Source of the DNA: a virus
IMG/VR virus record: IMGVR_UViG_3300018412_000021
Span: 1-52,258 of that record
Reading direction: 5' to 3' (one strand)
Length of the DNA stretch: 52,258 bases
Of the stretch, positions 1 through 52,258 are shown piece after piece (position 1 is the stretch's first letter; the number at the start of each line of letters is the position of its first letter). Position numbers and translations under genes: made by a program. The notes below the pieces were generated by a model that was not told where the DNA came from, did not search any database, and saw nothing but the letters and a program-made list of their open reading frames with translations.

Positions 1-1
1 C

Positions 2-1117
2 GGTGGAAGTGTAGTACGTTCTTTAGACAATAATGAATTTTCTGTAAGTGGCAGTGTTGCTCTATCCCCCTCACAGTCTGCTGGCATCACTCTGACAGTC
101 TCTGTAGTGGCTAACACAACGCTTTACACCCTAACCTATACCACAGGTATCACAGGTAGCAATACAATTAGCTACACGTCATCTGGAGCTGCTACAGCTA
201 ATGAAATTGTCACTGGTATTAAAGCTATTATTGATTTATCTCACCCACTGCTTTCAGCTTCTTTAGTTGGTGATACTCTTGTAGTTGATCTGACTGATGT
301 GTTTCAATCAAGCACATTCAATGTAAGCAGTAATCTTGCAATCACTAAAGTTAAAAAGATTGGTCAATTGGTTGCTGTAGAAGTTGGTGAAATTAATCAA
401 GATGCTAACACCATCACTGAAATTGTAACCCCTGTTCTTGGTTGGGATAGTGTAACGAATCCGTTAGCAGCCTCTCCGGGTAGACTTGTAGAAACTGACG
501 AAGAGATTCGCTTACGATTTCGTAATACTAAACTAGAACGTAGCTCAAACATCCTAGATAGTCTGTACTCATCTCTACTAAACGTAGATGGTGTACAAGA
601 GGTGGCTATCTACGAGAACGATACTGATATTACAGACTCTAATGGTGTTCTTCCTCACAGCTTTCTCCCTGTAGTTCTTGGCGGCTCCAGTCAGAGTATT
701 GCTCAGACTATTTGGGAAAATAAGCCAATGGGGATCAAGAGTCAAGGCAATACAGTTGTCCCTATCACAGATAGTCAAGGGTTTCTACATAATATTGGAT
801 TTGAAAGACCAACTCCTGTAACGATCTATATTGACATGGTGTTGAGCCTTAATCCTGAAGCCCCTGTACAGTTCTCTGGTGACGGCGCTGATCAGATTAG
901 AGCTGCTATCCAGACTTACGCTTCTGAGAACTTTGGTGTTGGTAAGGATGTAATTTATAGCCGTATGTTTACTCCTATTAACACAATTCCGGGGCATCAG
1001 GTTGATAGTCTGTTTATTGGTACAACACCAAGTCCTGTTGGGACAAGCAACATCACCATTGACTTTGCTGACATTAGTTCATTTGAATCTGTCAATATTT
1101 CGATAACAGTATCTTAA
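2..1117 (+). CDS. Baseplate J-like protein (5' end outside window)
   Basis: The frame is open from the first bases of the window to a TAA at 1115, so this is the last 371 residues of a longer protein; the GTG at 107 is only an internal codon. The C-terminal half has the pattern of the phage Mu gp47 / P2 gpJ baseplate family: a TDEEIRLRF segment near the middle, then ENDTDITDSNGVLPHS and a domain reading GVGKDVIYSRMFTPINTIPGH, which is the usual conserved tail of this family. Such proteins form the baseplate wedge that joins tail tube and fibres in contractile-tailed phages. It is followed after 12 bases by the gpI-like gene, the standard order. Confidence 0.85.
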   Translation, partial: GGSVVRSLDNNEFSVSGSVALSPSQSAGITLTVSVVANTTLYTLTYTTGITGSNTISYTSSGAATANEIVTGIKAIIDLSHPLLSASLVGDTLVVDLTDVFQSSTFNVSSNLAITKVKKIGQLVAVEVGEINQDANTITEIVTPVLGWDSVTNPLAASPGRLVETDEEIRLRFRNTKLERSSNILDSLYSSLLNVDGVQEVAIYENDTDITDSNGVLPHSFLPVVLGGSSQSIAQTIWENKPMGIKSQGNTVVPITDSQGFLHNIGFERPTPVTIYIDMVLSLNPEAPVQFSGDGADQIRAAIQTYASENFGVGKDVIYSRMFTPINTIPGHQVDSLFIGTTPSPVGTSNITIDFADISSFESVNISITVS

Positions 1118-1129
1118 GGGGACTTGCAA

Positions 1130-2014
1130 ATGGCTATAGTGCCCTTCACAGAAGCTGAGTATTTAGAAGAAGCAAGAAGTCGTGTTACTCAACAGTTCAC
1201 AGAAAAAGAGGTGTTCGACAAGTACCTCCAGCTTCTAATCGACCAACAAGAAAGTCTTCAGCAAGTATTCAAAGACCTTATTCAGAAAAGAAGTATTGAT
1301 GAGGCCACTGGAGCAACACTAGATATAATTGGTGAGATTGTAGGCCAACCTAGGGAACTTATCTCTGTTGATCTATTTAACTTCTTCGGCTTTCAAGGTG
1401 CTCTTAAGGCAGATACTTTTGGCGACTTTGGTCAGCCTGTTATTGGCTCTAGGTTCTACGACTTTGGCACACCTCTTGGGGGCAACGCACCCCTGGATGA
1501 CGAAACATATCGCCTGTTTATCAAAGCAAAGATTCTGAAGAACAGAACAGCATCCACTCCAGAAGAGTTCTTAGCTTTCGTGAACTTCTTGTTCGGTACG
1601 GAGACTACAGCAATCATCTCTGAAGGTAATGCTGAATACACTGCTTTGTTTGGTAGAGAGCTTTCTACTTTTGAACAAGTATTATTGAACTATGTTTCCA
1701 CAAGTCAAGGTTATCCATCTCGCCTGATTCCTAAAACTGTAGGTGTAAGAATTAACTTTGGTTGGTTCCTTGCTGGCAACTACTTTGGCTTTCAAGGTGC
1801 AACTGGAGCTTTAGGTTTTGGTGATTTAACTGGGACAGTTGGGTATGGTCTGGGGTACGGGTTAGAATATGGAGATAGTAATTTTGGTCTTGGGACACCC
1901 GAGTGGAGCTTTACTTATGATGGCAGTGAACTCTATGATGGGGGTTCTACTTACTTCTCTACACCGACATATCCAGGCGGAATCGTTGGGGGTACTTTTG
2001 CTACACTATTTTAA
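1130..2014 (+). CDS. P2 gpI / DUF2612-like baseplate protein
   Basis: 294-residue protein. The ATG at 1130 is chosen over the upstream in-frame TTG at 1124 because an AAGGGG ribosome site ends 8 bases before it. The N-terminal helical part (residues 1-75) with an IIGEIVGQPRE segment resembles the DUF2612/gpI-type baseplate proteins that sit directly after gpJ. The C-terminal third is rich in Gly, Tyr and Phe with repeated GFQGA and GFGD motifs (for example NFFGFQGALKADTFGDFG and YFGFQGATGALGFGDL), a short internal duplication. It lies between baseplate J and the first tail fibre. Family assignment is from pattern and gene order. Confidence 0.7.
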   Translation: MAIVPFTEAEYLEEARSRVTQQFTEKEVFDKYLQLLIDQQESLQQVFKDLIQKRSIDEATGATLDIIGEIVGQPRELISVDLFNFFGFQGALKADTFGDFGQPVIGSRFYDFGTPLGGNAPLDDETYRLFIKAKILKNRTASTPEEFLAFVNFLFGTETTAIISEGNAEYTALFGRELSTFEQVLLNYVSTSQGYPSRLIPKTVGVRINFGWFLAGNYFGFQGATGALGFGDLTGTVGYGLGYGLEYGDSNFGLGTPEWSFTYDGSELYDGGSTYFSTPTYPGGIVGGTFATLF

Positions 2015-2022
2015 GGAGTCTT

Positions 2023-3048
2023 ATGACTAATCTTACAGAGAGTTCGATATATGAAGCCGGTATCTATCAGCTAGAGACCAAAGACCCAGCTCTAGGTGGG
2101 CCTCCCGGGTTTGATGCAGGTATACCAGTTACCGGGCACGCTAACGTCCAAGCACAGCAACTGGCTAATCGTACAGCCTACTTGAACGCAAACAAACAGC
2201 CGTTATCTAATAATTTAACAAGTCTTGCATCCTTAACAGGAGCCGCTGATAGCCTGCCGTACTTCACTGGTGCCGGTGCGCTTAGCTTGACCACGTTGAC
2301 TGAATTGGCTAGGAATTTGCTGGATGATACTACCCAGTCAGGGATGCAAAGCACGCTAGGCTTGGTTAAGCAGACAAGCGCAACAGACACTACTGCTGGA
2401 GCTCTAATGACTGTTGGTGCATTTGGTTTGGGCACGGACAATCAGCCCACCAACATAGACCCAAACACTGTCAGGTATGGCTCAGTCATGGTGCCGGTTT
2501 CACAGCCTAATGCGCCTTCTACTGAGTGCGTTATGTGGTCTGGTGGTCAATCTGCCGGTGCCAGAAGTTCGCAGCTTGCTATTGATCACGGCGCGCCTAC
2601 TAGGGCGTGGATACGGGGATACAACAGTGGGCGCGTAGGCGCTGAATGGGCTCCGTGGACTGAGCTATGGACATCTGTTAGCGCCAACTCCATCACCGTA
2701 GATACCGGCTCTTTCGGCTACGGCACAGGCTCAGGCGGCACGGTAACGCAGGCGACGAGCAAATCAACAGGGGTCACTCTAAACAAGCCATCCGGGCAGA
2801 TCACGACCGCCAGTGATGCAATAGCCGCTAACTCGGCAGTCAGCTTCACGCTGACCAACGACAAGATCGCAGCCAACGATATTCCATCAATCGTAATTAA
2901 GAGCGGCGCAACGGCTGGTGCGTACGTTGTGCAAGTGGACGCAGTTGCCGCTGGCTCGTGCCGTGTCTCGATCCGCAACATGACGGCGGGGTCGTTGTCA
3001 GAAACACTCGTCTTGCAATTCAGCAACGGAAAAGGAGCAATCGCATGA
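2023..3048 (+). CDS. Tail fibre protein
   Basis: 341 residues, start after AAGGAG. The N-terminal ~60 residues (ESSIYEAGIYQLETKDPALGG, HANVQAQQLANRTAYL) are the common attachment domain of phage tail fibres. The middle contains the NLTSLASLTG repeat. The C-terminal 120 residues (GTGSGGTVTQATSKSTGV, then a beta-rich tip) resemble fibre tips seen in Pseudomonas phages and prophages. Base composition rises clearly in GC from about 2400 to the end, unlike the AT-richer N-terminal half, which suggests a transferred receptor-binding tip. It overlaps the next gene by ATGA. Receptor is unknown. Confidence 0.8.
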   Translation: MTNLTESSIYEAGIYQLETKDPALGGPPGFDAGIPVTGHANVQAQQLANRTAYLNANKQPLSNNLTSLASLTGAADSLPYFTGAGALSLTTLTELARNLLDDTTQSGMQSTLGLVKQTSATDTTAGALMTVGAFGLGTDNQPTNIDPNTVRYGSVMVPVSQPNAPSTECVMWSGGQSAGARSSQLAIDHGAPTRAWIRGYNSGRVGAEWAPWTELWTSVSANSITVDTGSFGYGTGSGGTVTQATSKSTGVTLNKPSGQITTASDAIAANSAVSFTLTNDKIAANDIPSIVIKSGATAGAYVVQVDAVAAGSCRVSIRNMTAGSLSETLVLQFSNGKGAIA

Positions 3049-3242
3049 TCCTCTCAAGCGTAACGCACTACCTCGACAGCAATACCTTAGAAGCTGTTTG
3101 GCTTGAAGAAATCCTAGACTCAGACGGCCAGCCTATACGATTTGATAGGGTGAAGTGCCAGAGCTACTCAAGCGAGCAGCGAGCGGAGTTCGTGGCTGAT
3201 ACAGGAGCGCCTCAGTACGCTGATTTGGCGGGTTGGGTGTAA
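3045..3242 (+). CDS. Small protein after tail fibre, possible fibre chaperone
   Basis: 65 residues. The ATG overlaps the tail-fibre stop (ATGA), so the two are probably translated together. The sequence starts MILSSVTHYLDSNTLEAVW and carries SYSSEQRAEFVADTG. It has the same GC-rich composition as the fibre tip and probably moved with it as a cassette. Small genes in this place often encode fibre assembly factors or tip proteins, but no diagnostic motif is visible here. Confidence 0.65.
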   Translation: MILSSVTHYLDSNTLEAVWLEEILDSDGQPIRFDRVKCQSYSSEQRAEFVADTGAPQYADLAGWV

Positions 3243-3266
3243 TGGGTACTAAGGTTTACATGAAAC

Positions 3267-3752
3267 ATGTCAGTTAAAAATAAACTCTTAGCTTTGGGGT
3301 TGTCTTCTGCACTTGCAACATCTGGTATGTTCATTGCAAAACATGAAGGATTAGTGCTTGGAACTTACCCTGACCCTGTTGGTATTGTCACATCTTGCTA
3401 TGGTCATACTGGCCCTGAGTTGAAACTAGGATAGAAGTTCTCTGAAGATGAATGTCTAGAGCAATTAGCTAAAGACCTCTCCAAACATAACAACGAGATG
3501 AGTAGATATATCAAAGTTCCATTGTCTGCTGAAGAACACGCTGCTTATTTATCGTTCACCTATAACGTAGGTGTGGGTAATTTTAAGCCTTCTACTTTGT
3601 TAAAACTTCTCAATAAAGGTCAGAGAGTAGAGGCTTGTGAACAACTTACTCGATGGGTATTTGCAAAAGGTAAAAAACTTCAAGGCCTAGTCAATAGACG
3701 TAATGATGAGAAAGCCCTATGCCTCTCTGGTATAAACAATTTTAAGGAATAA
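3267..3752 (+). pseudogene. SAR endolysin (GH24 lysozyme) interrupted by amber codon
   Basis: A 162-codon frame translates as a complete R21/P22-type lysozyme except for TAG at 3432-3434 (codon 56). Residues 1-24 form a weakly hydrophobic Ala/Gly/Ser-rich segment like a signal-anchor-release domain. Catalytic E27, D36 and T42 have the spacing of T4 lysozyme E11-D20-T26 (KHEGL, YPDPVG, TSCYGHTG). After the stop the frame continues with FTYNVGVGNF and LTRWVFAKGKKLQGLVNRR, typical of the family. The stop sits in LKLG-stop-KFSEDEC, where relatives usually have Gln, so CAG to TAG explains it. The downstream ATG at 3498 would lack all catalytic residues. Inactive unless suppressed. Confidence 0.85.
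3432..3434 (+). other. In-frame amber codon in endolysin
   Basis: TAG separates two halves of one conserved lysozyme frame. Other genes in this window end with TAG (for example at 37129, 37639 and 45726), so TAG is not reassigned throughout the genome. Confidence 0.85.
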
Positions 3753-3756
3753 ATAA

Positions 3757-4656
3757 ATGCCACAAATTCTAAAACCCTCAAACCTTAGTTTGACTTGGGC
3801 ATCTGCCGGAGATGTACTAAACCCCGGTGATACTAAATATGCAACAGGTTGGCAAGTTGAGATTCCTCCTCGCCAATGGTTCAACTACCTAGATAATCGT
3901 CAAGACACTGCTCTCGCACACATCAACCAACATGGTGTTGTTGTTTGGGATGCTTTGACAGAGTACCAAGCTAATAAGAGTTATGTTCAAGGTCCTACTA
4001 CTGGGGCAGTATATCGTAGTAAACAAACTCACACTAATCAAAACCCCGATTTAGATGTTGGTGAAGTTTACTGGGAGTTTGCATTCGCATCTCCTGGTGA
4101 CTTTTACACTAAGACCCAAGCTGATGCACTGTACTTAGCAAAAGCAAGTAATCTTGCTGACCTACCTAATGCCGCGACAGCCCGTACAAACCTCGGTGTT
4201 TACTCTCAAGCGCAGACTTACACTAAAACTGAGGTTGATGCTAAGACTACTGTAGCTTCTACTGCACAGGCACAGGGGCTTGCTTCCAACACCACATTGA
4301 TTACCCCATTGCGCGTCAAAGAGGCATTTAACGCTAGCGGATCAGCGCCATTTTTTGCAGTAAGAGCTTGGGCAAATTTCGATGGTATTACTACTGCGAC
4401 TGTCAGAGCTTCTGGTAATATAGCATCAGTAGTCAGAACAGGTGCTGGGCTTTATACAGTGACATTTTCAGTGGCAATGCCTGATGCGAACTATGCGGTT
4501 ACTGGCACAGCCACTCAATCACCAACAGGGCCTGAGCTTCTTGCAGATGCGTTCACTTACTTTAATAGGTCTGTTTCGGGGTTTGATATACAAACCTTTA
4601 CTACCGAAAACACATTAAATGATTGTGGCGAAATTTCTTTTACGGTGGTACGATAA
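3757..4656 (+). CDS. Tail fibre protein with carbohydrate-binding-like segment
   Basis: 299 residues, ATG after AAGGAATAA. The N-terminal domain (ASAGDVLNPGDTKYATGW, PPRQWFNYLDNRQDTALAHINQHG) is typical of phage tail fibres. Residues ~70-105 (VVWDALTEYQANKSYVQG, VYRSKQTHTNQNP) look like a small chitin-binding-like beta module. Then follow a FYTKTQADALYLAKASNLADL linker and a C-terminal domain (WANFDGITTATVRASGNIAS, VAMPDANYAVTGT) that is widespread at fibre tips. It lies between the broken endolysin and the tailspike and probably recognises a surface glycan. Confidence 0.8.
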   Translation: MPQILKPSNLSLTWASAGDVLNPGDTKYATGWQVEIPPRQWFNYLDNRQDTALAHINQHGVVVWDALTEYQANKSYVQGPTTGAVYRSKQTHTNQNPDLDVGEVYWEFAFASPGDFYTKTQADALYLAKASNLADLPNAATARTNLGVYSQAQTYTKTEVDAKTTVASTAQAQGLASNTTLITPLRVKEAFNASGSAPFFAVRAWANFDGITTATVRASGNIASVVRTGAGLYTVTFSVAMPDANYAVTGTATQSPTGPELLADAFTYFNRSVSGFDIQTFTTENTLNDCGEISFTVVR

Positions 4657-4657
4657 T

Positions 4658-7279
4658 ATGGCACAGCAACAATCCCCCTTTTTAGAAGCAGCTTACGGGT
4701 GGAATTTCGGTGAAGGTGGTTGGAATTCAGGAATGGATCAAAACCTTCTCAAATTCTCCTTCATGTTTGACCGCAATGTGGATAGTATTGTAGCGTCCTT
4801 GCCAGCAGCAGTAAACGGACAAGCGCACTACCTTACAACAGATAACCGCCTATACTTTGCGGTAGGGTCAACATACTTCAGCACCCCAGTACCTAAATGG
4901 TTTACGGTGTTTGTACGTTCTACGGGGCAAACACATCAATATAACGGAACATCCCTTGTTCAGATTGATAGTCCTGCACAACTAGATTCCCGTCTTGATG
5001 CTGTAGAACTTACCGTAGCAAACCTGGGTACAGCAGCTTTTCAAAGTGTTGAATTCTTTGCTACACAAGCTGAACTGGACGTAGTTTCCGCAAGTGCATC
5101 CAACTATACTGATGCTTTGAGGGGTGATCTTGCAGATCCGGCGAAGGGTTCGGCGATGGTTGCGTTCGGGCAGGGCAATGTTTCAACCGCACTCAGCTCC
5201 CGTGTTGTTCAGGTAGCCACCATCGCAGACCTTCGCAACCTAGAGCCTGCGTTTGATGGGCAGCAGGTTGAGTTGTTGGGACATACTGCTTCAGGGATCG
5301 GAGGTGGTATATTCTACGCCGACTACAATAGTGTCGCAGCTGATGATAACGGCGTTACGGTTGTCACTGTTGGCGGTAAGAGGTGGTTGCGGAGACTGGA
5401 CGGATTTGTTTCTCCCACGATGTTCGGTGCTATCGGTGATGGTGTTGTTGATGACACCGCACCTGTTCAGTCTTCCGTAATTTCTGGTAAGTCAGTTTTA
5501 ATCCCAACGGGTGACATCTACCGACTCACTGGGATGGTTGATGTTCCTGATGACGTGGAGATTTACGGAGCAGGTGAGATATATGTGGATCAGAACCCAT
5601 ATATAAGAGCGTTGAATTTACGCGCGGGATGCAGGGTTGACGGTGTTAAATTCCGTGGTCGTAGCTCCGCTACTGCAATGTCTGAGGGAATAGGTGGAGG
5701 ATACAGGGGCGTAGCTATATCTGCGTCCAATTGCGATGACGTGCGGGTAACTAACTGCAAATTTTACAGTTTTGTGTCCAACGCAATTAATGTTGGAGCG
5801 GGCATTGTTGGGTTTGGCTACTCAAATAATATGGCTGTTACAGACTGTTACTTTGATGACAGTAATGATGGGTTCTTCGATATTGAATCCAGCTACTTTA
5901 CTGGAGATTGCGTATTTAGCAGAAACATTAGCTATTCCAACAGCGATGTTTTTATCGGTATATCGTCAGTAGGCTCTACGACTAATGCGCCAGAAACCGA
6001 AATAAGCGCGGTATCACATCACGTCATCTCTGACAACATCCACATAAAGCGAAGAGGTAAATCCTTACCATCTGGTAGAATGATGGGCCGACATGCCATA
6101 TCTATTCACTATACAGAGGGTAAATCTTACGCAACTATCACCGGCAATATCTTTGGAGTGTGCAGCAGGCATGGCGTATACATGCGAGGAAATGAGCCCG
6201 TTGACCCCAAGCCCCCGATTGGGCCAAATATCGTTGCAAACAACTTTCTCATTTACTGTGGAAATGCTTTAGACGACCCTAGTAATTATCATAGCGGTAT
6301 AATGCTCGAAGTGAACACTCACACTGTCGTCACCGGGAACCACTTTTTCAAATCAGGATATACTCCTACTGGCAACCCAGCAGCGGCTGATGCTTACGAC
6401 ATATCAACTACCCGTGGGACTCAATATGTAACTATTACAAACAACATGATGCGTGGGGCAAAAAATGGCGCTATTTATCTGAATATGTCAGTTCCTGGCT
6501 ATACCAGTAGGCAAATTATAATCAGTGAAAATCAAATTGCCTCTAATGGTTTTGGTATCTTCGTTGGAGTGCATACCGGCGCTGTCGATTGCAGGGACAT
6601 AAAAATAACAGGCAACATTATTCAGCTACTTAGCACAACGGCTATGGGCTTTTCTAATTTCAACTTTGGCATTGGTTTTGAATTACAAATCGGTCAATCT
6701 AACTCTTTAGAAATCACAGGCAACACTGTCACTGGTTTAGGTAAAACTAACGGACAGTATGGTTTGTGTTTGAGAGGAAGTGCTCCCGGCTCTATGGAGT
6801 CAACTGCAAAAGTTCATGGGAATACTTTTATAAACCTTTACCGAGGATTTGCGAGCTGGAGGGTGACTAGCGGGCCTTCAGGAATTGAGTATGTTTACCA
6901 CAAAGCATGGGGCGTTGATACGCGAGTAAAAGATAACACATTCCAGAACTGCGCTGAAGCACTCTTCGCTGCAAAAAATGCAAATAACGCTCTGGCGTTC
7001 GTTGAGCCAAGCAACAAGTTTATCGGGTGTGACTCAACGTCAATATCAACAGTTGTTGACGTAAACTCGACCGTTGTAATTGGTGAAGTGTCGGGTGTTA
7101 ATGCGTCCGGTGTAGCAAACGTAAACCTAAGGGTAACAGCACCCCCATCATCCGAAGCATATTCTGCCGGGGATAGTATAGTTAACCCAGCGCCAACAGC
7201 TGGTGGATATATGGGCTCTGTTTGTGTTACCGCAGGCAGTCCCGGCGTCTGGAAAAGTTATGGCAGCATTAGCGTCTAA
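4658..7279 (+). CDS. Tailspike, pectate-lyase-type beta-helix
   Basis: 873 residues. The ATG at 4658 follows the previous TAA by one base and is probably translationally coupled; an upstream in-frame ATG at 4619 lies inside the previous gene. Residues 1-130 form a virion-binding head (FLEAAYGWNFGEGGWNSGMDQ). At about residues 255-275 the segment SPTMFGAIGDGVVDDTAPVQ matches the start of pectate-lyase-3 / right-handed beta-helix tailspikes. The following 400 residues repeat short Ile/Val/Asn strands (ITGNIF, VTGNHF, ITNNMM, ISENQI, ITGNII, ITGNTV), the rungs of a parallel beta-helix. It probably binds or degrades capsule or lipopolysaccharide; the substrate cannot be read from sequence. Confidence 0.85.
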   Translation: MAQQQSPFLEAAYGWNFGEGGWNSGMDQNLLKFSFMFDRNVDSIVASLPAAVNGQAHYLTTDNRLYFAVGSTYFSTPVPKWFTVFVRSTGQTHQYNGTSLVQIDSPAQLDSRLDAVELTVANLGTAAFQSVEFFATQAELDVVSASASNYTDALRGDLADPAKGSAMVAFGQGNVSTALSSRVVQVATIADLRNLEPAFDGQQVELLGHTASGIGGGIFYADYNSVAADDNGVTVVTVGGKRWLRRLDGFVSPTMFGAIGDGVVDDTAPVQSSVISGKSVLIPTGDIYRLTGMVDVPDDVEIYGAGEIYVDQNPYIRALNLRAGCRVDGVKFRGRSSATAMSEGIGGGYRGVAISASNCDDVRVTNCKFYSFVSNAINVGAGIVGFGYSNNMAVTDCYFDDSNDGFFDIESSYFTGDCVFSRNISYSNSDVFIGISSVGSTTNAPETEISAVSHHVISDNIHIKRRGKSLPSGRMMGRHAISIHYTEGKSYATITGNIFGVCSRHGVYMRGNEPVDPKPPIGPNIVANNFLIYCGNALDDPSNYHSGIMLEVNTHTVVTGNHFFKSGYTPTGNPAAADAYDISTTRGTQYVTITNNMMRGAKNGAIYLNMSVPGYTSRQIIISENQIASNGFGIFVGVHTGAVDCRDIKITGNIIQLLSTTAMGFSNFNFGIGFELQIGQSNSLEITGNTVTGLGKTNGQYGLCLRGSAPGSMESTAKVHGNTFINLYRGFASWRVTSGPSGIEYVYHKAWGVDTRVKDNTFQNCAEALFAAKNANNALAFVEPSNKFIGCDSTSISTVVDVNSTVVIGEVSGVNASGVANVNLRVTAPPSSEAYSAGDSIVNPAPTAGGYMGSVCVTAGSPGVWKSYGSISV

Positions 7280-7336
7280 TTCTGTATTGTCCGCGACACG
7301 TCATCCAGCCAGTTGGGGCTTCTTTCTTACTGATAG

Positions 7337-7798
7337 GAACCTCAGTACCTTTATCCTTGGGGTAATGCCAGAGACGGGTTCTATGGAGATAAGAGAGGTT
7401 GGTGGTCTAACGAAAGAAAGGGCAATCATAAGTCTTTCTGGTCACAGTATCTTTGGTCGGCTGTCCGTAACCCCTGCAACAACTTACGTTTCATGCCTCT
7501 ATCTTCTGTCAATGTTAGAGATGCTAAGTCTGTTGAACTGTTGGCAGGACAAGAATATGTCCGAGACAGGGTTGGAGATGAAGGATGGCAGTTTGTAAGA
7601 GTTGTGGATAAGAATAGCATTCCCTATTATGGACTCTACTTTGTAAAAGTTAAGAAGAATGGAAAGGGTGTTGTTATTCGTCTTGGGTTCAAGATAGAAC
7701 CAAAACATGCTTATGAGTATGCTGGAACAGAAGATGAAGATAATGCTTCTTATAATAAAGGCATGACTTTCAAGATTTCGTTCAACAAGACATTATGA
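7337..7798 (+). pseudogene. 5'-truncated phage membrane-protein gene remnant (DUF7338-like)
   Basis: Frame 2 is open from 7337, just after tandem stops TGA TAG at 7331-7336, and encodes PWGNARDGFYGDKRGWW, then SFWSQYLWSAVRNPCNNLRF and about 100 more residues to TAA at 7796. The GDKRGWW and SAVRNPxNNLR patterns look like a conserved phage family (my recall: DUF7338-type). There is no ATG, GTG or TTG in frame before 7493, and the ATG at 7493 has no ribosome site and lies after the conserved motif. The 5' end therefore seems lost where the tailspike gene ends, perhaps when the tailspike was exchanged. A 101-residue product from 7493 remains possible. Confidence 0.65.
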
Positions 7799-7808
7799 CA
7801 GGTGAGAT

Positions 7809-8444
7809 ATGTTCTCCAAGATTATGAAAAGATTTTGTAAGGGTGCATCCGAAGTGTATCCCCAGAAAGAAGTATTAGAAGAAGATTTACCAGCTATGGA
7901 GAACAGTCTCGTGCAAAAGAAATCACTATTTATCTCTGCTGGACATTCTGACACAGACCCCGGAGCCAAGGGGAACGGCTATAGTGAAGCCGACATTGTG
8001 CTAGAATTTAGGGATATGTTGGCAACAGAGTTAGAGGTATTAGGTGTTTCATTTGGTAGGGATGGAAGTGCAGGTTCCAACCTCCCCCTAAGAGATGCTA
8101 TCAACCTAGCTAAATCATACGATCTAGCAATAGAATTTCACTGTAATGCCTTCCACCTACCCTCTGCTACAGGGGTTGAGACTTTAAGCCGTTCTCACCA
8201 CCACAGCCTTACTAACAAGTTAAATGCTCTCATCTCTTCCACTCTTGGTATCAACAACAGGGGTAGTAAAGGTGAGAGTAGTGGTCAACACAGCAGGCTT
8301 GGGTTTATCTCTCAAGCTGATGGTATTATTGTAGAACTCTTCTTTATCTCTAACCCCGAAGATGTTAGGAAATACCAAGAGAATAAGAACGTATTGGCTA
8401 AGAGAGTAGCTGAACTCTTAAAGGAAGAAGTGTATGCCGATTAA
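7809..8444 (+). CDS. N-acetylmuramoyl-L-alanine amidase endolysin (Amidase_3)
   Basis: 211 residues, ATG after AGGTGAGAT. From residue 38 it has the Amidase_3 fold: FISAGHSDTDPGA with zinc ligand H46, YSEADIVLEF with E60, AIEFHCNAF with H111 and VELFFISNPED with catalytic E176. It cleaves the amide between MurNAc and L-Ala of the peptidoglycan stem. Residues 1-35 are polar, with no export signal, so release probably needs a holin; the next gene overlaps by 11 bases and fits that role. It likely is the working endolysin, because the GH24 gene upstream is interrupted. Confidence 0.88.
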   Translation: MFSKIMKRFCKGASEVYPQKEVLEEDLPAMENSLVQKKSLFISAGHSDTDPGAKGNGYSEADIVLEFRDMLATELEVLGVSFGRDGSAGSNLPLRDAINLAKSYDLAIEFHCNAFHLPSATGVETLSRSHHHSLTNKLNALISSTLGINNRGSKGESSGQHSRLGFISQADGIIVELFFISNPEDVRKYQENKNVLAKRVAELLKEEVYAD

Positions 8445-8700
8445 GAAAGTGAAGTGTCTCTTAGATAAACTCTTTAACGAACAGAAGTTCTTTAGGCGTG
8501 TTATCCTCTTGTGGGCTATCACCCTTATTACAGTGTTTGTTCTGTTTCTGATGAATGTTGAACTACTGATTGGTATTGGTGCAGCAGGGGCTACAGTAGC
8601 TACAGGTGTTATTGGTATTCTGGCTACGATTGTTTCTTTCTACCAATGGCATAGGAAGTTGGATGATGAAGAGAAGAATGGGGGTGAGGGAGGTGATTAA
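8434..8700 (+). CDS. Holin-like membrane protein
   Basis: 88 residues with two hydrophobic segments: residues ~24-42 (ILLWAITLITVFVLFLM) and ~45-66 (LLIGIGAAGATVATGVIGILA). Lys/Arg-rich N-terminus and a charged C-terminus (KLDDEEKNGGEGGD). The ATG lies inside the end of the amidase gene with a GGAAG ribosome site. Size, two membrane spans and position between endolysin and spanins suggest a holin. No family could be named with certainty. Confidence 0.65.
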   Translation: MPIKKVKCLLDKLFNEQKFFRRVILLWAITLITVFVLFLMNVELLIGIGAAGATVATGVIGILATIVSFYQWHRKLDDEEKNGGEGGD

Positions 8701-9112
8701 ATTCCTGACCCCATTAAAGAAGTATGTGATTGTAGGGTTGGTATCCACCTCCATCCTCCTCCTTTACCTTCTACACTCAGCTAACAATGAAATCTCTGAT
8801 TTGAGAAGCACCTCCTTTTCACTAGAGACTGCCAACAGAAATAATCAAACAACTATCAAACAACTGCAAGAAGACCTCTTATTTTGTGAAGATAGTGGGG
8901 CTAGGCTGGTAGAGAATCAACGATCTACCACTACCCTATACGATGGTATAGGTGGAGAGTTATCTCGCCTAATTGACCAGAGAACACCGAGGAAAGAGCG
9001 TAATGAAGACACTATCAGTGTTGATACTGGCCTTGACCTGTCTCCTGAGTTTAGGTTGCTCTTCCAAGCAGCCTGTAGTGCAGACAGAGATTGTGTACAG
9101 AACACTCCCTAA
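8678..9112 (+). CDS. Inner-membrane spanin subunit (Rz-like)
   Basis: 144 residues from ATG 8678, which follows GAAGAGAAG and overlaps the holin-like gene; ATGs at 8663 and 8666 are alternatives. One N-terminal membrane segment (YVIVGLVSTSILLLYLL) is followed by a periplasmic coiled-coil rich in Gln/Asn/Leu and a C-terminal part with two cysteines. A lipoprotein gene starts inside it in another frame (9003), the classic Rz/Rz1 overlap. Together they should span the periplasm and fuse inner and outer membranes in the last step of lysis of a Gram-negative host. Confidence 0.75.
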   Translation: MGVREVIKFLTPLKKYVIVGLVSTSILLLYLLHSANNEISDLRSTSFSLETANRNNQTTIKQLQEDLLFCEDSGARLVENQRSTTTLYDGIGGELSRLIDQRTPRKERNEDTISVDTGLDLSPEFRLLFQAACSADRDCVQNTP

Positions 9113-9293
9113 CCACCTACTAGAAGACTGTAAACCTGAGTATGTTATTGTAGAGGACGATACAGCTAATTCTTATAGACTGTCCTTCTATGCTGTGTCT
9201 CAGGCTTACATTGGAACTATGAGGAACATTGCTTTGTGCAATAATAGGTATCAGGAAGCAAGGGAATACAATAAGAGGTTTTCTAATGAGTAA
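9003..9293 (+). CDS. Outer-membrane spanin lipoprotein (Rz1-like)
   Basis: 96 residues, ATG 9003 with GGAAAGAG 5 bases before. A signal peptide (MKTLSVLILALTCLLSLGC) ends in a lipobox, with lipidated Cys at residue 19, followed by SSKQP. The first 110 bases overlap the Rz-like gene in another frame. The mature part is about 78 residues and would be anchored in the outer membrane to bind the inner-membrane spanin. Confidence 0.8.
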   Translation: MKTLSVLILALTCLLSLGCSSKQPVVQTEIVYRTLPNHLLEDCKPEYVIVEDDTANSYRLSFYAVSQAYIGTMRNIALCNNRYQEAREYNKRFSNE

Positions 9294-9597
9294 TCAACAA
9301 AATAAACCCGTGCAAGGGGCTATGGTTCTGTATGAACAAGCGGCTACGAAAATCCTCATCCCTCTGCTCTTTGTTCTTATGACTGGTCTTCTTACATGGA
9401 TGACAAAAGTTGAGGATAGGCAGTATGCCCTTCAACGAGAAGCTGTGACAGAGGCCAAACTAGAAGCAACAGAGAGACGAATCACTGCCTACATGGATGT
9501 TCGCCTCAAAGATTTGGATAACAAGATGCAACTGGTCATTCGTCAGTTGGAGTTGCTGCATATACAGCAACAGAGACAAATAGAGAGGTCGCAGTGA
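9286..9597 (+). CDS. Membrane protein with coiled coil, lysis cassette
   Basis: 103 residues, ATG overlapping the spanin stop by 8 bases. One hydrophobic segment (ILIPLLFVLMTGLLTWM, residues ~23-39) is followed by a long charged amphipathic helix (REAVTEAKLEATERRITAYM) to the C-terminus. It may be a second holin, a pinholin or a lysis regulator; sequence alone does not decide. It is translationally coupled to both neighbours. Confidence 0.6.
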   Translation: MSNQQNKPVQGAMVLYEQAATKILIPLLFVLMTGLLTWMTKVEDRQYALQREAVTEAKLEATERRITAYMDVRLKDLDNKMQLVIRQLELLHIQQQRQIERSQ

Positions 9598-9920
9598 CAC
9601 ATGAGAGCACACCCCATAGGCGGTTTTCTGATATAGTACATGCTGTTCTAATAATGTTTTTGTTGATACTCCTGTTAGTTGTTGGGAGTTTGTCTATCGG
9701 GTATATGGTGGAGAGTGCTCAGAACAATACCAAATATGAGCTTTTAAGGAACGAGAATCAACAACTGATGAACGTATTGGAAGTGAATATTTTGGAAGGA
9801 GTGGACAGGGAGTTGTCTGCACTAGAGAGAAGGATTTTTACTGCGGAAAAAAGAATACAAGCTCTTGAATCTAAAGTTCAAGATATGGAACAACAAGAAG
9901 AAAGAACCTACCACCCGTAG
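9594..9920 (+). CDS. Membrane protein with coiled coil, end of late operon
   Basis: 108 residues with GTG start overlapping the previous TGA (GTGA). Membrane segment at residues ~15-38 (VLIMFLLILLLVVGSLSIGY), then heptad-rich coiled coil (LSALERRIFTAEKRIQALES). Same topology as the gene before it, so the two may act together, for example in lysis timing. It is the last gene before the terminator at 9978. Confidence 0.6.
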   Translation: MTHESTPHRRFSDIVHAVLIMFLLILLLVVGSLSIGYMVESAQNNTKYELLRNENQQLMNVLEVNILEGVDRELSALERRIFTAEKRIQALESKVQDMEQQEERTYHP

Positions 9921-9977
9921 AGGTAAGGTTCTCGTTTACATTCGAGAGAATGTTCCTCGTTAATATAATAAGAAGAA

Positions 9978-10016
9978 AGCCCCTTCACCCGTTAAAAGGT
10001 GTTGGGGCTATTTTTA
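9978..10016 (+). terminator. Intrinsic terminator of late region
   Basis: AGCCCC/GGGGCT outer stem (9978-9983 with 10004-10009), a TT/TT mismatch, and CACC/GGTG inner stem, followed by ATTTTTAT. It separates the plus-strand late genes from the converging minus-strand genes. Confidence 0.85.
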
Positions 10017-10026
10017 TGTCTGTGAT

Positions 10027-10461
10027 TTATTCAGACACCTCCCCATTCAAAGCATTATCCAAACTAGCCTCAAGACGAGTGATCTTCTCTTTCAGAAATT
10101 CATTCTCTTTCTTGATTGAGTTATTAGTGTCATTCAACTTCTTCATTTGATCTTTGACAGAAGTATACTGTGTCATAGGCAGACATTCATAGTTCTGAAG
10201 GATAGCATCACTCTCACCAGCAGAGATAATCAAATCTGGGATAGGGTCGCTGTATCCACCATCACGGCCCGTAAAAGTGGTGTGCTTACCCACAGAGATA
10301 GTGGACTCAAGTTCCACAACCTTGTTATCACTATAACAGCTATTCACAGCCACTACGTTAGTTTCAAACATCCGAAGCATATCCTGAACATACTCGATAT
10401 TCTCTGTTGTCAGGTTGATGATAAGGTCTGTAGCACCATTAGTTTTAACTTGCATTAGCAT
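10027..10461 (-). CDS. Hypothetical protein with C-terminal coiled coil
   Basis: 144 residues from the ATG at 10461, which has AGGAG 7 bases before; a longer in-frame start at 10491 lies within the upstream gene. The N-terminal half is mixed alpha/beta; residues ~95-140 form a coiled coil (NNSIKKENEFLKEKITRLEA). Last gene of the minus-strand replication cluster. Function unknown. Confidence 0.6.
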   Translation of the reverse strand: MLMQVKTNGATDLIINLTTENIEYVQDMLRMFETNVVAVNSCYSDNKVVELESTISVGKHTTFTGRDGGYSDPIPDLIISAGESDAILQNYECLPMTQYTSVKDQMKKLNDTNNSIKKENEFLKEKITRLEASLDNALNGEVSE

Positions 10462-10651
10462 TTTCGTTCTCCTCTTTTTCAAAAACAACAATAAAGTGGG
10501 CTGGTAGTGAAACAGATCGACCGCTCTTCCCTACTAGGTTGATTCTACCACTCTCGTGGATTTCTGTGTAGGTAACAGAGTTATACGTCACCAACTTGGT
10601 TTGGAAATCTACATCCTCATACACAGATACTTTATAAAAACACTCCTCCAT
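10445..10651 (-). CDS. Hypothetical protein
   Basis: 68 residues, ATG after GAGGAGGGGTT. Small beta-rich sequence (YNSVTYTEIHESGRINLVG) ending in an acidic tail. Overlaps the next gene by 17 bases. A sigma70-like promoter lies 27 bases upstream. Function unknown. Confidence 0.6.
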   Translation of the reverse strand: MEECFYKVSVYEDVDFQTKLVTYNSVTYTEIHESGRINLVGKSGRSVSLPAHFIVVFEKEENENANAS

Positions 10652-10677
10652 AACCCCTCCTCTTAATTTGTGTAACC

Positions 10678-10706
10678 ACTATAACACATCAACTCCACCA
10701 AGACAA
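10678..10706 (-). promoter_or_regulatory. Sigma70-like promoter
   Basis: On the minus strand TTGTCT, 17 bases, TATAGT, upstream of the 68-residue gene at 10651 and overlapping the end of the preceding gene. Confidence 0.55.
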
Positions 10707-11327
10707 CACTTTTCTTTCAAACAGTTTTGCAGCTAGTTGCAGATCATTCTTCTGAACACCAAGCCTCATCTTATAGAAAGACCTAGCCTTCTGATTAGGA
10801 AGAGTGTTAGGTTTTTGTACAAACTTCATCCCACAAACACCCTTCTCTCCCGGTTCACAGTCTACTACATCTACCATGCCCAGTATGTAATCATCCTCTC
10901 GTACACGCTTCAATAGTTCAGCAAATACTAGGAGTTCTTTAGAGGTCTCTTCATTGCGAACATGAAGACCGTGCTCTTTGTGTGAGTGGCTCATATCTCT
11001 TGCACAGGTCTCCATGAACTGAAGCATCCCACCATAGTCCCAACTACGGTAATTCCAAAGACATTTACGGAACAACCAGACGTTGCGGAAGAACTTCCAG
11101 ATTGTAGCATTCTTGAAGTCTTTGGCCTTGTCTGGTATATAGTAGACAATACCTTGCAGAAGATCAACCCCTGTGTCTGTCAACCAATGGATAACAGGAT
11201 GTGCTTCTTTATACATCTTTTCAAGCTCATCCCACTCCTCCCATGTAGCGTACCGTGGCTTCTCAAGGCCATAATGTCTGCGAATACGCTTAATCCACTT
11301 AGCTTCACTCCAATAACGTAGTCTCAT
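10689..11327 (-). CDS. Conserved-looking hypothetical phage protein
   Basis: 212 residues, ATG after TAGGAGGGGTT. Very rich in Trp, Arg, Lys and Tyr (WIKRIRRHYGLEKPRYATWE; FRNVWLFRKCLWNYRSWDYG). Mostly helical, no membrane segment. The length and aromatic/basic pattern suggest an RNA- or protein-binding factor, but no family is recognised. Confidence 0.6.
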   Translation of the reverse strand: MRLRYWSEAKWIKRIRRHYGLEKPRYATWEEWDELEKMYKEAHPVIHWLTDTGVDLLQGIVYYIPDKAKDFKNATIWKFFRNVWLFRKCLWNYRSWDYGGMLQFMETCARDMSHSHKEHGLHVRNEETSKELLVFAELLKRVREDDYILGMVDVVDCEPGEKGVCGMKFVQKPNTLPNQKARSFYKMRLGVQKNDLQLAAKLFERKVLSWWS

Positions 11328-11351
11328 AACCCCTCCTAAACAAGTGTAGCC

Positions 11352-11576
11352 TTAAACAGGCTTGGCAACAAAAGCATCTAAAGCAGCAAATGCTTTTTCT
11401 TTTGTGTCGTAGGCAGCGTAGTCAAAGGCGTGTTTTTTACTGGGCCACCAATAACCATCATCAATCCCTTGATAAGCCCTGAGAACAAAACACTGCCTTT
11501 TAGTGACAAAGAACTCCCCATTCATCTCAACTACACATTTCATTCCCAACCAATACTTCACTTTATTCCAGTTCAT
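11352..11576 (-). CDS. Hypothetical protein
   Basis: 74 residues, ATG after TGAGGAGGGGTT. Aromatic N-terminus (MNWNKVKYWLGMKCVVEM) and a helix near the end (TKEKAFAALDAF). It may be expressed from the promoter at 11662-11690, past the hairpin at 11630. Function unknown. Confidence 0.55.
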   Translation of the reverse strand: MNWNKVKYWLGMKCVVEMNGEFFVTKRQCFVLRAYQGIDDGYWWPSKKHAFDYAAYDTKEKAFAALDAFVAKPV

Positions 11577-11622
11577 AACCCCTCCTCAGTTAAGATAGAA
11601 CTTTTCCCTTACTATCCCACAT

Positions 11623-11661
11623 AAAGAAAATCCCCACTAGCCTTTGACAGCCAATGGGGAT
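11623..11661 (-). terminator. Intrinsic terminator after nrdA
   Basis: Minus strand ATCCCCA (11661-11655) pairs with TGGGGAT (11636-11630) across an 18-base loop and is followed by TTTTCTTT. It ends the nrd/thyX transcript. Confidence 0.75.
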
Positions 11662-11690
11662 AGTCTAGGTCATCTAAATTGTGTTGTCAA
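11662..11690 (-). promoter_or_regulatory. Sigma70-like promoter overlapping a terminator
   Basis: Minus strand TTGACA (11690-11685), 17 bases, TAGACT (11667-11662). Predicted start is at the first bases of the terminator hairpin, so initiation and termination signals are directly adjacent. Confidence 0.5.
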
Positions 11691-11694
11691 GCAA

Positions 11695-12585
11695 TTATTC
11701 ACAAGCAACACAATTATCTTTACTTGCTTGGATTCCAGCCTTTGAGTAGATGTAGTACAGACCGAGAATCTTCTCACTACGAATAGCATACTCATGCACC
11801 TTGGCAATGTACCCTTCGTCTTCTCCAGCAGAAAAGAAAAGGTTGAGCGATTGCCATTGGTCTAGGTAGTCACCTCTGGCCTCAGCTTGCCGTAGAACAG
11901 CAAACTGGTCAATCTCAAATGCTGTCTTGAACCAAGTCTTCTCTTCGTCTGTAAGCCAAGAAACCCCTTGAACACTCCCCATAGCGTCACGAACTTCTTC
12001 GATGTTCTTCTTACTGTACACACCCTTCTCTTTCATCAGAGAGAGCAAGTGTGGGTTTACACGATCAACTTCACCCCCTGCACTACGTTGTGTATACACC
12101 ATAGCAACATCTGGGCTGATACCTTCAGACACACCACCCATAATGAGGGAGCTTGATTTCGTGGGAGCTACGGCCATTGTGTGGCTGTTAGCCCTACCAT
12201 ACCCTTTACACCACTCAGGTTCACCCCACTGTTCAGCACTCCACTTAGTAGCCTTCTCAGCCTCTTCTCGGATGTGTTTGAAGATAGTCCGGTTTAGTGT
12301 GTAAGCCTCCAACCCCTCGAACGGAATACGTTTACGTTGGTACAAAGAGGCAAGACCACACACACCAAGTCCCAAAGCCCTACTCTTCCTCGTAAATGCT
12401 ACAGCTTTCTCAAGACCGTGAATGTTCTTAGCTCGTTCAATAAATTCTTGAGCCACACAATCCAAGAACACCGTAGCTACAAACACAGCATCCGTATCCT
12501 TCCACTCATCCCAAAGGTCTACATTCATACTGCTCAATACACAAGTGTATGTGTAATCTTTACTAGAGTGTAGTGTAATTTCGTT
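11695..12585 (-). CDS. nrdA: Ribonucleotide reductase large subunit, exon 2
   Basis: Second exon, 296 codons plus stop, read from AAC at 12585. It continues exon 1 in frame as LC-NEITLHSS. CVLSSMNV corresponds to the second redox cysteine (E. coli C462), APTKSSSLIMGGVSEGISP to the conserved class I loop, GLYYIYSKA to the tyrosine pair of the radical path, and the C-terminal KDNCVACE to the swinging redox cysteines. The complete spliced protein is about 562 residues, shorter than bacterial NrdA (~750), with no ATP cone. An ATG at 12537 could give a truncated product, but it lacks the active-site region. Confidence 0.9.
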   Translation of the reverse strand, partial: NEITLHSSKDYTYTCVLSSMNVDLWDEWKDTDAVFVATVFLDCVAQEFIERAKNIHGLEKAVAFTRKSRALGLGVCGLASLYQRKRIPFEGLEAYTLNRTIFKHIREEAEKATKWSAEQWGEPEWCKGYGRANSHTMAVAPTKSSSLIMGGVSEGISPDVAMVYTQRSAGGEVDRVNPHLLSLMKEKGVYSKKNIEEVRDAMGSVQGVSWLTDEEKTWFKTAFEIDQFAVLRQAEARGDYLDQWQSLNLFFSAGEDEGYIAKVHEYAIRSEKILGLYYIYSKAGIQASKDNCVACE

Positions 12586-12817
12586 CAGTTGTGTTCAATA
12601 CAGCTCGCTACACTATACCAGTTCTCTTATGAACTTCTGCATGTCCCCATGCAGCTCAGACTATATCATCACCAGTTGGTGCTCACCGCTTCCACTCGCT
12701 TGAGTGTACTCCCTTTCGGGATAGTCGTTACACGTTCCTAATAAACCAGGCTTCGCACGGGATTAACTGTTCTAGTCTTCCCCCGTTTTCAATGAGTTTT
12801 AATTGTGCTGGCACTTA
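12586..12817 (-). other. Group I intron in nrdA (no internal ORF)
   Basis: 232-nt intron. P1: the last six exon bases TTGTGT pair with the intron guide GCACAA (12808-12803), with a U-G wobble at the splice site. P7: GACTAT (12726-12721) pairs with ATAGTC (12664-12659). A P9-like hairpin CTGCATG-GGGA-CATGCAG lies at 12654-12637. AACGGGG and AATCCCGTGC near its 5' part fit the P4 region of T4-type introns, and the last base is G. Removal joins the two NrdA halves in frame. No homing endonuclease lies inside. Confidence 0.88.
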
Positions 12818-13615
12818 ACACAATTGGGCTGCTTTCACATCAAGGTTATGGTCTACATACCATTGAGGACGTTTACGGTTTGCCTTATCTGGAAAGAAGA
12901 GATAACCCTTCCCTGTAATCATCTTCACTTTGTTCATCTTCTGGAATCGCTTCAGGGCATCTTCATCTCCAGAATCCATCTTCTCTGTATCAGAGTCGTG
13001 CCAGTTCCAACCGATGTTATTACCGTCAGGGTGTTGCTCAAGATGATTAGCCACTTCGTAGAAGTCTCCGTGAGAGATTGGTAAGTATCCTGCCCAACTA
13101 CCTCTTCGACTTGTCCCCTGTACAACATACTCCATGTCCTTCTGCACCCCTTGGATGATAGGAAGGACACCGCTACTCTTACCACCATCACTAATTGGTG
13201 TACCACGAGGGCGAATATCACCGAGATATCCTGCTGTACCAAAACCATACTTGGTCAAGATAGCCGTTTCATGCTTGCTTGTATAAATCCCATCAATCGA
13301 ATCAGGGAAGTACGATCCAGCGCAACTGACGGGCAAACCACGAGACGTTCCAGCATTCGCTAAGATGGGGGTTGATAAGCTCAACCATCCTTTCCACATA
13401 ATGTCAAAGAAACGGTCTTTCCATACAGCAGGGTCTGGTGTGTGTGCAGCCATAGTAGCAGCAATGCGTTGATACTGTTCTTTCGGGTTACTCGCTTGGT
13501 AAAGGTACTTCTCCTTAAACAACTGCCAACTGCCTGTACTCCAATGGAGGGGCATCAACCCCTCAGCTTGTAGTTTCTTTCGCTCTTCACTAAGTTTGTC
13601 GTAAACACTGCTCAT
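12818..13615 (-). CDS. nrdA: Ribonucleotide reductase large subunit, exon 1
   Basis: First exon, 266 codons from ATG 13615, which overlaps the nrdB stop (ATGA). With exon 2 it makes the class I ribonucleoside reductase alpha chain, which converts ribonucleotides to deoxyribonucleotides. STPILANAGTSRGLPVSCAGSY carries the first redox cysteine; the exon ends in KAAQLC, whose last Cys aligns with the thiyl-radical cysteine (E. coli C439). Unspliced reading stops at TAA three bases into the intron. Operon order nrdB-nrdA follows ThyX and a small linker gene, a dNTP synthesis unit. Confidence 0.9.
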
Positions 13616-14607
13616 TCTTCTAAATTCCCCCAAGTAAACCCATTAGCATCCCAATTACGAACATACTGATTACCTTGACTATTAAAGAAGTCTTGTGCAG
13701 CATATCCGTTAATACCTTTATAAAACCAAACAGCTACAGGGTTGTAGTCAACTTTATACAGGTCTTCATAACCCATATTGCGAAGACACAAGTTAATACG
13801 ACTTTGTGCAAAATGCTCAAGTTGGGTGTCAGTAATCCCTTCAATACGCCCCTTCTCAAAGATTTTACGAATAATTACTTGCTCGTGTTCAAATACCTTG
13901 TGGGCTGCTTTGTAAACATCTTCTTTCAGCTTTTCTTTGTAGTCCTCATCAACCTCACCCACTTGTTCTTTCTCTGCAAGAAGTGTACGGAACAACCAAG
14001 CCGCTGCCTCAGAGTGAAGAGCCTCGTCTCGGCTTGAGAAGTTGATACCACTCACTACGTTCAACAGCTTATTCTTCCCTTGTTGCTGGAAGTGCTTCAA
14101 GAAAGCAAACGATGAATAGAGGACAGCCCCCTCACCAAACACAAAACCACCTAAAGCTCTCAAATCATCGTCTTGATCTAGCACAGACTCTAGGTAGTCA
14201 ATACGCTGTTTCAACTCAGGGTCGTTGATATAACTATCGTAGAACTCATCTGTTGCAATACCAAGCTCTTCGTTCAAAGTCTTGTAGAAGAATAGGTGAC
14301 TAGCAAACTCAACTGCACCAAACAAAGCAGCCATTGGTTGAATATCGGCAGGTCGGGGGAACTTCTTCATTACAAAGTTCAACCAAAACTCATCGCCAAT
14401 AATCTGTTCGTATTTGGAAAACAGCTTTAATGTGGTGATAACACCATGACTCTCTGCTTCAGTCATATTCACCAACATATCTTGCTTATCCTTAGCCACC
14501 TTAACTTCAAAGTGGGGCCAGAACACCTCAAGCTGCTTATTCATGTAATCAACAGCTTCGGGGTAGTCCACTGTAAATGTTGTTTTGGGTGTTTGGATGC
14601 GTACCAT
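13612..14607 (-). CDS. nrdB: Ribonucleotide reductase small subunit
   Basis: 331 residues, ATG overlapping the preceding TGA (TGATG) with AAGGAA before it. A ferritin-like four-helix protein that provides the radical for NrdA. Likely metal ligands are in VEFASHLFFYK (Glu, His, and a Tyr in the radical position), FGEGAV and SSRDEALHSEAA. In E. coli the first pair is E-x2-H; here it is E-x3-H, which I believe occurs in other phage NrdB proteins. The C-terminus (NGFTWGNLEE) is the peptide that binds the large subunit. Confidence 0.9.
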   Translation of the reverse strand: MVRIQTPKTTFTVDYPEAVDYMNKQLEVFWPHFEVKVAKDKQDMLVNMTEAESHGVITTLKLFSKYEQIIGDEFWLNFVMKKFPRPADIQPMAALFGAVEFASHLFFYKTLNEELGIATDEFYDSYINDPELKQRIDYLESVLDQDDDLRALGGFVFGEGAVLYSSFAFLKHFQQQGKNKLLNVVSGINFSSRDEALHSEAAAWLFRTLLAEKEQVGEVDEDYKEKLKEDVYKAAHKVFEHEQVIIRKIFEKGRIEGITDTQLEHFAQSRINLCLRNMGYEDLYKVDYNPVAVWFYKGINGYAAQDFFNSQGNQYVRNWDANGFTWGNLEE

Positions 14608-15002
14608 CAGTATTCCTTATTCTTTTCTTGTTTTAATACAGCTTTAGCAGTTTCTTCATTCTGCCATGTTTTATCAGCACACCCTGTACGACCAATCTGT
14701 GCAAGTTCTGCTCGTAGTTCAGGGTCTTTAATACAACTGCGTTTGTTCTCCCAAGAACATAGCTCACTCTTCAGCCAGTCAGAATCTACACGTTCCACAC
14801 CTTGCACTAATGGGCCTGTAAAGACAAAAGGTTTGTCTTCATAAGGACGATGAGATACAGTTTCTACATCATAGGGAAGAGAAGTATCAATCCCAGCATC
14901 ATAGATAATCTTTTCAAATGTTTCTTTGTCATTCTCTTCCACAGCTTTCTTGAAGGGTGGATATTTCATTAGGATATAAAAAGAGATGTTTTTATTTATC
15001 AT
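14607..15002 (-). CDS. Hypothetical protein between thyX and nrdB
   Basis: 131 residues from ATG 15002 overlapping the thyX stop; an internal ATG at 14969 is also possible. The C-terminal half has SWENKRSCIKDPELRAELAQ and IGRTGCADKTWQNEETAK. Trapped in a dNTP operon by overlaps on both sides, so a role in nucleotide synthesis or its control is likely, but no known domain is seen. Confidence 0.6.
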   Translation of the reverse strand: MINKNISFYILMKYPPFKKAVEENDKETFEKIIYDAGIDTSLPYDVETVSHRPYEDKPFVFTGPLVQGVERVDSDWLKSELCSWENKRSCIKDPELRAELAQIGRTGCADKTWQNEETAKAVLKQEKNKEY

Positions 15003-16642
15003 TGTTGTTCCTCATTCATAAGTTCTTCTAAGAATAAGAAGTGTTCCATCAAAGCTGGTTTAACTTGCCGTGCAAGATACACATGCTCTTTCTGAGTAAC
15101 ACCTTCATCGTCACGCACCATCAACCAAGTAATCCAACTACGAAGTGTACCGTTTGCATACATATAGCTCATTGTGTTACCTTCAGGAAGGATGACACGA
15201 GCACACTCTTTAGCAATGCCCACGTCTTTGCTAACAGCCCAACTATAGTGTTCGGTAACTAGGTCAATCACTTCTTGTTGACGACGATCCCATTCTGCTT
15301 GTAGTTCTTCGTCATCAACGTCAATACTATTCTGACGGTTCTTGTAGTCTTGGAGTCGAGCTTCACGGAGCATAAACTCCTGAGCCACGGCATACCGTTG
15401 ACTGTTGTGGGTGACAATCCCATTAGCCACGTAATTGTGACTGTTGTGGTCAACCTCCAAATCATAGGTTTGCATCGGCCCACAACTAACAATCGACACG
15501 ACTCTAGAATAATTTGGCGACTCAATAAACTCAGACGCAGTTTTACTCTGATGACACTCTTTACACAAAACTTGGAGGTTGTCTAGGTCAAAAGCAGCAT
15601 CTGGGTGAGATTTTACAGGCAATATGTGGTCAATCTCCAAACTGTCATCAGCGCAGCATTCGACACATTGATTGCCAAATCGCTTAAGGATCAGGTTTCG
15701 GTATTTGTGTTGCCAATCCCATACAGTCTGCCGGAAGCACCGACCTTTACCCCCTGCCCACAAGTCAGAATCTTCCCCCTTTCTGGAAGATTCTCTCATT
15801 TTTTCTCTAGTACCCTCCGCATGATGTTTGTTGAACATCGGTTGTTGGTCGCTAGGAAGCCCTTTGTTCCATATCTGCGTGTACTGCGCCACTTCCTTTT
15901 TGGAAAATTGCAATCCGTGGATTCTCAACCATTTCCTAATAGTATGCGTGGTTACTCCAGCGAGTGTTGCAATCCCCTTTAACCCACGTCCGTCTTCAAT
16001 GCACTGATTTTTTGCGGCAGCAAGCCATTCCTTGTGTTGATAACACGGAACACCGTTGATTCCAACCTCATCCCCAACAGAAATCTCTGCTAGTCGCTTA
16101 AACCCGTCCCTTGTTAAAAACTTATGCTCACTCGTGGCTTTTATCTTCCGACCGGACGCCAGTTTGATTTCATACACAGGTTTACCCCCTGTGTCAAAAA
16201 CCTCAACTATCGGTGCGTACTTAAATTGCCTAGTGTCTTCATCATACACTTTGACATTCGGCAGTGCTTCCCCCGCCACGTATGCTGAATACAAATCCTC
16301 TATAGTCACAAGACCGCTGTCGGTTTTTACAACTGAGTCCCCTGCAATACAGAACTCTTGGAACTTCATGCTAGAATGTCGTAACACTTGACGTGCAATG
16401 TCGCGTGGAACTTCAATCTCAACCACTACGTTCACCATATCGAACACAGACCAGTGAGAGTGTTTCATGCAATACTTCAGAAGACCGGCTGCTGTATCAA
16501 AATTAGTTTGGTTCTGTGGTGAAGACACTCGTGCTGCGTAAGAAACGATACCTTCGCTATCAGGGATGAAGTCTACACTAGGGGTTGTAACACCAATCAC
16601 ACGAGCTTTGATCTGATTAAAATACTTCTCATTAAACTCCAC
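14999..16642 (-). CDS. thyX: Flavin-dependent thymidylate synthase ThyX with HNH intein
   Basis: 547-residue precursor with GTG start (AAGGAG 7 bases before, overlapping the thioredoxin-like gene). Exteins: residues 1-97 and 414-547, 231 residues after splicing. ThyX makes dTMP from dUMP with methylene-tetrahydrofolate and FAD. The joined signature reads RHSSMKFQEF-SQRYA, matching the RHRxxSxxExSxRY motif except Ser for the third Arg. C-terminal features include EGNTMSYMYANGTLRSW and ARQVKPALMEHF. The intein splits the motif between Phe97 and Ser414, with Ser414 as downstream nucleophile. Confidence 0.9.
   Translation of the reverse strand: MEFNEKYFNQIKARVIGVTTPSVDFIPDSEGIVSYAARVSSPQNQTNFDTAAGLLKYCMKHSHWSVFDMVNVVVEIEVPRDIARQVLRHSSMKFQEFCIAGDSVVKTDSGLVTIEDLYSAYVAGEALPNVKVYDEDTRQFKYAPIVEVFDTGGKPVYEIKLASGRKIKATSEHKFLTRDGFKRLAEISVGDEVGINGVPCYQHKEWLAAAKNQCIEDGRGLKGIATLAGVTTHTIRKWLRIHGLQFSKKEVAQYTQIWNKGLPSDQQPMFNKHHAEGTREKMRESSRKGEDSDLWAGGKGRCFRQTVWDWQHKYRNLILKRFGNQCVECCADDSLEIDHILPVKSHPDAAFDLDNLQVLCKECHQSKTASEFIESPNYSRVVSIVSCGPMQTYDLEVDHNSHNYVANGIVTHNSQRYAVAQEFMLREARLQDYKNRQNSIDVDDEELQAEWDRRQQEVIDLVTEHYSWAVSKDVGIAKECARVILPEGNTMSYMYANGTLRSWITWLMVRDDEGVTQKEHVYLARQVKPALMEHFLFLEELMNEEQQ
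15404..16351 (-). mobile_element. Intein with HNH homing endonuclease in ThyX
   Basis: Residues C98-N413 (316 aa). Block A: CIAGDSVVKT; block B: GRKIKATSEHKFLTRDG with the TxxH pattern; block F/G: YDLEVDHNSHNYVANGIVTHN ending His-Asn before Ser. The middle holds a helix-turn-helix-like segment (GIATLAGVTTHTIRKWLRIHG) and an HNH nuclease with two CxxC pairs (CVEC, CKEC) around LEIDHILPVKSHP and DLDNLQVLC. It should splice out by itself and may spread to intein-free thyX genes. Confidence 0.9.
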
Positions 16643-16892
16643 TCAGCATCTCCTTAATATCACTGATAACCCTGGGTGATTGACTACCGACATATTTATG
16701 TTCTACATGTCCATCTTCCATAACCAATGTTGTGGGGAGAGAGCGTACTGAGTGTTTTGTAGCTAGAACAGTCCCTTCATCTGTATCAATGTCCACTTCT
16801 GTGTAGACAACACCTGCTGTATCTAACATCTTTTTCCAAACTTTACAAGAGCTACACCACACACCGCCAAATACAATAATCTCTTTACTCAT
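16632..16892 (-). CDS. Thioredoxin/glutaredoxin-like protein
   Basis: 86 residues from ATG 16892 (AAGGAA before it, overlapping the previous gene by 8 bases). Contains VWCSSCKVWKKML, a CxxC active site, the conserved RSLPTTLVM cis-proline segment and a final helix. Probably the electron donor for the phage ribonucleotide reductase, encoded in the same operon; it could also assist the T7-like DNA polymerase, but nothing in the sequence shows that. Confidence 0.85.
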   Translation of the reverse strand: MSKEIIVFGGVWCSSCKVWKKMLDTAGVVYTEVDIDTDEGTVLATKHSVRSLPTTLVMEDGHVEHKYVGSQSPRVISDIKEMLSGV

Positions 16893-17088
16893 CAATAATT
16901 CCTTCTTCAATTAAAATCTTCTTAGCTTCAGTCCAAGTGAGGGGCAGGGGAGGATGGTTGAAGATTGTCCAAGCCAACCCACTCCCCACAGCCAGATCGT
17001 AGGCGTCTTTAGTCAGTAAGTGTTTACGCCAATCAGTGTAATGATCTTTAGCTGGTACAGCACCTATTGTAACATGGTCATCACTCAT
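16885..17088 (-). CDS. Hypothetical protein
   Basis: 67 residues, overlapping genes on both sides by ATG/stop sharing. It includes DHYTDWRKHLLTKDAYDLAV and PLTWTEAKKILIEEG. Function unknown; operon position suggests nucleotide metabolism. Confidence 0.6.
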   Translation of the reverse strand: MSDDHVTIGAVPAKDHYTDWRKHLLTKDAYDLAVGSGLAWTIFNHPPLPLTWTEAKKILIEEGIIDE

Positions 17089-17276
17089 TCACCATACCTC
17101 TCTGTAAGTTTGTAGAGGATGTTAGCAAGACTGTCCATCAACTCTCGCACTTCACCCTCTTGTTCCAATAAGTCCTCATTCACTTGCAAACCACTTCCTC
17201 GTACACCTCTAAGGTTGGTGTAGTCATACTGCTTTCCTTCGATGTTGATCATCCCATTCTTCACTGTAATATGCAA
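17085..17276 (-). CDS. Hypothetical protein
   Basis: 63 residues, ATG 17276; its stop overlaps the next start. Short beta strand (HITVKNGMINIEGKQYDY) and a C-terminal helix. Function unknown. Confidence 0.55.
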   Translation of the reverse strand: MHITVKNGMINIEGKQYDYTNLRGVRGSGLQVNEDLLEQEGEVRELMDSLANILYKLTERYGE

Positions 17277-17310
17277 GCTATTCTCCTCTCAAAACCAATT
17301 GTTTGCCGTG

Positions 17311-17790
17311 CTACAGCGGGTGATTAGGCAGAAACTCCTCTAAGCTAGGGGATACATGGTGTTTGAGTTTACGCACCTTATTCTCTGCTGTATCCTTAAC
17401 ACAATACCACAACTCTCCCTCAAACACCACTTCTTCTACGTAACAATCAACGCCTTGTTCCTCAAGAGCCTCTTTACTCTCCGCTGCATAGGTATAGGAT
17501 TGTGTGAACTTGGTGTTGTTATTATCGCAGACAGATTGCCATACACCTTTAGTATTCACTCCGTAGGCTTGTAGTAAGTCTTCAACATACTCGTTGGTGT
17601 ACATTACGTCAGCCCAGCCATCGACCACCCCATTCAAGTCCTCTTCCTGAGCAGCTTCATACATCTCTTTAGCTTCTTCATAGACACGGCTAATTTGATG
17701 CTTCAGTTGCGTCCAATATTCAGCTTCAGTTCCCATAGAGGGGTTGTTACCTGTTAAGTGGTTGAACTTGGTCACGTCACGCTTACTCAC
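17311..17790 (-). CDS. MazG-like nucleotide pyrophosphohydrolase
   Basis: 159 residues, GTG start overlapping the previous TGA (GTGA), with AAGGAG before it. YEEAKEMYEA and VVDGWADVMYTNEYVEDLL fit the ExxE...ExxD metal-binding pattern of all-alpha NTP pyrophosphohydrolases. Phage MazG-like enzymes cleave non-canonical dNTPs or alarmones. The C-terminal ~60 residues (beta-rich) are extra. Assignment rests on motif only. Confidence 0.7.
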   Translation of the reverse strand: MSKRDVTKFNHLTGNNPSMGTEAEYWTQLKHQISRVYEEAKEMYEAAQEEDLNGVVDGWADVMYTNEYVEDLLQAYGVNTKGVWQSVCDNNNTKFTQSYTYAAESKEALEEQGVDCYVEEVVFEGELWYCVKDTAENKVRKLKHHVSPSLEEFLPNHPL

Positions 17791-18047
17791 ACATTCTCCT
17801 TACTTTCGTTATACATTTGTTTTGCCCGATCAAGACAACATTGAAGTTCCTCTAACAGTTCTTCTTCAGTATGGCCTTTCTCAGTTCCTCGTAGAGTCTT
17901 CTTCATAATGTGTTCTCGCCAACCACCAATACCATACACATCACTGATACGGTATGGGTCTAGGTTGACTGTAACGTACCCGTTCGCAGCATCTTCTAGT
18001 GTCAGGTTAAGCCGGAAAGAATGTCGATAGTGTTTACCTTTATCCAT
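17787..18047 (-). CDS. Hypothetical protein, possibly DUF3310-like
   Basis: 86 residues, ATG after GAGGAAAT. The segment DPYRISDVYGIGGWREHIMK and the final helix resemble small phage proteins often coupled to MazG-like enzymes (DUF3310 group); similarity is weak. Overlaps both neighbours. Confidence 0.5.
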   Translation of the reverse strand: MDKGKHYRHSFRLNLTLEDAANGYVTVNLDPYRISDVYGIGGWREHIMKKTLRGTEKGHTEEELLEELQCCLDRAKQMYNESKENV

Positions 18048-18810
18048 ATTTCCTCTTCAAATAGTTCAGCGATACCGGCATAGGAAGACCAAACCCATCC
18101 TCAACTTCGTGCAACATAACAACACCCCTGAAGTGGTTATTGCCTGTATAACCCTTATAGTCTTCAAGGTGCTCATAACACGCCCCGTTCACTACACCAA
18201 TTTGATGCTTACCATCAATAGTAGGACGAATTGCAATGTCCAACACTTGCTTATGGCCAACAACAAAGCTACGGCCTACAGTCTTCAACACGTTCATGGC
18301 TGTACCACCATAAGGTTTACCGCTCATAGGGTTGGCTAGGTAGTGAACAAAGAATATGCCATCAATCTCTACAGGTTGCAAGAATGGGTACACTTCCCAA
18401 CCATACTTCTCCAAGTCAAGAGTGTCCATGCCAACAAAACCTTCAAGTTCCGGCATGTCACTAGCTACACGATCAAACCGATGCTCGTGGTTTCCTGTAC
18501 AGAACACCATACGGGGACTGTAAACTCGCTTCTTGAATCTACGTTGTTGTCGTTGCAGTTCCCAAAGTGGTTTAATCAGATTCTCAAGTCCTTTGTTACC
18601 AGCCTCAATATCAGCTTTTAGACGACGACCTTCAAATGAGAGTTTACCACGATCATAAACACTGAGAGATTCAAAATCATAATTATCTCCAATATGCACT
18701 ACAACATCAGGGCGCTTATCTACAATATACTTACCAATCCATGTCATATAGTCGAGACTAATGTGAGGTTTACATTGCGTATCACCCACAACTAAGATTT
18801 TCTTACTCAA
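18040..18810 (-). CDS. Calcineurin-like metallophosphoesterase
   Basis: 256 residues from a TTG at 18810, preferred because GGGAGGG lies 7 bases before it, whereas the upstream in-frame ATG at 18879 lies inside another small gene. Motifs in order: VVGDTQCKPH (DxQ in place of the usual DxH), VVHIGDNYDFESLS, FCTGNHEHRFD and VVGHKQVLD, the metallophosphatase set. The DxQ form is common among phage members. Substrate unknown; nucleotide or nucleic acid phosphoester is likely from context. Confidence 0.8.
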   Translation of the reverse strand: MSKKILVVGDTQCKPHISLDYMTWIGKYIVDKRPDVVVHIGDNYDFESLSVYDRGKLSFEGRRLKADIEAGNKGLENLIKPLWELQRQQRRFKKRVYSPRMVFCTGNHEHRFDRVASDMPELEGFVGMDTLDLEKYGWEVYPFLQPVEIDGIFFVHYLANPMSGKPYGGTAMNVLKTVGRSFVVGHKQVLDIAIRPTIDGKHQIGVVNGACYEHLEDYKGYTGNNHFRGVVMLHEVEDGFGLPMPVSLNYLKRKYG

Positions 18811-18811
18811 A

Positions 18812-18919
18812 TTAAACCCTCCCAATAATTTCCATAAGACACACTGCCCCATACAACAACACTTCAAAGTATGTAGCAATCCACCAATTCACAAAGAATG
18901 GTTCTTGAATATTACTCAT
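18812..18919 (-). CDS. Micro-ORF, 35-residue hydrophobic peptide
   Basis: ATG 18919 with AAGGAGA about 10 bases before; ends at TAA two bases before the TTG of the phosphoesterase. Sequence MSNIQEPFFVNWWIATYFEV continues with a hydrophobic helix, so a small membrane peptide is likely. Overlap with the micro-ORF upstream supports translation, but its small size keeps confidence low. Confidence 0.4.
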   Translation of the reverse strand: MSNIQEPFFVNWWIATYFEVLLYGAVCLMEIIGRV

Positions 18920-18986
18920 TAGCTAGTATCTCCTTAATCTGTGCCCTACGTTTAGCAAATTCCTTAATGTCTACTATCTTATCCAT
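18912..18986 (-). CDS. Micro-ORF, 24-residue basic peptide
   Basis: ATG shares a base with the stop of the HNH gene (TAATG). The peptide ends KEFAKRRAQIKEILANE, similar to NAKKRREQIKQFLSKE inside the HNH protein upstream, and its codons carry the ribosome site for the next gene. It may be a real coupled peptide or a duplicated gene end. Confidence 0.35.
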   Translation of the reverse strand: MDKIVDIKEFAKRRAQIKEILANE

Positions 18987-19882
18987 TACATCACCCAATT
19001 AGGTTTGAATGGCGTCTGCTTGTACTTGGTGATAGTGTGAGCAGGAATAACTTGTTCTGGAACTACCTCTTCGTATTCCTCAACTTTCTCGTAAGTGATT
19101 TCATCCCACTCAGTACCCCAACTATCGTCCCAAGTACCGTTCATGGTGACTAGCACATTCAAGAAATCAGAAGCATCCACACCCTCATCTCTCAAATCTA
19201 CAATATCTTGTGCAGTGATTGTGTGGCTCACCCAGCAAAAGAACGATGAATATTTGCGATGCTCTTTCTCAAACTCACCTACTTCTGATACATAATCTTT
19301 CAGGGCTTCTTCAGTAATCTTTTCCATTCTGTTCTCCTTAGATAGAAATTGTTTTATTTGTTCTCTACGTTTTTTGGCATTACTAGCTGGAACAACACCA
19401 CGTTCATTTAACCACACCCTATCTTTCTTGGAGTTGAGTATCGCAATAGCTTGCTTGTCAATAATCGCTTCTTCAAGAGTCATCCCATTACGTTCGCCGT
19501 GGGTCTTAGCCTTGTGGCAAGGTTTACAGGACAGTACCCACTCTTCTCCAATACCACCCCCACAATACCACAGAAAGGCTTCAGCGGTTTCTTTTGATGT
19601 ACACCCCTCAGATGAAATCTTGTGGTCACACTCAAGTTTAGAGCCAGCGAACCATTGGTTACAATAGTAACATTGCCCTACATTTTTCGTTGAAGGATGA
19701 AACAGTTTCTGTTCTTTCTCTTCGTTTGTCACAGGGCGTAGTTGTCTTGATTTCCACTCTTTACGAAGGGGGTAGTCAGCCCATAAACGTCTAAGTGCTC
19801 CTCTCAACCAACCCCAATACGCTGCTTCAGTCTTCCACACCTTTCGTCCTTCTGGAGTCAACCAAGGCTCTTTGTCACTCAT
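18986..19882 (-). CDS. HNH endonuclease with fused C-terminal domain
   Basis: 298 residues from ATG 19882 (overlaps the exonuclease stop). Residues ~70-130 contain an HNH core: CYYCNQWF, LECDHKISSEG and CKPCHKAKTHGERNG with two CxxC pairs. Such genes are free-standing homing or packaging-type nucleases in phages. The last ~113 residues (from MEKITEEALKDYV) are unrelated in composition, acidic and Trp-rich, and their first Met at 19327 has its own AAGGAG six bases before it. The protein may thus be a fusion of two former genes, with a second product started internally. Confidence 0.75.
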   Translation of the reverse strand: MSDKEPWLTPEGRKVWKTEAAYWGWLRGALRRLWADYPLRKEWKSRQLRPVTNEEKEQKLFHPSTKNVGQCYYCNQWFAGSKLECDHKISSEGCTSKETAEAFLWYCGGGIGEEWVLSCKPCHKAKTHGERNGMTLEEAIIDKQAIAILNSKKDRVWLNERGVVPASNAKKRREQIKQFLSKENRMEKITEEALKDYVSEVGEFEKEHRKYSSFFCWVSHTITAQDIVDLRDEGVDASDFLNVLVTMNGTWDDSWGTEWDEITYEKVEEYEEVVPEQVIPAHTITKYKQTPFKPNWVM

Positions 19883-20873
19883 AATCCACGCCCAGTTTAT
19901 CCAGCGTATCCAGAAACTCCACTTTATTCTCAAGCTCTGCCATACTTCTCAACATTCTCGCCATGTGCCAGTTCTCAGAAGCAACATATTTCCAATCAAT
20001 CTCAAACTCATCTCCACGCCAACCTGTAATGATCTTAGGTTCTGGATACAACGTCTTGTAGATATTGACAACAGCTTCAAGAGCCTCTTTATCATTCTTA
20101 CAATCTACCAGAGCTTTATAAGCAGACTTCTCACCCCACTTCTTGTCTGAAAAGCAATTGGCTTTGTAGTTGTCGATTTTATCCGCAAAGGCTACTTGGA
20201 AATACAAGAACAATCTACCAATACCTTTCACTTCGCCTTTCTCATTCAACCACAATTGACCAAACCCACTACAGTCAACAATACCCTTACTTGGGTTGTT
20301 GGGGTTGTACCAGTTTACACTATTGCCTCCCGTATCTTTGTCCACTGCTATGACAACACGGTTCTTTTTACCATGAGCTTCCATGATACAAGCATCATCG
20401 GCTTCAATGTTTTCAACAACATTCACTTTGTACTTTTTAACCAAGTATTCTGTGACTTCATCCATCAACAATGGTTTGGTGAGGTCGTTTCTATTTCCCT
20501 TGTACTCTAGCAGAGTTGAGAGTTCTTTACGGAAACTATCTCCTTTACCGAAGAATGCAATATAGCTTGAACAACCAGCTTGTTTGTATGAGTTCTCAAA
20601 CATAAGTTTAGCAGAGTGTAAGACATTCTCAATTGGTTCTGGTGTCTGCACATCCTCAATCTCAAACTCATCCCAAGTGAAGGGACTTGTTCGTCCTTCA
20701 TTGATTGTAGCCAGATAACCACCATCTTTGGTTCGCCAATTCCCCCAAAACTCGGTACGAGTGGCAAACTCTTTCTGCCTACCACTTGTTTTGTGTGTAG
20801 CTAAGATACTACGCTTCTCTCCTGCTGAAGCAACAGCATACTTAATATAGTCAGCATCAATAACAGCCTTCAT
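19875..20873 (-). CDS. FEN-type 5'-3' exonuclease
   Basis: 332 residues from ATG 20873, with GAGGGG 8 bases before; a GTG at 20882 is too close to the ribosome site. Motifs: AVIDADYIKYAVA (first catalytic Asp), YKGNRND, ENIEADDACIMEAHG and VVIAVDKDT, the acidic clusters of T5 D15 / T7 gp6-type flap nucleases. It would remove RNA primers or degrade DNA ends during replication and recombination. Neighbours are replication genes. Confidence 0.82.
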   Translation of the reverse strand: MKAVIDADYIKYAVASAGEKRSILATHKTSGRQKEFATRTEFWGNWRTKDGGYLATINEGRTSPFTWDEFEIEDVQTPEPIENVLHSAKLMFENSYKQAGCSSYIAFFGKGDSFRKELSTLLEYKGNRNDLTKPLLMDEVTEYLVKKYKVNVVENIEADDACIMEAHGKKNRVVIAVDKDTGGNSVNWYNPNNPSKGIVDCSGFGQLWLNEKGEVKGIGRLFLYFQVAFADKIDNYKANCFSDKKWGEKSAYKALVDCKNDKEALEAVVNIYKTLYPEPKIITGWRGDEFEIDWKYVASENWHMARMLRSMAELENKVEFLDTLDKLGVDYE

Positions 20874-21088
20874 CCCTTCCACCCCTCTTTAACCTGATCG
20901 ACAATATCCAACACATCTTGTCTAGATGGAAATGGTAGTTCTGTGTAGCTGGTGAATTGCAATACAAACCCTCTCAAACCTCTCAGAATGGCTCGTGTGA
21001 GCCATTCCAGAGGGCGTAGTACGAAGAGCAGGGTAAACACTGCAAACACCTTCAGGACGATTATAGCTCGTTTCAGATAGATGTTCAT
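20870..21088 (-). CDS. Small membrane protein
   Basis: 72 residues, ATG after GAGGAGTCACC. Lys/Arg-rich start and one hydrophobic helix (AIIVLKVFAVFTLLFVLRPL), then a second amphipathic segment. Stop overlaps the exonuclease ATG. Function unknown. Confidence 0.6.
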   Translation of the reverse strand: MNIYLKRAIIVLKVFAVFTLLFVLRPLEWLTRAILRGLRGFVLQFTSYTELPFPSRQDVLDIVDQVKEGWKG

Positions 21089-21106
21089 GGTGACTCCTCT
21101 TCTTGT

Positions 21107-21358
21107 TTAGGAGAACTCTTCTACTGTGCGATCAATCTCTTGCATCTCTTCAATCTTTTCTTTCAAATTCACTTGCTTTGCATGAACTTTGGCTGCTTTG
21201 GTAATACGAACCACTTCATCTTTAGCAAGACCTTGTGGGTTGCTATCTTCTTCATAAGTGAAGTCTTTCTTCAACTCTTTCAACAGCTCTTGTGCATCCA
21301 ATACTTCAGTTTCAAGATTAAACGCCCGTTCAAACAACTCTTTTCCATTCATGCTCAT
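21107..21358 (-). CDS. Hypothetical helical protein
   Basis: 83 residues, start sharing a base with the preceding stop (TAATG). Mostly charged helix (AQELLKELKKDFTYEED; AAKVHAKQVNLKEKIEEM). Might bind DNA or another replication protein; no family recognised. Confidence 0.55.
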   Translation of the reverse strand: MSMNGKELFERAFNLETEVLDAQELLKELKKDFTYEEDSNPQGLAKDEVVRITKAAKVHAKQVNLKEKIEEMQEIDRTVEEFS

Positions 21359-21612
21359 TAAAACTTCTCCTCTTGTTTAATACGAATAAGACGATCTTCA
21401 CCAGTGAGTGGGTTCTCATCCACAAACTCGACAAGATCATAGGCAGTTTCAAAAGGGTCAACAGTGAAGCCTGTTGCTCCCAGTTTACCCAGAACACTAT
21501 ACACTTGCCGATCACCAGCTACACAACCAAGCAGCAAATCTAGTGTGTACACTTCATCTTCTGTCAACTCAATAGAGACAGTTGTTCGTTTATCATCAGG
21601 CTTCTTAGCCAT
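21358..21612 (-). CDS. Hypothetical protein
   Basis: 84 residues, ATG after TAGGAGAGAAGACT. Contains TTVSIELTEDEVYTLDLLLG, like a short beta strand plus helix. It lies just downstream of the ssDNA-binding protein gene and its terminator. Function unknown. Confidence 0.55.
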   Translation of the reverse strand: MAKKPDDKRTTVSIELTEDEVYTLDLLLGCVAGDRQVYSVLGKLGATGFTVDPFETAYDLVEFVDENPLTGEDRLIRIKQEEKF

Positions 21613-21631
21613 AGTCTTCTCTCCTATATGA

Positions 21632-21672
21632 AATAAAAAGCCGGTTATATCAAAATTCTCAACACAACCGGC
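21632..21672 (-). terminator. Intrinsic terminator after ssDNA-binding protein gene
   Basis: Minus strand GCCGGTT (21672-21666) pairs with AACCGGC (21646-21640), followed by TTTTTATTT. Partial termination would raise ssDNA-binding protein over downstream genes. Confidence 0.8.
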
Positions 21673-21685
21673 ACTATAATTTGGG

Positions 21686-22408
21686 TTAGATCATGTGAAG
21701 GAAGCTACGACCTTCTTGGAGACCAATCGGAGCAAAAGGAATGTCGTCCTCAGTACCCCCAAAGTCTTCAGTAGGCTCTTCTACTTTCGGAGAAGACTTC
21801 TTACGAGGGGTTTTAGCTTCAGGCTCTTCCTCTCGTTGAGCTTTCTGAACCTCACTCATTTCCCGTTCAGGAACGTCTGAGAAGTCACTAGCCAAAGTAC
21901 CAACTTCACCCAACTCATCAAAGGACGCACCACCCTCTTTCTTATACTCAATCAACTCATCAACACGGATAGCTTTAAGCTGGGCAAAACGGCCAAACGA
22001 GTTCTCAACAGTATCAAAAGATACGACACCTTTACTGCCATTCGCTACTAGAATGTCTTTAGTAACGTCTTGAAGTTTACCATCACTGCCCGGTACAAAC
22101 ACACGAGGACGGTAGGCGTCTGGTGTTGGGTGCATTTCTTCACCCTTGAAGTATTGAGCATTCTTCTTCAGCTTGATGACGTACTGCTCATCCCCAGCGT
22201 AAGGTGGTGAGATTTTGAAGATTTTCTCAAAATCGTCACTGTCAATTTCCTTAGCTTTCTGCTTAGGAAACTCTTTGTTCCACTTCTTAGCTGTGGCTTT
22301 ATCTACAACACAATCAACACTCCACTCTTTCTCAGTCTTGGACTGGTACTTGAAGTCTGCCTGAGCCAGCTTTGTATAACAAAAAACTACGTCATTGATT
22401 ACAGCCAT
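21686..22408 (-). CDS. Single-stranded DNA-binding protein (T7 gp2.5/DUF2815-like)
   Basis: 240 residues, ATG after AGAGGTAATAAAAC. The N-terminal ~155 residues are a beta-rich domain (YVIKLKKNAQYFKGEE; RPRVFVPGSDGK) typical of phage OB-fold ssDNA-binding proteins. The rest is acidic and disordered, with DDIPFAPIG near the end. DDIPF is the tip by which bacterial SSB recruits partners, but here it is followed by 16 more residues. Between replication genes and followed by its own terminator. Confidence 0.78.
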   Translation of the reverse strand: MAVINDVVFCYTKLAQADFKYQSKTEKEWSVDCVVDKATAKKWNKEFPKQKAKEIDSDDFEKIFKISPPYAGDEQYVIKLKKNAQYFKGEEMHPTPDAYRPRVFVPGSDGKLQDVTKDILVANGSKGVVSFDTVENSFGRFAQLKAIRVDELIEYKKEGGASFDELGEVGTLASDFSDVPEREMSEVQKAQREEEPEAKTPRKKSSPKVEEPTEDFGGTEDDIPFAPIGLQEGRSFLHMI

Positions 22409-22436
22409 GTTTTATTACCTCTTTCAGATAGATGTT

Positions 22437-22448
22437 AGCCCGAAGGCT
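22437..22448 (-). other. UUCG-loop hairpin in ssb leader
   Basis: Minus strand AGCC-TTCG-GGCT, a short stem with a stable tetraloop about 30 bases before the SSB start codon. There is no T-run, so it is more likely an mRNA stabiliser or translation element than a terminator. Confidence 0.4.
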
Positions 22449-22471
22449 GGTTTGGTACTACTCTCTTTTAT

Positions 22472-22690
22472 TTAAGCAGAGTGCTTAAATTCTTTCTTCA
22501 AATTGCGATAAATCTTCTTCTCACAATCTTTCAGGCACGCAGTGTACACCATAAAGGATATAGCCTTTCCTGTCAAGTCATAATACACTTTACGATATTC
22601 TTTAAACTCGTAATTTTCATAAGGGAGCATTTGTGTCACTGCTTCCAGTTTAGCCAACTTACGAAGTTTCTTGCTTTGTTTACCGTTCAT
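22472..22690 (-). CDS. Small basic hypothetical protein
   Basis: 72 residues, ATG after GAGGAGAAAAGA. Starts MNGKQSKKLRKLAKLEAV, very Lys-rich; two short Cys-containing helices follow (YTACLKDCEKKIYRNLKKEF). Could bind nucleic acid. No family recognised. Confidence 0.55.
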   Translation of the reverse strand: MNGKQSKKLRKLAKLEAVTQMLPYENYEFKEYRKVYYDLTGKAISFMVYTACLKDCEKKIYRNLKKEFKHSA

Positions 22691-22700
22691 TCTTTTCTCC

Positions 22701-22991
22701 TCACATCAAAGTAAATGCAATAAAACCAAACAACAGGGCTAGAACATTTAGAACCACACCCATTGTCATGGTGGATAGTCCTGCATCCAAACCAGACTTC
22801 TCTCCCAACCCCCGAGTACCCATTAAGATGCTAAACAGCAAAGTAACACCGTAGGCGTGAGCCAGTCCAATAGACTGTACGCCAAGAGGGACTAAGAACC
22901 AACCCCACAATGTACTCACTGTGAACGCTGAGAAAAGAATCAAGGTGAAGCACAGAACAACTAAACCAACCACACCTGATAAGAATTTCAC
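22701..22991 (-). CDS. Membrane protein with three predicted spans
   Basis: 96 residues with GTG start overlapping the micro-ORF stop (GTGA). Hydrophobic segments at ~3-25, ~45-58 and ~72-95 (GVVLNVLALLFGFIAFTLM). Its stop overlaps the ribosome site of the next gene. Function unknown. Confidence 0.6.
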   Translation of the reverse strand: MKFLSGVVGLVVLCFTLILFSAFTVSTLWGWFLVPLGVQSIGLAHAYGVTLLFSILMGTRGLGEKSGLDAGLSTMTMGVVLNVLALLFGFIAFTLM

Positions 22992-23056
22992 CGTACCACC
23001 ACCTCAACAGTCTTCTGTTGTACAATCTGCACATCTGGATACTGCTTCTTCAACAT
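22988..23056 (-). CDS. Possible micro-ORF, 22 residues
   Basis: ATG at 23056 to TGA at 22988; sequence MLKKQYPDVQIVQQKTVEVV and two more residues. The stop overlaps the next GTG. Another frame from ATG 23072 gives a 22-residue Cys-rich peptide instead. One of the two probably links the HEN gene to the membrane-protein gene. Confidence 0.25.
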   Translation of the reverse strand: MLKKQYPDVQIVQQKTVEVVVR

Positions 23057-23064
23057 CTGCTTTG

Positions 23065-23856
23065 TTATTCATTTGCAAACCTCCTCTCATCTATATCTAC
23101 TGTCCAAACCATCAGTTGCTCATAGGAGCTTTTGTCTAAAGCGTCTTTCCACTTCTGAGCGAGAAATTTTGCTTCGCTTTCTTTTGCTTTCTTATACAAG
23201 AAGAACATTTCAATAGGATCATTCGACATTCCTAGAAATCTCTGATTCCTGCCAGAGAATCTATCTTTTATTTGAGCTTTATATAGGCATTCCTTAACAG
23301 CGTAATGCACTCCGGGTGGACAACCATTATCTTTGCGTTTATAAGCTAAAAATGTGTTTATTTCTGCTGGTAGTAAACAACATGTATCCATAGAGTAGCA
23401 TTTATTATCCTTTACTAGCAAATCTTTGTCAAGGCTCCATCCTGCGTTAGCTTGTTTTTGACAAGAAAACCAAGAGCAGAAGTTTTGAAAGTTAAACCAA
23501 TCCTCTCGCACATAACAGTCAACGTATGTTGGATTTTTAACTAACTTTCTTTCACCATAACATCTCCAAAACATGCCACTCCAAGCAACATACTCAGGAG
23601 TATTTTTACGCCCATTCTTTATACGAAATGTGCCGTCTCCAATAAACCCTCTATTGAAAAGTGTAGCCCCATAGGGATTTTTAAGTGTTCCATTAACTAT
23701 CTGAGACTTTTCACACCATGTAGTAAATCCATGTGAATCTTGAAATTCGACAAGGACTTTAGACTTGTTCTCGTATTCTAATACCTTGACGCTTTGATTC
23801 TTTCTTAGCGTGTATACTGCGCCCACATCCAGAGGTCTTCTTTGAGATTCTGCCAT
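23065..23856 (-). CDS. AP2/HNH-type homing endonuclease
   Basis: 263 residues, ATG after AAGGTAAGATTA. Middle part reads WSGMFWRCYGERK, NPTYVDCYVREDWFNFQNFC, AGWSLDKDLL and CYSMDTCCLLPAEINTFL, a pattern well known from free-standing phage homing nucleases, followed by an AP2-like region (GVHYAVKECLYKAQIKD). It sits between a 37-residue gene and a membrane-protein gene in the replication cluster and is probably a selfish insertion. Confidence 0.78.
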   Translation of the reverse strand: MAESQRRPLDVGAVYTLRKNQSVKVLEYENKSKVLVEFQDSHGFTTWCEKSQIVNGTLKNPYGATLFNRGFIGDGTFRIKNGRKNTPEYVAWSGMFWRCYGERKLVKNPTYVDCYVREDWFNFQNFCSWFSCQKQANAGWSLDKDLLVKDNKCYSMDTCCLLPAEINTFLAYKRKDNGCPPGVHYAVKECLYKAQIKDRFSGRNQRFLGMSNDPIEMFFLYKKAKESEAKFLAQKWKDALDKSSYEQLMVWTVDIDERRFANE

Positions 23857-23861
23857 TAATC

Positions 23862-23975
23862 TTACCTTACAAACTCTGTAAAAATTAGATTTGCATCTTC
23901 ACGGGTGAATTGTTCATCCAAGATGACAGGCTTACCGTTGTAGTTGCTTACCAGCTTGTAGAAATAATGTTTCAT
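23862..23975 (-). CDS. Small hypothetical protein (37 residues)
   Basis: ATG 23975 with GAGGAGGAACTGAA before it, driven by the strong promoter at 24006-24034. MKHYFYKLVSNYNGKPVILD is followed by an acidic helix. The 5' leader is nearly identical to that of the gene at 33305 on the other strand. Function unknown. Confidence 0.6.
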   Translation of the reverse strand: MKHYFYKLVSNYNGKPVILDEQFTREDANLIFTEFVR

Positions 23976-24005
23976 TTCAGTTCCTCCTCTCACTTAAGAG
24001 ACTAT

Positions 24006-24034
24006 ATTATCTCACACTTTAGGGGTTGTGTCAA
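24006..24034 (-). promoter_or_regulatory. Sigma70-like promoter after DNA polymerase
   Basis: Minus strand TTGACA (24034-24029), 17 bases, GATAAT (24011-24006). It starts transcription of the 37-residue gene and possibly the ssb region. Confidence 0.7.
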
Positions 24035-24053
24035 GGGATTTAGTGAATAAAAA

Positions 24054-26168
24054 TCAATGCACCTCGCACCAACTCTTACCAACCAAACCTTCTCCCGCTA
24101 ATTCTACTTTCAATTGTAGGAACTGTCCAGCCTTTTCAATAGCCTTTTCAATCATTTTAGCCACTTCAGGGGCGATGACTTCATCACACTCGTATTCCAA
24201 CTCATCGTGCATGTAGCCAATCCTCCGCACTACAAAACCTTTATAGGTGTAGTATGGTTTACGATCTTTCCAGTGCAAACCTCCGAGCCACAAGTCCATG
24301 AAGCAACCAGCATAGTCCATTACAATACCGCCACAACTCTGGAAGATTGTATTCAACAAAGCACTCTTCTTCCGAGTACGCAGAATACGACCATCAATAG
24401 CTGGCAAGAACTTCCCTTGTCCTTTTGTCTCCCAATACTTCTCCAGACTGTCCCTCAATCCCTTAACAGCGGGGTTGGCTTCCCAGAAAGCGTTCAGCTT
24501 GTCATTACCCATCTTCTCCGGTAGTCCGAGAGTGCTTGCTACTTTAGGGCCACCAGCCCCATACAAAATGGCGTAAAATCCGTTCTTACTGCGGTCACGG
24601 TAGGGCTTGAACACAGGATCATCCTTGCTAAACGCTGGGTCAGACAGGTCAAACTGCTCAACTTCTTTCAGATGCCCAAAGAAAGCAATGGCATTCTTGG
24701 AGTGTGGGTCGCCATTCAAGAGTTCGTCAGCGGTAACACCATTGTCATATCGGTAACTGTAGTGTCCCATCACACGCCCCTCCAGAGCAGCAGCGTCACC
24801 AGCGGCAATAAGCATCCCATCTTCCGAAGTCCAGAGACTCCGAAACTCTTTCCCCAACAAAACCTTCTCTGAAGCCTTGGGCACGTTCACAACTGTTTTG
24901 TGTTTCTGTCTGTGCGTACTAGCAATCCCTGTACGTCCAGCACCGATGCGTCCGTCCTTTTGTAGTCGTGGATTATCCAACCAGCCTTGTAGCACAGATA
25001 GTCGGTTACGCAGACTCAGCCACTTGACTACTAGCTTCACAATATCCCCCTCCATCCTCATCAAGTTTGGACATATCTTGCCTGTGTCCTGAATCTTTGG
25101 GGATGTTTCAACCAATTTCCGTGTCTTCGGGTCACGCATAGGCTTCCCATCGGGGCCACGTTGGAAGTTATAGAATGTCGGCTTCCAACCCTGTGAGAGA
25201 AACCAGTCTTTCATCTGGTCTTGGTTAGCCATCTCCATTGGCAGCTTAACATCTAACATACTGCCAGCAGCAACAGGATACTGTTTCCCGTAGAACTCCC
25301 ACAGCCCACTTTTCTCATCCAAAACACCACTGTGTTTTTCAACAAACTTTTCCCAAGCAGATGAATATGTGCCATCTTTCTTGAAAGGTTTTGCAGGCAT
25401 TGTGTAGAACTTCTCTTCTGACTTCTTCAATGCCCTTGGTGGTAGTTGTGGCTCTACTTCTGCACGAATTTCCTCCATCATGCCTATGATACGGTCTTTG
25501 AGTGCCAGTGCTGCATCAATATCAAACTTCCAACCAGTGAGTTCTTGGCAAGACATTAGATAGAAAGATTTCTGTCCACACTTGAATGCTTGTGTAGCCT
25601 CAAATGGCTTCCCATACATCTCTTTCCACTCTTTCTCAAGGTAGCGCAAAATCAAGATATTGACTTCGACATCACGTTCACAATATGTGTCCATCTTCGG
25701 GTGGTACTGCATGAACTCTGCACCCTTAGGGCTGTTCTTATCAATCAGTCCAAGGTCAATACACTCTTGACGCCAATCAATCTTCTCCAGTCCAAGAATC
25801 TCACCAAAATAGGCAACACTATGTCCAGCCCTATCTGGATTCAAGAACATAGATAGGTAGAACGTATCAATATACTGAACAGGCTTACCACAAAGTTTAT
25901 CAGGCCCAACAGCGAAATCAATATCCATGAGATTGAGGAGAACAAAAATGTCGTACCCAAGGCCGTTGTGGAAGACAACATTCGGATTATCGTAACCAGC
26001 AACCCACTTAATGAACTTCTGTTTTGCTTCTCTGTCTTTGAAAGGGTTTAATTTCAACCGCTTTGTTTCATCATCTAGGTCAATCAGACACAAAGACCAA
26101 ATCTTTGTTGACTCGAAGACAAAACCATCTGCTTCCAAGTCAAGAGTAAATCCGTTGCCAACGCTCAT
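24054..26168 (-). CDS. Family A DNA polymerase with 3'-5' exonuclease
   Basis: 704 residues, similar in length to T7 gp5. Exonuclease: LDLEADGF (D10, E12), YDIFVLLN and TYCERDVEVN near residue 170. Polymerase: motif A GDAAALEGRVMGHY (usual form DxSxLELR), motif B RDRSKNGFYAILYGAG and motif C YMHDELEYE near residue 655. It should copy the phage genome with proofreading. A thioredoxin-like protein is encoded elsewhere in the same cluster, but no thioredoxin-binding loop can be assigned here. ATG after AGGAGAGAAG. Confidence 0.93.
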   Translation of the reverse strand: MSVGNGFTLDLEADGFVFESTKIWSLCLIDLDDETKRLKLNPFKDREAKQKFIKWVAGYDNPNVVFHNGLGYDIFVLLNLMDIDFAVGPDKLCGKPVQYIDTFYLSMFLNPDRAGHSVAYFGEILGLEKIDWRQECIDLGLIDKNSPKGAEFMQYHPKMDTYCERDVEVNILILRYLEKEWKEMYGKPFEATQAFKCGQKSFYLMSCQELTGWKFDIDAALALKDRIIGMMEEIRAEVEPQLPPRALKKSEEKFYTMPAKPFKKDGTYSSAWEKFVEKHSGVLDEKSGLWEFYGKQYPVAAGSMLDVKLPMEMANQDQMKDWFLSQGWKPTFYNFQRGPDGKPMRDPKTRKLVETSPKIQDTGKICPNLMRMEGDIVKLVVKWLSLRNRLSVLQGWLDNPRLQKDGRIGAGRTGIASTHRQKHKTVVNVPKASEKVLLGKEFRSLWTSEDGMLIAAGDAAALEGRVMGHYSYRYDNGVTADELLNGDPHSKNAIAFFGHLKEVEQFDLSDPAFSKDDPVFKPYRDRSKNGFYAILYGAGGPKVASTLGLPEKMGNDKLNAFWEANPAVKGLRDSLEKYWETKGQGKFLPAIDGRILRTRKKSALLNTIFQSCGGIVMDYAGCFMDLWLGGLHWKDRKPYYTYKGFVVRRIGYMHDELEYECDEVIAPEVAKMIEKAIEKAGQFLQLKVELAGEGLVGKSWCEVH

Positions 26169-26179
26169 CTTCTCTCCTC

Positions 26180-27814
26180 TTAAAAATCTACGTCATTGAA
26201 CTCATCCTCAGATAGTAGCACTTCCCAACTCTCATCGTCAATCTTGAATGTGTCAGCTACACCTAAATAAGACCAAGGACGGTTCTTCAACACTGTAAGG
26301 CGTACACGCCCACGGCTCCTGTCAGGTAAAATCTCCGGCTCCAGACCGATAATAACAAAACTCAATTGTTCCAGAGCCGCACTACCTCTCATCATCTCCT
26401 TTGAGACTTGCACCCAATACGGCTTTGGCTCTTCCCCCTCTTTCACTCTAGGAGCTTTGAATTGTTCTGCTGCACTGCGGTTAATGTGGCTAACTGCAAT
26501 GATGCAAACATCGTTGGCAGCACAAAAAGCAGCAAGCTCTGTCATAACCATGTCTAGCTCTTTACGCTCGTCTTTTACTGCACTACCAGAAATCACAAGG
26601 CTTAGGTGGTCTAGAATGATAAAATTACACCCCTCAACCAAGTGCATGTGTTTAATCTTCGCCATTAACTCACTAATGGGAAGACTGCCGAAGTGGCCCA
26701 ACATAACAAGCTGGTCGTTATCCACAATCTCTTTGTACGCCTTTTCAATAGCTTCTCGACTAGCCACACCTAGAGGGTTATTCTTAAACTCAAGGTAGTT
26801 TACTTTCAGTTTAGATGCTATCAAGCGTTGAATAGTTTCTTTATTAGTTTCTTCTAGGTAAATCATACCTAGCTTTTCATTCGCTTCCATAAACGCTGAA
26901 GCAAAGATAGAACAGACTGTACTCTTACCAACACCACTAGGGCTGGTCAATAGAACTAGCTCGCGTGTACGAAAACCATGTAGCTTGGCCATCAGTTTTG
27001 GGAAACTGTTTACATAAATACCCTCTGGCCGAGGTTCAAGCAAGTAATCTAAGTCTAAGTCAGCAGCCTTTACAATCTTCTCAGAAGAATATGGTCTACG
27101 TCCGAACTGCACCAGTTTAGCTAAGTCTTGAGAACGACCAGCTTGCATATAATCAGAGGCGTCTTTAAAACCCTCGTCTGGTGTTACCGTAAAGAGGGAC
27201 ATACCACTACCTACAAGTGCGTTAGCCACTGCCTCACGCGCCTCATGCCCTTTGACAATCTTTTTCGCCGCCTCTGCTGGCGTACAGTGGTCGTCATCGA
27301 AGTAAATTGTCAAAGCATCGTGACTTGTTACATAGGCTTCGTTGTGAAGGATTGACTCTACAGCATTAGCAGTGCCCATAGGAATAGAAGCAACTAGCGG
27401 CTCGATACCCTCATACTTTGTTCCTTTTACACTATCAACACCAGCTTGCCAGACTGAAAGCATATCCCATTGGCCTTCTGTGATGGTCAGGTTATTACGC
27501 TTACGATTCTGAGTTTCTGCTACATTCTGCCCGAACAGCTTATTCCCAATGGTAACACTGCCCACTGTTGTCCAGTGATAATCTTCTTCTTTTGCTTTAG
27601 TCAAGTCTTGTTTAGAGTAACCAGTGACTTTTCCCTTTTGGTTGTAAGAAGGGAAGTAAATGGCTTCAGGTGTTTTACCGTCTTGTTGGGATACAGCCAC
27701 CTTAACACCAAAACGCTCTAGGGTTTCTTTACGAATACCTCGCTCCGGTACATCAACACTTTTAAGTGATTGCACGTCCGCTAGTGTTTCTTTTGGAACA
27801 TATTTCTCTGACAT
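26180..27814 (-). CDS. TOPRIM primase-helicase (T7 gp4-like, no N-terminal zinc domain)
   Basis: 544 residues from ATG 27814 (GAGGAG 5 bases before); a longer frame to 27862 lacks support. The TOPRIM region lies at ~105-220 (NNLTITEGQWDMLSVWQ with the catalytic Glu; ALTIYFDDDH). The RecA-like ring helicase follows: Walker A TSPSGVGKST near residue 300 and Walker B NFIILDHLSLV, then SHINRS and VLKNRPW. It unwinds the fork and primes. The Cys4 zinc domain at the start of T7 gp4 is missing; a separate 59-residue Cys/His protein is encoded just upstream. Confidence 0.9.
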   Translation of the reverse strand: MSEKYVPKETLADVQSLKSVDVPERGIRKETLERFGVKVAVSQQDGKTPEAIYFPSYNQKGKVTGYSKQDLTKAKEEDYHWTTVGSVTIGNKLFGQNVAETQNRKRNNLTITEGQWDMLSVWQAGVDSVKGTKYEGIEPLVASIPMGTANAVESILHNEAYVTSHDALTIYFDDDHCTPAEAAKKIVKGHEAREAVANALVGSGMSLFTVTPDEGFKDASDYMQAGRSQDLAKLVQFGRRPYSSEKIVKAADLDLDYLLEPRPEGIYVNSFPKLMAKLHGFRTRELVLLTSPSGVGKSTVCSIFASAFMEANEKLGMIYLEETNKETIQRLIASKLKVNYLEFKNNPLGVASREAIEKAYKEIVDNDQLVMLGHFGSLPISELMAKIKHMHLVEGCNFIILDHLSLVISGSAVKDERKELDMVMTELAAFCAANDVCIIAVSHINRSAAEQFKAPRVKEGEEPKPYWVQVSKEMMRGSAALEQLSFVIIGLEPEILPDRSRGRVRLTVLKNRPWSYLGVADTFKIDDESWEVLLSEDEFNDVDF

Positions 27815-27848
27815 ATCTTCTCCTCGCTTCTCCTTGAAATACCCCACC

Positions 27849-28031
27849 TCAATCCTCCACACTAATCATAGAACATCCTGTGTCCGGTAAGTGAAATTCT
27901 TCATACGGATTACCAATATAACACAATTCACTCTCTTTGTCTATAGTCTTTTCTTTAAGAAATTGTTTCTTATCTTCTTCCACTTTGTTTTTGTTGGATT
28001 TTTGAAAATTCTTAGCTACCTGATTTTTCAT
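27849..28031 (-). CDS. Small basic hypothetical protein
   Basis: 60 residues from ATG 28031, which overlaps the previous TGA and follows AAGGAGG. Starts MKNQVAKNFQKSNKNKVEED and is Lys-rich; two Cys near the C-terminus (ELCYIGNP, DTGCSM). Upstream of the primase-helicase. Function unknown. Confidence 0.55.
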   Translation of the reverse strand: MKNQVAKNFQKSNKNKVEEDKKQFLKEKTIDKESELCYIGNPYEEFHLPDTGCSMISVED

Positions 28032-28207
28032 TCGCCACCCTCCTTTCCACAATAAATACATTTAGCCCAAGAATCTCCAGAACCATCCCAACCATACACC
28101 TTCCACTTATGGCCATCCTCTTCACATTCATGTGGAGGGGTGGTTTTCCAAACATCATAACCCGGAAGGCTAGATGTTGGTGTTTGTTCAGATAGATTGT
28201 GTTTCAC
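28028..28207 (-). CDS. Small zinc-ribbon-like protein
   Basis: 59 residues, GTG start at 28207 with GGAGAAG before it; it overlaps the end of the previous gene in another frame. C-terminal part reads PPHECEEDGHKWKVYGW and WAKCIYCGKEGGE, with Cys/His and CxxC that could hold one zinc ion. The following gene overlaps by ATGA. Could bind DNA or help the zinc-less primase, but that is inference. Confidence 0.55.
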   Translation of the reverse strand: MKHNLSEQTPTSSLPGYDVWKTTPPHECEEDGHKWKVYGWDGSGDSWAKCIYCGKEGGE

Positions 28208-28568
28208 CTGCTTCTCCAGATAAGGCGTTAATCTTAGCTTGCACGTCGTCTACCCATTGCTGGCAATCCTTTAGTGCTTGAATCTCTGCTTCTTTCAGTG
28301 CTTCCAACACTTCTGGGTAAACTTTATACCAATTCTTGACAAGCCACTCAAGGACAGCTTTATTCAAGGCTTCAGGACTCTCCCAATAGTTTTTACCCCC
28401 GTGTGACTGCTGCCCACACCGTTGAAACTTAGGTGCAACACTGTGTACTAGTGAGATTCTGAATGAATCGTTTTGGTATCTCGGCCCTTTGATGAGATTG
28501 TTCCAAGACTCCACATCTTCCACAACACGCTTCTTGTTCTCCCACGTTTTCAGTAAATCATTAGTCAT
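28188..28568 (-). CDS. Hypothetical protein
   Basis: 126 residues, ATG after AAGGGGATTATTT. Helical with Trp-rich segments (VLEWLVKNWYKVYPEVLEAL) and a final acidic helix. No family recognised. Confidence 0.6.
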   Translation of the reverse strand: MTNDLLKTWENKKRVVEDVESWNNLIKGPRYQNDSFRISLVHSVAPKFQRCGQQSHGGKNYWESPEALNKAVLEWLVKNWYKVYPEVLEALKEAEIQALKDCQQWVDDVQAKINALSGEAGETQSI

Positions 28569-28597
28569 AAATAATCCCCTTAAAATCGTTTAACCTC

Positions 28598-28618
28598 GCA
28601 CCCTGTGGGGTAGGGTGC
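28598..28618 (-). other. Intergenic hairpin
   Basis: GCACCCT / AGGGTGC perfect 7-base stem with a 7-base loop in the 96-base gap between two minus-strand genes. There is no T-run after it on either strand, so it is not a standard terminator. It may be a processing or regulatory element. Confidence 0.4.
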
Positions 28619-28664
28619 TTGCCACCCTTAAAGCACGTTTTACCCCTTTATTTCCCTACTATCT

Positions 28665-28913
28665 CTAGTTTTCGTCTCGTTCCTGTAGCCACTCCCGAAT
28701 CATCTCCTCGTCAATGATGTCCAGTTGCACAAGTTTACCAACAATCTCGTGTCTGTGCAACCCATCAAAAGCTATATCTTCAAGAAACTTCACAGCAATA
28801 TCTTCCGCTTCTTTTTGTGTCAGATACTCTTCAGAGATAGAGGCACTATTTGTTTCCACACAAACATCAATGTATTTATTGTGTTGTCCGCATGTCCTTA
28901 CATTGATTTCCAT
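28665..28913 (-). CDS. Hypothetical protein
   Basis: 82 residues from ATG 28913 (AGGGG 8 bases before); the ATG at 28919 is too close to the ribosome site. Beta-rich N-terminus (MEINVRTCGQHNKYIDVCVE), then helices. Function unknown. Confidence 0.55.
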   Translation of the reverse strand: MEINVRTCGQHNKYIDVCVETNSASISEEYLTQKEAEDIAVKFLEDIAFDGLHRHEIVGKLVQLDIIDEEMIREWLQERDEN

Positions 28914-28915
28914 AA

Positions 28916-29290
28916 TCATTTCCCCTCTGGACGTTTAGTAAGGGTCTGATCCCAATGCTTCACATCTGGTTTCTTGAGGATCAAGAAACCAGATGTGGCA
29001 GTGTCGCCACCGGCTAGACCCCAATAATTTGTACGCAACTCAGGCCGCCCTGTATAGAGATAGACAACCCCACCCGACCACATAGCAGCATATTTCCACT
29101 CATCTTCGATCAGTTCCCAAGGAATGTTAAGAGAGTAGTCTTGCTCTTTGATGCGGTAATCCATGAGCATCCAGTCCCAATTCGGTTCACCACCCTTAGG
29201 TAGGGTAATCCACCCATAACCGTTATTAAACTCAATCTCTTCACCATCCAAATAAGCCTGCATCACCTTAATCTTATCTGCTGTGTTCAT
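28916..29290 (-). CDS. Hypothetical protein
   Basis: 124 residues, ATG after AAGGGGATGATAC. Starts MNTADKIKVMQAYLDGEEIE, then Trp-rich segments (WITLPKGGEPNWDWMLMDYR). The start resembles small phage proteins that open with 'DKIKVMQAY.DG'. Function unknown. Confidence 0.6.
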   Translation of the reverse strand: MNTADKIKVMQAYLDGEEIEFNNGYGWITLPKGGEPNWDWMLMDYRIKEQDYSLNIPWELIEDEWKYAAMWSGGVVYLYTGRPELRTNYWGLAGGDTATSGFLILKKPDVKHWDQTLTKRPEGK

Positions 29291-29293
29291 GTA

Positions 29294-29623
29294 TCATCCC
29301 CTTAGATTGGATAAATCATATTGTTCACGATTAATCCAGTTTACACCATGTTCGGTGTCACTGTGGAGGCGTTCAAGCCGTTCAATCTCTTTTTCCACCT
29401 CCATTTTGTTATACAAAGGAGGAGAATCCTTCCATACGAAGTGCAAGAAGTATCCCACATTGTAGGGTTCATTATCCTCTAGCCACTCAAGGTTGTCAAT
29501 CCCATGTGCATAGGCTACACGATAGGTGGTGGTGCCGTGAGGGAGCTTGTTGTATAAATACTTACCTTCACGGTGAAACTTATCTGTTGTCACTAGAACG
29601 TATATGCCATTGTCAGCACTCAT
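29294..29623 (-). CDS. Conserved phage protein (MSADNGIY family)
   Basis: 109 residues, ATG after AGGAGAATTAAG. The opening MSADNGIYVLVTTD and the later TYRVAYAHGIDNLEW recur in many phages. Function not known to me. Confidence 0.65.
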   Translation of the reverse strand: MSADNGIYVLVTTDKFHREGKYLYNKLPHGTTTYRVAYAHGIDNLEWLEDNEPYNVGYFLHFVWKDSPPLYNKMEVEKEIERLERLHSDTEHGVNWINREQYDLSNLRG

Positions 29624-29624
29624 C

Positions 29625-29831
29625 TTAATTCTCCTTTAGCTCTTTCTCAATCTGGTACATTTCTTTACCCTTCAACTCTACCACCACCCAAGTGTTGTTG
29701 TCAAGCAGCTTCTCAACGATGTAGTTCTTAGGGTTGTTGCCAAAGGCTACGAGGCGAACGGATACGTCTACAGGATGTTTGTGTAGAGTGGTCTTTCCTG
29801 TCTTTTTGTTCGTGATCCTGTAGCGTTTCAT
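29625..29831 (-). CDS. Hypothetical protein
   Basis: 68 residues from ATG 29831, with GAGGGGAAG before it. Starts MKRYRITNKKTGKTTLHKHP, basic, with a beta-rich middle and helical end (MYQIEKELKEN). Function unknown. Confidence 0.55.
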   Translation of the reverse strand: MKRYRITNKKTGKTTLHKHPVDVSVRLVAFGNNPKNYIVEKLLDNNTWVVVELKGKEMYQIEKELKEN

Positions 29832-29833
29832 AA

Positions 29834-30367
29834 TCAACTTCCCCTCAATTGGTTTTCTGTTGGTATGACTCCCCGACTAGCGAAGATTTCTTTAATGTCA
29901 CCCAGCACAATTGGTTTGTAATTAACATTCTCACAGCTTACACTGAAATAGTGAGGGTTGTCAACATTATTTGAATGCGTGTGGCCGTGTACGGATAAAG
30001 CCCTGTAAAGCTCATGCGGATGGATAGGCGCATGAGACAACCAAAACCCCCAACGCTTTGTGATGCCATAGAATTGAACATTATCGAACTGTTGACAATA
30101 AGGCACCAGAGTCTTGTGGTCGTGATTACCTAAACAAATCACCACTTGGTTGAAGTATTTAGAATACACATCAATTCTCCAGAGAGCTTCGGGTCCGAGG
30201 ATAATATCACCAAGCAACCAGATGTTATCTCGTTTACTCTTACCACTTAGAATATTCTGGTGGATGGTTTCGTTATGCTCTTCTAGCGAAGAGAACTCAG
30301 TTCTAAATTTCTCATGGATACCGCGATGGTCGAAATGTGTATCACCAATAAACCATACTTTACTCAT
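29834..30367 (-). CDS. Calcineurin-like phosphoesterase
   Basis: 177 residues, ATG with AGGAGGTAAGTTAA before it. Complete metallophosphatase set: FIGDTHFDHRGI, WLLGDIILGP, VICLGNHDHK, WLSHAPIHP and SVHGHTHSNN. Similar to small phage phosphodiesterases. It is the first gene of the whole minus-strand replication unit and is expressed directly from the promoter at 30400-30429. Substrate unknown. Confidence 0.85.
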   Translation of the reverse strand: MSKVWFIGDTHFDHRGIHEKFRTEFSSLEEHNETIHQNILSGKSKRDNIWLLGDIILGPEALWRIDVYSKYFNQVVICLGNHDHKTLVPYCQQFDNVQFYGITKRWGFWLSHAPIHPHELYRALSVHGHTHSNNVDNPHYFSVSCENVNYKPIVLGDIKEIFASRGVIPTENQLRGS

Positions 30368-30399
30368 TTAACTTACCTCCTCACATTTGATTTTCAAAC

Positions 30400-30429
30400 A
30401 CTATACCACGTTTAATCCAAGCCTGTCAA
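30400..30429 (-). promoter_or_regulatory. Main minus-strand promoter of replication region
   Basis: Minus strand TTGACA (30429-30424), 18 bases, TATAGT (30405-30400). The consensus -35 is perfect. It is divergent from the plus promoter 34 bases away. Confidence 0.75.
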
Positions 30430-30462
30430 TGCCTAACCCGAACAACCTGTTTTACAACCTAC

Positions 30463-30491
30463 TTGACTTTTCAGGTTCTATTTGATACAAT
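30463..30491 (+). promoter_or_regulatory. Promoter of the structured RNA
   Basis: TTGACT (30463-30468), 17 bases, TACAAT (30486-30491). Predicted start about 30498, four bases before the closing helix of the RNA candidate. Confidence 0.7.
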
Positions 30492-30497
30492 ACTAAA

Positions 30498-30940
30498 GTA
30501 AATCCCAATCTCTAACCGTAAGGACATTGGTTGGGTGAGCACAGAGTTTGTCGGGACTACTACGTTTGGCTCTGTGTGATTTGTGTAAAAGGAATGGTAC
30601 TAGACACAACCGTAGCTCGAAATCTGAAATCGGTGTACTGGCACTCGTGTAAGGAGTGAATGACAGATAGGAACAGCAGCTTACCATGATCTGTTCCCCA
30701 CCCAAGAAGAATCCTACAACTTCTTGGGAGTCCTGTAAAGGATAATCTAACCTCGTCTGAATTGGGATGGCAGAAATGCTTCTGTAGGTCAGTCAGTGGG
30801 AAGATTGGATATGAGCCTATATTCTCTCGAAGCAGTGTTGGCCGCAGGGTTGACAGGGGTAGATTCATAGTCTATCTTATACTGTATGGGAGGGTATAGG
30901 GTAGCTCTATCCAAATCTTCCTGAACTGATTGGGATGATT
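30498..30940 (+). ncRNA. Large structured non-coding RNA candidate
   Basis: About 440 nt without a plausible ORF. Perfect or near-perfect helices: closing stem ATCCCAATC/GATTGGGAT (30502-30510 with 30928-30936); CTAACC/GGTTGG (30512-30517, 30529-30534); CACAGAG/CTCTGTG (30540, 30570); TTGTGT/ACACAA (30581, 30604); CACTC/GAGTG (30642, 30654); GGAACAG/CTGTTCC (30670, 30691); CCCAAGAAG/CTTCTTGGG (30701, 30720); CAGAA/TTCTG (30771, 30780); a 16-pair helix with two bulges (30799-30815 with 30905-30921); and CCTATA/TATAGG (30816, 30895). A promoter starts just upstream. A GTG-start nuclease gene follows at 30976. It does not fit a group I intron or tRNA; it recalls large phage RNAs such as GOLLD or ROOL in style only. 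Confidence 0.75.
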
Positions 30941-30975
30941 ATACTTATAAGTAATATTTATTAGGAGAGGTAGAA

Positions 30976-31509
30976 GTGAAATTATATGAATACATGATAA
31001 TGAGAAATGGTGTAGGTAAGAACGGAGGTATAAAGTCCTCATTGTCATCAAAAGAGTTTCAACTTTTAGGAATCAACAATTCCAAAGGTTGGGCTAGGAA
31101 GAATAAGAATCTAGAGATTTCTGATACTCTGTTAAAGCAACTTCTTGTGTTTGCAAATAACAACAAAATTCAAAATAGCAAATCATTACAACGATTACAG
31201 ACTAATTTTAGTTCAGCGGATAATAAATTCTTGTATCTTATGTATAATGACACCAATAAAATCCATAAAATAGGGATAAGTGTTGATCCTCAAAAGAGAT
31301 CAAGGGCGCTATCTTCTTCCAGCGGTTTAAGGGTCACGTTGAAGGCTATGTGGAAAGTCGATCTGTATGCAAGGGATGTTGAAAGGTCTTTACATCACAG
31401 CCTTAAGGATTTCCGCACACTTGGAGAATGGTTTGACTTGACTTCTATTGAGACTGTAGTACCCTTAGTAGAAAGTCTCATACCTTGTCAGTTTAAGAGG
31501 ATAGTCTAA
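30976..31509 (+). CDS. T5orf172/MUG113-type GIY-YIG-like protein
   Basis: 177 residues, GTG start with AGGAGAGG before it. The C-terminal ~85 residues read FLYLMYNDTNKIHKIGIS, then DPQKRSRAL, VERSLHHSLKDFRTLGEWF, the T5orf172 domain of the GIY-YIG nuclease group. N-terminal part is basic (KNGGIKSSLSSKEFQLLG) and may bind DNA. It may be a homing-type nuclease. It is the first protein gene after the structured RNA and probably on the same transcript. Confidence 0.78.
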   Translation: MKLYEYMIMRNGVGKNGGIKSSLSSKEFQLLGINNSKGWARKNKNLEISDTLLKQLLVFANNNKIQNSKSLQRLQTNFSSADNKFLYLMYNDTNKIHKIGISVDPQKRSRALSSSSGLRVTLKAMWKVDLYARDVERSLHHSLKDFRTLGEWFDLTSIETVVPLVESLIPCQFKRIV

Positions 31510-31571
31510 GGAGGTTGCTACCCAGAATTTACTCACCAAAGGATAGGATAATATAAATACTATAATACCTA

Positions 31572-31600
31572 TTGACATAACACCCACTTACTAATACCAT
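31572..31600 (+). promoter_or_regulatory. Promoter before UvrD-like helicase
   Basis: TTGACA (31572-31577), 17 bases, TACCAT (31595-31600). It is preceded by AATACCTA, the same bases as before the promoter at 38675. Confidence 0.65.
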
Positions 31601-31629
31601 CTCTACATTACTTACCAAAGGAGGTGCTT

Positions 31630-33249
31630 ATGCAATTCAAACCAACAGAAGAACAGGTTGCAATCGTAGAGCTTGCAAAGCAAGGGAAGGATGTGGTTAT
31701 CAACGCCTATGCGGGGTGTACTAAAACCACCACTTGTGCTTTGGTAGCTCAAGCTATTGTAAAACCATCACTCTATCTCGCATTCAACAAAGCAATGGCT
31801 GAAGAGGCTAAACAGAAAATGCCACCCCATGTGGAGTGTCGTACATGGCACAGCATTGCTTATCAGGAAGTGGGGTTAGACTATCAACACAAACTCACAC
31901 GTCCTCGTGGTGCCTATCGTAATCTGGCAGGCACTGGTGGTGAGATTGCCCGATACTTCAAGATTCCCCCTATGGAGTTGTCTAAAGATCAAGGATATGT
32001 TGGTAGTGTCATGTTTGGTATCGCTGTCAAGAAAACTCTTACACGGTTTGAGTATTCAGATTGTGTTGAGATTACCAAAGATCACATAGACCACTCTGTA
32101 CTGAAGAAATACAATGGCGCTGTAACCACCAAAGACAAGAAAAAGTTTGATAACGTGGTTTTGCACTACGCCAAGAAGCTGTGGGAACTGCGTACTGACA
32201 TGAACAGTCCTGTGTTGATTACACACGACACCTACTTGAAGATGTACCAATTGAGTAATCCAAGGATTGAAGGTTATTCAGTCATATATGCTGACGAGCA
32301 TCAAGACACCAGTATGACAATGAATGATGTGTTGAAGAAACAGAAAGCACAGAAGATTGTGGTTGGAGACATATTCCAGAAGATTTACGGGTTTAGGGGT
32401 AGTGTAGACGGAATGAGTATGTCTGATGGTAAACTGATGACTCTGAGTAAGTCTTTCCGGTTTGGTGATGAAGTGGCTAAAGTAGCTAATAGTATCATTG
32501 GTGAAGGACGTGTAAGGGGTTGTGATGTAAACAGTGAGGTCTGTACAGAGCATCCTGAAAGCTACAAAGGAAAGACGTTGCTGTTTCGTACCAACGCAGC
32601 TTTGTTCTCTAAGCTGACTGTGTTGTTATCAGAAGGGTATACAGTGAATGCTGAAGCAGATACAACGGAGTTTCGTCGTCTGCTGGAGAGTTGTCTATAC
32701 TTGAAGCGTGGTGAGAAACGTAAAGTGAAGCATGAAGATATTCTTCCTTATGAGGGTTGGAAAGAACTGAAGTTGTCGATTAAGAATGGTATAGTGGATG
32801 GGAATATTGCTATTGTTTGTACACTGATTGAATCTGGTGAGTATCTGGCTGTGTTGGGTGCTATGGATGATATTACCAAGTCGGACAATGCCGATGTGCT
32901 GCTGACAACGGCACACAAAGCCAAAGGACGTGAGTGGTCAGAAGTTGTAGTTGAGAACGATTTCCCTGACTACACGAAAGAAGGGGTGAATCCTGAAGAA
33001 CGTAATTTGTTTTATGTAGCCTGTACACGAGCTATTGACAAACTGTACTACACACCGATTGAGGAAAATTATGGTGATGAGATGATCGCATTCAACTGTG
33101 ATGTTCAAGATGGGAAGACGTATATTCAGAACCAAGACCACTTCCGCGACATTCTGAGGGGCGAAGTCAAGAGGATGGGACTACACCTCACAGACTATGA
33201 ACTGGATGATTTTGAAGCTGGAGAGTATCACCAAAACAAGATGTATTGA
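31630..33249 (+). CDS. UvrD/Rep-like superfamily 1 helicase
   Basis: 539 residues from ATG 31630, AAAGGAGG 5 bases before. Motif I region INAYAGCTKTTT; Walker B YADEHQDTS; GDIFQKIYGFRGS (motif III region); TTAHKAKGREW (motif V); NLFYVACTRAIDKLYY (motif VI). A 3'-5' DNA helicase for replication, repair or recombination. Motif I is unusual: AGCTKT where AGxGKT is usual. It has its own promoter and is separate from the replication cluster. Confidence 0.88.
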   Translation: MQFKPTEEQVAIVELAKQGKDVVINAYAGCTKTTTCALVAQAIVKPSLYLAFNKAMAEEAKQKMPPHVECRTWHSIAYQEVGLDYQHKLTRPRGAYRNLAGTGGEIARYFKIPPMELSKDQGYVGSVMFGIAVKKTLTRFEYSDCVEITKDHIDHSVLKKYNGAVTTKDKKKFDNVVLHYAKKLWELRTDMNSPVLITHDTYLKMYQLSNPRIEGYSVIYADEHQDTSMTMNDVLKKQKAQKIVVGDIFQKIYGFRGSVDGMSMSDGKLMTLSKSFRFGDEVAKVANSIIGEGRVRGCDVNSEVCTEHPESYKGKTLLFRTNAALFSKLTVLLSEGYTVNAEADTTEFRRLLESCLYLKRGEKRKVKHEDILPYEGWKELKLSIKNGIVDGNIAIVCTLIESGEYLAVLGAMDDITKSDNADVLLTTAHKAKGREWSEVVVENDFPDYTKEGVNPEERNLFYVACTRAIDKLYYTPIEENYGDEMIAFNCDVQDGKTYIQNQDHFRDILRGEVKRMGLHLTDYELDDFEAGEYHQNKMY

Positions 33250-33274
33250 CACCTACACCAAACCAGTGTACAGT
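33246..33274 (+). promoter_or_regulatory. Promoter overlapping helicase stop codon
   Basis: TTGACA (33246-33251), 17 bases, TACAGT (33269-33274). The -35 box overlaps the helicase TGA. Confidence 0.65.
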
Positions 33275-33304
33275 GTGTCTAAATCAATGAGAGGAGGAAC
33301 TGAA

Positions 33305-33682
33305 ATGAAAGATATTAGTTATTATGAATGTGAAGACCTTGAGTACCCCATTCGTCCAAAGAAACCTTTCTTGTCTTCCAACCCAACCAAGGAACAGGCT
33401 CTTTCTTATGCTGAAGCCCTTGGTGAGTATGAGGAAAACTTCAAGAAATATGAAGCACTTCGGAAGGAGTACCAACAACTTAACAGTGATCGCCTTGATG
33501 AGTTTAAGAAAGACCTTGCGGAAGAATATGGTTACTCTTGGATGAACGAGAGTATTATTGATGTAATTTACAACAAAGCGTGGGATGACCAACACCACTG
33601 CGGTCTTAGTGCTGTAGCAAGTGAGTTTGAGGATTTGTGTGGGTTTGTATCAGAAGTCAGCATCGCCAGAGGAGGGTTTTAA
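33305..33682 (+). CDS. Hypothetical protein
   Basis: 125 residues from ATG 33305 after GAGGAGGAACTGAA. Proline-rich start (YPIRPKKPFLSSNPTKEQ) and a charged helix (GEYEENFKKYEALRKEYQQL). Function unknown. Confidence 0.6.
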   Translation: MKDISYYECEDLEYPIRPKKPFLSSNPTKEQALSYAEALGEYEENFKKYEALRKEYQQLNSDRLDEFKKDLAEEYGYSWMNESIIDVIYNKAWDDQHHCGLSAVASEFEDLCGFVSEVSIARGGF

Positions 33683-33683
33683 G

Positions 33684-34058
33684 ATGAAACAAACAACTCT
33701 TGAACTACTTGAGAACAACGGCTACAAACTCTGGGAAGAGAATCGGGAGCCTGACTACCACCGTATGCTATTCCAGAAACGTATTCGGGATGCCGAGAAA
33801 TTAGGAATCCCTTTGTGCCTGTGTAATGGTAAAGTGTTGGTGAACATTGACTACGGCAGCATCACATTCCGTAACTCTGGTTATGAGCCTGTAACAAGTG
33901 AATCATTTCATATTAGTTTGTGTCACGAGCGTCCAAATGATGAGTGGTGTGATTTTATGATTTACACCTTGACAGAAGATCAGATAGTCAGTAAGCTACA
34001 GAAGTACGAGAAAGACATTCTGGCTACCTGGAAACTATTTTATGAACAAGGAGAATAA
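33684..34058 (+). CDS. Hypothetical protein
   Basis: 124 residues, ATG one base after the previous stop, GGAGG about 9 bases before. Contains REPDYHRMLFQKRIRDAEKL and GIPLCLCNGKVLVNIDYG. No family recognised. Confidence 0.6.
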   Translation: MKQTTLELLENNGYKLWEENREPDYHRMLFQKRIRDAEKLGIPLCLCNGKVLVNIDYGSITFRNSGYEPVTSESFHISLCHERPNDEWCDFMIYTLTEDQIVSKLQKYEKDILATWKLFYEQGE

Positions 34059-34059
34059 C

Positions 34060-34515
34060 ATGCGTGAGGGGGATGTTTACCGTTGGTATTACAAGAACGA
34101 TGACGAATACCGTAGGAATCATTCAGGGTCTAATACAGCCTACTGGTGCGTGGATAATCAGTGTGTTGTGAAAGACGGGAAACTGTATGACACATATTGG
34201 TGCTACAACCTTGATACGTTTGGGTCTAGTTGTCGTGAGGTGAATCCAGAAGATGTAGATTTAACTTTCATCTGCAATCTACACGATATAAACTTCATAC
34301 ACTACACTGACGTTGATGAGTATGAGAAAGTGTACAATCTTTCTTACCATAAACAGCACAAGAGGTTGTTTGCTGTTGACAAAGGGGTGACGAAGAGTAA
34401 TAATGCGATTAAAGCAAAGCTAGTCAAGGAGATTGAGAAAGCAGAACATAAAATAAGCTATCTTCAACACATAATTCAATGGAATCGTGAGAAGATAGAC
34501 ACTCTGGGTGAGTGA
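34060..34515 (+). CDS. Hypothetical protein
   Basis: 151 residues from ATG 34060 after AAGGAGAATAAC. Tyr/Trp-rich N-terminal half (GDVYRWYYKNDDEYRRNHSG) and a C-terminal coiled coil (KLVKEIEKAEHKISYLQHII). Function unknown. Confidence 0.6.
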   Translation: MREGDVYRWYYKNDDEYRRNHSGSNTAYWCVDNQCVVKDGKLYDTYWCYNLDTFGSSCREVNPEDVDLTFICNLHDINFIHYTDVDEYEKVYNLSYHKQHKRLFAVDKGVTKSNNAIKAKLVKEIEKAEHKISYLQHIIQWNREKIDTLGE

Positions 34516-34551
34516 ATTAGGTAAACGATAAACACAAATAGGAGAAATAAC

Positions 34552-34761
34552 ATGGAATACAAGAAAACTACACACTGGGGTCACTTGATTATGACCCTGC
34601 TAATATTTCCTTGGTTTCTTGTATGGATTGCTTGTGCAGCCAGTGATGCCAGTCACAACAAGAAAGTGGATCGTTGGAAAGAGGATCAAGAACGTAAAAA
34701 GCGAGATGAAGAGCTTGACTATCTACGCCGAATCGTTGATAACACCGGAAGGCGGGGTTGA
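34552..34761 (+). CDS. Small membrane protein
   Basis: 69 residues, ATG after AGGAGAAATAAC. One hydrophobic span (LIMTLLIFPWFLVWIACAAS) and a strongly charged tail (RWKEDQERKKRDEELDYL). Likely cytoplasmic C-terminus; function unknown. Confidence 0.6.
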   Translation: MEYKKTTHWGHLIMTLLIFPWFLVWIACAASDASHNKKVDRWKEDQERKKRDEELDYLRRIVDNTGRRG

Positions 34762-34809
34762 AGTGGCCTAAGTTGCCTGAAATATATCCCTTAAAACGAC
34801 GATAAGGGG

Positions 34810-34838
34810 TTGACATAGGCTACCCTATTGCCTACCAT
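34810..34838 (+). promoter_or_regulatory. Promoter with ATAGG-N4-CCTAT element
   Basis: TTGACA (34810-34815), 17 bases, TACCAT (34833-34838). The spacer overlaps ATAGGCTACCCTAT, an inverted repeat that could bind a repressor. A CCCTTA/TAAGGG hairpin lies just upstream (34787-34808). Confidence 0.65.
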
Positions 34839-34872
34839 CTTTTCATCGAATCTAGTTGCTGGAGGACGTAGA

Positions 34873-35073
34873 ATGACATTTGGACAGTGGGTGGCAGACT
34901 GGAGTAAGAACCGTCCTCACGAGCGTATTGGACAGGCGTTTGTTAACGACTTTATCAAACAAGCATTTCCTGAGTTGTATTATTGCGAAGATACAGCTAA
35001 GTGTTTTGATATGATTTATGAGTGGTTATCACTACACGGTTATGATTATCACAACATGCCGGAAAATATTTGA
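34873..35073 (+). CDS. Hypothetical protein
   Basis: 66 residues from ATG 34873 with GGAGG before it; the ATG at 34828 lies inside the promoter. MTFGQWVADWSKNRPHERIG, then helices. Function unknown. Confidence 0.55.
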   Translation: MTFGQWVADWSKNRPHERIGQAFVNDFIKQAFPELYYCEDTAKCFDMIYEWLSLHGYDYHNMPENI

Positions 35074-35082
35074 AAATAGGTG

Positions 35083-35111
35083 TTGACAGCTACAGGAACA
35101 GATTGTATAGT
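35083..35111 (+). promoter_or_regulatory. Promoter
   Basis: TTGACA (35083-35088), 17 bases, TATAGT (35106-35111). Confidence 0.7.
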
Positions 35112-35144
35112 GTACCCATCTTAACCGAAAAGAGGAAACAACAC

Positions 35145-35471
35145 ATGAAAACATATATGGGTTGGGTTGGTAGTAATGCGACATATGGAATACCACACCC
35201 GCAAACAGGACTTTGTTCGGTGTGGGGTGAGTTGTACATTTTTCGTACCAAGAAAGAGCGTGACCAGTTTTGTGATACATGGTGTAATCGTTACAATAGT
35301 TATCCTGTGCCAACAAATAAAAAAGAGGCGAAAAGTAAATACTTTGCAGGCTTGTCTAAGTTTGCATATGACAATATGATAGATAGTCAAGAGTTTGAGA
35401 CTTGTGTGCTCGAGTGCATAGAAGAGTTAAACTACATTGCACAAGAAGTTGAATACTATAATTCGATTTAA
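35145..35471 (+). CDS. Hypothetical protein
   Basis: 108 residues, ATG 35145 with AGAGGA upstream. N-terminal half Tyr/Gly-rich (MKTYMGWVGSNATYGIPHPQ), C-terminal acidic helices (EFETCVLECIEELNYIAQEV). Function unknown. Confidence 0.55.
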   Translation: MKTYMGWVGSNATYGIPHPQTGLCSVWGELYIFRTKKERDQFCDTWCNRYNSYPVPTNKKEAKSKYFAGLSKFAYDNMIDSQEFETCVLECIEELNYIAQEVEYYNSI

Positions 35472-35474
35472 GGG

Positions 35475-35503
35475 TTGACAGCAGGTTCTAATTCTGTTTT
35501 AAT
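35475..35503 (+). promoter_or_regulatory. Promoter
   Basis: TTGACA (35475-35480), 17 bases, TTTAAT (35498-35503). Confidence 0.6.
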
Positions 35504-35534
35504 CATCTCAATTCGATTGCAAAGGTGATATGTT

Positions 35535-36173
35535 ATGGTGTGGTCTGGTAAAGGTCGATCTGGTGTTGGTGACACTTCCATTCAGGGAACATGGGAAGAT
35601 TGGGATGGGCTTAGTCCTAATGGCAGACAATACAAAAACAAAGTTACACAAGAGACTAGAAACTTGTCTGGTGCCGATTACTGGCACACTAGAAAAGCAG
35701 ACTATCCACGACAACTGCCAGATGAATCTAAGATGTTTCTAGCTAATGGAAAGGCTAATCTGGCTATGTTTGCAGAAGACGACACACCAACAAAGAAAAA
35801 GACAACCAGAAAAACCCTAACAGCCTATGATAAAGTGATGCAGGCTGATAGAGCCTTTGATAAACTGGAAGAATTATCAGAGCAACTAGATACTCAGTAC
35901 CTTAATCTTGAAATTGACGATGAAGAATATAGTATTGCTAGGGATATACTTGATGACAAGATGGTAAGAGCTTGGCATAAAGTGTGTAAAGTGAAAGGTT
36001 GGGATAAAGAACCAGAAGAAGATTACCAACCAATAGAGCCTGCCTATCAACAAACAAATCATAATAAGAACATTCAATTGGAGAAGCCTGATAGTTTCTT
36101 GTATGATGTATTCAACGGATTGGATGACACCAATTTGTTCAAACAAATGTATTGTAAATTGAAAGGAATTTGA
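35535..36173 (+). CDS. Hypothetical protein
   Basis: 212 residues, ATG after AAAGGTGATATGTT. N-terminus Gly/Trp-rich (GKGRSGVGDTSIQGTWEDWD), a Lys/Thr linker (TPTKKKTTRKTLT), then helical C-terminal half (DRAFDKLEELSEQLDTQYLN). Likely modular and partly disordered. Function unknown. Confidence 0.6.
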   Translation: MVWSGKGRSGVGDTSIQGTWEDWDGLSPNGRQYKNKVTQETRNLSGADYWHTRKADYPRQLPDESKMFLANGKANLAMFAEDDTPTKKKTTRKTLTAYDKVMQADRAFDKLEELSEQLDTQYLNLEIDDEEYSIARDILDDKMVRAWHKVCKVKGWDKEPEEDYQPIEPAYQQTNHNKNIQLEKPDSFLYDVFNGLDDTNLFKQMYCKLKGI

Positions 36174-36175
36174 TA

Positions 36176-36337
36176 ATGGCTAAAATCAAAGACTCTCGCT
36201 GGTATAAAGTGGTTGACAACAATCTGGTTGAAGTGTATGATTCACCTTATGTTGAATTGGCTACTTTTGTTTCTGTTGTTGACAAAGCTGATTTAACCTA
36301 TTATCGTAAGACTTTCAATCTGAGAAAGGTGGTTTGA
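36176..36337 (+). CDS. Small hypothetical protein (53 residues)
   Basis: ATG 36176 after AAAGGAATTTGATA, two bases after the previous stop. Starts MAKIKDSRWYKVVDNNLVEV, a beta-rich sequence. Function unknown. Confidence 0.6.
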   Translation: MAKIKDSRWYKVVDNNLVEVYDSPYVELATFVSVVDKADLTYYRKTFNLRKVV

Positions 36338-36339
36338 TT

Positions 36340-36522
36340 ATGAAATACAAAATTGTAGTTGAATACTATGCGAACACAAAAGACTTGGAAGCCAACAATC
36401 CAATCAAGGTGGCAGATAGTGGATTTACAAAAGACTTATCATTGTTAGAGGCTCAAATACTGAAGTCTAAAATGAATGACGACAATCCTTTAAGAGTGAA
36501 CCGAATTGTCAAGGCCGATTAA
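36340..36522 (+). CDS. Small hypothetical protein (60 residues)
   Basis: ATG 36340 with AAAGGTGG before it. MKYKIVVEYYANTKDLEANN, then a helix. Immediately followed by the wall-hydrolase gene. Function unknown. Confidence 0.55.
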   Translation: MKYKIVVEYYANTKDLEANNPIKVADSGFTKDLSLLEAQILKSKMNDDNPLRVNRIVKAD

Positions 36523-37131
36523 ATGAAACATACAAATAAAGTATTCGGATTAGTTGGTATTATTGCTGGTATTGTCATTGGTCAGAATGTTGCAGAATAC
36601 AGACAGGAACATTATACTGTTCCTGTTGACAATGTATCTGTTACATATAACATGGATAATTGGACAATTATAGAATGGGATAAAATAGACAAAGACGTTC
36701 CTGAATTGTTTGAATTAACAGACAAAGAAAAACAACAACAATGCAGACACTCGAAAGAGTGCCAAAGACTAGCGGAAGCCATTGTGTTTGAGGCTAGGTC
36801 AGAGTCTAGGCAAGGCATGAGGGCTGTTGCCAGTGTGATAATGAATAGAGTGGAGTCCAGACGCTTCCCGAATACAATTAATGGTGTGGTGACACAGCCC
36901 TATCAATTTAGTTATGTTGGTTTTGAGCACCTGCAACAACAGCCCAGTGAACAGGATTGGAACACAGCCTATATTGTAGCTTATAATATTAAACACAATA
37001 TTGTTGAGCGTGTTACAGAATCAGACCATTACTTAAACCCTGACAAACTGGTTAGACTTCCACGTTGGGCAACAGTGTATAAAGAAACAGAAACGATAGG
37101 TAGCCATGTATTCTATAGCTCTGGTCGATAG
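36523..37131 (+). CDS. SleB/CwlJ-like cell wall hydrolase (Hydrolase_2)
   Basis: 202 residues, starts directly after the preceding stop. Residues 7-24 are hydrophobic (VFGLVGIIAGIVIGQNVA), a signal anchor. Residues 84-200 match the SleB-type glycosidase: AEAIVFEARSESRQGMRAVA with likely catalytic E90, VIMNRVESRRFPN, VVTQPYQFSYV and the final ATIGSHVFYSS-like end. It should cut peptidoglycan in the periplasm. It lies among promoter-driven small genes, far from the lysis cassette, so entry, wall remodelling or exclusion are possible roles. Ends with TAG. Confidence 0.82.
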   Translation: MKHTNKVFGLVGIIAGIVIGQNVAEYRQEHYTVPVDNVSVTYNMDNWTIIEWDKIDKDVPELFELTDKEKQQQCRHSKECQRLAEAIVFEARSESRQGMRAVASVIMNRVESRRFPNTINGVVTQPYQFSYVGFEHLQQQPSEQDWNTAYIVAYNIKHNIVERVTESDHYLNPDKLVRLPRWATVYKETETIGSHVFYSSGR

Positions 37132-37153
37132 AAAATTTCAATGAATAAAAATG

Positions 37154-37182
37154 TTGACCTGTTGGGCTAATAGGTTTATAGT
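37154..37182 (+). promoter_or_regulatory. Promoter flanked by ATAGG...CCTAT
   Basis: TTGACC (37154-37159), 17 bases, TATAGT (37177-37182). ATAGG and CCTAT flank the -10 box symmetrically. Confidence 0.65.
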
Positions 37183-37215
37183 GTGCCTATATTCAATCAA
37201 AAGCAGGTTAAGAAC

Positions 37216-37404
37216 ATGGAAATTTATCACTTGCAAACATACCAATATTCTAGTTATAGTTATGACGGATTAGCGCCAAGTGAAAGCTATTTCTTTACAA
37301 CAGAAGAGAAAGCCAGAGCGTTTGCAAAAGCCAATAACTGGACTATTGTTGAATATGGTGATAACGACAATCAGGCCACTCTTGAAAAAGTAATTGTCCG
37401 TTGA
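37216..37404 (+). CDS. Small hypothetical protein (62 residues)
   Basis: ATG 37216; the in-frame GTG at 37183 lies at the promoter. MEIYHLQTYQYSSYSYDGLA, then a helix (TTEEKARAFAKANNW). Function unknown. Confidence 0.55.
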   Translation: MEIYHLQTYQYSSYSYDGLAPSESYFFTTEEKARAFAKANNWTIVEYGDNDNQATLEKVIVR

Positions 37405-37416
37405 CAGGTGAATCAA

Positions 37417-37641
37417 ATGTCATATAAAGAATCTGATATTGTACATGAAAACTTAGATTGTTTTGTTCTGAAGGAAAAAGATTGTTATACTGTCTTTGTC
37501 AGTGGTGTTACACATTCAAAGTCAGACAGTAGTTATGCAAAAGACGAGGACGGTTTGTCTCTGGCTACTATCCGCTGCAACTACCTTGCTGATAGTAAAA
37601 CAGCCTATAGACATTTTCGATTGCCTAAATATCTTCAATAG
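37417..37641 (+). CDS. Hypothetical protein
   Basis: 74 residues from ATG 37417 (GACAGGTG before it). Beta-rich (NLDCFVLKEKDCYTVFVSG). Ends with TAG. Function unknown. Confidence 0.55.
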   Translation: MSYKESDIVHENLDCFVLKEKDCYTVFVSGVTHSKSDSSYAKDEDGLSLATIRCNYLADSKTAYRHFRLPKYLQ

Positions 37642-37663
37642 AAACAATCAATCAGAATAAATC

Positions 37664-37691
37664 TTGACACACGTAGCAGAGTGGCTATAAT
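37664..37691 (+). promoter_or_regulatory. Promoter
   Basis: TTGACA (37664-37669), 16 bases, TATAAT (37686-37691); both boxes match consensus. Confidence 0.75.
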
Positions 37692-37740
37692 GGGAACCAA
37701 GCCTAGCAGAAAAGCTGCCAGGCAAACCAAGGTGGATAAA

Positions 37741-38028
37741 ATGTCATACTCAAGCAAGCTGAAAATTAAGAAAGAACATTTCGACCACATTGCCGAAAAG
37801 ATTGCAAAAACTTTAGAAAATAATCTGGAAGTGGTTGCAGCATACGAAAGTGGCAACTTCCGAAACAGCGATAAAGTCAAATGCTTACAAACTCGGTTCA
37901 ATTATGATATGCTCAATTATAGTGTGGACAGCAAGTGGATTTGTGATAACCTGTACCCATATATGGACGACAGCCACCTAAAAGCGGCATTGTTACGGAT
38001 CGCACCTAAAATAGAAAAGAAATATTAA
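37741..38028 (+). CDS. Hypothetical protein
   Basis: 95 residues from ATG 37741 with AAGGTGG before it; an upstream in-frame ATG lies at the promoter. Helical and basic (SKLKIKKEHFDHIAEKIAKT). Function unknown. Confidence 0.55.
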   Translation: MSYSSKLKIKKEHFDHIAEKIAKTLENNLEVVAAYESGNFRNSDKVKCLQTRFNYDMLNYSVDSKWICDNLYPYMDDSHLKAALLRIAPKIEKKY

Positions 38029-38036
38029 AATAAATC

Positions 38037-38065
38037 TTGACAATGGCAACAGGCTAGACAATAAT
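38037..38065 (+). promoter_or_regulatory. Promoter
   Basis: TTGACA (38037-38042), 17 bases, AATAAT (38060-38065). Confidence 0.55.
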
Positions 38066-38121
38066 GATCACAACAGGGTAGCAATGGCGCTGCTCTGAAT
38101 ATCAAAATAGGAATACAGAAC

Positions 38122-38445
38122 ATGAAAAAGACAATCGACTCTCAAGACTTTATTCAGGCTTTCCGTGATTACAACCGCCAAGACAATTTCAGCATTGATG
38201 GGCTGAAAGCATTGTTTGAGATGTTTGAAGAGATTGATTCAGATATGGAATTGGATGTTATCGCAATCTGTTGCGATTATTCCGAAAGTGATGCACAGGA
38301 TATTGCAGACAATCACGGTATTGATTTGTCAGATTGTGCGGACGATGAAGAGCGTTTTAATACTGTTGTCGAATACCTACAAGAGGAAACGCAAGTAGTA
38401 TATTCTGATTGTGACGATGATGTTATTGTTTACGCTAATTTTTAA
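38122..38445 (+). CDS. Very acidic protein, possible DNA mimic
   Basis: 107 residues, ATG after AGGAATACAGAAC. About 30 Asp/Glu and only a few Lys/Arg. GLKALFEMFEEIDSDMELDV, IAICCDYSES and a final strand VIVYANF recur in a widespread phage and plasmid family of unknown function. Acidity and early promoter context fit an inhibitor of host DNA-binding enzymes such as restriction systems, but this is inference. Confidence 0.6.
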   Translation: MKKTIDSQDFIQAFRDYNRQDNFSIDGLKALFEMFEEIDSDMELDVIAICCDYSESDAQDIADNHGIDLSDCADDEERFNTVVEYLQEETQVVYSDCDDDVIVYANF

Positions 38446-38461
38446 GTTTGAAGGTGATAAG

Positions 38462-38662
38462 ATGATCAAGAACAAAAAAGATTTATACGCCTTTTGTATA
38501 AGAAACATAGACGACGGATATGGGAAAAATTTTTATAACTGGGATAAACAAAGTCAAGAGGATTTTGTAAATGACGCTTTTATCGAATACCAAAAAAGCT
38601 CTATTGTGGTTTTCAGAGACAAATATACACGTGTTGACGCAGACCAAAGGATTTTCAAATAA
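38462..38662 (+). CDS. Hypothetical protein
   Basis: 66 residues from ATG 38462 after GAAGGTGATAAG. MIKNKKDLYAFCIRNIDDGY; helical. Function unknown. Confidence 0.55.
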   Translation: MIKNKKDLYAFCIRNIDDGYGKNFYNWDKQSQEDFVNDAFIEYQKSSIVVFRDKYTRVDADQRIFK

Positions 38663-38674
38663 TTTAAATACCTA

Positions 38675-38703
38675 TTGACAAGCTGAAAACAAGGTATTAG
38701 AAT
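38675..38703 (+). promoter_or_regulatory. Promoter
   Basis: TTGACA (38675-38680), 17 bases, TAGAAT (38698-38703), preceded by AATACCTA as at 31572. Confidence 0.65.
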
Positions 38704-38760
38704 TGATCACAAGGCTAGGGAATTAGCTCTAGCCTATAAAAATTGAATAGGAATACAATC

Positions 38761-39045
38761 ATGCGTAAGATTGAAAAAGAAATGATTGAGGCTGCAAAAT
38801 CTGGTAAAAATTGGTCGAAAGATAATACAAGTGTCATTGCCATTGTTGGCGGCATGTTAGTGCAGCTGCATGGCAATGATATTGGCGTCTATGAGGACCA
38901 AGGTGGCGGGCATTTTGGATTCACTGTGGATGTTGGCACTCTGAAAAAGTGGCCTACAAATACAACAAAAAGCCGTATTCGTGCTTTTGGTGTCGATCTG
39001 GTACAAAAGAAAAACAAAATGTATATTGACGGAAAGGAAGTGTAA
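38761..39045 (+). CDS. Hypothetical protein
   Basis: 94 residues from ATG 38761 after AGGAATACAATC. Gly-rich beta region (GGMLVQLHGNDIGVYEDQGG) between helices. Function unknown. Confidence 0.55.
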   Translation: MRKIEKEMIEAAKSGKNWSKDNTSVIAIVGGMLVQLHGNDIGVYEDQGGGHFGFTVDVGTLKKWPTNTTKSRIRAFGVDLVQKKNKMYIDGKEV

Positions 39046-39048
39046 CCA

Positions 39049-39183
39049 ATGAAAAAGACTATTAAAATTGCAGCAATGAATGACTGGCAATATATTAGCG
39101 AAAAGAAACAACAAAAGAAACAACACAAGCAATTCCGTGACAACAGAAAACAATGCAAGACATTCTGGCAAAGTGTCGATTGA
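39049..39183 (+). CDS. Small basic protein (44 residues)
   Basis: ATG 39049 with GGAAAGGAAG before it, three bases after the previous stop. MKKTIKIAAMNDWQYISEKK, then a Lys/Gln/Arg-rich tail. Likely nucleic-acid binding or disordered. Confidence 0.55.
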   Translation: MKKTIKIAAMNDWQYISEKKQQKKQHKQFRDNRKQCKTFWQSVD

Positions 39184-39287
39184 TAAAATAAATTGAAGAA
39201 AGGTTATTTGATAGAAACATTCAATTAGTACATTCTGATAAGAACAGATATGATTATCAAACATTCAAAGTAAAGCGGGAAATACAT

Positions 39288-39575
39288 ATGTGTTACATTG
39301 ATATCATAAAAGAGAATGAGGATTTGATAGTTTTTGAGTTTATGACCATCATCGATAACAAGACGATGGGAATAACTTACAGTATATGCACTAATTTTCA
39401 CCTAGACTATGGTATTTGTGATAGTGAACTGTTTACCCACTATCATGGCACAAGCAAAAGAGAGTACAGGAAAAGACTACAAGCGTATAAAAAGGCCGGC
39501 AATTTAAAGTTAAAACTGTATAGGACAAACAACGATGAAGAACGCACCAGAATTGTATACAGATTAGCGAAGTAA
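39288..39575 (+). CDS. Hypothetical protein
   Basis: 95 residues. N-terminal beta part (DIIKENEDLIVFEFMTIIDN) and a basic C-terminus (KREYRKRLQAYKKAGNLKLK). The ribosome site is weak. Function unknown. Confidence 0.5.
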   Translation: MCYIDIIKENEDLIVFEFMTIIDNKTMGITYSICTNFHLDYGICDSELFTHYHGTSKREYRKRLQAYKKAGNLKLKLYRTNNDEERTRIVYRLAK

Positions 39576-39584
39576 ACAAAAGAT

Positions 39585-39610
39585 TTGACGCCGAACCGTT
39601 TTACTATAGA
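39585..39610 (+). promoter_or_regulatory. Weak promoter candidate
   Basis: TTGACG and TATAGA are separated by only 14 bases, so this may be inactive or use another -35. Confidence 0.3.
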
Positions 39611-39650
39611 ATGAAGCCATAAACGCAGCCAATCAAAAGAGAGTATGGAC

Positions 39651-39896
39651 ATGAAAACTTTCAACGTATATATCACCGATCTGTTTTCTGGCGAATTGAA
39701 TTACAGCCATGTCACAAAATTTGTTGTGGCCGCAAATACAGAACGCGGTGCTGTTTGCAAAGTATCAAAAGAAACGGGGTTGAATTTCAGAAAACAATAT
39801 GATGAAATTTACCACTCTACAAGTAAACTGACAGCTCTGGTAATTGACGATAGTGATGATCCATCTTATGACTATGAAAATGCTTTTAGCATTTAA
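39651..39896 (+). CDS. Hypothetical protein
   Basis: 81 residues from ATG 39651 (or ATG 39645). MKTFNVYITDLFSGELNYSH, then an acidic C-terminus. The FNVYITDL opening and VAANTERGAVCKVSKETG look like a small DNA-modification-inhibitor-type fold but no family is certain. Confidence 0.5.
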   Translation: MKTFNVYITDLFSGELNYSHVTKFVVAANTERGAVCKVSKETGLNFRKQYDEIYHSTSKLTALVIDDSDDPSYDYENAFSI

Positions 39897-39915
39897 TTAA
39901 CAAATTCTATCAAAG

Positions 39916-39952
39916 CCCGCAATGCGACAGAAACATTTAATTTGCGGGTTTT
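39916..39952 (+). terminator. Terminator-like hairpin overlapping a promoter
   Basis: CCCGCAA/TTGCGGG (39916-39922, 39942-39948), loop of 19 bases, then TTTTGG. The -35 box of the next promoter is inside its 3' arm. Confidence 0.6.
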
Positions 39953-39970
39953 GGTATGTTCTCTTATAGT
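39942..39970 (+). promoter_or_regulatory. Promoter
   Basis: TTGCGG (39942-39947), 17 bases, TATAGT (39965-39970). Weak -35, good -10. Confidence 0.5.
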
Positions 39971-40023
39971 GTGAAACATGCAAAAGCAATGGCGCATTGC
40001 AGACAACTGAAAATGGGTGACTT

Positions 40024-40089
40024 ATGAATCGCAAAATGCAAACACTTAAAACTTTATCCGAACAATGGAAAAACAGAAAAACACCGTAG
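40024..40089 (+). CDS. Possible 21-residue leader peptide
   Basis: ATG 40024 with GGGTGA before it, TAG at 40087. MNRKMQTLKTLSEQWKNRKT. Overlaps the start of the next gene, so its translation may control it. Confidence 0.3.
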   Translation: MNRKMQTLKTLSEQWKNRKTP

Positions 40090-40367
40090 ACTGTTTTGAG
40101 TGGCAGACTTCCGGCGGTGAATTTATAATTGTGTGGATTGACTGTAATTTTGAGCCTTATAATCGCGGAGTGTTTTTTAGCATTGAAGGGCTTGATGATC
40201 ACAATGTATTCTCTTTTTCTGGACAAGTAAAAAAGAGAAACGGGAGTTTCTTTTTGCCTTTCGATTTAGAATTTGGGCCTGATCGAATAGAATGCTATCT
40301 TCAAGAGGTTCATTCTGAAATTATGGAAGGTTACATTATACCGAATGGAATTGAGCTAATAGATTAA
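40065..40367 (+). CDS. Hypothetical protein
   Basis: 100 residues, beta-rich (CFEWQTSGGEFIIVWIDCNF; GVFFSIEGLDDHNVFSFSGQ). No good ribosome site; likely coupled to the leader ORF at 40024. Function unknown. Confidence 0.5.
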   Translation: MEKQKNTVDCFEWQTSGGEFIIVWIDCNFEPYNRGVFFSIEGLDDHNVFSFSGQVKKRNGSFFLPFDLEFGPDRIECYLQEVHSEIMEGYIIPNGIELID

Positions 40368-40403
40368 ATCTATTGGGTGTGTTTCTGTTATAGGAACAAT
40401 CAA

Positions 40404-40433
40404 TTGTACAAGTAGGCTTTTCTTTTCTATAGT
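40404..40433 (+). promoter_or_regulatory. Promoter
   Basis: TTGTAC (40404-40409), 18 bases, TATAGT (40428-40433). Confidence 0.5.
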
Positions 40434-40466
40434 GTGTTCAAGTTAAACGAAACAGGAATCAAAACA

Positions 40467-40673
40467 ATGCAATCATTTACCCGCTTTACTATGTCTTTGG
40501 TGTCCAAAACTATCTGCGCTATGTCTGATACGCAGACAGAACGCTTTACACAACTGGCAAAAGCAAAGCATAAGATAAACAAGATCAATAGACAGTCTGC
40601 TAGCTATGCTTTCCGATTGGGTGCTATCCAAGCTGTCAGCCAGAGTACAGCAAAAGAGTATACATTTTATTGA
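40467..40673 (+). CDS. Hypothetical protein
   Basis: 68 residues from ATG 40467 after AGGAATC. Basic helical (QLAKAKHKINKINRQSASYA). Function unknown. Confidence 0.5.
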   Translation: MQSFTRFTMSLVSKTICAMSDTQTERFTQLAKAKHKINKINRQSASYAFRLGAIQAVSQSTAKEYTFY

Positions 40674-40681
40674 AAATAACC

Positions 40682-40709
40682 TTGACGTAGCGCCGAAAGG
40701 CGCTATGCT
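40682..40709 (+). promoter_or_regulatory. Promoter with perfect operator-like palindrome
   Basis: TTGACG (40682-40687), 16 bases, TATGCT (40704-40709). TAGCGCC-GAAA-GGCGCTA (40688-40705) fills the spacer exactly. Confidence 0.65.
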
Positions 40710-40761
40710 AGACCACAACAGCCAGCCACTACCGGCAAGGCAAAACCAGAAAGGTGACACC

Positions 40762-41025
40762 ATGCAAGCAATTACAACCAAGTTTTTCGGCCCAACTAAT
40801 ACCCTCGGCAGCCGGATCAAGGCAACATGCTGGCTGACCAGTATTATAGTATCTTTCGACCATAGTGCCAATACTGAAGAGAACCATACAGCGGCAATCG
40901 AAGCTCTTGTGTGCAAGCTCAACAATGATCGGATTGTCAAAGGTGGTAGCGGATTGTGGAACATTGCAGCCAATGGCGAAAGTGTCGATGGTAAAGGGAA
41001 AACAGCAATTATAGAACTAGTTTAA
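40762..41025 (+). CDS. Hypothetical protein of a widespread phage/plasmid type
   Basis: 87 residues from ATG 40762 after AAAGGTGACACC. The opening MQAITTKFFGPTNTLGSRIK and NTEENHTAAIEALVCKLN recur in small proteins of phages and plasmids. Function unknown. Confidence 0.6.
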   Translation: MQAITTKFFGPTNTLGSRIKATCWLTSIIVSFDHSANTEENHTAAIEALVCKLNNDRIVKGGSGLWNIAANGESVDGKGKTAIIELV

Positions 41026-41056
41026 ATAAGGCTTGACTAACACATGCCGGACTATG

Positions 41057-41081
41057 CCCTGATAGGTGGATTCTATCGGGG
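41057..41081 (+). other. RNA hairpin in intergenic region
   Basis: CCCTGATAG pairs with CTATCGGGG (9 pairs, one G-U) around a 7-base loop. No T-run follows, so it may be an attenuator or processing site. Confidence 0.4.
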
Positions 41082-41106
41082 TATCCTTGTTGATAGGAAT
41101 ATACAA

Positions 41107-41135
41107 TTACCCTTCTCTGCCAGGTCTGCTATAGT
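41107..41135 (+). promoter_or_regulatory. Promoter
   Basis: Good -10 TATAGT (41130-41135); weak -35 TTACCC (41107-41112), 17 bases apart. Confidence 0.45.
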
Positions 41136-41167
41136 GTCCCTACATTCATTGATACAAGGTACTAAAC

Positions 41168-41404
41168 ATGAAAACACACACCATCACCATCAGCAACATA
41201 CATTGCAACAATCATCACTATTTGAATGACTGTGTTGGCATTGCGGGTATGTCTGGCGCTTTTAAGCCTATCAACGAGTGTGCAGCTGTTGCTATTATTA
41301 CTGACGAGCTGTTGTCATTGTGTGACATACCGTGGTCAGATGTGCAACAAATGCTAGGCGCTTTTGTTTGCCGTGGCTTTACTGTAAAAATTGAAAGTAT
41401 TTAA
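41168..41404 (+). CDS. Hypothetical protein
   Basis: 78 residues, ATG with AAGGT upstream. His/Cys-rich start (HTITISNIHCNNHHYLNDCV), then helices. Could bind a metal. Function unknown. Confidence 0.5.
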   Translation: MKTHTITISNIHCNNHHYLNDCVGIAGMSGAFKPINECAAVAIITDELLSLCDIPWSDVQQMLGAFVCRGFTVKIESI

Positions 41405-41434
41405 GTTATTAAACAACAGGTAAGGCGCTACATT

Positions 41435-41638
41435 ATGAAAGCTAAGAAAATAGATATGTCTGATTTAATCCCTCACTTTGCCACAATGGGGAGTGTATCT
41501 AAGTACACCCTGGAGCATGGTATTGCGCGGACGAAAATTAGAAGCAATGCACTAGATTCACTGCTGAGCGCTGGAGTTGAGTATGCCGAGGCTGCCACTA
41601 TTGCCGATAAAGTAGTTATAGAAACATATGGCGAATAA
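41435..41638 (+). CDS. Hypothetical protein, last gene of plus-strand unit
   Basis: 67 residues, ATG after GGTAAGGCGCTACATT. Helical (SNALDSLLSAGVEYAEAATI). Followed by a strong terminator. Function unknown. Confidence 0.5.
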   Translation: MKAKKIDMSDLIPHFATMGSVSKYTLEHGIARTKIRSNALDSLLSAGVEYAEAATIADKVVIETYGE

Positions 41639-41661
41639 TAAACAATAATGCTACACAACAG

Positions 41662-41683
41662 GCCCGCTATATGCGGGCTTTTT
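41662..41683 (+). terminator. Strong intrinsic terminator
   Basis: GCCCGC-tatat-GCGGGC followed by TTTTT. Outer bases AACAGGC (41657-41663) and GCCTGTT (41687-41693) could form a competing helix. Confidence 0.88.
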
Positions 41684-42130
41684 ACTGCCTGTTATTTAAT
41701 CTTCTAAGTATATAAACAGTGCTCACTAATACACTTTAAACAATCAATAAACTTGCCAGCGTATAAGTCACAAGTACCGGCACACCTGATACAGCACACT
41801 ATAAGTACCTGTATACATACACCAGTCTATTGTCTGCTATGTTGTCTGTTGTTTACCTGTTGTGTTTATTGTTTTGTCGCTGTTGTGTGTCTTATATGTC
41901 AAGCCCTACACTCTTTAACTATCACCCATAACAACCCACAATAAACTCCCTCAACTCACTACCACCTCTTAATCCCTTCTCTGGTGCTCCCTCACATTCG
42001 TTCCACACTCAACTAATAGGTGACCATCGATTAACTCTTATCATTGCTTGTGAGTGACCACAGGCTCGCTGGTAGGTGTTGGATATTTTTGAATTGTAGC
42101 AGTAGTGGGAAGGTTGGCGTGGGGGTTGCT

Positions 42131-42250
42131 AAGACCCTTAGATATAGAGATGGGAATCTCAAGGATTAGCAAGACACTCTGATATAGAGCTGGTAATCTC
42201 AAAGGTTTAAGAGAAGACCCTCGGATATAGGTGTGATATTTTCTGAATAA
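42131..42250. repeat. Three imperfect direct repeats, ~41-base period
   Basis: Units begin at 42131, 42171 and 42214. Shared pattern AAGACnCTnnGATATAG, then in the first two AATCTCAA-GG-TTA. The first unit also has GAGAT/ATCTC as a small hairpin. Iteron-like. Confidence 0.6.
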
Positions 42251-42370
42251 ACCTGTAATATCTTAATAGGAATACCAACTCTGAGAATAGGGGGTTGGGT
42301 ATAATCTCCTCACAGAAAGAACATATCGTCCTTGACATATCCTATTCTGTATACCGGATTATTTCTATTA

Positions 42371-42434
42371 AGGGCAATGCCCTACAAGTCACGGATTCCG
42401 TGGCCTCCAGAATATTTTGTCAACACAGTGTTGA
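42371..42434. repeat. Cluster of three palindromes
   Basis: AGGGCA-a-TGCCCT (42371-42383), CACGG-att-CCGTG (42390-42402) and TCAACAC-a-GTGTTGA (42420-42434), all perfect, within 64 bases just before the end of the helicase gene. Confidence 0.6.
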
Positions 42435-42441
42435 TAACTGT

Positions 42442-43728
42442 CTACGGGAAGTCTCCAGATAACCAACGAATGAGTAACTTTTCCATACGGAGTGGAAGGA
42501 TATACACATCAATAGGTAGGTCATTTCTGATACGACTCCGCCAAATCCACTGAATCATTTCTGATAAAGCAAACTGGTCATCATCTGGTACTGCGTCTAG
42601 GTCAACTCCATAGTCTTGTAAGTATGCTTTCACAATAGTGTTTACATACCGATTATAAGCATGTACAACAGTTGTTTTGTGTGAGTAGTCATTGGTAGCT
42701 CTAGCTCCACAGAATAGGAATACCTCGTCTGGGTTCACTTCTTTAGGGATAACCAGTCTTTTGTTCTTTCTGTTCTCAACTTCTTTCAACACGGACTCTT
42801 TTGGCAGAGTGATAAGTAAATCTTCTCTTCCAACCTTCCTGTATACAGCCCTGATAGCACCTCCCACTTTCTTTAATTGTTCAGGGGTTGCATTCTTTGT
42901 GTACCAAGTGTGGGTCATACCATAGTTTCTGACGTTGTTTGTACTAGGGAGTTTACATAATTGGATCAAATCTCTGGCTTGATCGAGTACAACGGATGTA
43001 TCTTTCATTAAAGTTACTTCTGTGAAGTCAGATATTTCCACACCTTTGAGTTTAAGAAAAGATTCCATTACACTCCCTTTGAAGAGGTAGGAAAGTATTA
43101 CTGTTCTTGCACTACATTGTATTAAGGCAACTGGTAATTGAGTAACCATCATATCTCTGCTTCTCTTAGAGCAATACAACATCTCCATCTCACACAACTT
43201 TTTCAATCCTGAGTATTGAGTGTATTCAGTCATGTCTTCCCATAACCACTCCACTCTCCCTAGTTGGTCTTCATGTACCACCACATGCCCTGCTCTTTCG
43301 AGGGCTACAATATCTCCCTTCTTGTACTTACCGCTGTAAGGTTCAATCAGGCTTACCTCTTCATCGATAACCATCACATACTCTTGTTCCCGTATCACTT
43401 CTAAGTGTCTCTTGGATAGGTCTGTAAACAAGCTGTGTGTGAAGGAAACATTACACCCTTCTTTCAATAACTCCAGTAAGTGTTCTGATTTAGTCCTATA
43501 GTCTTGTGTAGTTGGGAATGTGAACTCTAAAGATTCACAGGCTTTTGGTATTCGTTCTTCCACTTCTGTTAGCATTGGAGATATATATAGGTATCTTTGG
43601 TTTGGGTTGTCTAACATCCATTTTATAACCCCCTGTGTCTTTCCCGATCCCATAATTGCGTCTAGCACTTCCACGGAAGGACATACTTCAACGGAGGTGC
43701 TTTCTTTTTCTTGTTTATCCAAATTCAT
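42442..43728 (-). CDS. DEAD-like helicase/ATPase
   Basis: 428 residues. DAIMGSGKTQGVIKW is a Walker A loop at about residue 27, and YVMVIDEEVSLIEP is a DExx-type Walker B. SARTVILSYLFKG may be motif III. This resembles phage superfamily 2 helicase-like proteins, including origin-binding-type ones. Last gene of the downstream minus-strand unit. Role (replication start, recombination) is inference. Confidence 0.7.
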   Translation of the reverse strand: MNLDKQEKESTSVEVCPSVEVLDAIMGSGKTQGVIKWMLDNPNQRYLYISPMLTEVEERIPKACESLEFTFPTTQDYRTKSEHLLELLKEGCNVSFTHSLFTDLSKRHLEVIREQEYVMVIDEEVSLIEPYSGKYKKGDIVALERAGHVVVHEDQLGRVEWLWEDMTEYTQYSGLKKLCEMEMLYCSKRSRDMMVTQLPVALIQCSARTVILSYLFKGSVMESFLKLKGVEISDFTEVTLMKDTSVVLDQARDLIQLCKLPSTNNVRNYGMTHTWYTKNATPEQLKKVGGAIRAVYRKVGREDLLITLPKESVLKEVENRKNKRLVIPKEVNPDEVFLFCGARATNDYSHKTTVVHAYNRYVNTIVKAYLQDYGVDLDAVPDDDQFALSEMIQWIWRSRIRNDLPIDVYILPLRMEKLLIRWLSGDFP

Positions 43729-44030
43729 TGCCTCATCACAGTTATTCTAATCCCTGAGCCATCATCTTCACATGCAGATTTAACACCCTCAGCCTCCTCT
43801 AAACTTAAATCTTGCCCTAAGCTGAATGAGAAGTTGCAACCTACATCCTCAGCTAAAACCCAATAGTTGCAGTCTTCTAGTTTACCCATACTTTCACTGT
43901 ATTCAGGGTCATTGTAGTAGTCAATTATAGGAAACCAGCCTTCATCCTCTGCTGTACAGCCAGATGAGTTGTAGTCCTCTGGGAAGAAACACTGTTTCCC
44001 GTAGTTGATAGAACAATCACATATAGTCAT
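43725..44030 (-). CDS. Hypothetical acidic Cys-rich protein
   Basis: 101 residues from ATG 44030, sharing a base with the previous stop (TGATG). MTICDCSINYGKQCFFPEDY; seven Cys. Overlaps the helicase ATG. Function unknown. Confidence 0.55.
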   Translation of the reverse strand: MTICDCSINYGKQCFFPEDYNSSGCTAEDEGWFPIIDYYNDPEYSESMGKLEDCNYWVLAEDVGCNFSFSLGQDLSLEEAEGVKSACEDDGSGIRITVMRQ

Positions 44031-44218
44031 CACTCCTCCCAATCGTCCACATAATAATCTTCTTGGAGTTGTTCTGTAACAGACTTAGGTTTGTCATACA
44101 GGTGTATATCTGTATATACCTCTGTGTATACCCTGCTTTCCTTAAACTCTTCTGGTAGCTCTTCATCCCATTTTCTCAATTTGTCATTGAGTTTATCAAT
44201 TTCTGTGTCTTGAGCCAT
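44030..44218 (-). CDS. Hypothetical protein
   Basis: 62 residues from ATG 44218 after GGGAGGAATAGTA. Highly charged helix (AQDTEIDKLNDKLRKWDEEL), acidic end. Function unknown. Confidence 0.55.
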   Translation of the reverse strand: MAQDTEIDKLNDKLRKWDEELPEEFKESRVYTEVYTDIHLYDKPKSVTEQLQEDYYVDDWEE

Positions 44219-44258
44219 TACTATTCCTCCCAAGGATATTCCCCTATCTGTATTTGAA

Positions 44259-44552
44259 TCAACTACCACTCTCCTCTGGATATTTAATAAACCAAACACG
44301 TTTACCCTGTTTCTTCTGTATCAGTCGTTTTTCATCTTTAATTCTACACTCCTTCCACCATTCAATACAATTATCAATACGCCACTCAGCTTCTATTTGA
44401 GTGAGCAAGTAGGTTGAATCATCAATATTACCCTTGGCAGGATGCCACCCCCACCAAAGGTGAGGGATAATCACCTGTTTGTATTCAGGATAGTAGCGAG
44501 TGTCTTTATACTGTTCCACTACTTTGATTCTCGTTTCAGGGATTGGTTTCAT
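44259..44552 (-). CDS. Hypothetical protein
   Basis: 97 residues from ATG 44552 overlapping the previous stop (ATGA). Trp-rich (HLWWGWHPAKGNIDDSTYLL; RIDNCIEWWKECRIKDEKRL). Function unknown. Confidence 0.55.
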   Translation of the reverse strand: MKPIPETRIKVVEQYKDTRYYPEYKQVIIPHLWWGWHPAKGNIDDSTYLLTQIEAEWRIDNCIEWWKECRIKDEKRLIQKKQGKRVWFIKYPEESGS

Positions 44553-44830
44553 AGTGACCACCGGATCGTAGCTGTAATATCAACACGACAATGGGGGTCA
44601 TTCCCTTTCAACTCATCTAGTATGTTTTCAATCCACTCATAGACTACAAAACCATCTTCTGAGATGCTTAAATCGAAGTAGTTGGGGTAGTAGTCTTTGT
44701 ATGCAGGAGGAGCATAAACGGAAAGGCGGTACTCTCGGGCTTTCAGGGCATCGTCTATCAACTTCATCGCAGACGCTATACTATCTTTTCGTGTACTGAT
44801 TACACCTTCTATTTGTGTCCAAACACCCAT
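44549..44830 (-). CDS. Hypothetical protein
   Basis: 93 residues, ATG after AAAGGAGATATAATTAA. Contains SAMKLIDDALKAREYRLSVY and PHCRVDITATIRWSL. Function unknown. Confidence 0.55.
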   Translation of the reverse strand: MGVWTQIEGVISTRKDSIASAMKLIDDALKAREYRLSVYAPPAYKDYYPNYFDLSISEDGFVVYEWIENILDELKGNDPHCRVDITATIRWSL

Positions 44831-44874
44831 TTAATTATATCTCCTTTGTTAATTTGCAATAGAGGGAGAAGGGG

Positions 44875-44949
44875 TTACATTCCCCATTCTTGAACACCAC
44901 AGCTACAACAACCTAGAGGTTTACCATACACCATGTGATATATCACCAT
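44875..44949 (-). CDS. Micro-ORF with CxxC, 24 residues
   Basis: ATG 44949 inside the end of the next gene, ends at 44875. The peptide ends YGKPLGCCSCGVQEWGM. It may be independent or the frameshifted C-terminus of the gene at 44921, which supplies a first CxxC. Confidence 0.35.
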   Translation of the reverse strand: MVIYHMVYGKPLGCCSCGVQEWGM

Positions 44950-45106
44950 GTGATATATTTCCCTCTTCCTCACAAGTATTGCAAAGAGTTGTTTTCCTCA
45001 CTTCATAGTCATCACTCTTCCATTCAGGAGGAGTGTCATATTGTTCGCCGTCTGGGTAGACATATACGCTGTAATAGTAATCTTCACAATGTTTCAGTTC
45101 ATTCAT
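44921..45106 (-). CDS. Hypothetical protein with single CxxC
   Basis: 61 residues from ATG 45106 after GAGGTGG. PDGEQYDTPPEWKSDDYEVR, then TTLCNTCEEEG, then a doubled ISHGD/ISHG from a 15-base tandem duplication, and a stop. It may be a half zinc ribbon; see the micro-ORF at 44875. Confidence 0.5.
   Translation of the reverse strand: MNELKHCEDYYYSVYVYPDGEQYDTPPEWKSDDYEVRKTTLCNTCEEEGNISHGDISHGVW
44929..44958. repeat. Tandem duplication of 15 bases
   Basis: CACCATGTGATATAT occurs twice head to tail (44929-44943, 44944-44958). Confidence 0.9.
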
Positions 45107-45443
45107 AATCCACCTCATTGATGATATAACAAACCTCTTCATCCCATACACTCCACGATTTTCCGGGATTGTCCTTTAATAACTTCTGACCGAACAAAGC
45201 CATCTTCTCTTCTATCTCACACTCAGCAGAATCTGACCCTTCTTCACCAACAATCTCGGAATACAAGCGATCATACTCCTTATCCCACTCTTCTTCAAGT
45301 TCTGGGCAATACACTCTTTGATGTCTCGTCACCTGTTCAACCCATTGCTCTGCTTTCTCTTTAGATTGGAATACAACAGCAGGATATGTCTGGTAATCGT
45401 CATACACCCCGACACAAGCCGTAACAACATAACAAGTGGTCAT
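45099..45443 (-). CDS. Hypothetical acidic protein
   Basis: 114 residues, ATG after GAGGAGGAATGAGATAA. MTTCYVVTACVGVYDDYQTY, then SKEKAEQWVEQVTRHQ. Resembles small phage proteins that open with a 'YVVT...GVYDD' strand. Function unknown. Confidence 0.55.
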   Translation of the reverse strand: MTTCYVVTACVGVYDDYQTYPAVVFQSKEKAEQWVEQVTRHQRVYCPELEEEWDKEYDRLYSEIVGEEGSDSAECEIEEKMALFGQKLLKDNPGKSWSVWDEEVCYIINEVDYE

Positions 45444-45448
45444 TTATC

Positions 45449-45736
45449 TCATTCCTCCTCTTCGATGATTTCAACAATGATACCAAGGTTTTCGGTAATC
45501 TGCAACAGAGATTTACGATCAAGGCAACTAATTGCATCCTCAAGCTCGTCAGAGATATCTGTGCGTCCCATAGCTGTGATCAGGGCTTGTTGGTAACAAT
45601 GTCCTTCTGATGAAGCTGTGCCTAATGATGGGTCTGTATCATCACTGTTGTAATAGACCATCTCTGTTGATTCACAACAGCTACAGCCAATTGAAGCCCA
45701 CTCAACCCCCTGTACAAACGTGTATCTAGTCTTCAC
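45449..45736 (-). CDS. Hypothetical Cys-rich protein
   Basis: 95 residues with GTG start (GGAGAAGAA before it, overlapping the previous gene). ASIGCSCCESTEMVYYN gives three close Cys. Acidic end. Function unknown. Confidence 0.55.
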   Translation of the reverse strand: MKTRYTFVQGVEWASIGCSCCESTEMVYYNSDDTDPSLGTASSEGHCYQQALITAMGRTDISDELEDAISCLDRKSLLQITENLGIIVEIIEEEE

Positions 45737-46067
45737 TCTTCTTCTCCAGTTCCACTAATTCGTAGTTACATTTATGATCGAAATCGCCCCAATAACCACC
45801 ATCCTCATCGTAACCTTCTTCGTCTACATCATCTGGACGTTCTTCTCGATTTGTTTGCTCACAAGTGTGGCTGATTTCCCCTGCTACGATCTGTTCCACA
45901 TCCTCATTCCAACCATCATCAAGGTACATAGAAATAACCTCACTGGCCACGTAGTCCCTGTCTTCTGCGGATTTATAGAAAATAAACCCATCACCGCAGG
46001 GGTCGTAAATAAAGAAACGAAATTCACTTGTCGGTTTCCAACTAAACTTAATCTTTTTATCAGTCAT
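45726..46067 (-). CDS. Conserved phage protein, acidic
   Basis: 113 residues, ATG after AAAGGAGAAGAAA. FIYDPCGDGFIFYKSAEDRD, MYLDDGWNEDVEQIVAG and EEGYDEDGGYWG occur in many enterobacterial and related phages. Function not known to me. Ends with TAG. Confidence 0.65.
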   Translation of the reverse strand: MTDKKIKFSWKPTSEFRFFIYDPCGDGFIFYKSAEDRDYVASEVISMYLDDGWNEDVEQIVAGEISHTCEQTNREERPDDVDEEGYDEDGGYWGDFDHKCNYELVELEKKSED

Positions 46068-46246
46068 TTTCTTCTCCTTTCATCCACATAGCAACCTCTG
46101 GTATCCATGTTGTAAATCCACTCACTCCATTCTCCAGTATCAAGCATGTAGCGATACCAACCAACACCATCTATCACTTCCGTTTGTGTCTTGATTGTAA
46201 TTGAGATTGTCTTAGGCTTAGGTTTGAATTGCAATACTTCACCCAT
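46064..46246 (-). CDS. Hypothetical protein
   Basis: 60 residues from the second of two ATGs (46246; first at 46249), AGGAGG upstream. MGEVLQFKPKPKTISITIKT. Beta-rich. Function unknown. Confidence 0.5.
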   Translation of the reverse strand: MGEVLQFKPKPKTISITIKTQTEVIDGVGWYRYMLDTGEWSEWIYNMDTRGCYVDERRRK

Positions 46247-46256
46247 CATTTCCCTC

Positions 46257-46559
46257 CTACGGGTATTTAATGTACTCCGTCTCAACCACCCGTTTTGAGC
46301 TAGGCTCAAAAGACTTGATATATTCGTCAATGATAGACATTGCCCAGAAAATGTCAGTGGAGTCCCCTTCTACTTCCGTGTAGCGTATTGTTATGAGGGG
46401 TTCTTTACTGCGAAGAATACTTAAACCACCCCAGTCGCTGAAATTGTACCACTCTCCCCAACAACGGTGCTGGGGGATATAGCGAACTCCTCCGTCAGCT
46501 TGGGTAATTTTCTTAATTCGTGTCTTAGCTGGACAATTGACTCCTAAAAGTTTAATCAC
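46257..46559 (-). CDS. Hypothetical protein
   Basis: 100 residues from GTG 46559, 8 bases after GGAGGG and overlapping the previous stop; longer in-frame starts lie in the upstream gene. Contains QHRCWGEWYNFSDWGGLSIL. Function unknown. Confidence 0.5.
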   Translation of the reverse strand: MIKLLGVNCPAKTRIKKITQADGGVRYIPQHRCWGEWYNFSDWGGLSILRSKEPLITIRYTEVEGDSTDIFWAMSIIDEYIKSFEPSSKRVVETEYIKYP

Positions 46560-46743
46560 TCTCGTTTCCCTCCACATAACTGTCATGGTCTGTCCCAAGT
46601 TTGAAGTAATGTAGCTCTCCCGTGTCCGGGTTTACCACTTCAACAAAATAGGCACTGTCAATGTAGTTTTCTGTCTTTTCGTGTTGATAGCGTTTGTATT
46701 CAGACGGTTTGTATAGTTTTACAACATTACTCGGTACAAGCAT
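46552..46743 (-). CDS. Hypothetical protein
   Basis: 63 residues, ATG after GAGGGGTTGAT. MLVPSNVVKLYKPSEYKRYQ, then a strand with DTGELHYFKLG. Function unknown. Confidence 0.5.
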   Translation of the reverse strand: MLVPSNVVKLYKPSEYKRYQHEKTENYIDSAYFVEVVNPDTGELHYFKLGTDHDSYVEGNESD

Positions 46744-46744
46744 A

Positions 46745-46939
46745 TCAACCCCTCTTACCTAGTTCATCACAAAGATCAGGCAAATGATCCATGTTTGTGA
46801 GAATCAATATGTCATCAGGATAGGCAATCTTTGTTATCTCAATGTGACGCAGTGGTGTTCCGCTGTCAATATTAGTGATCACACCCAAGGGACATTCACT
46901 TAGCCATTTATCCAGCTTCCTCTTTTCTGTCTTATTCAT
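46745..46939 (-). CDS. Hypothetical protein
   Basis: 64 residues, start overlapping the previous stop. Basic start (MNKTEKRKLDKWLSEC) and DILILTNMDHLPDLCDELGK. Function unknown. Confidence 0.5.
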   Translation of the reverse strand: MNKTEKRKLDKWLSECPLGVITNIDSGTPLRHIEITKIAYPDDILILTNMDHLPDLCDELGKRG

Positions 46940-47486
46940 CTTTCATCCCACCTATCTCGAAACTATTGAAGCTGTATTCACCCTCAACAACAACCCACTC
47001 CAAAGTGAACACCTTGCTGTTGAACAACACTTTCTGTGTTACATAGGTAATCTCCCTGCATCCAGATGCCGCCTTACTGCCTGTCATTTTTAATGACTCT
47101 TGATCTGTTGACAGTAATGTACACCACCCCTGCTTTATTGCAACTTGAAAATAACCCCAATCTTGAAAAGGAAAACAATTTTCATCCAAAACAGGGAGGT
47201 ATTCGTGTTCGTAAGTCCACTTCACACCATCATACAACTCACCTCCATCAATACCTACAGGAATAGCCATTTCGTCTTCTGAATACTGTAGTGTGATATA
47301 CCCACCAAGAGTCAAGGCTTCCTCAAGGCTGTCTGCTATATCTCCGTAAAGATACTCAACATACCCAGCTTGTGTGAAATGCTGGTCGAACATACCGAAC
47401 GAACTGATACTGTCAAAGAATACAATAGAGGCCCCTTCTTCTGGTAAATCTTCCATACTTAGTGTGTGAATTGGTATGTATTGCAT
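46932..47486 (-). CDS. Hypothetical protein
   Basis: 184 residues, ATG after GGAGGGGGAGTA. Aromatic and acidic (GASIVFFDSISSFGMFDQHF; ENCFPFQDWGYFQVAIKQGW). Function unknown. Confidence 0.55.
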   Translation of the reverse strand: MQYIPIHTLSMEDLPEEGASIVFFDSISSFGMFDQHFTQAGYVEYLYGDIADSLEEALTLGGYITLQYSEDEMAIPVGIDGGELYDGVKWTYEHEYLPVLDENCFPFQDWGYFQVAIKQGWCTLLSTDQESLKMTGSKAASGCREITYVTQKVLFNSKVFTLEWVVVEGEYSFNSFEIGGMKDE

Positions 47487-48073
47487 TACTCCCCCTCCTT
47501 CCGATTCTGGTGGTGTATCGAAAACTCCCCGTGCATTTCTATAGACGCTGCGATGTATGCTGACTCCGCCTCATCTCTCGTGCCGAACGAGCCAAGGTAT
47601 TTATATTCACCATTAACCGTTATCTGAGCTCTCCATTTGCTCCTTCTTTTTTCCCAACTTACTCCCTTTATGCCAGACGAATTTCTTTTCCCCGGCAGTT
47701 TATTCATTTCATTCTCGCTCCGAGTTGCCTCCCTCAGATTCTCGGGCCTGTTATCCAAGGTATCTCCATTTATATGGTCGATCTCCATCTCCGGCCACCT
47801 CCCGTGAGTCATCGCCCAGATTACCGTGTGGGCGCACAGCGAGTGATATAGAACACTTCCGGCTCGATATCCATGCACGTTTATTGACGCTAGAGCTTCT
47901 TTTCCAGAGAATCCGGCGTTCCAGCTCCTGCATACGTCAACCCTGCTTACTTTTGAGCTATCTTTAAAATGCTCTGGCTTCCTAGGCTTCCAGAAAAGCC
48001 TTCCGGTGGCGGAATCGAGGCGGAGGAGATCATTAAGCTGATCACAGCTAGGCCAGTTTTTATTTTTCCCCAT
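47486..48073 (-). CDS. HNH homing endonuclease with AP2 domain
   Basis: 195 residues from ATG 48073. Region AHTVIWAMTHGRWPEMEIDH, INGDTLDNRPENLREATRSE is HNH_3; SSGIKGVSWEKRRSKWRAQI and YLGSFGTRDEAESAY form an AP2 DNA-binding domain. Free-standing selfish nuclease. GC content is clearly above its neighbours, so recent arrival is likely. Overlaps the gene at 48060. Confidence 0.88.
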   Translation of the reverse strand: MGKNKNWPSCDQLNDLLRLDSATGRLFWKPRKPEHFKDSSKVSRVDVCRSWNAGFSGKEALASINVHGYRAGSVLYHSLCAHTVIWAMTHGRWPEMEIDHINGDTLDNRPENLREATRSENEMNKLPGKRNSSGIKGVSWEKRRSKWRAQITVNGEYKYLGSFGTRDEAESAYIAASIEMHGEFSIHHQNRKEGE

Positions 48074-48347
48074 CGTTACCCATCCATGCGGCGAGGGCGT
48101 CACGGGCAATCAGGTGAGGTATGCGGGTCAGCGCGATCAGGTCGTTTTGAGTTGTCACCATAAGCTCCAACGCCTCCACCAGACCACTAACGTCAGGGGC
48201 GGGCTGGGCTGCATCCATAGCGGATTTGATGACTCGCTCCAGTTCGTCGGCTTCAAGGTGATAGCTGCCGTCTTCAAGGCCGCCCAGCTCAAACGCAAGC
48301 TGCATCGCTTCGACCGGCTCCGCCACCCATTCTTCTTTCTTATCCAT
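48060..48347 (-). CDS. Hypothetical protein, GC-rich
   Basis: 95 residues, ATG after GAGGTAGTGAG. Ala/Glu-rich helices (EELERVIK-like, PDVSGLVEALELMVTTQNDL, ARDALAAWMG). Composition matches the HNH gene, so the two probably moved together. Confidence 0.55.
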   Translation of the reverse strand: MDKKEEWVAEPVEAMQLAFELGGLEDGSYHLEADELERVIKSAMDAAQPAPDVSGLVEALELMVTTQNDLIALTRIPHLIARDALAAWMGNDGEK

Positions 48348-48429
48348 CTCACTACCTCCACTAATATCAATTAAAACTGATTGTTCGTTTACCTACAGCA
48401 TGTAATTAGCTGCTTTAACCACCCACCAT

Positions 48430-48458
48430 AGGCTACCCTACTAGGTAGGTGTTGTCAA
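48430..48458 (-). promoter_or_regulatory. Promoter of HNH cassette unit
   Basis: Minus strand TTGACA (48458-48453), 17 bases, TAGCCT (48435-48430). The plus strand here reads CATAGGCTACCCTA, the same 14 bases as in the promoter at 34810. Confidence 0.55.
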
Positions 48459-48463
48459 CAGTT

Positions 48464-48850
48464 TTAAGCCTTGTTTTTAGCACTCTTTTGTTCCTCTACT
48501 AACTCGTCTATGTATTCTAAGGCTAGTCCTACTACAGCTTTTGCATTGTATTCAGGGTTTAAGGACACCAATTCATTCAAAGATTTACACCCCATAGCCT
48601 CTACATACTCCTTAACGTCCATTCCCATTGTTTTGAATAGCCGTTTGATGTGTTTGGTTTCTGTAGCTGGAGCATACCAGACAGGCAGGCGTATGTTGTA
48701 CTTAGAAGCTAAATATTGCCAATGAGGTTCATCGGGGTATGAAGTACGTAGATTGTCTTCAGCCCACTTCTTCTTTCGTTCTCTGCTCTCTGCTGCTTGT
48801 TGCTGCATTCGTTCTCTGTCTTCAGCAGACAGAGTTGGTAAGTTGTTCAT
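48464..48850 (-). CDS. Hypothetical helical protein
   Basis: 128 residues from ATG 48850 after AAGGAGGAAGG. Charged helix (AAESRERKKKWAEDNLRTSY), then KYNIRLPVWYAPATETKHIK. Function unknown. Confidence 0.55.
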   Translation of the reverse strand: MNNLPTLSAEDRERMQQQAAESRERKKKWAEDNLRTSYPDEPHWQYLASKYNIRLPVWYAPATETKHIKRLFKTMGMDVKEYVEAMGCKSLNELVSLNPEYNAKAVVGLALEYIDELVEEQKSAKNKA

Positions 48851-49044
48851 CCTTCCTCCTTTACAATCACTTCGTAACAAGTGGGGTGGTTGCAACGGTA
48901 TTGATCCCATTTGTCTATAAATTCAATATCTGTACAAACGCCACTATTACAGTTCTCAGACATAACCACAAACATACCATAGTCTTCTGCTGGAATCAAG
49001 TACCAATGGCAGTCGTCGTCTTGTACAAACCGTTTAGTGTTCAT
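48847..49044 (-). CDS. Small Cys/His protein
   Basis: 65 residues. VQDDDCHWYLIPAEDYGMFV, then C-rich segment (MSENCNSGVCTD; YRCNHPTCYEV). Coupled to both neighbours. Possible metal binding. Confidence 0.5.
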   Translation of the reverse strand: MNTKRFVQDDDCHWYLIPAEDYGMFVVMSENCNSGVCTDIEFIDKWDQYRCNHPTCYEVIVKEEG

Positions 49045-49322
49045 GGCTGTAAATCCCTCTTCATAATATCTAATGTTTGTTTGTGCCGTTCACAAAAGCT
49101 GTAAGTAGTGTAAGCCTCTTCCTCCCCGCAAAGTTCACAAGGAGCTTCCCACTCTCCTACACTTTGATAGAGTTGAGCAAGAGTAGATCGAGCTTTGCTT
49201 ATTAGTTTCTGGTGTTTCTTCTCTTGTATACCCGGATGATCAACAAGCAGTACGCTAATCATCTCTTGGATTGAATGTATCCGGTCTAGTGCCTCGTGTT
49301 GATACCAAATTGATTGTGTCAT
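49041..49322 (-). CDS. Hypothetical protein with zinc-like knuckle
   Basis: 93 residues, ATGA overlap. Helical start (HEALDRIHSIQEMISVLLVD), then APCELCGEEEAYTTYSFCERH, a CxxC...CxxH pattern that could bind zinc. Function unknown. Confidence 0.55.
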   Translation of the reverse strand: MTQSIWYQHEALDRIHSIQEMISVLLVDHPGIQEKKHQKLISKARSTLAQLYQSVGEWEAPCELCGEEEAYTTYSFCERHKQTLDIMKRDLQP

Positions 49323-49585
49323 TTGTACTTCACTCCTGCTTTGTCAAGGACTTGTCGCATATTATCCGGATGGATTACTTCGTAAAACTGACCGGAAAAC
49401 TCATCAAAGTATTCATCAACTAGCAACTCCAAACATAACAACTCACGAGAACATTTAAACGCCTCGTAAGAGTGTGCCCTATACATCATAGCTGATTGTT
49501 CACCATTCTGGGCATCCCTCCATGTGTTTGGAAACCTGTTCTTAAACCACTCCTCAAACTCAGTCTGTACAAACTTCTTAAACAT
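49319..49585 (-). CDS. Hypothetical protein
   Basis: 88 residues, ATG after GAGGAATTTA. FKKFVQTEFEEWFKNRFPNT; helical. Function unknown. Confidence 0.5.
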   Translation of the reverse strand: MFKKFVQTEFEEWFKNRFPNTWRDAQNGEQSAMMYRAHSYEAFKCSRELLCLELLVDEYFDEFSGQFYEVIHPDNMRQVLDKAGVKYK

Positions 49586-49988
49586 TAAATTCCTCCGTCA
49601 GTATCTCTTCACAATTACTAAAGCGACTGTAGCAATTTAACCGTCCTACATCAACATATGCCTCACCCCATGAGTAGAAATCCCTCTCTCTTACAGTCTC
49701 AGGAATCTCGAATATTTCTCCTGTAGATTGACACCTGAAGCGTTTCCCAACCCACTCACACTTGAATTTATACTGGTGCTTCCATGTGTGTTTGCTTTCA
49801 TCGAGAGGAAACCCCCACAGACTCTGTAGTTGGTACTCATACTCCTCAATTGCATCATGTACGGACTGATTAAACACACCAAGATTAGCCCGAGACATCA
49901 AATCGTGTAATCGTTCGTGAATACGATCAATCTCAACTCGTTCTTCTTGGCTAATACCCAATTCGTCAGCTAGTTGTTTGTTGTGCAT
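49578..49988 (-). CDS. Hypothetical protein
   Basis: 136 residues, ATG after GGGAGGATTGA. Helical N-terminal half (QEERVEIDRIHERLHDLM), aromatic C-terminal half. Function unknown. Confidence 0.55.
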   Translation of the reverse strand: MHNKQLADELGISQEERVEIDRIHERLHDLMSRANLGVFNQSVHDAIEEYEYQLQSLWGFPLDESKHTWKHQYKFKCEWVGKRFRCQSTGEIFEIPETVRERDFYSWGEAYVDVGRLNCYSRFSNCEEILTEEFNV

Positions 49989-50188
49989 TCAATCCTCCCA
50001 CACAACATCGTAACTGTAAAGTATTTCAGACAGCTTATAGACAGACCAACCTTCCCACCCTCTACCTACAATTTCAAAAAATACACCATCTTTGTTCATT
50101 GCTAACATACCCCTCGGTTTGTATTCTGTACCCGCCTTTGATTGGTCACGGTAGTCTTTTGGTAAAACACCTTAAACTTTTTACGCAT
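49989..50188 (-). pseudogene. Frameshifted small gene
   Basis: ATG 50188 with GAGGAGG before it reads MRKKFKVFYQK and then leaves a good frame. Shifting one base near 50160 gives KDYRDQSKAGTEYKPRGMLA, then MNKDGVFFEIVGRGWEGWSV to a TGA that overlaps the next ATG. Length 200 bases, not a multiple of three. A lost base is the simplest reason; a shorter protein from the inner ATG (with GAGGGG before it) might still be made. Confidence 0.6.
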
Positions 50189-50258
50189 TCTTAACAGCCT
50201 CCTCAAGAGCTTCTCCGAAACTACAACCTCCATCATAGTATTTCAGGAGGAACTCACG
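50181..50258 (-). pseudogene. Readthrough extension or cut-off end of the 50259 gene
   Basis: Directly after the TGA at 50259-50261 the same frame stays open for 25 codons: REFLLKYYDGGCSFGEALEE and five more residues, ending in TAA that overlaps the next ATG. The sequence looks like real protein and has no start codon of its own. TGG to TGA would explain it. Confidence 0.55.
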
Positions 50259-50534
50259 TCAAGGAATCTCCTTTTTAAGATTAAAGAACATTGTGACTGT
50301 GTTTCCACACCCGTCGTTTGCGTTTGGTACAACTAAATATCCGTCCCACTCTTCTGTACCGTGATAGTATTCTACAGAATATGTTTCCCCGTCGCGATCA
50401 TCTAGGTCTTCTACACAGTTGCCCGTATTCCAACGGATTTCATTTTGCGTCCTGAACCAAAAGTGGTCAATCACCTCAACATTCATTTCCACAGGACATG
50501 ATTCAATCACCTCTTTCAGTTTAGCTACACTCAT
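50259..50534 (-). CDS. Hypothetical protein ending in leaky-type TGA
   Basis: 91 residues from ATG 50534 after AGGAGGACGAGA. Contains NVEVIDHFWFRTQNEIRWNT and WDGYLVVPNANDGCGNTVTM. It ends KKEIP-TGA-C, and the frame continues for 25 more codons. Function unknown. Confidence 0.6.
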   Translation of the reverse strand: MSVAKLKEVIESCPVEMNVEVIDHFWFRTQNEIRWNTGNCVEDLDDRDGETYSVEYYHGTEEWDGYLVVPNANDGCGNTVTMFFNLKKEIP

Positions 50535-50691
50535 TCTCGTCCTCCTTATAAACGCAATCGGGGTGGTGGGCTGTCCAAGAACAGTTGTTATCACAAAACT
50601 CATCTTCTGGGTAGATCAGTTTATAGTCTTCACCATCATCTTTCTTCTCCAACACTTTGACATTTGGTGTTGCTTCATGGTCAACTTTCAT
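50521..50691 (-). CDS. Small acidic Cys protein
   Basis: 56 residues, ATG 50691 overlapping the previous stop, GGAGAG before it. MKVDHEATPNVKVLEKKDDG, then DEFCDNNCSWTAHHPDCVY with Cys and His that could bind a metal. Function unknown. Confidence 0.55.
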   Translation of the reverse strand: MKVDHEATPNVKVLEKKDDGEDYKLIYPEDEFCDNNCSWTAHHPDCVYKEDENECS

Positions 50692-51022
50692 AGATTCTCT
50701 CCTTGATAGTGTCTAGTGTACAACTGGGAACACGATACCCCATCTCCTTCAACTCCAGCAAAGTGAAGTACATCTCTTCGTGTGTACCAGAGAACGTCTT
50801 CCCATCACAGGGGAGGTTGATTGGTACATATTTAGCTTGTACATCATAGAAGTTTTTATGAGCCTCATAAGTAAGTTCAAACTGTTCCAGCGAAGAATAA
50901 TCAATCGGAGGAGGTGGCATAGTTAGACGTTGCTCATTTACATGAACCACCACCATGTCATCAAGCCCATCTGCTTCATAGGCATAAACATCACTCTCAT
51001 AACCCCATCGTGCGTAAGACAT
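50681..51022 (-). CDS. Hypothetical protein
   Basis: 113 residues, ATG after AGGAGGACGTA. YESDVYAYEADGLDDMVVVH, then a helical middle and CDGKTFSGTHEEMYFTLLEL. Function unknown. Confidence 0.55.
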   Translation of the reverse strand: MSYARWGYESDVYAYEADGLDDMVVVHVNEQRLTMPPPPIDYSSLEQFELTYEAHKNFYDVQAKYVPINLPCDGKTFSGTHEEMYFTLLELKEMGYRVPSCTLDTIKERIYES

Positions 51023-51034
51023 TACGTCCTCCTA

Positions 51035-51907
51035 TCAAAACTCTACATTTTGGTCTGCAACAGCAATTACATTCTGAATACCGAGATCATTCCACATACG
51101 AACAACACTAGGACGATCATCAATCACTGCCACCACGTTCCAGTTTTCAGCGATATGGTCCCAGAAAATTTCTTCTTTCACAACAGTGTCTTTACGAAAA
51201 TCATCTGGTTGCCGCATGAATAAAGCATCGAAGGAGACCCCGTTTCTGGTTAACCAGTGTTCAGTTTCATCATAACAAATCCCATCTCGTCCGCTGACGA
51301 TGATAATTTGATAACCAGACCAATTCAAACCGTCAACCATATCCGCAACAACCTCACTCAGACCATCTTCCCCAACACGCTCCCAATCGAAAGGACTACG
51401 ACTTGACATTGCTGCTAGAGTACCATCTACATCCACGATAACAGCTTTTGGTTGTGATGTATCAGGAGTGTACGTTCTACGACCAACAAAGTCAAGCCAT
51501 TGCTTCCACTGTTTGTAAATAACATCCCGTCCCACACCGTTAGGACGTGCTGTGTCACGCTTCCAAGCCTCTTCCAAGGTTACAGGAAACGGCATCACTT
51601 CTACAGAGTAACCAAGGTCTTTTAGAAACTCCACCCACTTATTACGAGTCTTGGAGTTCAGGTTGGTGTCTGAGATAATTACATTCTTTCCGTCTTCAGC
51701 AGCAGACAAAACAATAACCTCTTGTTCTGAAGTAACATCGTTCTCACGCTTTTTAGTGAACTTGTAAGTGCTCCAGTCTGCCCCCGGACAAACCACATTA
51801 AAACGAATCCAATCCCTATTTGCTTCAACCCAACCTTGCTGGACAAGTTCTTGTGCATAAGTGGACTTACCTGATGCGCTAATGCCAACAGTAATAATTG
51901 CTTTCAA
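51035..51907 (-). CDS. Polynucleotide 5'-kinase / 3'-phosphatase (T4 Pnkp-like)
   Basis: 290 residues with TTG start overlapping the RNA ligase stop (TTGA), GAGGAG 8 bases before. Kinase: VGISASGKSTYA (P-loop, residues 8-16), IISDTNLN. Phosphatase: VIVDVDGTLA near residue 158 (HAD motif I), IIIVSGRDG, and AVIDDRPSVV. It heals broken RNA ends (2',3'-cyclic phosphate and 5'-OH) before ligation. The RNA ligase gene directly upstream completes the pair, a known defence against host anticodon nucleases. Confidence 0.88.
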   Translation of the reverse strand: MKAIITVGISASGKSTYAQELVQQGWVEANRDWIRFNVVCPGADWSTYKFTKKRENDVTSEQEVIVLSAAEDGKNVIISDTNLNSKTRNKWVEFLKDLGYSVEVMPFPVTLEEAWKRDTARPNGVGRDVIYKQWKQWLDFVGRRTYTPDTSQPKAVIVDVDGTLAAMSSRSPFDWERVGEDGLSEVVADMVDGLNWSGYQIIIVSGRDGICYDETEHWLTRNGVSFDALFMRQPDDFRKDTVVKEEIFWDHIAENWNVVAVIDDRPSVVRMWNDLGIQNVIAVADQNVEF

Positions 51908-52257
51908 TTGATTGTCTCCTCATCAACAGCTTCACAAATCCCCTCCATCACACGGAAGGCGTAAGATTTACTCTTGTAGAATGTTGGTGTTGTCTTACCA
52001 TCATCCACTCTAACAATGATCCCCTCACTCACTTGGCTTGGGGAAATATAATCTTCAGTCAGTACGTCTGGGCGTTCTGTGAGATTTTCAACTAGGTTAC
52101 GAAGTGCTTCTACATCTCCATCATACACCACTTGCGGGTGTACTTCAACAGTACACAAAATATCTCGTTGATTACACCACTCCTCCATTTGTTTTTGGGT
52201 CATATCTACGTTCTTACCAGCATGGTTTAGGTAAGTGATGCGGTATACATGGAAACG
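51904..52257 (-). CDS. RNA ligase, C-terminal part (continues beyond window)
   Basis: The frame is open to the window edge, so the ATG at 52203 is internal and the N-terminus with the adenylated lysine is missing. Visible: VSEGIIVRVDDG (motif IV, EGIIVR) and FYKSKSYAFR (motif V, K-x-K), the nucleotidyltransferase pattern of RNA ligases. It would seal RNA ends prepared by the kinase-phosphatase next to it. Confidence 0.75.
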   Translation of the reverse strand, partial: RFHVYRITYLNHAGKNVDMTQKQMEEWCNQRDILCTVEVHPQVVYDGDVEALRNLVENLTERPDVLTEDYISPSQVSEGIIVRVDDGKTTPTFYKSKSYAFRVMEGICEAVDEETIN

Positions 52258-52258
52258 A

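Follow-up and report, generated by a model that had tools for sequence, protein, structure and literature searches.

What is encoded by the roughly 440 bases at the divergent junction of this phage genome, and does the stretch act as an RNA? The DNA analysed, here called the window, is the whole stretch of 52,258 nucleotides, an IMG/VR phage record. A preliminary description had proposed, from the letters alone, a large and highly structured non-coding RNA at this junction. We examined its fold, its homologues and its neighbourhood, and we compared it with known phage RNAs. The features below are numbered in window coordinates; L074 and L091 are homologous loci and L031 is a more remote one, so that "four members" means these three and the window.

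30463-30491, +: sigma70-like promoter, TTGACT-17-TACAAT with extended TG, from its hexamers; counterparts in L074, L091 and L031
30498-30941, +: whole structured non-coding RNA element (z = -5; covariation with L074 and L091; covariance models R1 and R2)
30502-30536, +: P1, 5' hairpin CCCAAU/GUUGGG; a hairpin of different sequence in all four members; in the window its 5' strand could alternatively pair with copy A or B
30539-30577, +: P2, hairpin with conserved loop GUUUGUCGGGACUACNACG; three pairs changed on both sides; kept in L031
30581-30609, +: P3, hairpin; GUGU/ACAC becomes GCGC/GCGC in L074
30625-30636, +: core UCUGAAAUCGGU, which may pair with copy B (RNAalifold, complementarity search); invariant, hence incapable of a covariation signal
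30642-30658, +: P5, hairpin; CACUC/GAGUG, CUCCC/GGGAG and CCCUC/GAGGG among members
30670-30697, +: P6, hairpin with conserved loop; GGAACAG/CUGUUCC becomes GGAAUAG/CUAUUCC
30701-30728, +: P7, hairpin whose loop AUCCUA (30711-30716) is complementary to x; helix kept in L074 and L091 despite sequence changes
30730-30743, +: P8, hairpin; GUCCU/AGGAU, GAUUGC/GCAAUC and GCUUGC/GCAAGC among members
30751-30769, +: copy A, CCUCGUCUGAAUU followed by x (GGGAUG); motif exact in the four members
30770-30785, +: P9, hairpin, from helix comparison among members
30798-30922, +: P10, long branched hairpin flanked by copies A and B; fold z in four members, many double-sided changes
30920-30937, +: copy B, CCUGAACUGAUU followed by x (GGGAUG), the 3' end of the conserved RNA, from motif comparison
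30938-30966, +: AU-rich linker, putative processing region; 81-91% A+T in the four members
30976-31509, +: T5orf172/MUG113 (GIY-YIG-type) homing-endonuclease-like ORF, 177 aa (Pfam E = 4e-11 and 7e-7; PHROGs)
31572-31600, +: second promoter-like site, from its hexamers, before a UvrD-type helicase gene

The region folds far more stably than expected by chance

The predicted fold of 30490-30945 (+) has an energy of -158.4 kcal/mol, compared with -129.2 +/- 5.8 kcal/mol in dinucleotide shuffles (z = -5.0), and none of 100 shuffles matched its stability. This bears out the earlier expectation that random sequence would not hold so much structure. The opposite strand is near chance (z = -1.25). 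When all 450-base segments on both strands of the 52 kb were scanned, the region was among the two strongest signals. The other, at 9600-10350, scores on both strands and includes a terminator-like hairpin, AGCCCCTTCACCCGTTAAAAGGTGTTGGGGCT, at 9976-10015 between convergent ORFs.

The excess stability is concentrated in the 3' part (30700-30936, z = -6.9). The 5' part (30498-30700) has by itself an energy no better than chance (z = -0.1), and the structure proposed for it comes only from the comparison of homologues. Two further elements of the preliminary description are present as claimed, namely a 9-pair hairpin at 30701-30728, predicted with a pairing p of 1.00, and a long bulged helix, which we place at 30798-30816/30904-30922. 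The segment that runs from copy A to copy B and contains P10 folds strongly in each of the four members (z = -5.8, -5.3, -5.0 and -4.2).

The promoter-like site ends at 30491, just before the RNA, and matches 10 of 12 consensus positions in addition to its extended TG; the sigma70-like promoter claimed for the element is thus present, and hexamers of this kind lie at the same place in the other three members. We found no terminator between the RNA and the downstream ORF. The absence of a convincing ORF also held up: there is no sense ORF, and antisense frames of 102 and 70 aa gave no family match. The 102-aa frame is closed in L074 and L091 by stops and frame-breaking indels, so the conserved protein frame that would have spoken against an RNA did not appear, and a search of IMG/VR seeded with the antisense ORF found nothing.

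The RNA has few and patchily distributed homologues

By blastn against phage and plasmid collections, the window RNA had no homologue. A remote candidate came from loci that encode relatives of the window's T5orf172 protein: in L031, a non-coding stretch upstream of its own T5orf172 gene has CCTCGTCTGAATT and CCTGAACTGATT in common with the window, in the same order. L074 was found by a two-motif scan of IMG/VR, and L091 by a scan with a conserved 16-mer. Over about 420 bases, nucleotide identity is 75% for window/L074, 77% for window/L091 and 84% for L074/L091. The homology begins at P1 or P2 and stops shortly after copy B; the sequences on either side are unrelated. There are three clear members, namely the window, L074 (record G017) and L091 (record G018). 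The L031 stretch is the best R2 place within its locus, but at only 8.3 bits (E = 0.18) and with no R1 match; it is therefore a probable rather than a proven member of the family.

Among 36 phage records, R1 and R2 match these three only. The 33 other records, among them KLEP7 and M1 as the closest relatives by primase, gave no detectable RNA with either model, so the distribution is patchy within the searched collections, which may leave out records near-identical to the window. Close primase relatives (16 IMG/VR loci, KLEP7 and M1) gave no RNA by blastn or covariance model, and the primases of the other RNA-carrying phages are about 20-23% identical to that of the window. There was likewise no match in ten other INPHARED phages chosen by polymerase or primase similarity, or with R1 in 369 genomes (the class of a Gammaproteobacteria MAG), a search that contained no positive control. 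The two-motif scan of genome contigs returned four matches, which we judged to be chance.

Several other upstream regions were considered. The leaders of M1 and L002 at the same junction are unrelated to the window RNA and gave no fold signal, the M1 value being a weak z of about -1.4; the M1 leader (L066, Pseudomonas phage vB_PsaM_M1, OP714164.2, 3168-3440) is an unannotated stretch of about 270 bases directly behind a promoter-like site at this divergent junction, and is not homologous by model. The long gaps that precede the T5orf172 genes of L041, L044, L045, L057 and L062 had no fold signal. In L042 (240-560), a promoter-like site and a hairpin-rich stretch of about 180 bases lie upstream of a T5orf172 gene and have CTATAGGGTTA and GCCTGA in common with L031; this is a possible remote relative, the relation being unproven. 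In the exonuclease gene of phage M1 (L069, 28563-28602), 41 coding bases match the P10 region of the L074 RNA at 85%, probably by chance.

Compensatory changes point to selection on RNA pairing

Covariation in homologues had been named as a check on the proposed RNA, and compensating changes were found in the three clear members. Counted on MAFFT alignments, 20 of 113 pairs across the whole RNA had changed on both sides and still paired, compared with 8.7 in shuffles and 3-6 in slid controls; the figure of 20 is an undercount because the whole-RNA alignment puts P7, P8 and P9 out of register. The counted structure is the window's own fold, which favours the window structure on cells paired and less so on double changes. 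In the 5' core, both sides had changed in 8 of 28 pairs, compared with 3.0 in shuffles and 0-2 in slid controls. Independently, RNAalifold gave 21 pairs with double changes. P1, P2, P3, P5, P6, P7, P8 and P9 are all retained with different sequence among members. Together with the fold z of -5, these changes support the large, highly structured RNA that had been claimed, and compensation in so many helices points to selection on pairing.

The 9-pair closing helix of the preliminary description fared differently. It is present in the window, where forcing 30502-30510/30928-30936 costs 0.3 kcal/mol, but it is not conserved: the best match between the 5' end and copy B is 5 pairs in L091 and L031, versus 9 in the window, and the 9-pair match in L074 lies in another register. 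In all four members the 5' end forms a local hairpin in place of a conserved closing helix.

A duplicated motif suggests a two-state switch

The conserved long-range feature is a repeat, CUGA(A)UU-x, which occurs twice and flanks P10. The element x reads GGGAUG in the window and UACAG in L031, while L074 and L091 share UAGGAG; it is the same in copies A and B within each genome (4/4) and differs between lineages. The P7 loop is complementary to x, being AUCCUA in the window and CUCCUA in L074 and L091, and in L031 a stretch upstream of copy A, CUGUA, is complementary to its x. The loop and x could thus form 6, 6, 6 and 5 base pairs in the four members, with x and its complement changing together. 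Loop:x complementarity taken alone is not significant against loop shuffles (P = 0.05, 0.16 and 0.13), and the best partners of copies A and B in a complementarity search are not significant in most members. RNAalifold pairs copy B with the invariant core at 30625-30636. One pairing partner facing two identical acceptors suggests two exclusive folds, and the RNA may be a two-state switch.

A probable early RNA followed by different endonuclease genes

The RNA sits between a leftward replication block (polymerase, primase-helicase) and a rightward early block. Each of the four phages has it at this divergent junction, where it opens the early block: after the RNA come the AU-rich linker and then a homing-endonuclease-type gene. 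This gene directly 3' of the RNA went unmentioned in the preliminary description. The window and L031 carry the T5orf172/GIY type and L074 an endonuclease VII-like gene (phrog_1035, E = 3e-11); in L091 the gene is the CapR-domain remnant of an endonuclease of phrog_681. L026 and L027 encode relatives of the window GIY protein and lack the RNA, so the two are separable; an obligate pair of RNA and GIY is ruled out by these relatives and by the RNAs that precede other endonucleases. In L017 (6959-7460; same gene in L024), a relative of the window GIY protein is broken by an in-frame TGA, and the frame resumes behind it.

The most likely reading, to which we give a probability of roughly 45%, is that the region encodes a new, large, early phage RNA that is free-standing and capable of switching, with the endonuclease genes as passengers. 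We favour it because of the promoter-like site on the 5' side, the AU-rich linker on the 3' side, and the retention of the RNA in L091, where only a remnant of the endonuclease is left. The RNA would be produced early after infection, cut from the downstream mRNA within the linker, and would then act as a free structured RNA. The P7 loop and/or the core at 30625-30636 would pair with either copy A or copy B, giving mutually exclusive folds, and the conserved RNA locus would be the landing site of the endonuclease genes. Culturable phages of Pseudomonas, Acinetobacter and Pseudaeromonas are relatives of the carriers, and the function should therefore be approachable by ordinary phage genetics.

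The main rival is a cis-acting leader, which would either control the next gene as a riboregulator or serve the early block as a put-like antitermination element. Because no terminator was found between the RNA and the ORF, it could be an ordinary leader; the RNA always heads the early block, first behind a promoter-like site, its two-acceptor layout is switch-like, and among early phage genes HK022 put is reported to be an RNA element that suppresses pausing and termination (PMC9378689). However, the RNA is far larger than a leader needs to be, the downstream gene is not the same between phages, and the helicase gene in the window has a second promoter-like site before it. We regard a leader as a serious but rather unlikely alternative.

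The exchange of endonuclease types behind a constant RNA that is patchy and far better conserved than the neighbouring proteins, and the way in which x and its complement change together, would also fit a mobile ribozyme- or guide-like RNA that works with the endonuclease, as in group I introns or HEARO/IscB, with x and its complement serving target recognition. Yet the RNA occupies one genomic position every time instead of being scattered, has no Rfam intron or HEARO match, persists in L091 beside a mere remnant, and is absent next to some GIY relatives, so that we find this quite unlikely. Its boldest form, a new mobile or RNA-guided system in which a constant RNA core is combined with interchangeable homing endonucleases of unrelated folds and a variable internal guide of about 6 nt pairs with duplicated sites, is improbable. 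Similarly doubtful is that the conserved DNA is mainly a homing-endonuclease recognition or insertion site, kept by homing with co-conversion and not by RNA function: a homing-endonuclease-type gene does lie directly 3' in four of four phages, but different endonuclease families would not be expected at one common site, and the compensatory changes in many helices indicate selection on RNA pairing. A structure that arose by chance, or a protein gene on the antisense strand, for which the 102- and 70-aa frames could speak, is very hard to reconcile with z = -5, the covariation and the broken 102-aa frame in L074 and L091.

Comparison with known RNAs

The preliminary description had raised GOLLD, ROOL, group I and HEARO as possible families, and none of them matched: no Rfam family matches the RNA region at gathering or relaxed thresholds. 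For group I, the model RF00028 is silent here, though the same model detects an intron elsewhere in the window. That intron (12637-12848, -; Rfam 64 bits) lies between ORFs 11695-12537 and 12815-13633 (-), which by eye resemble two parts of the ribonucleotide reductase large subunit.

HK022 put is a short two-hairpin element at the head of an operon, whereas the window RNA has about ten helices. The likeness between them is that of a structured RNA with a role on early phage genes, which put is reported to have (PMC9378689). The sRNA1 and sRNA2 of PAK_P3, a Pseudomonas phage, are similar in being intergenic but differ in being about 100 nt long and abundant late in infection (PMC4933390). HEARO, the omega RNA of IscB/IsrB, is likewise structured, measures a few hundred nt and immediately precedes an endonuclease ORF (PMC9755519, PMC12286853), and the window RNA resembles it in this layout. 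It differs in having no RF02033 match and in what follows it, namely a T5orf172/GIY gene, an endonuclease VII-like gene or a CapR remnant, with no RuvC+HNH protein (IscB/IsrB) among them.

Nearest in kind are GOLLD and ROOL, non-coding RNAs from phages and prophages that are large, intricately folded and of unknown function (PMC12286853). The window RNA is also a large structured phage RNA, but it matches neither in Rfam (E <= 5). From promoter-like site to AU-rich linker it measures about 440 nt, compared with 659 nt for ROOL env-120, whose kind is marked by a homo-oligomeric RNA cage, and often over 800 nt for GOLLD; the 3' region of GOLLD is universally conserved, whereas the conserved 3' half of the window RNA has no Rfam match. 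GOLLD and ROOL lie near tRNA genes, whereas the window RNA heads an early block in a window that has no tRNA. With its conserved structure, compensatory changes and lack of a protein frame, the window RNA belongs to the broad kind of large structured phage non-coding RNAs, and it is a new family within that kind, set apart by Rfam. Only a few large and ornate RNAs of this kind exist in phages, and they are unexplained; to these the window RNA adds a separate family, distinguished by its compact size, early-gene position, testable two-state pairing and recurrent homing-endonuclease-type neighbour.
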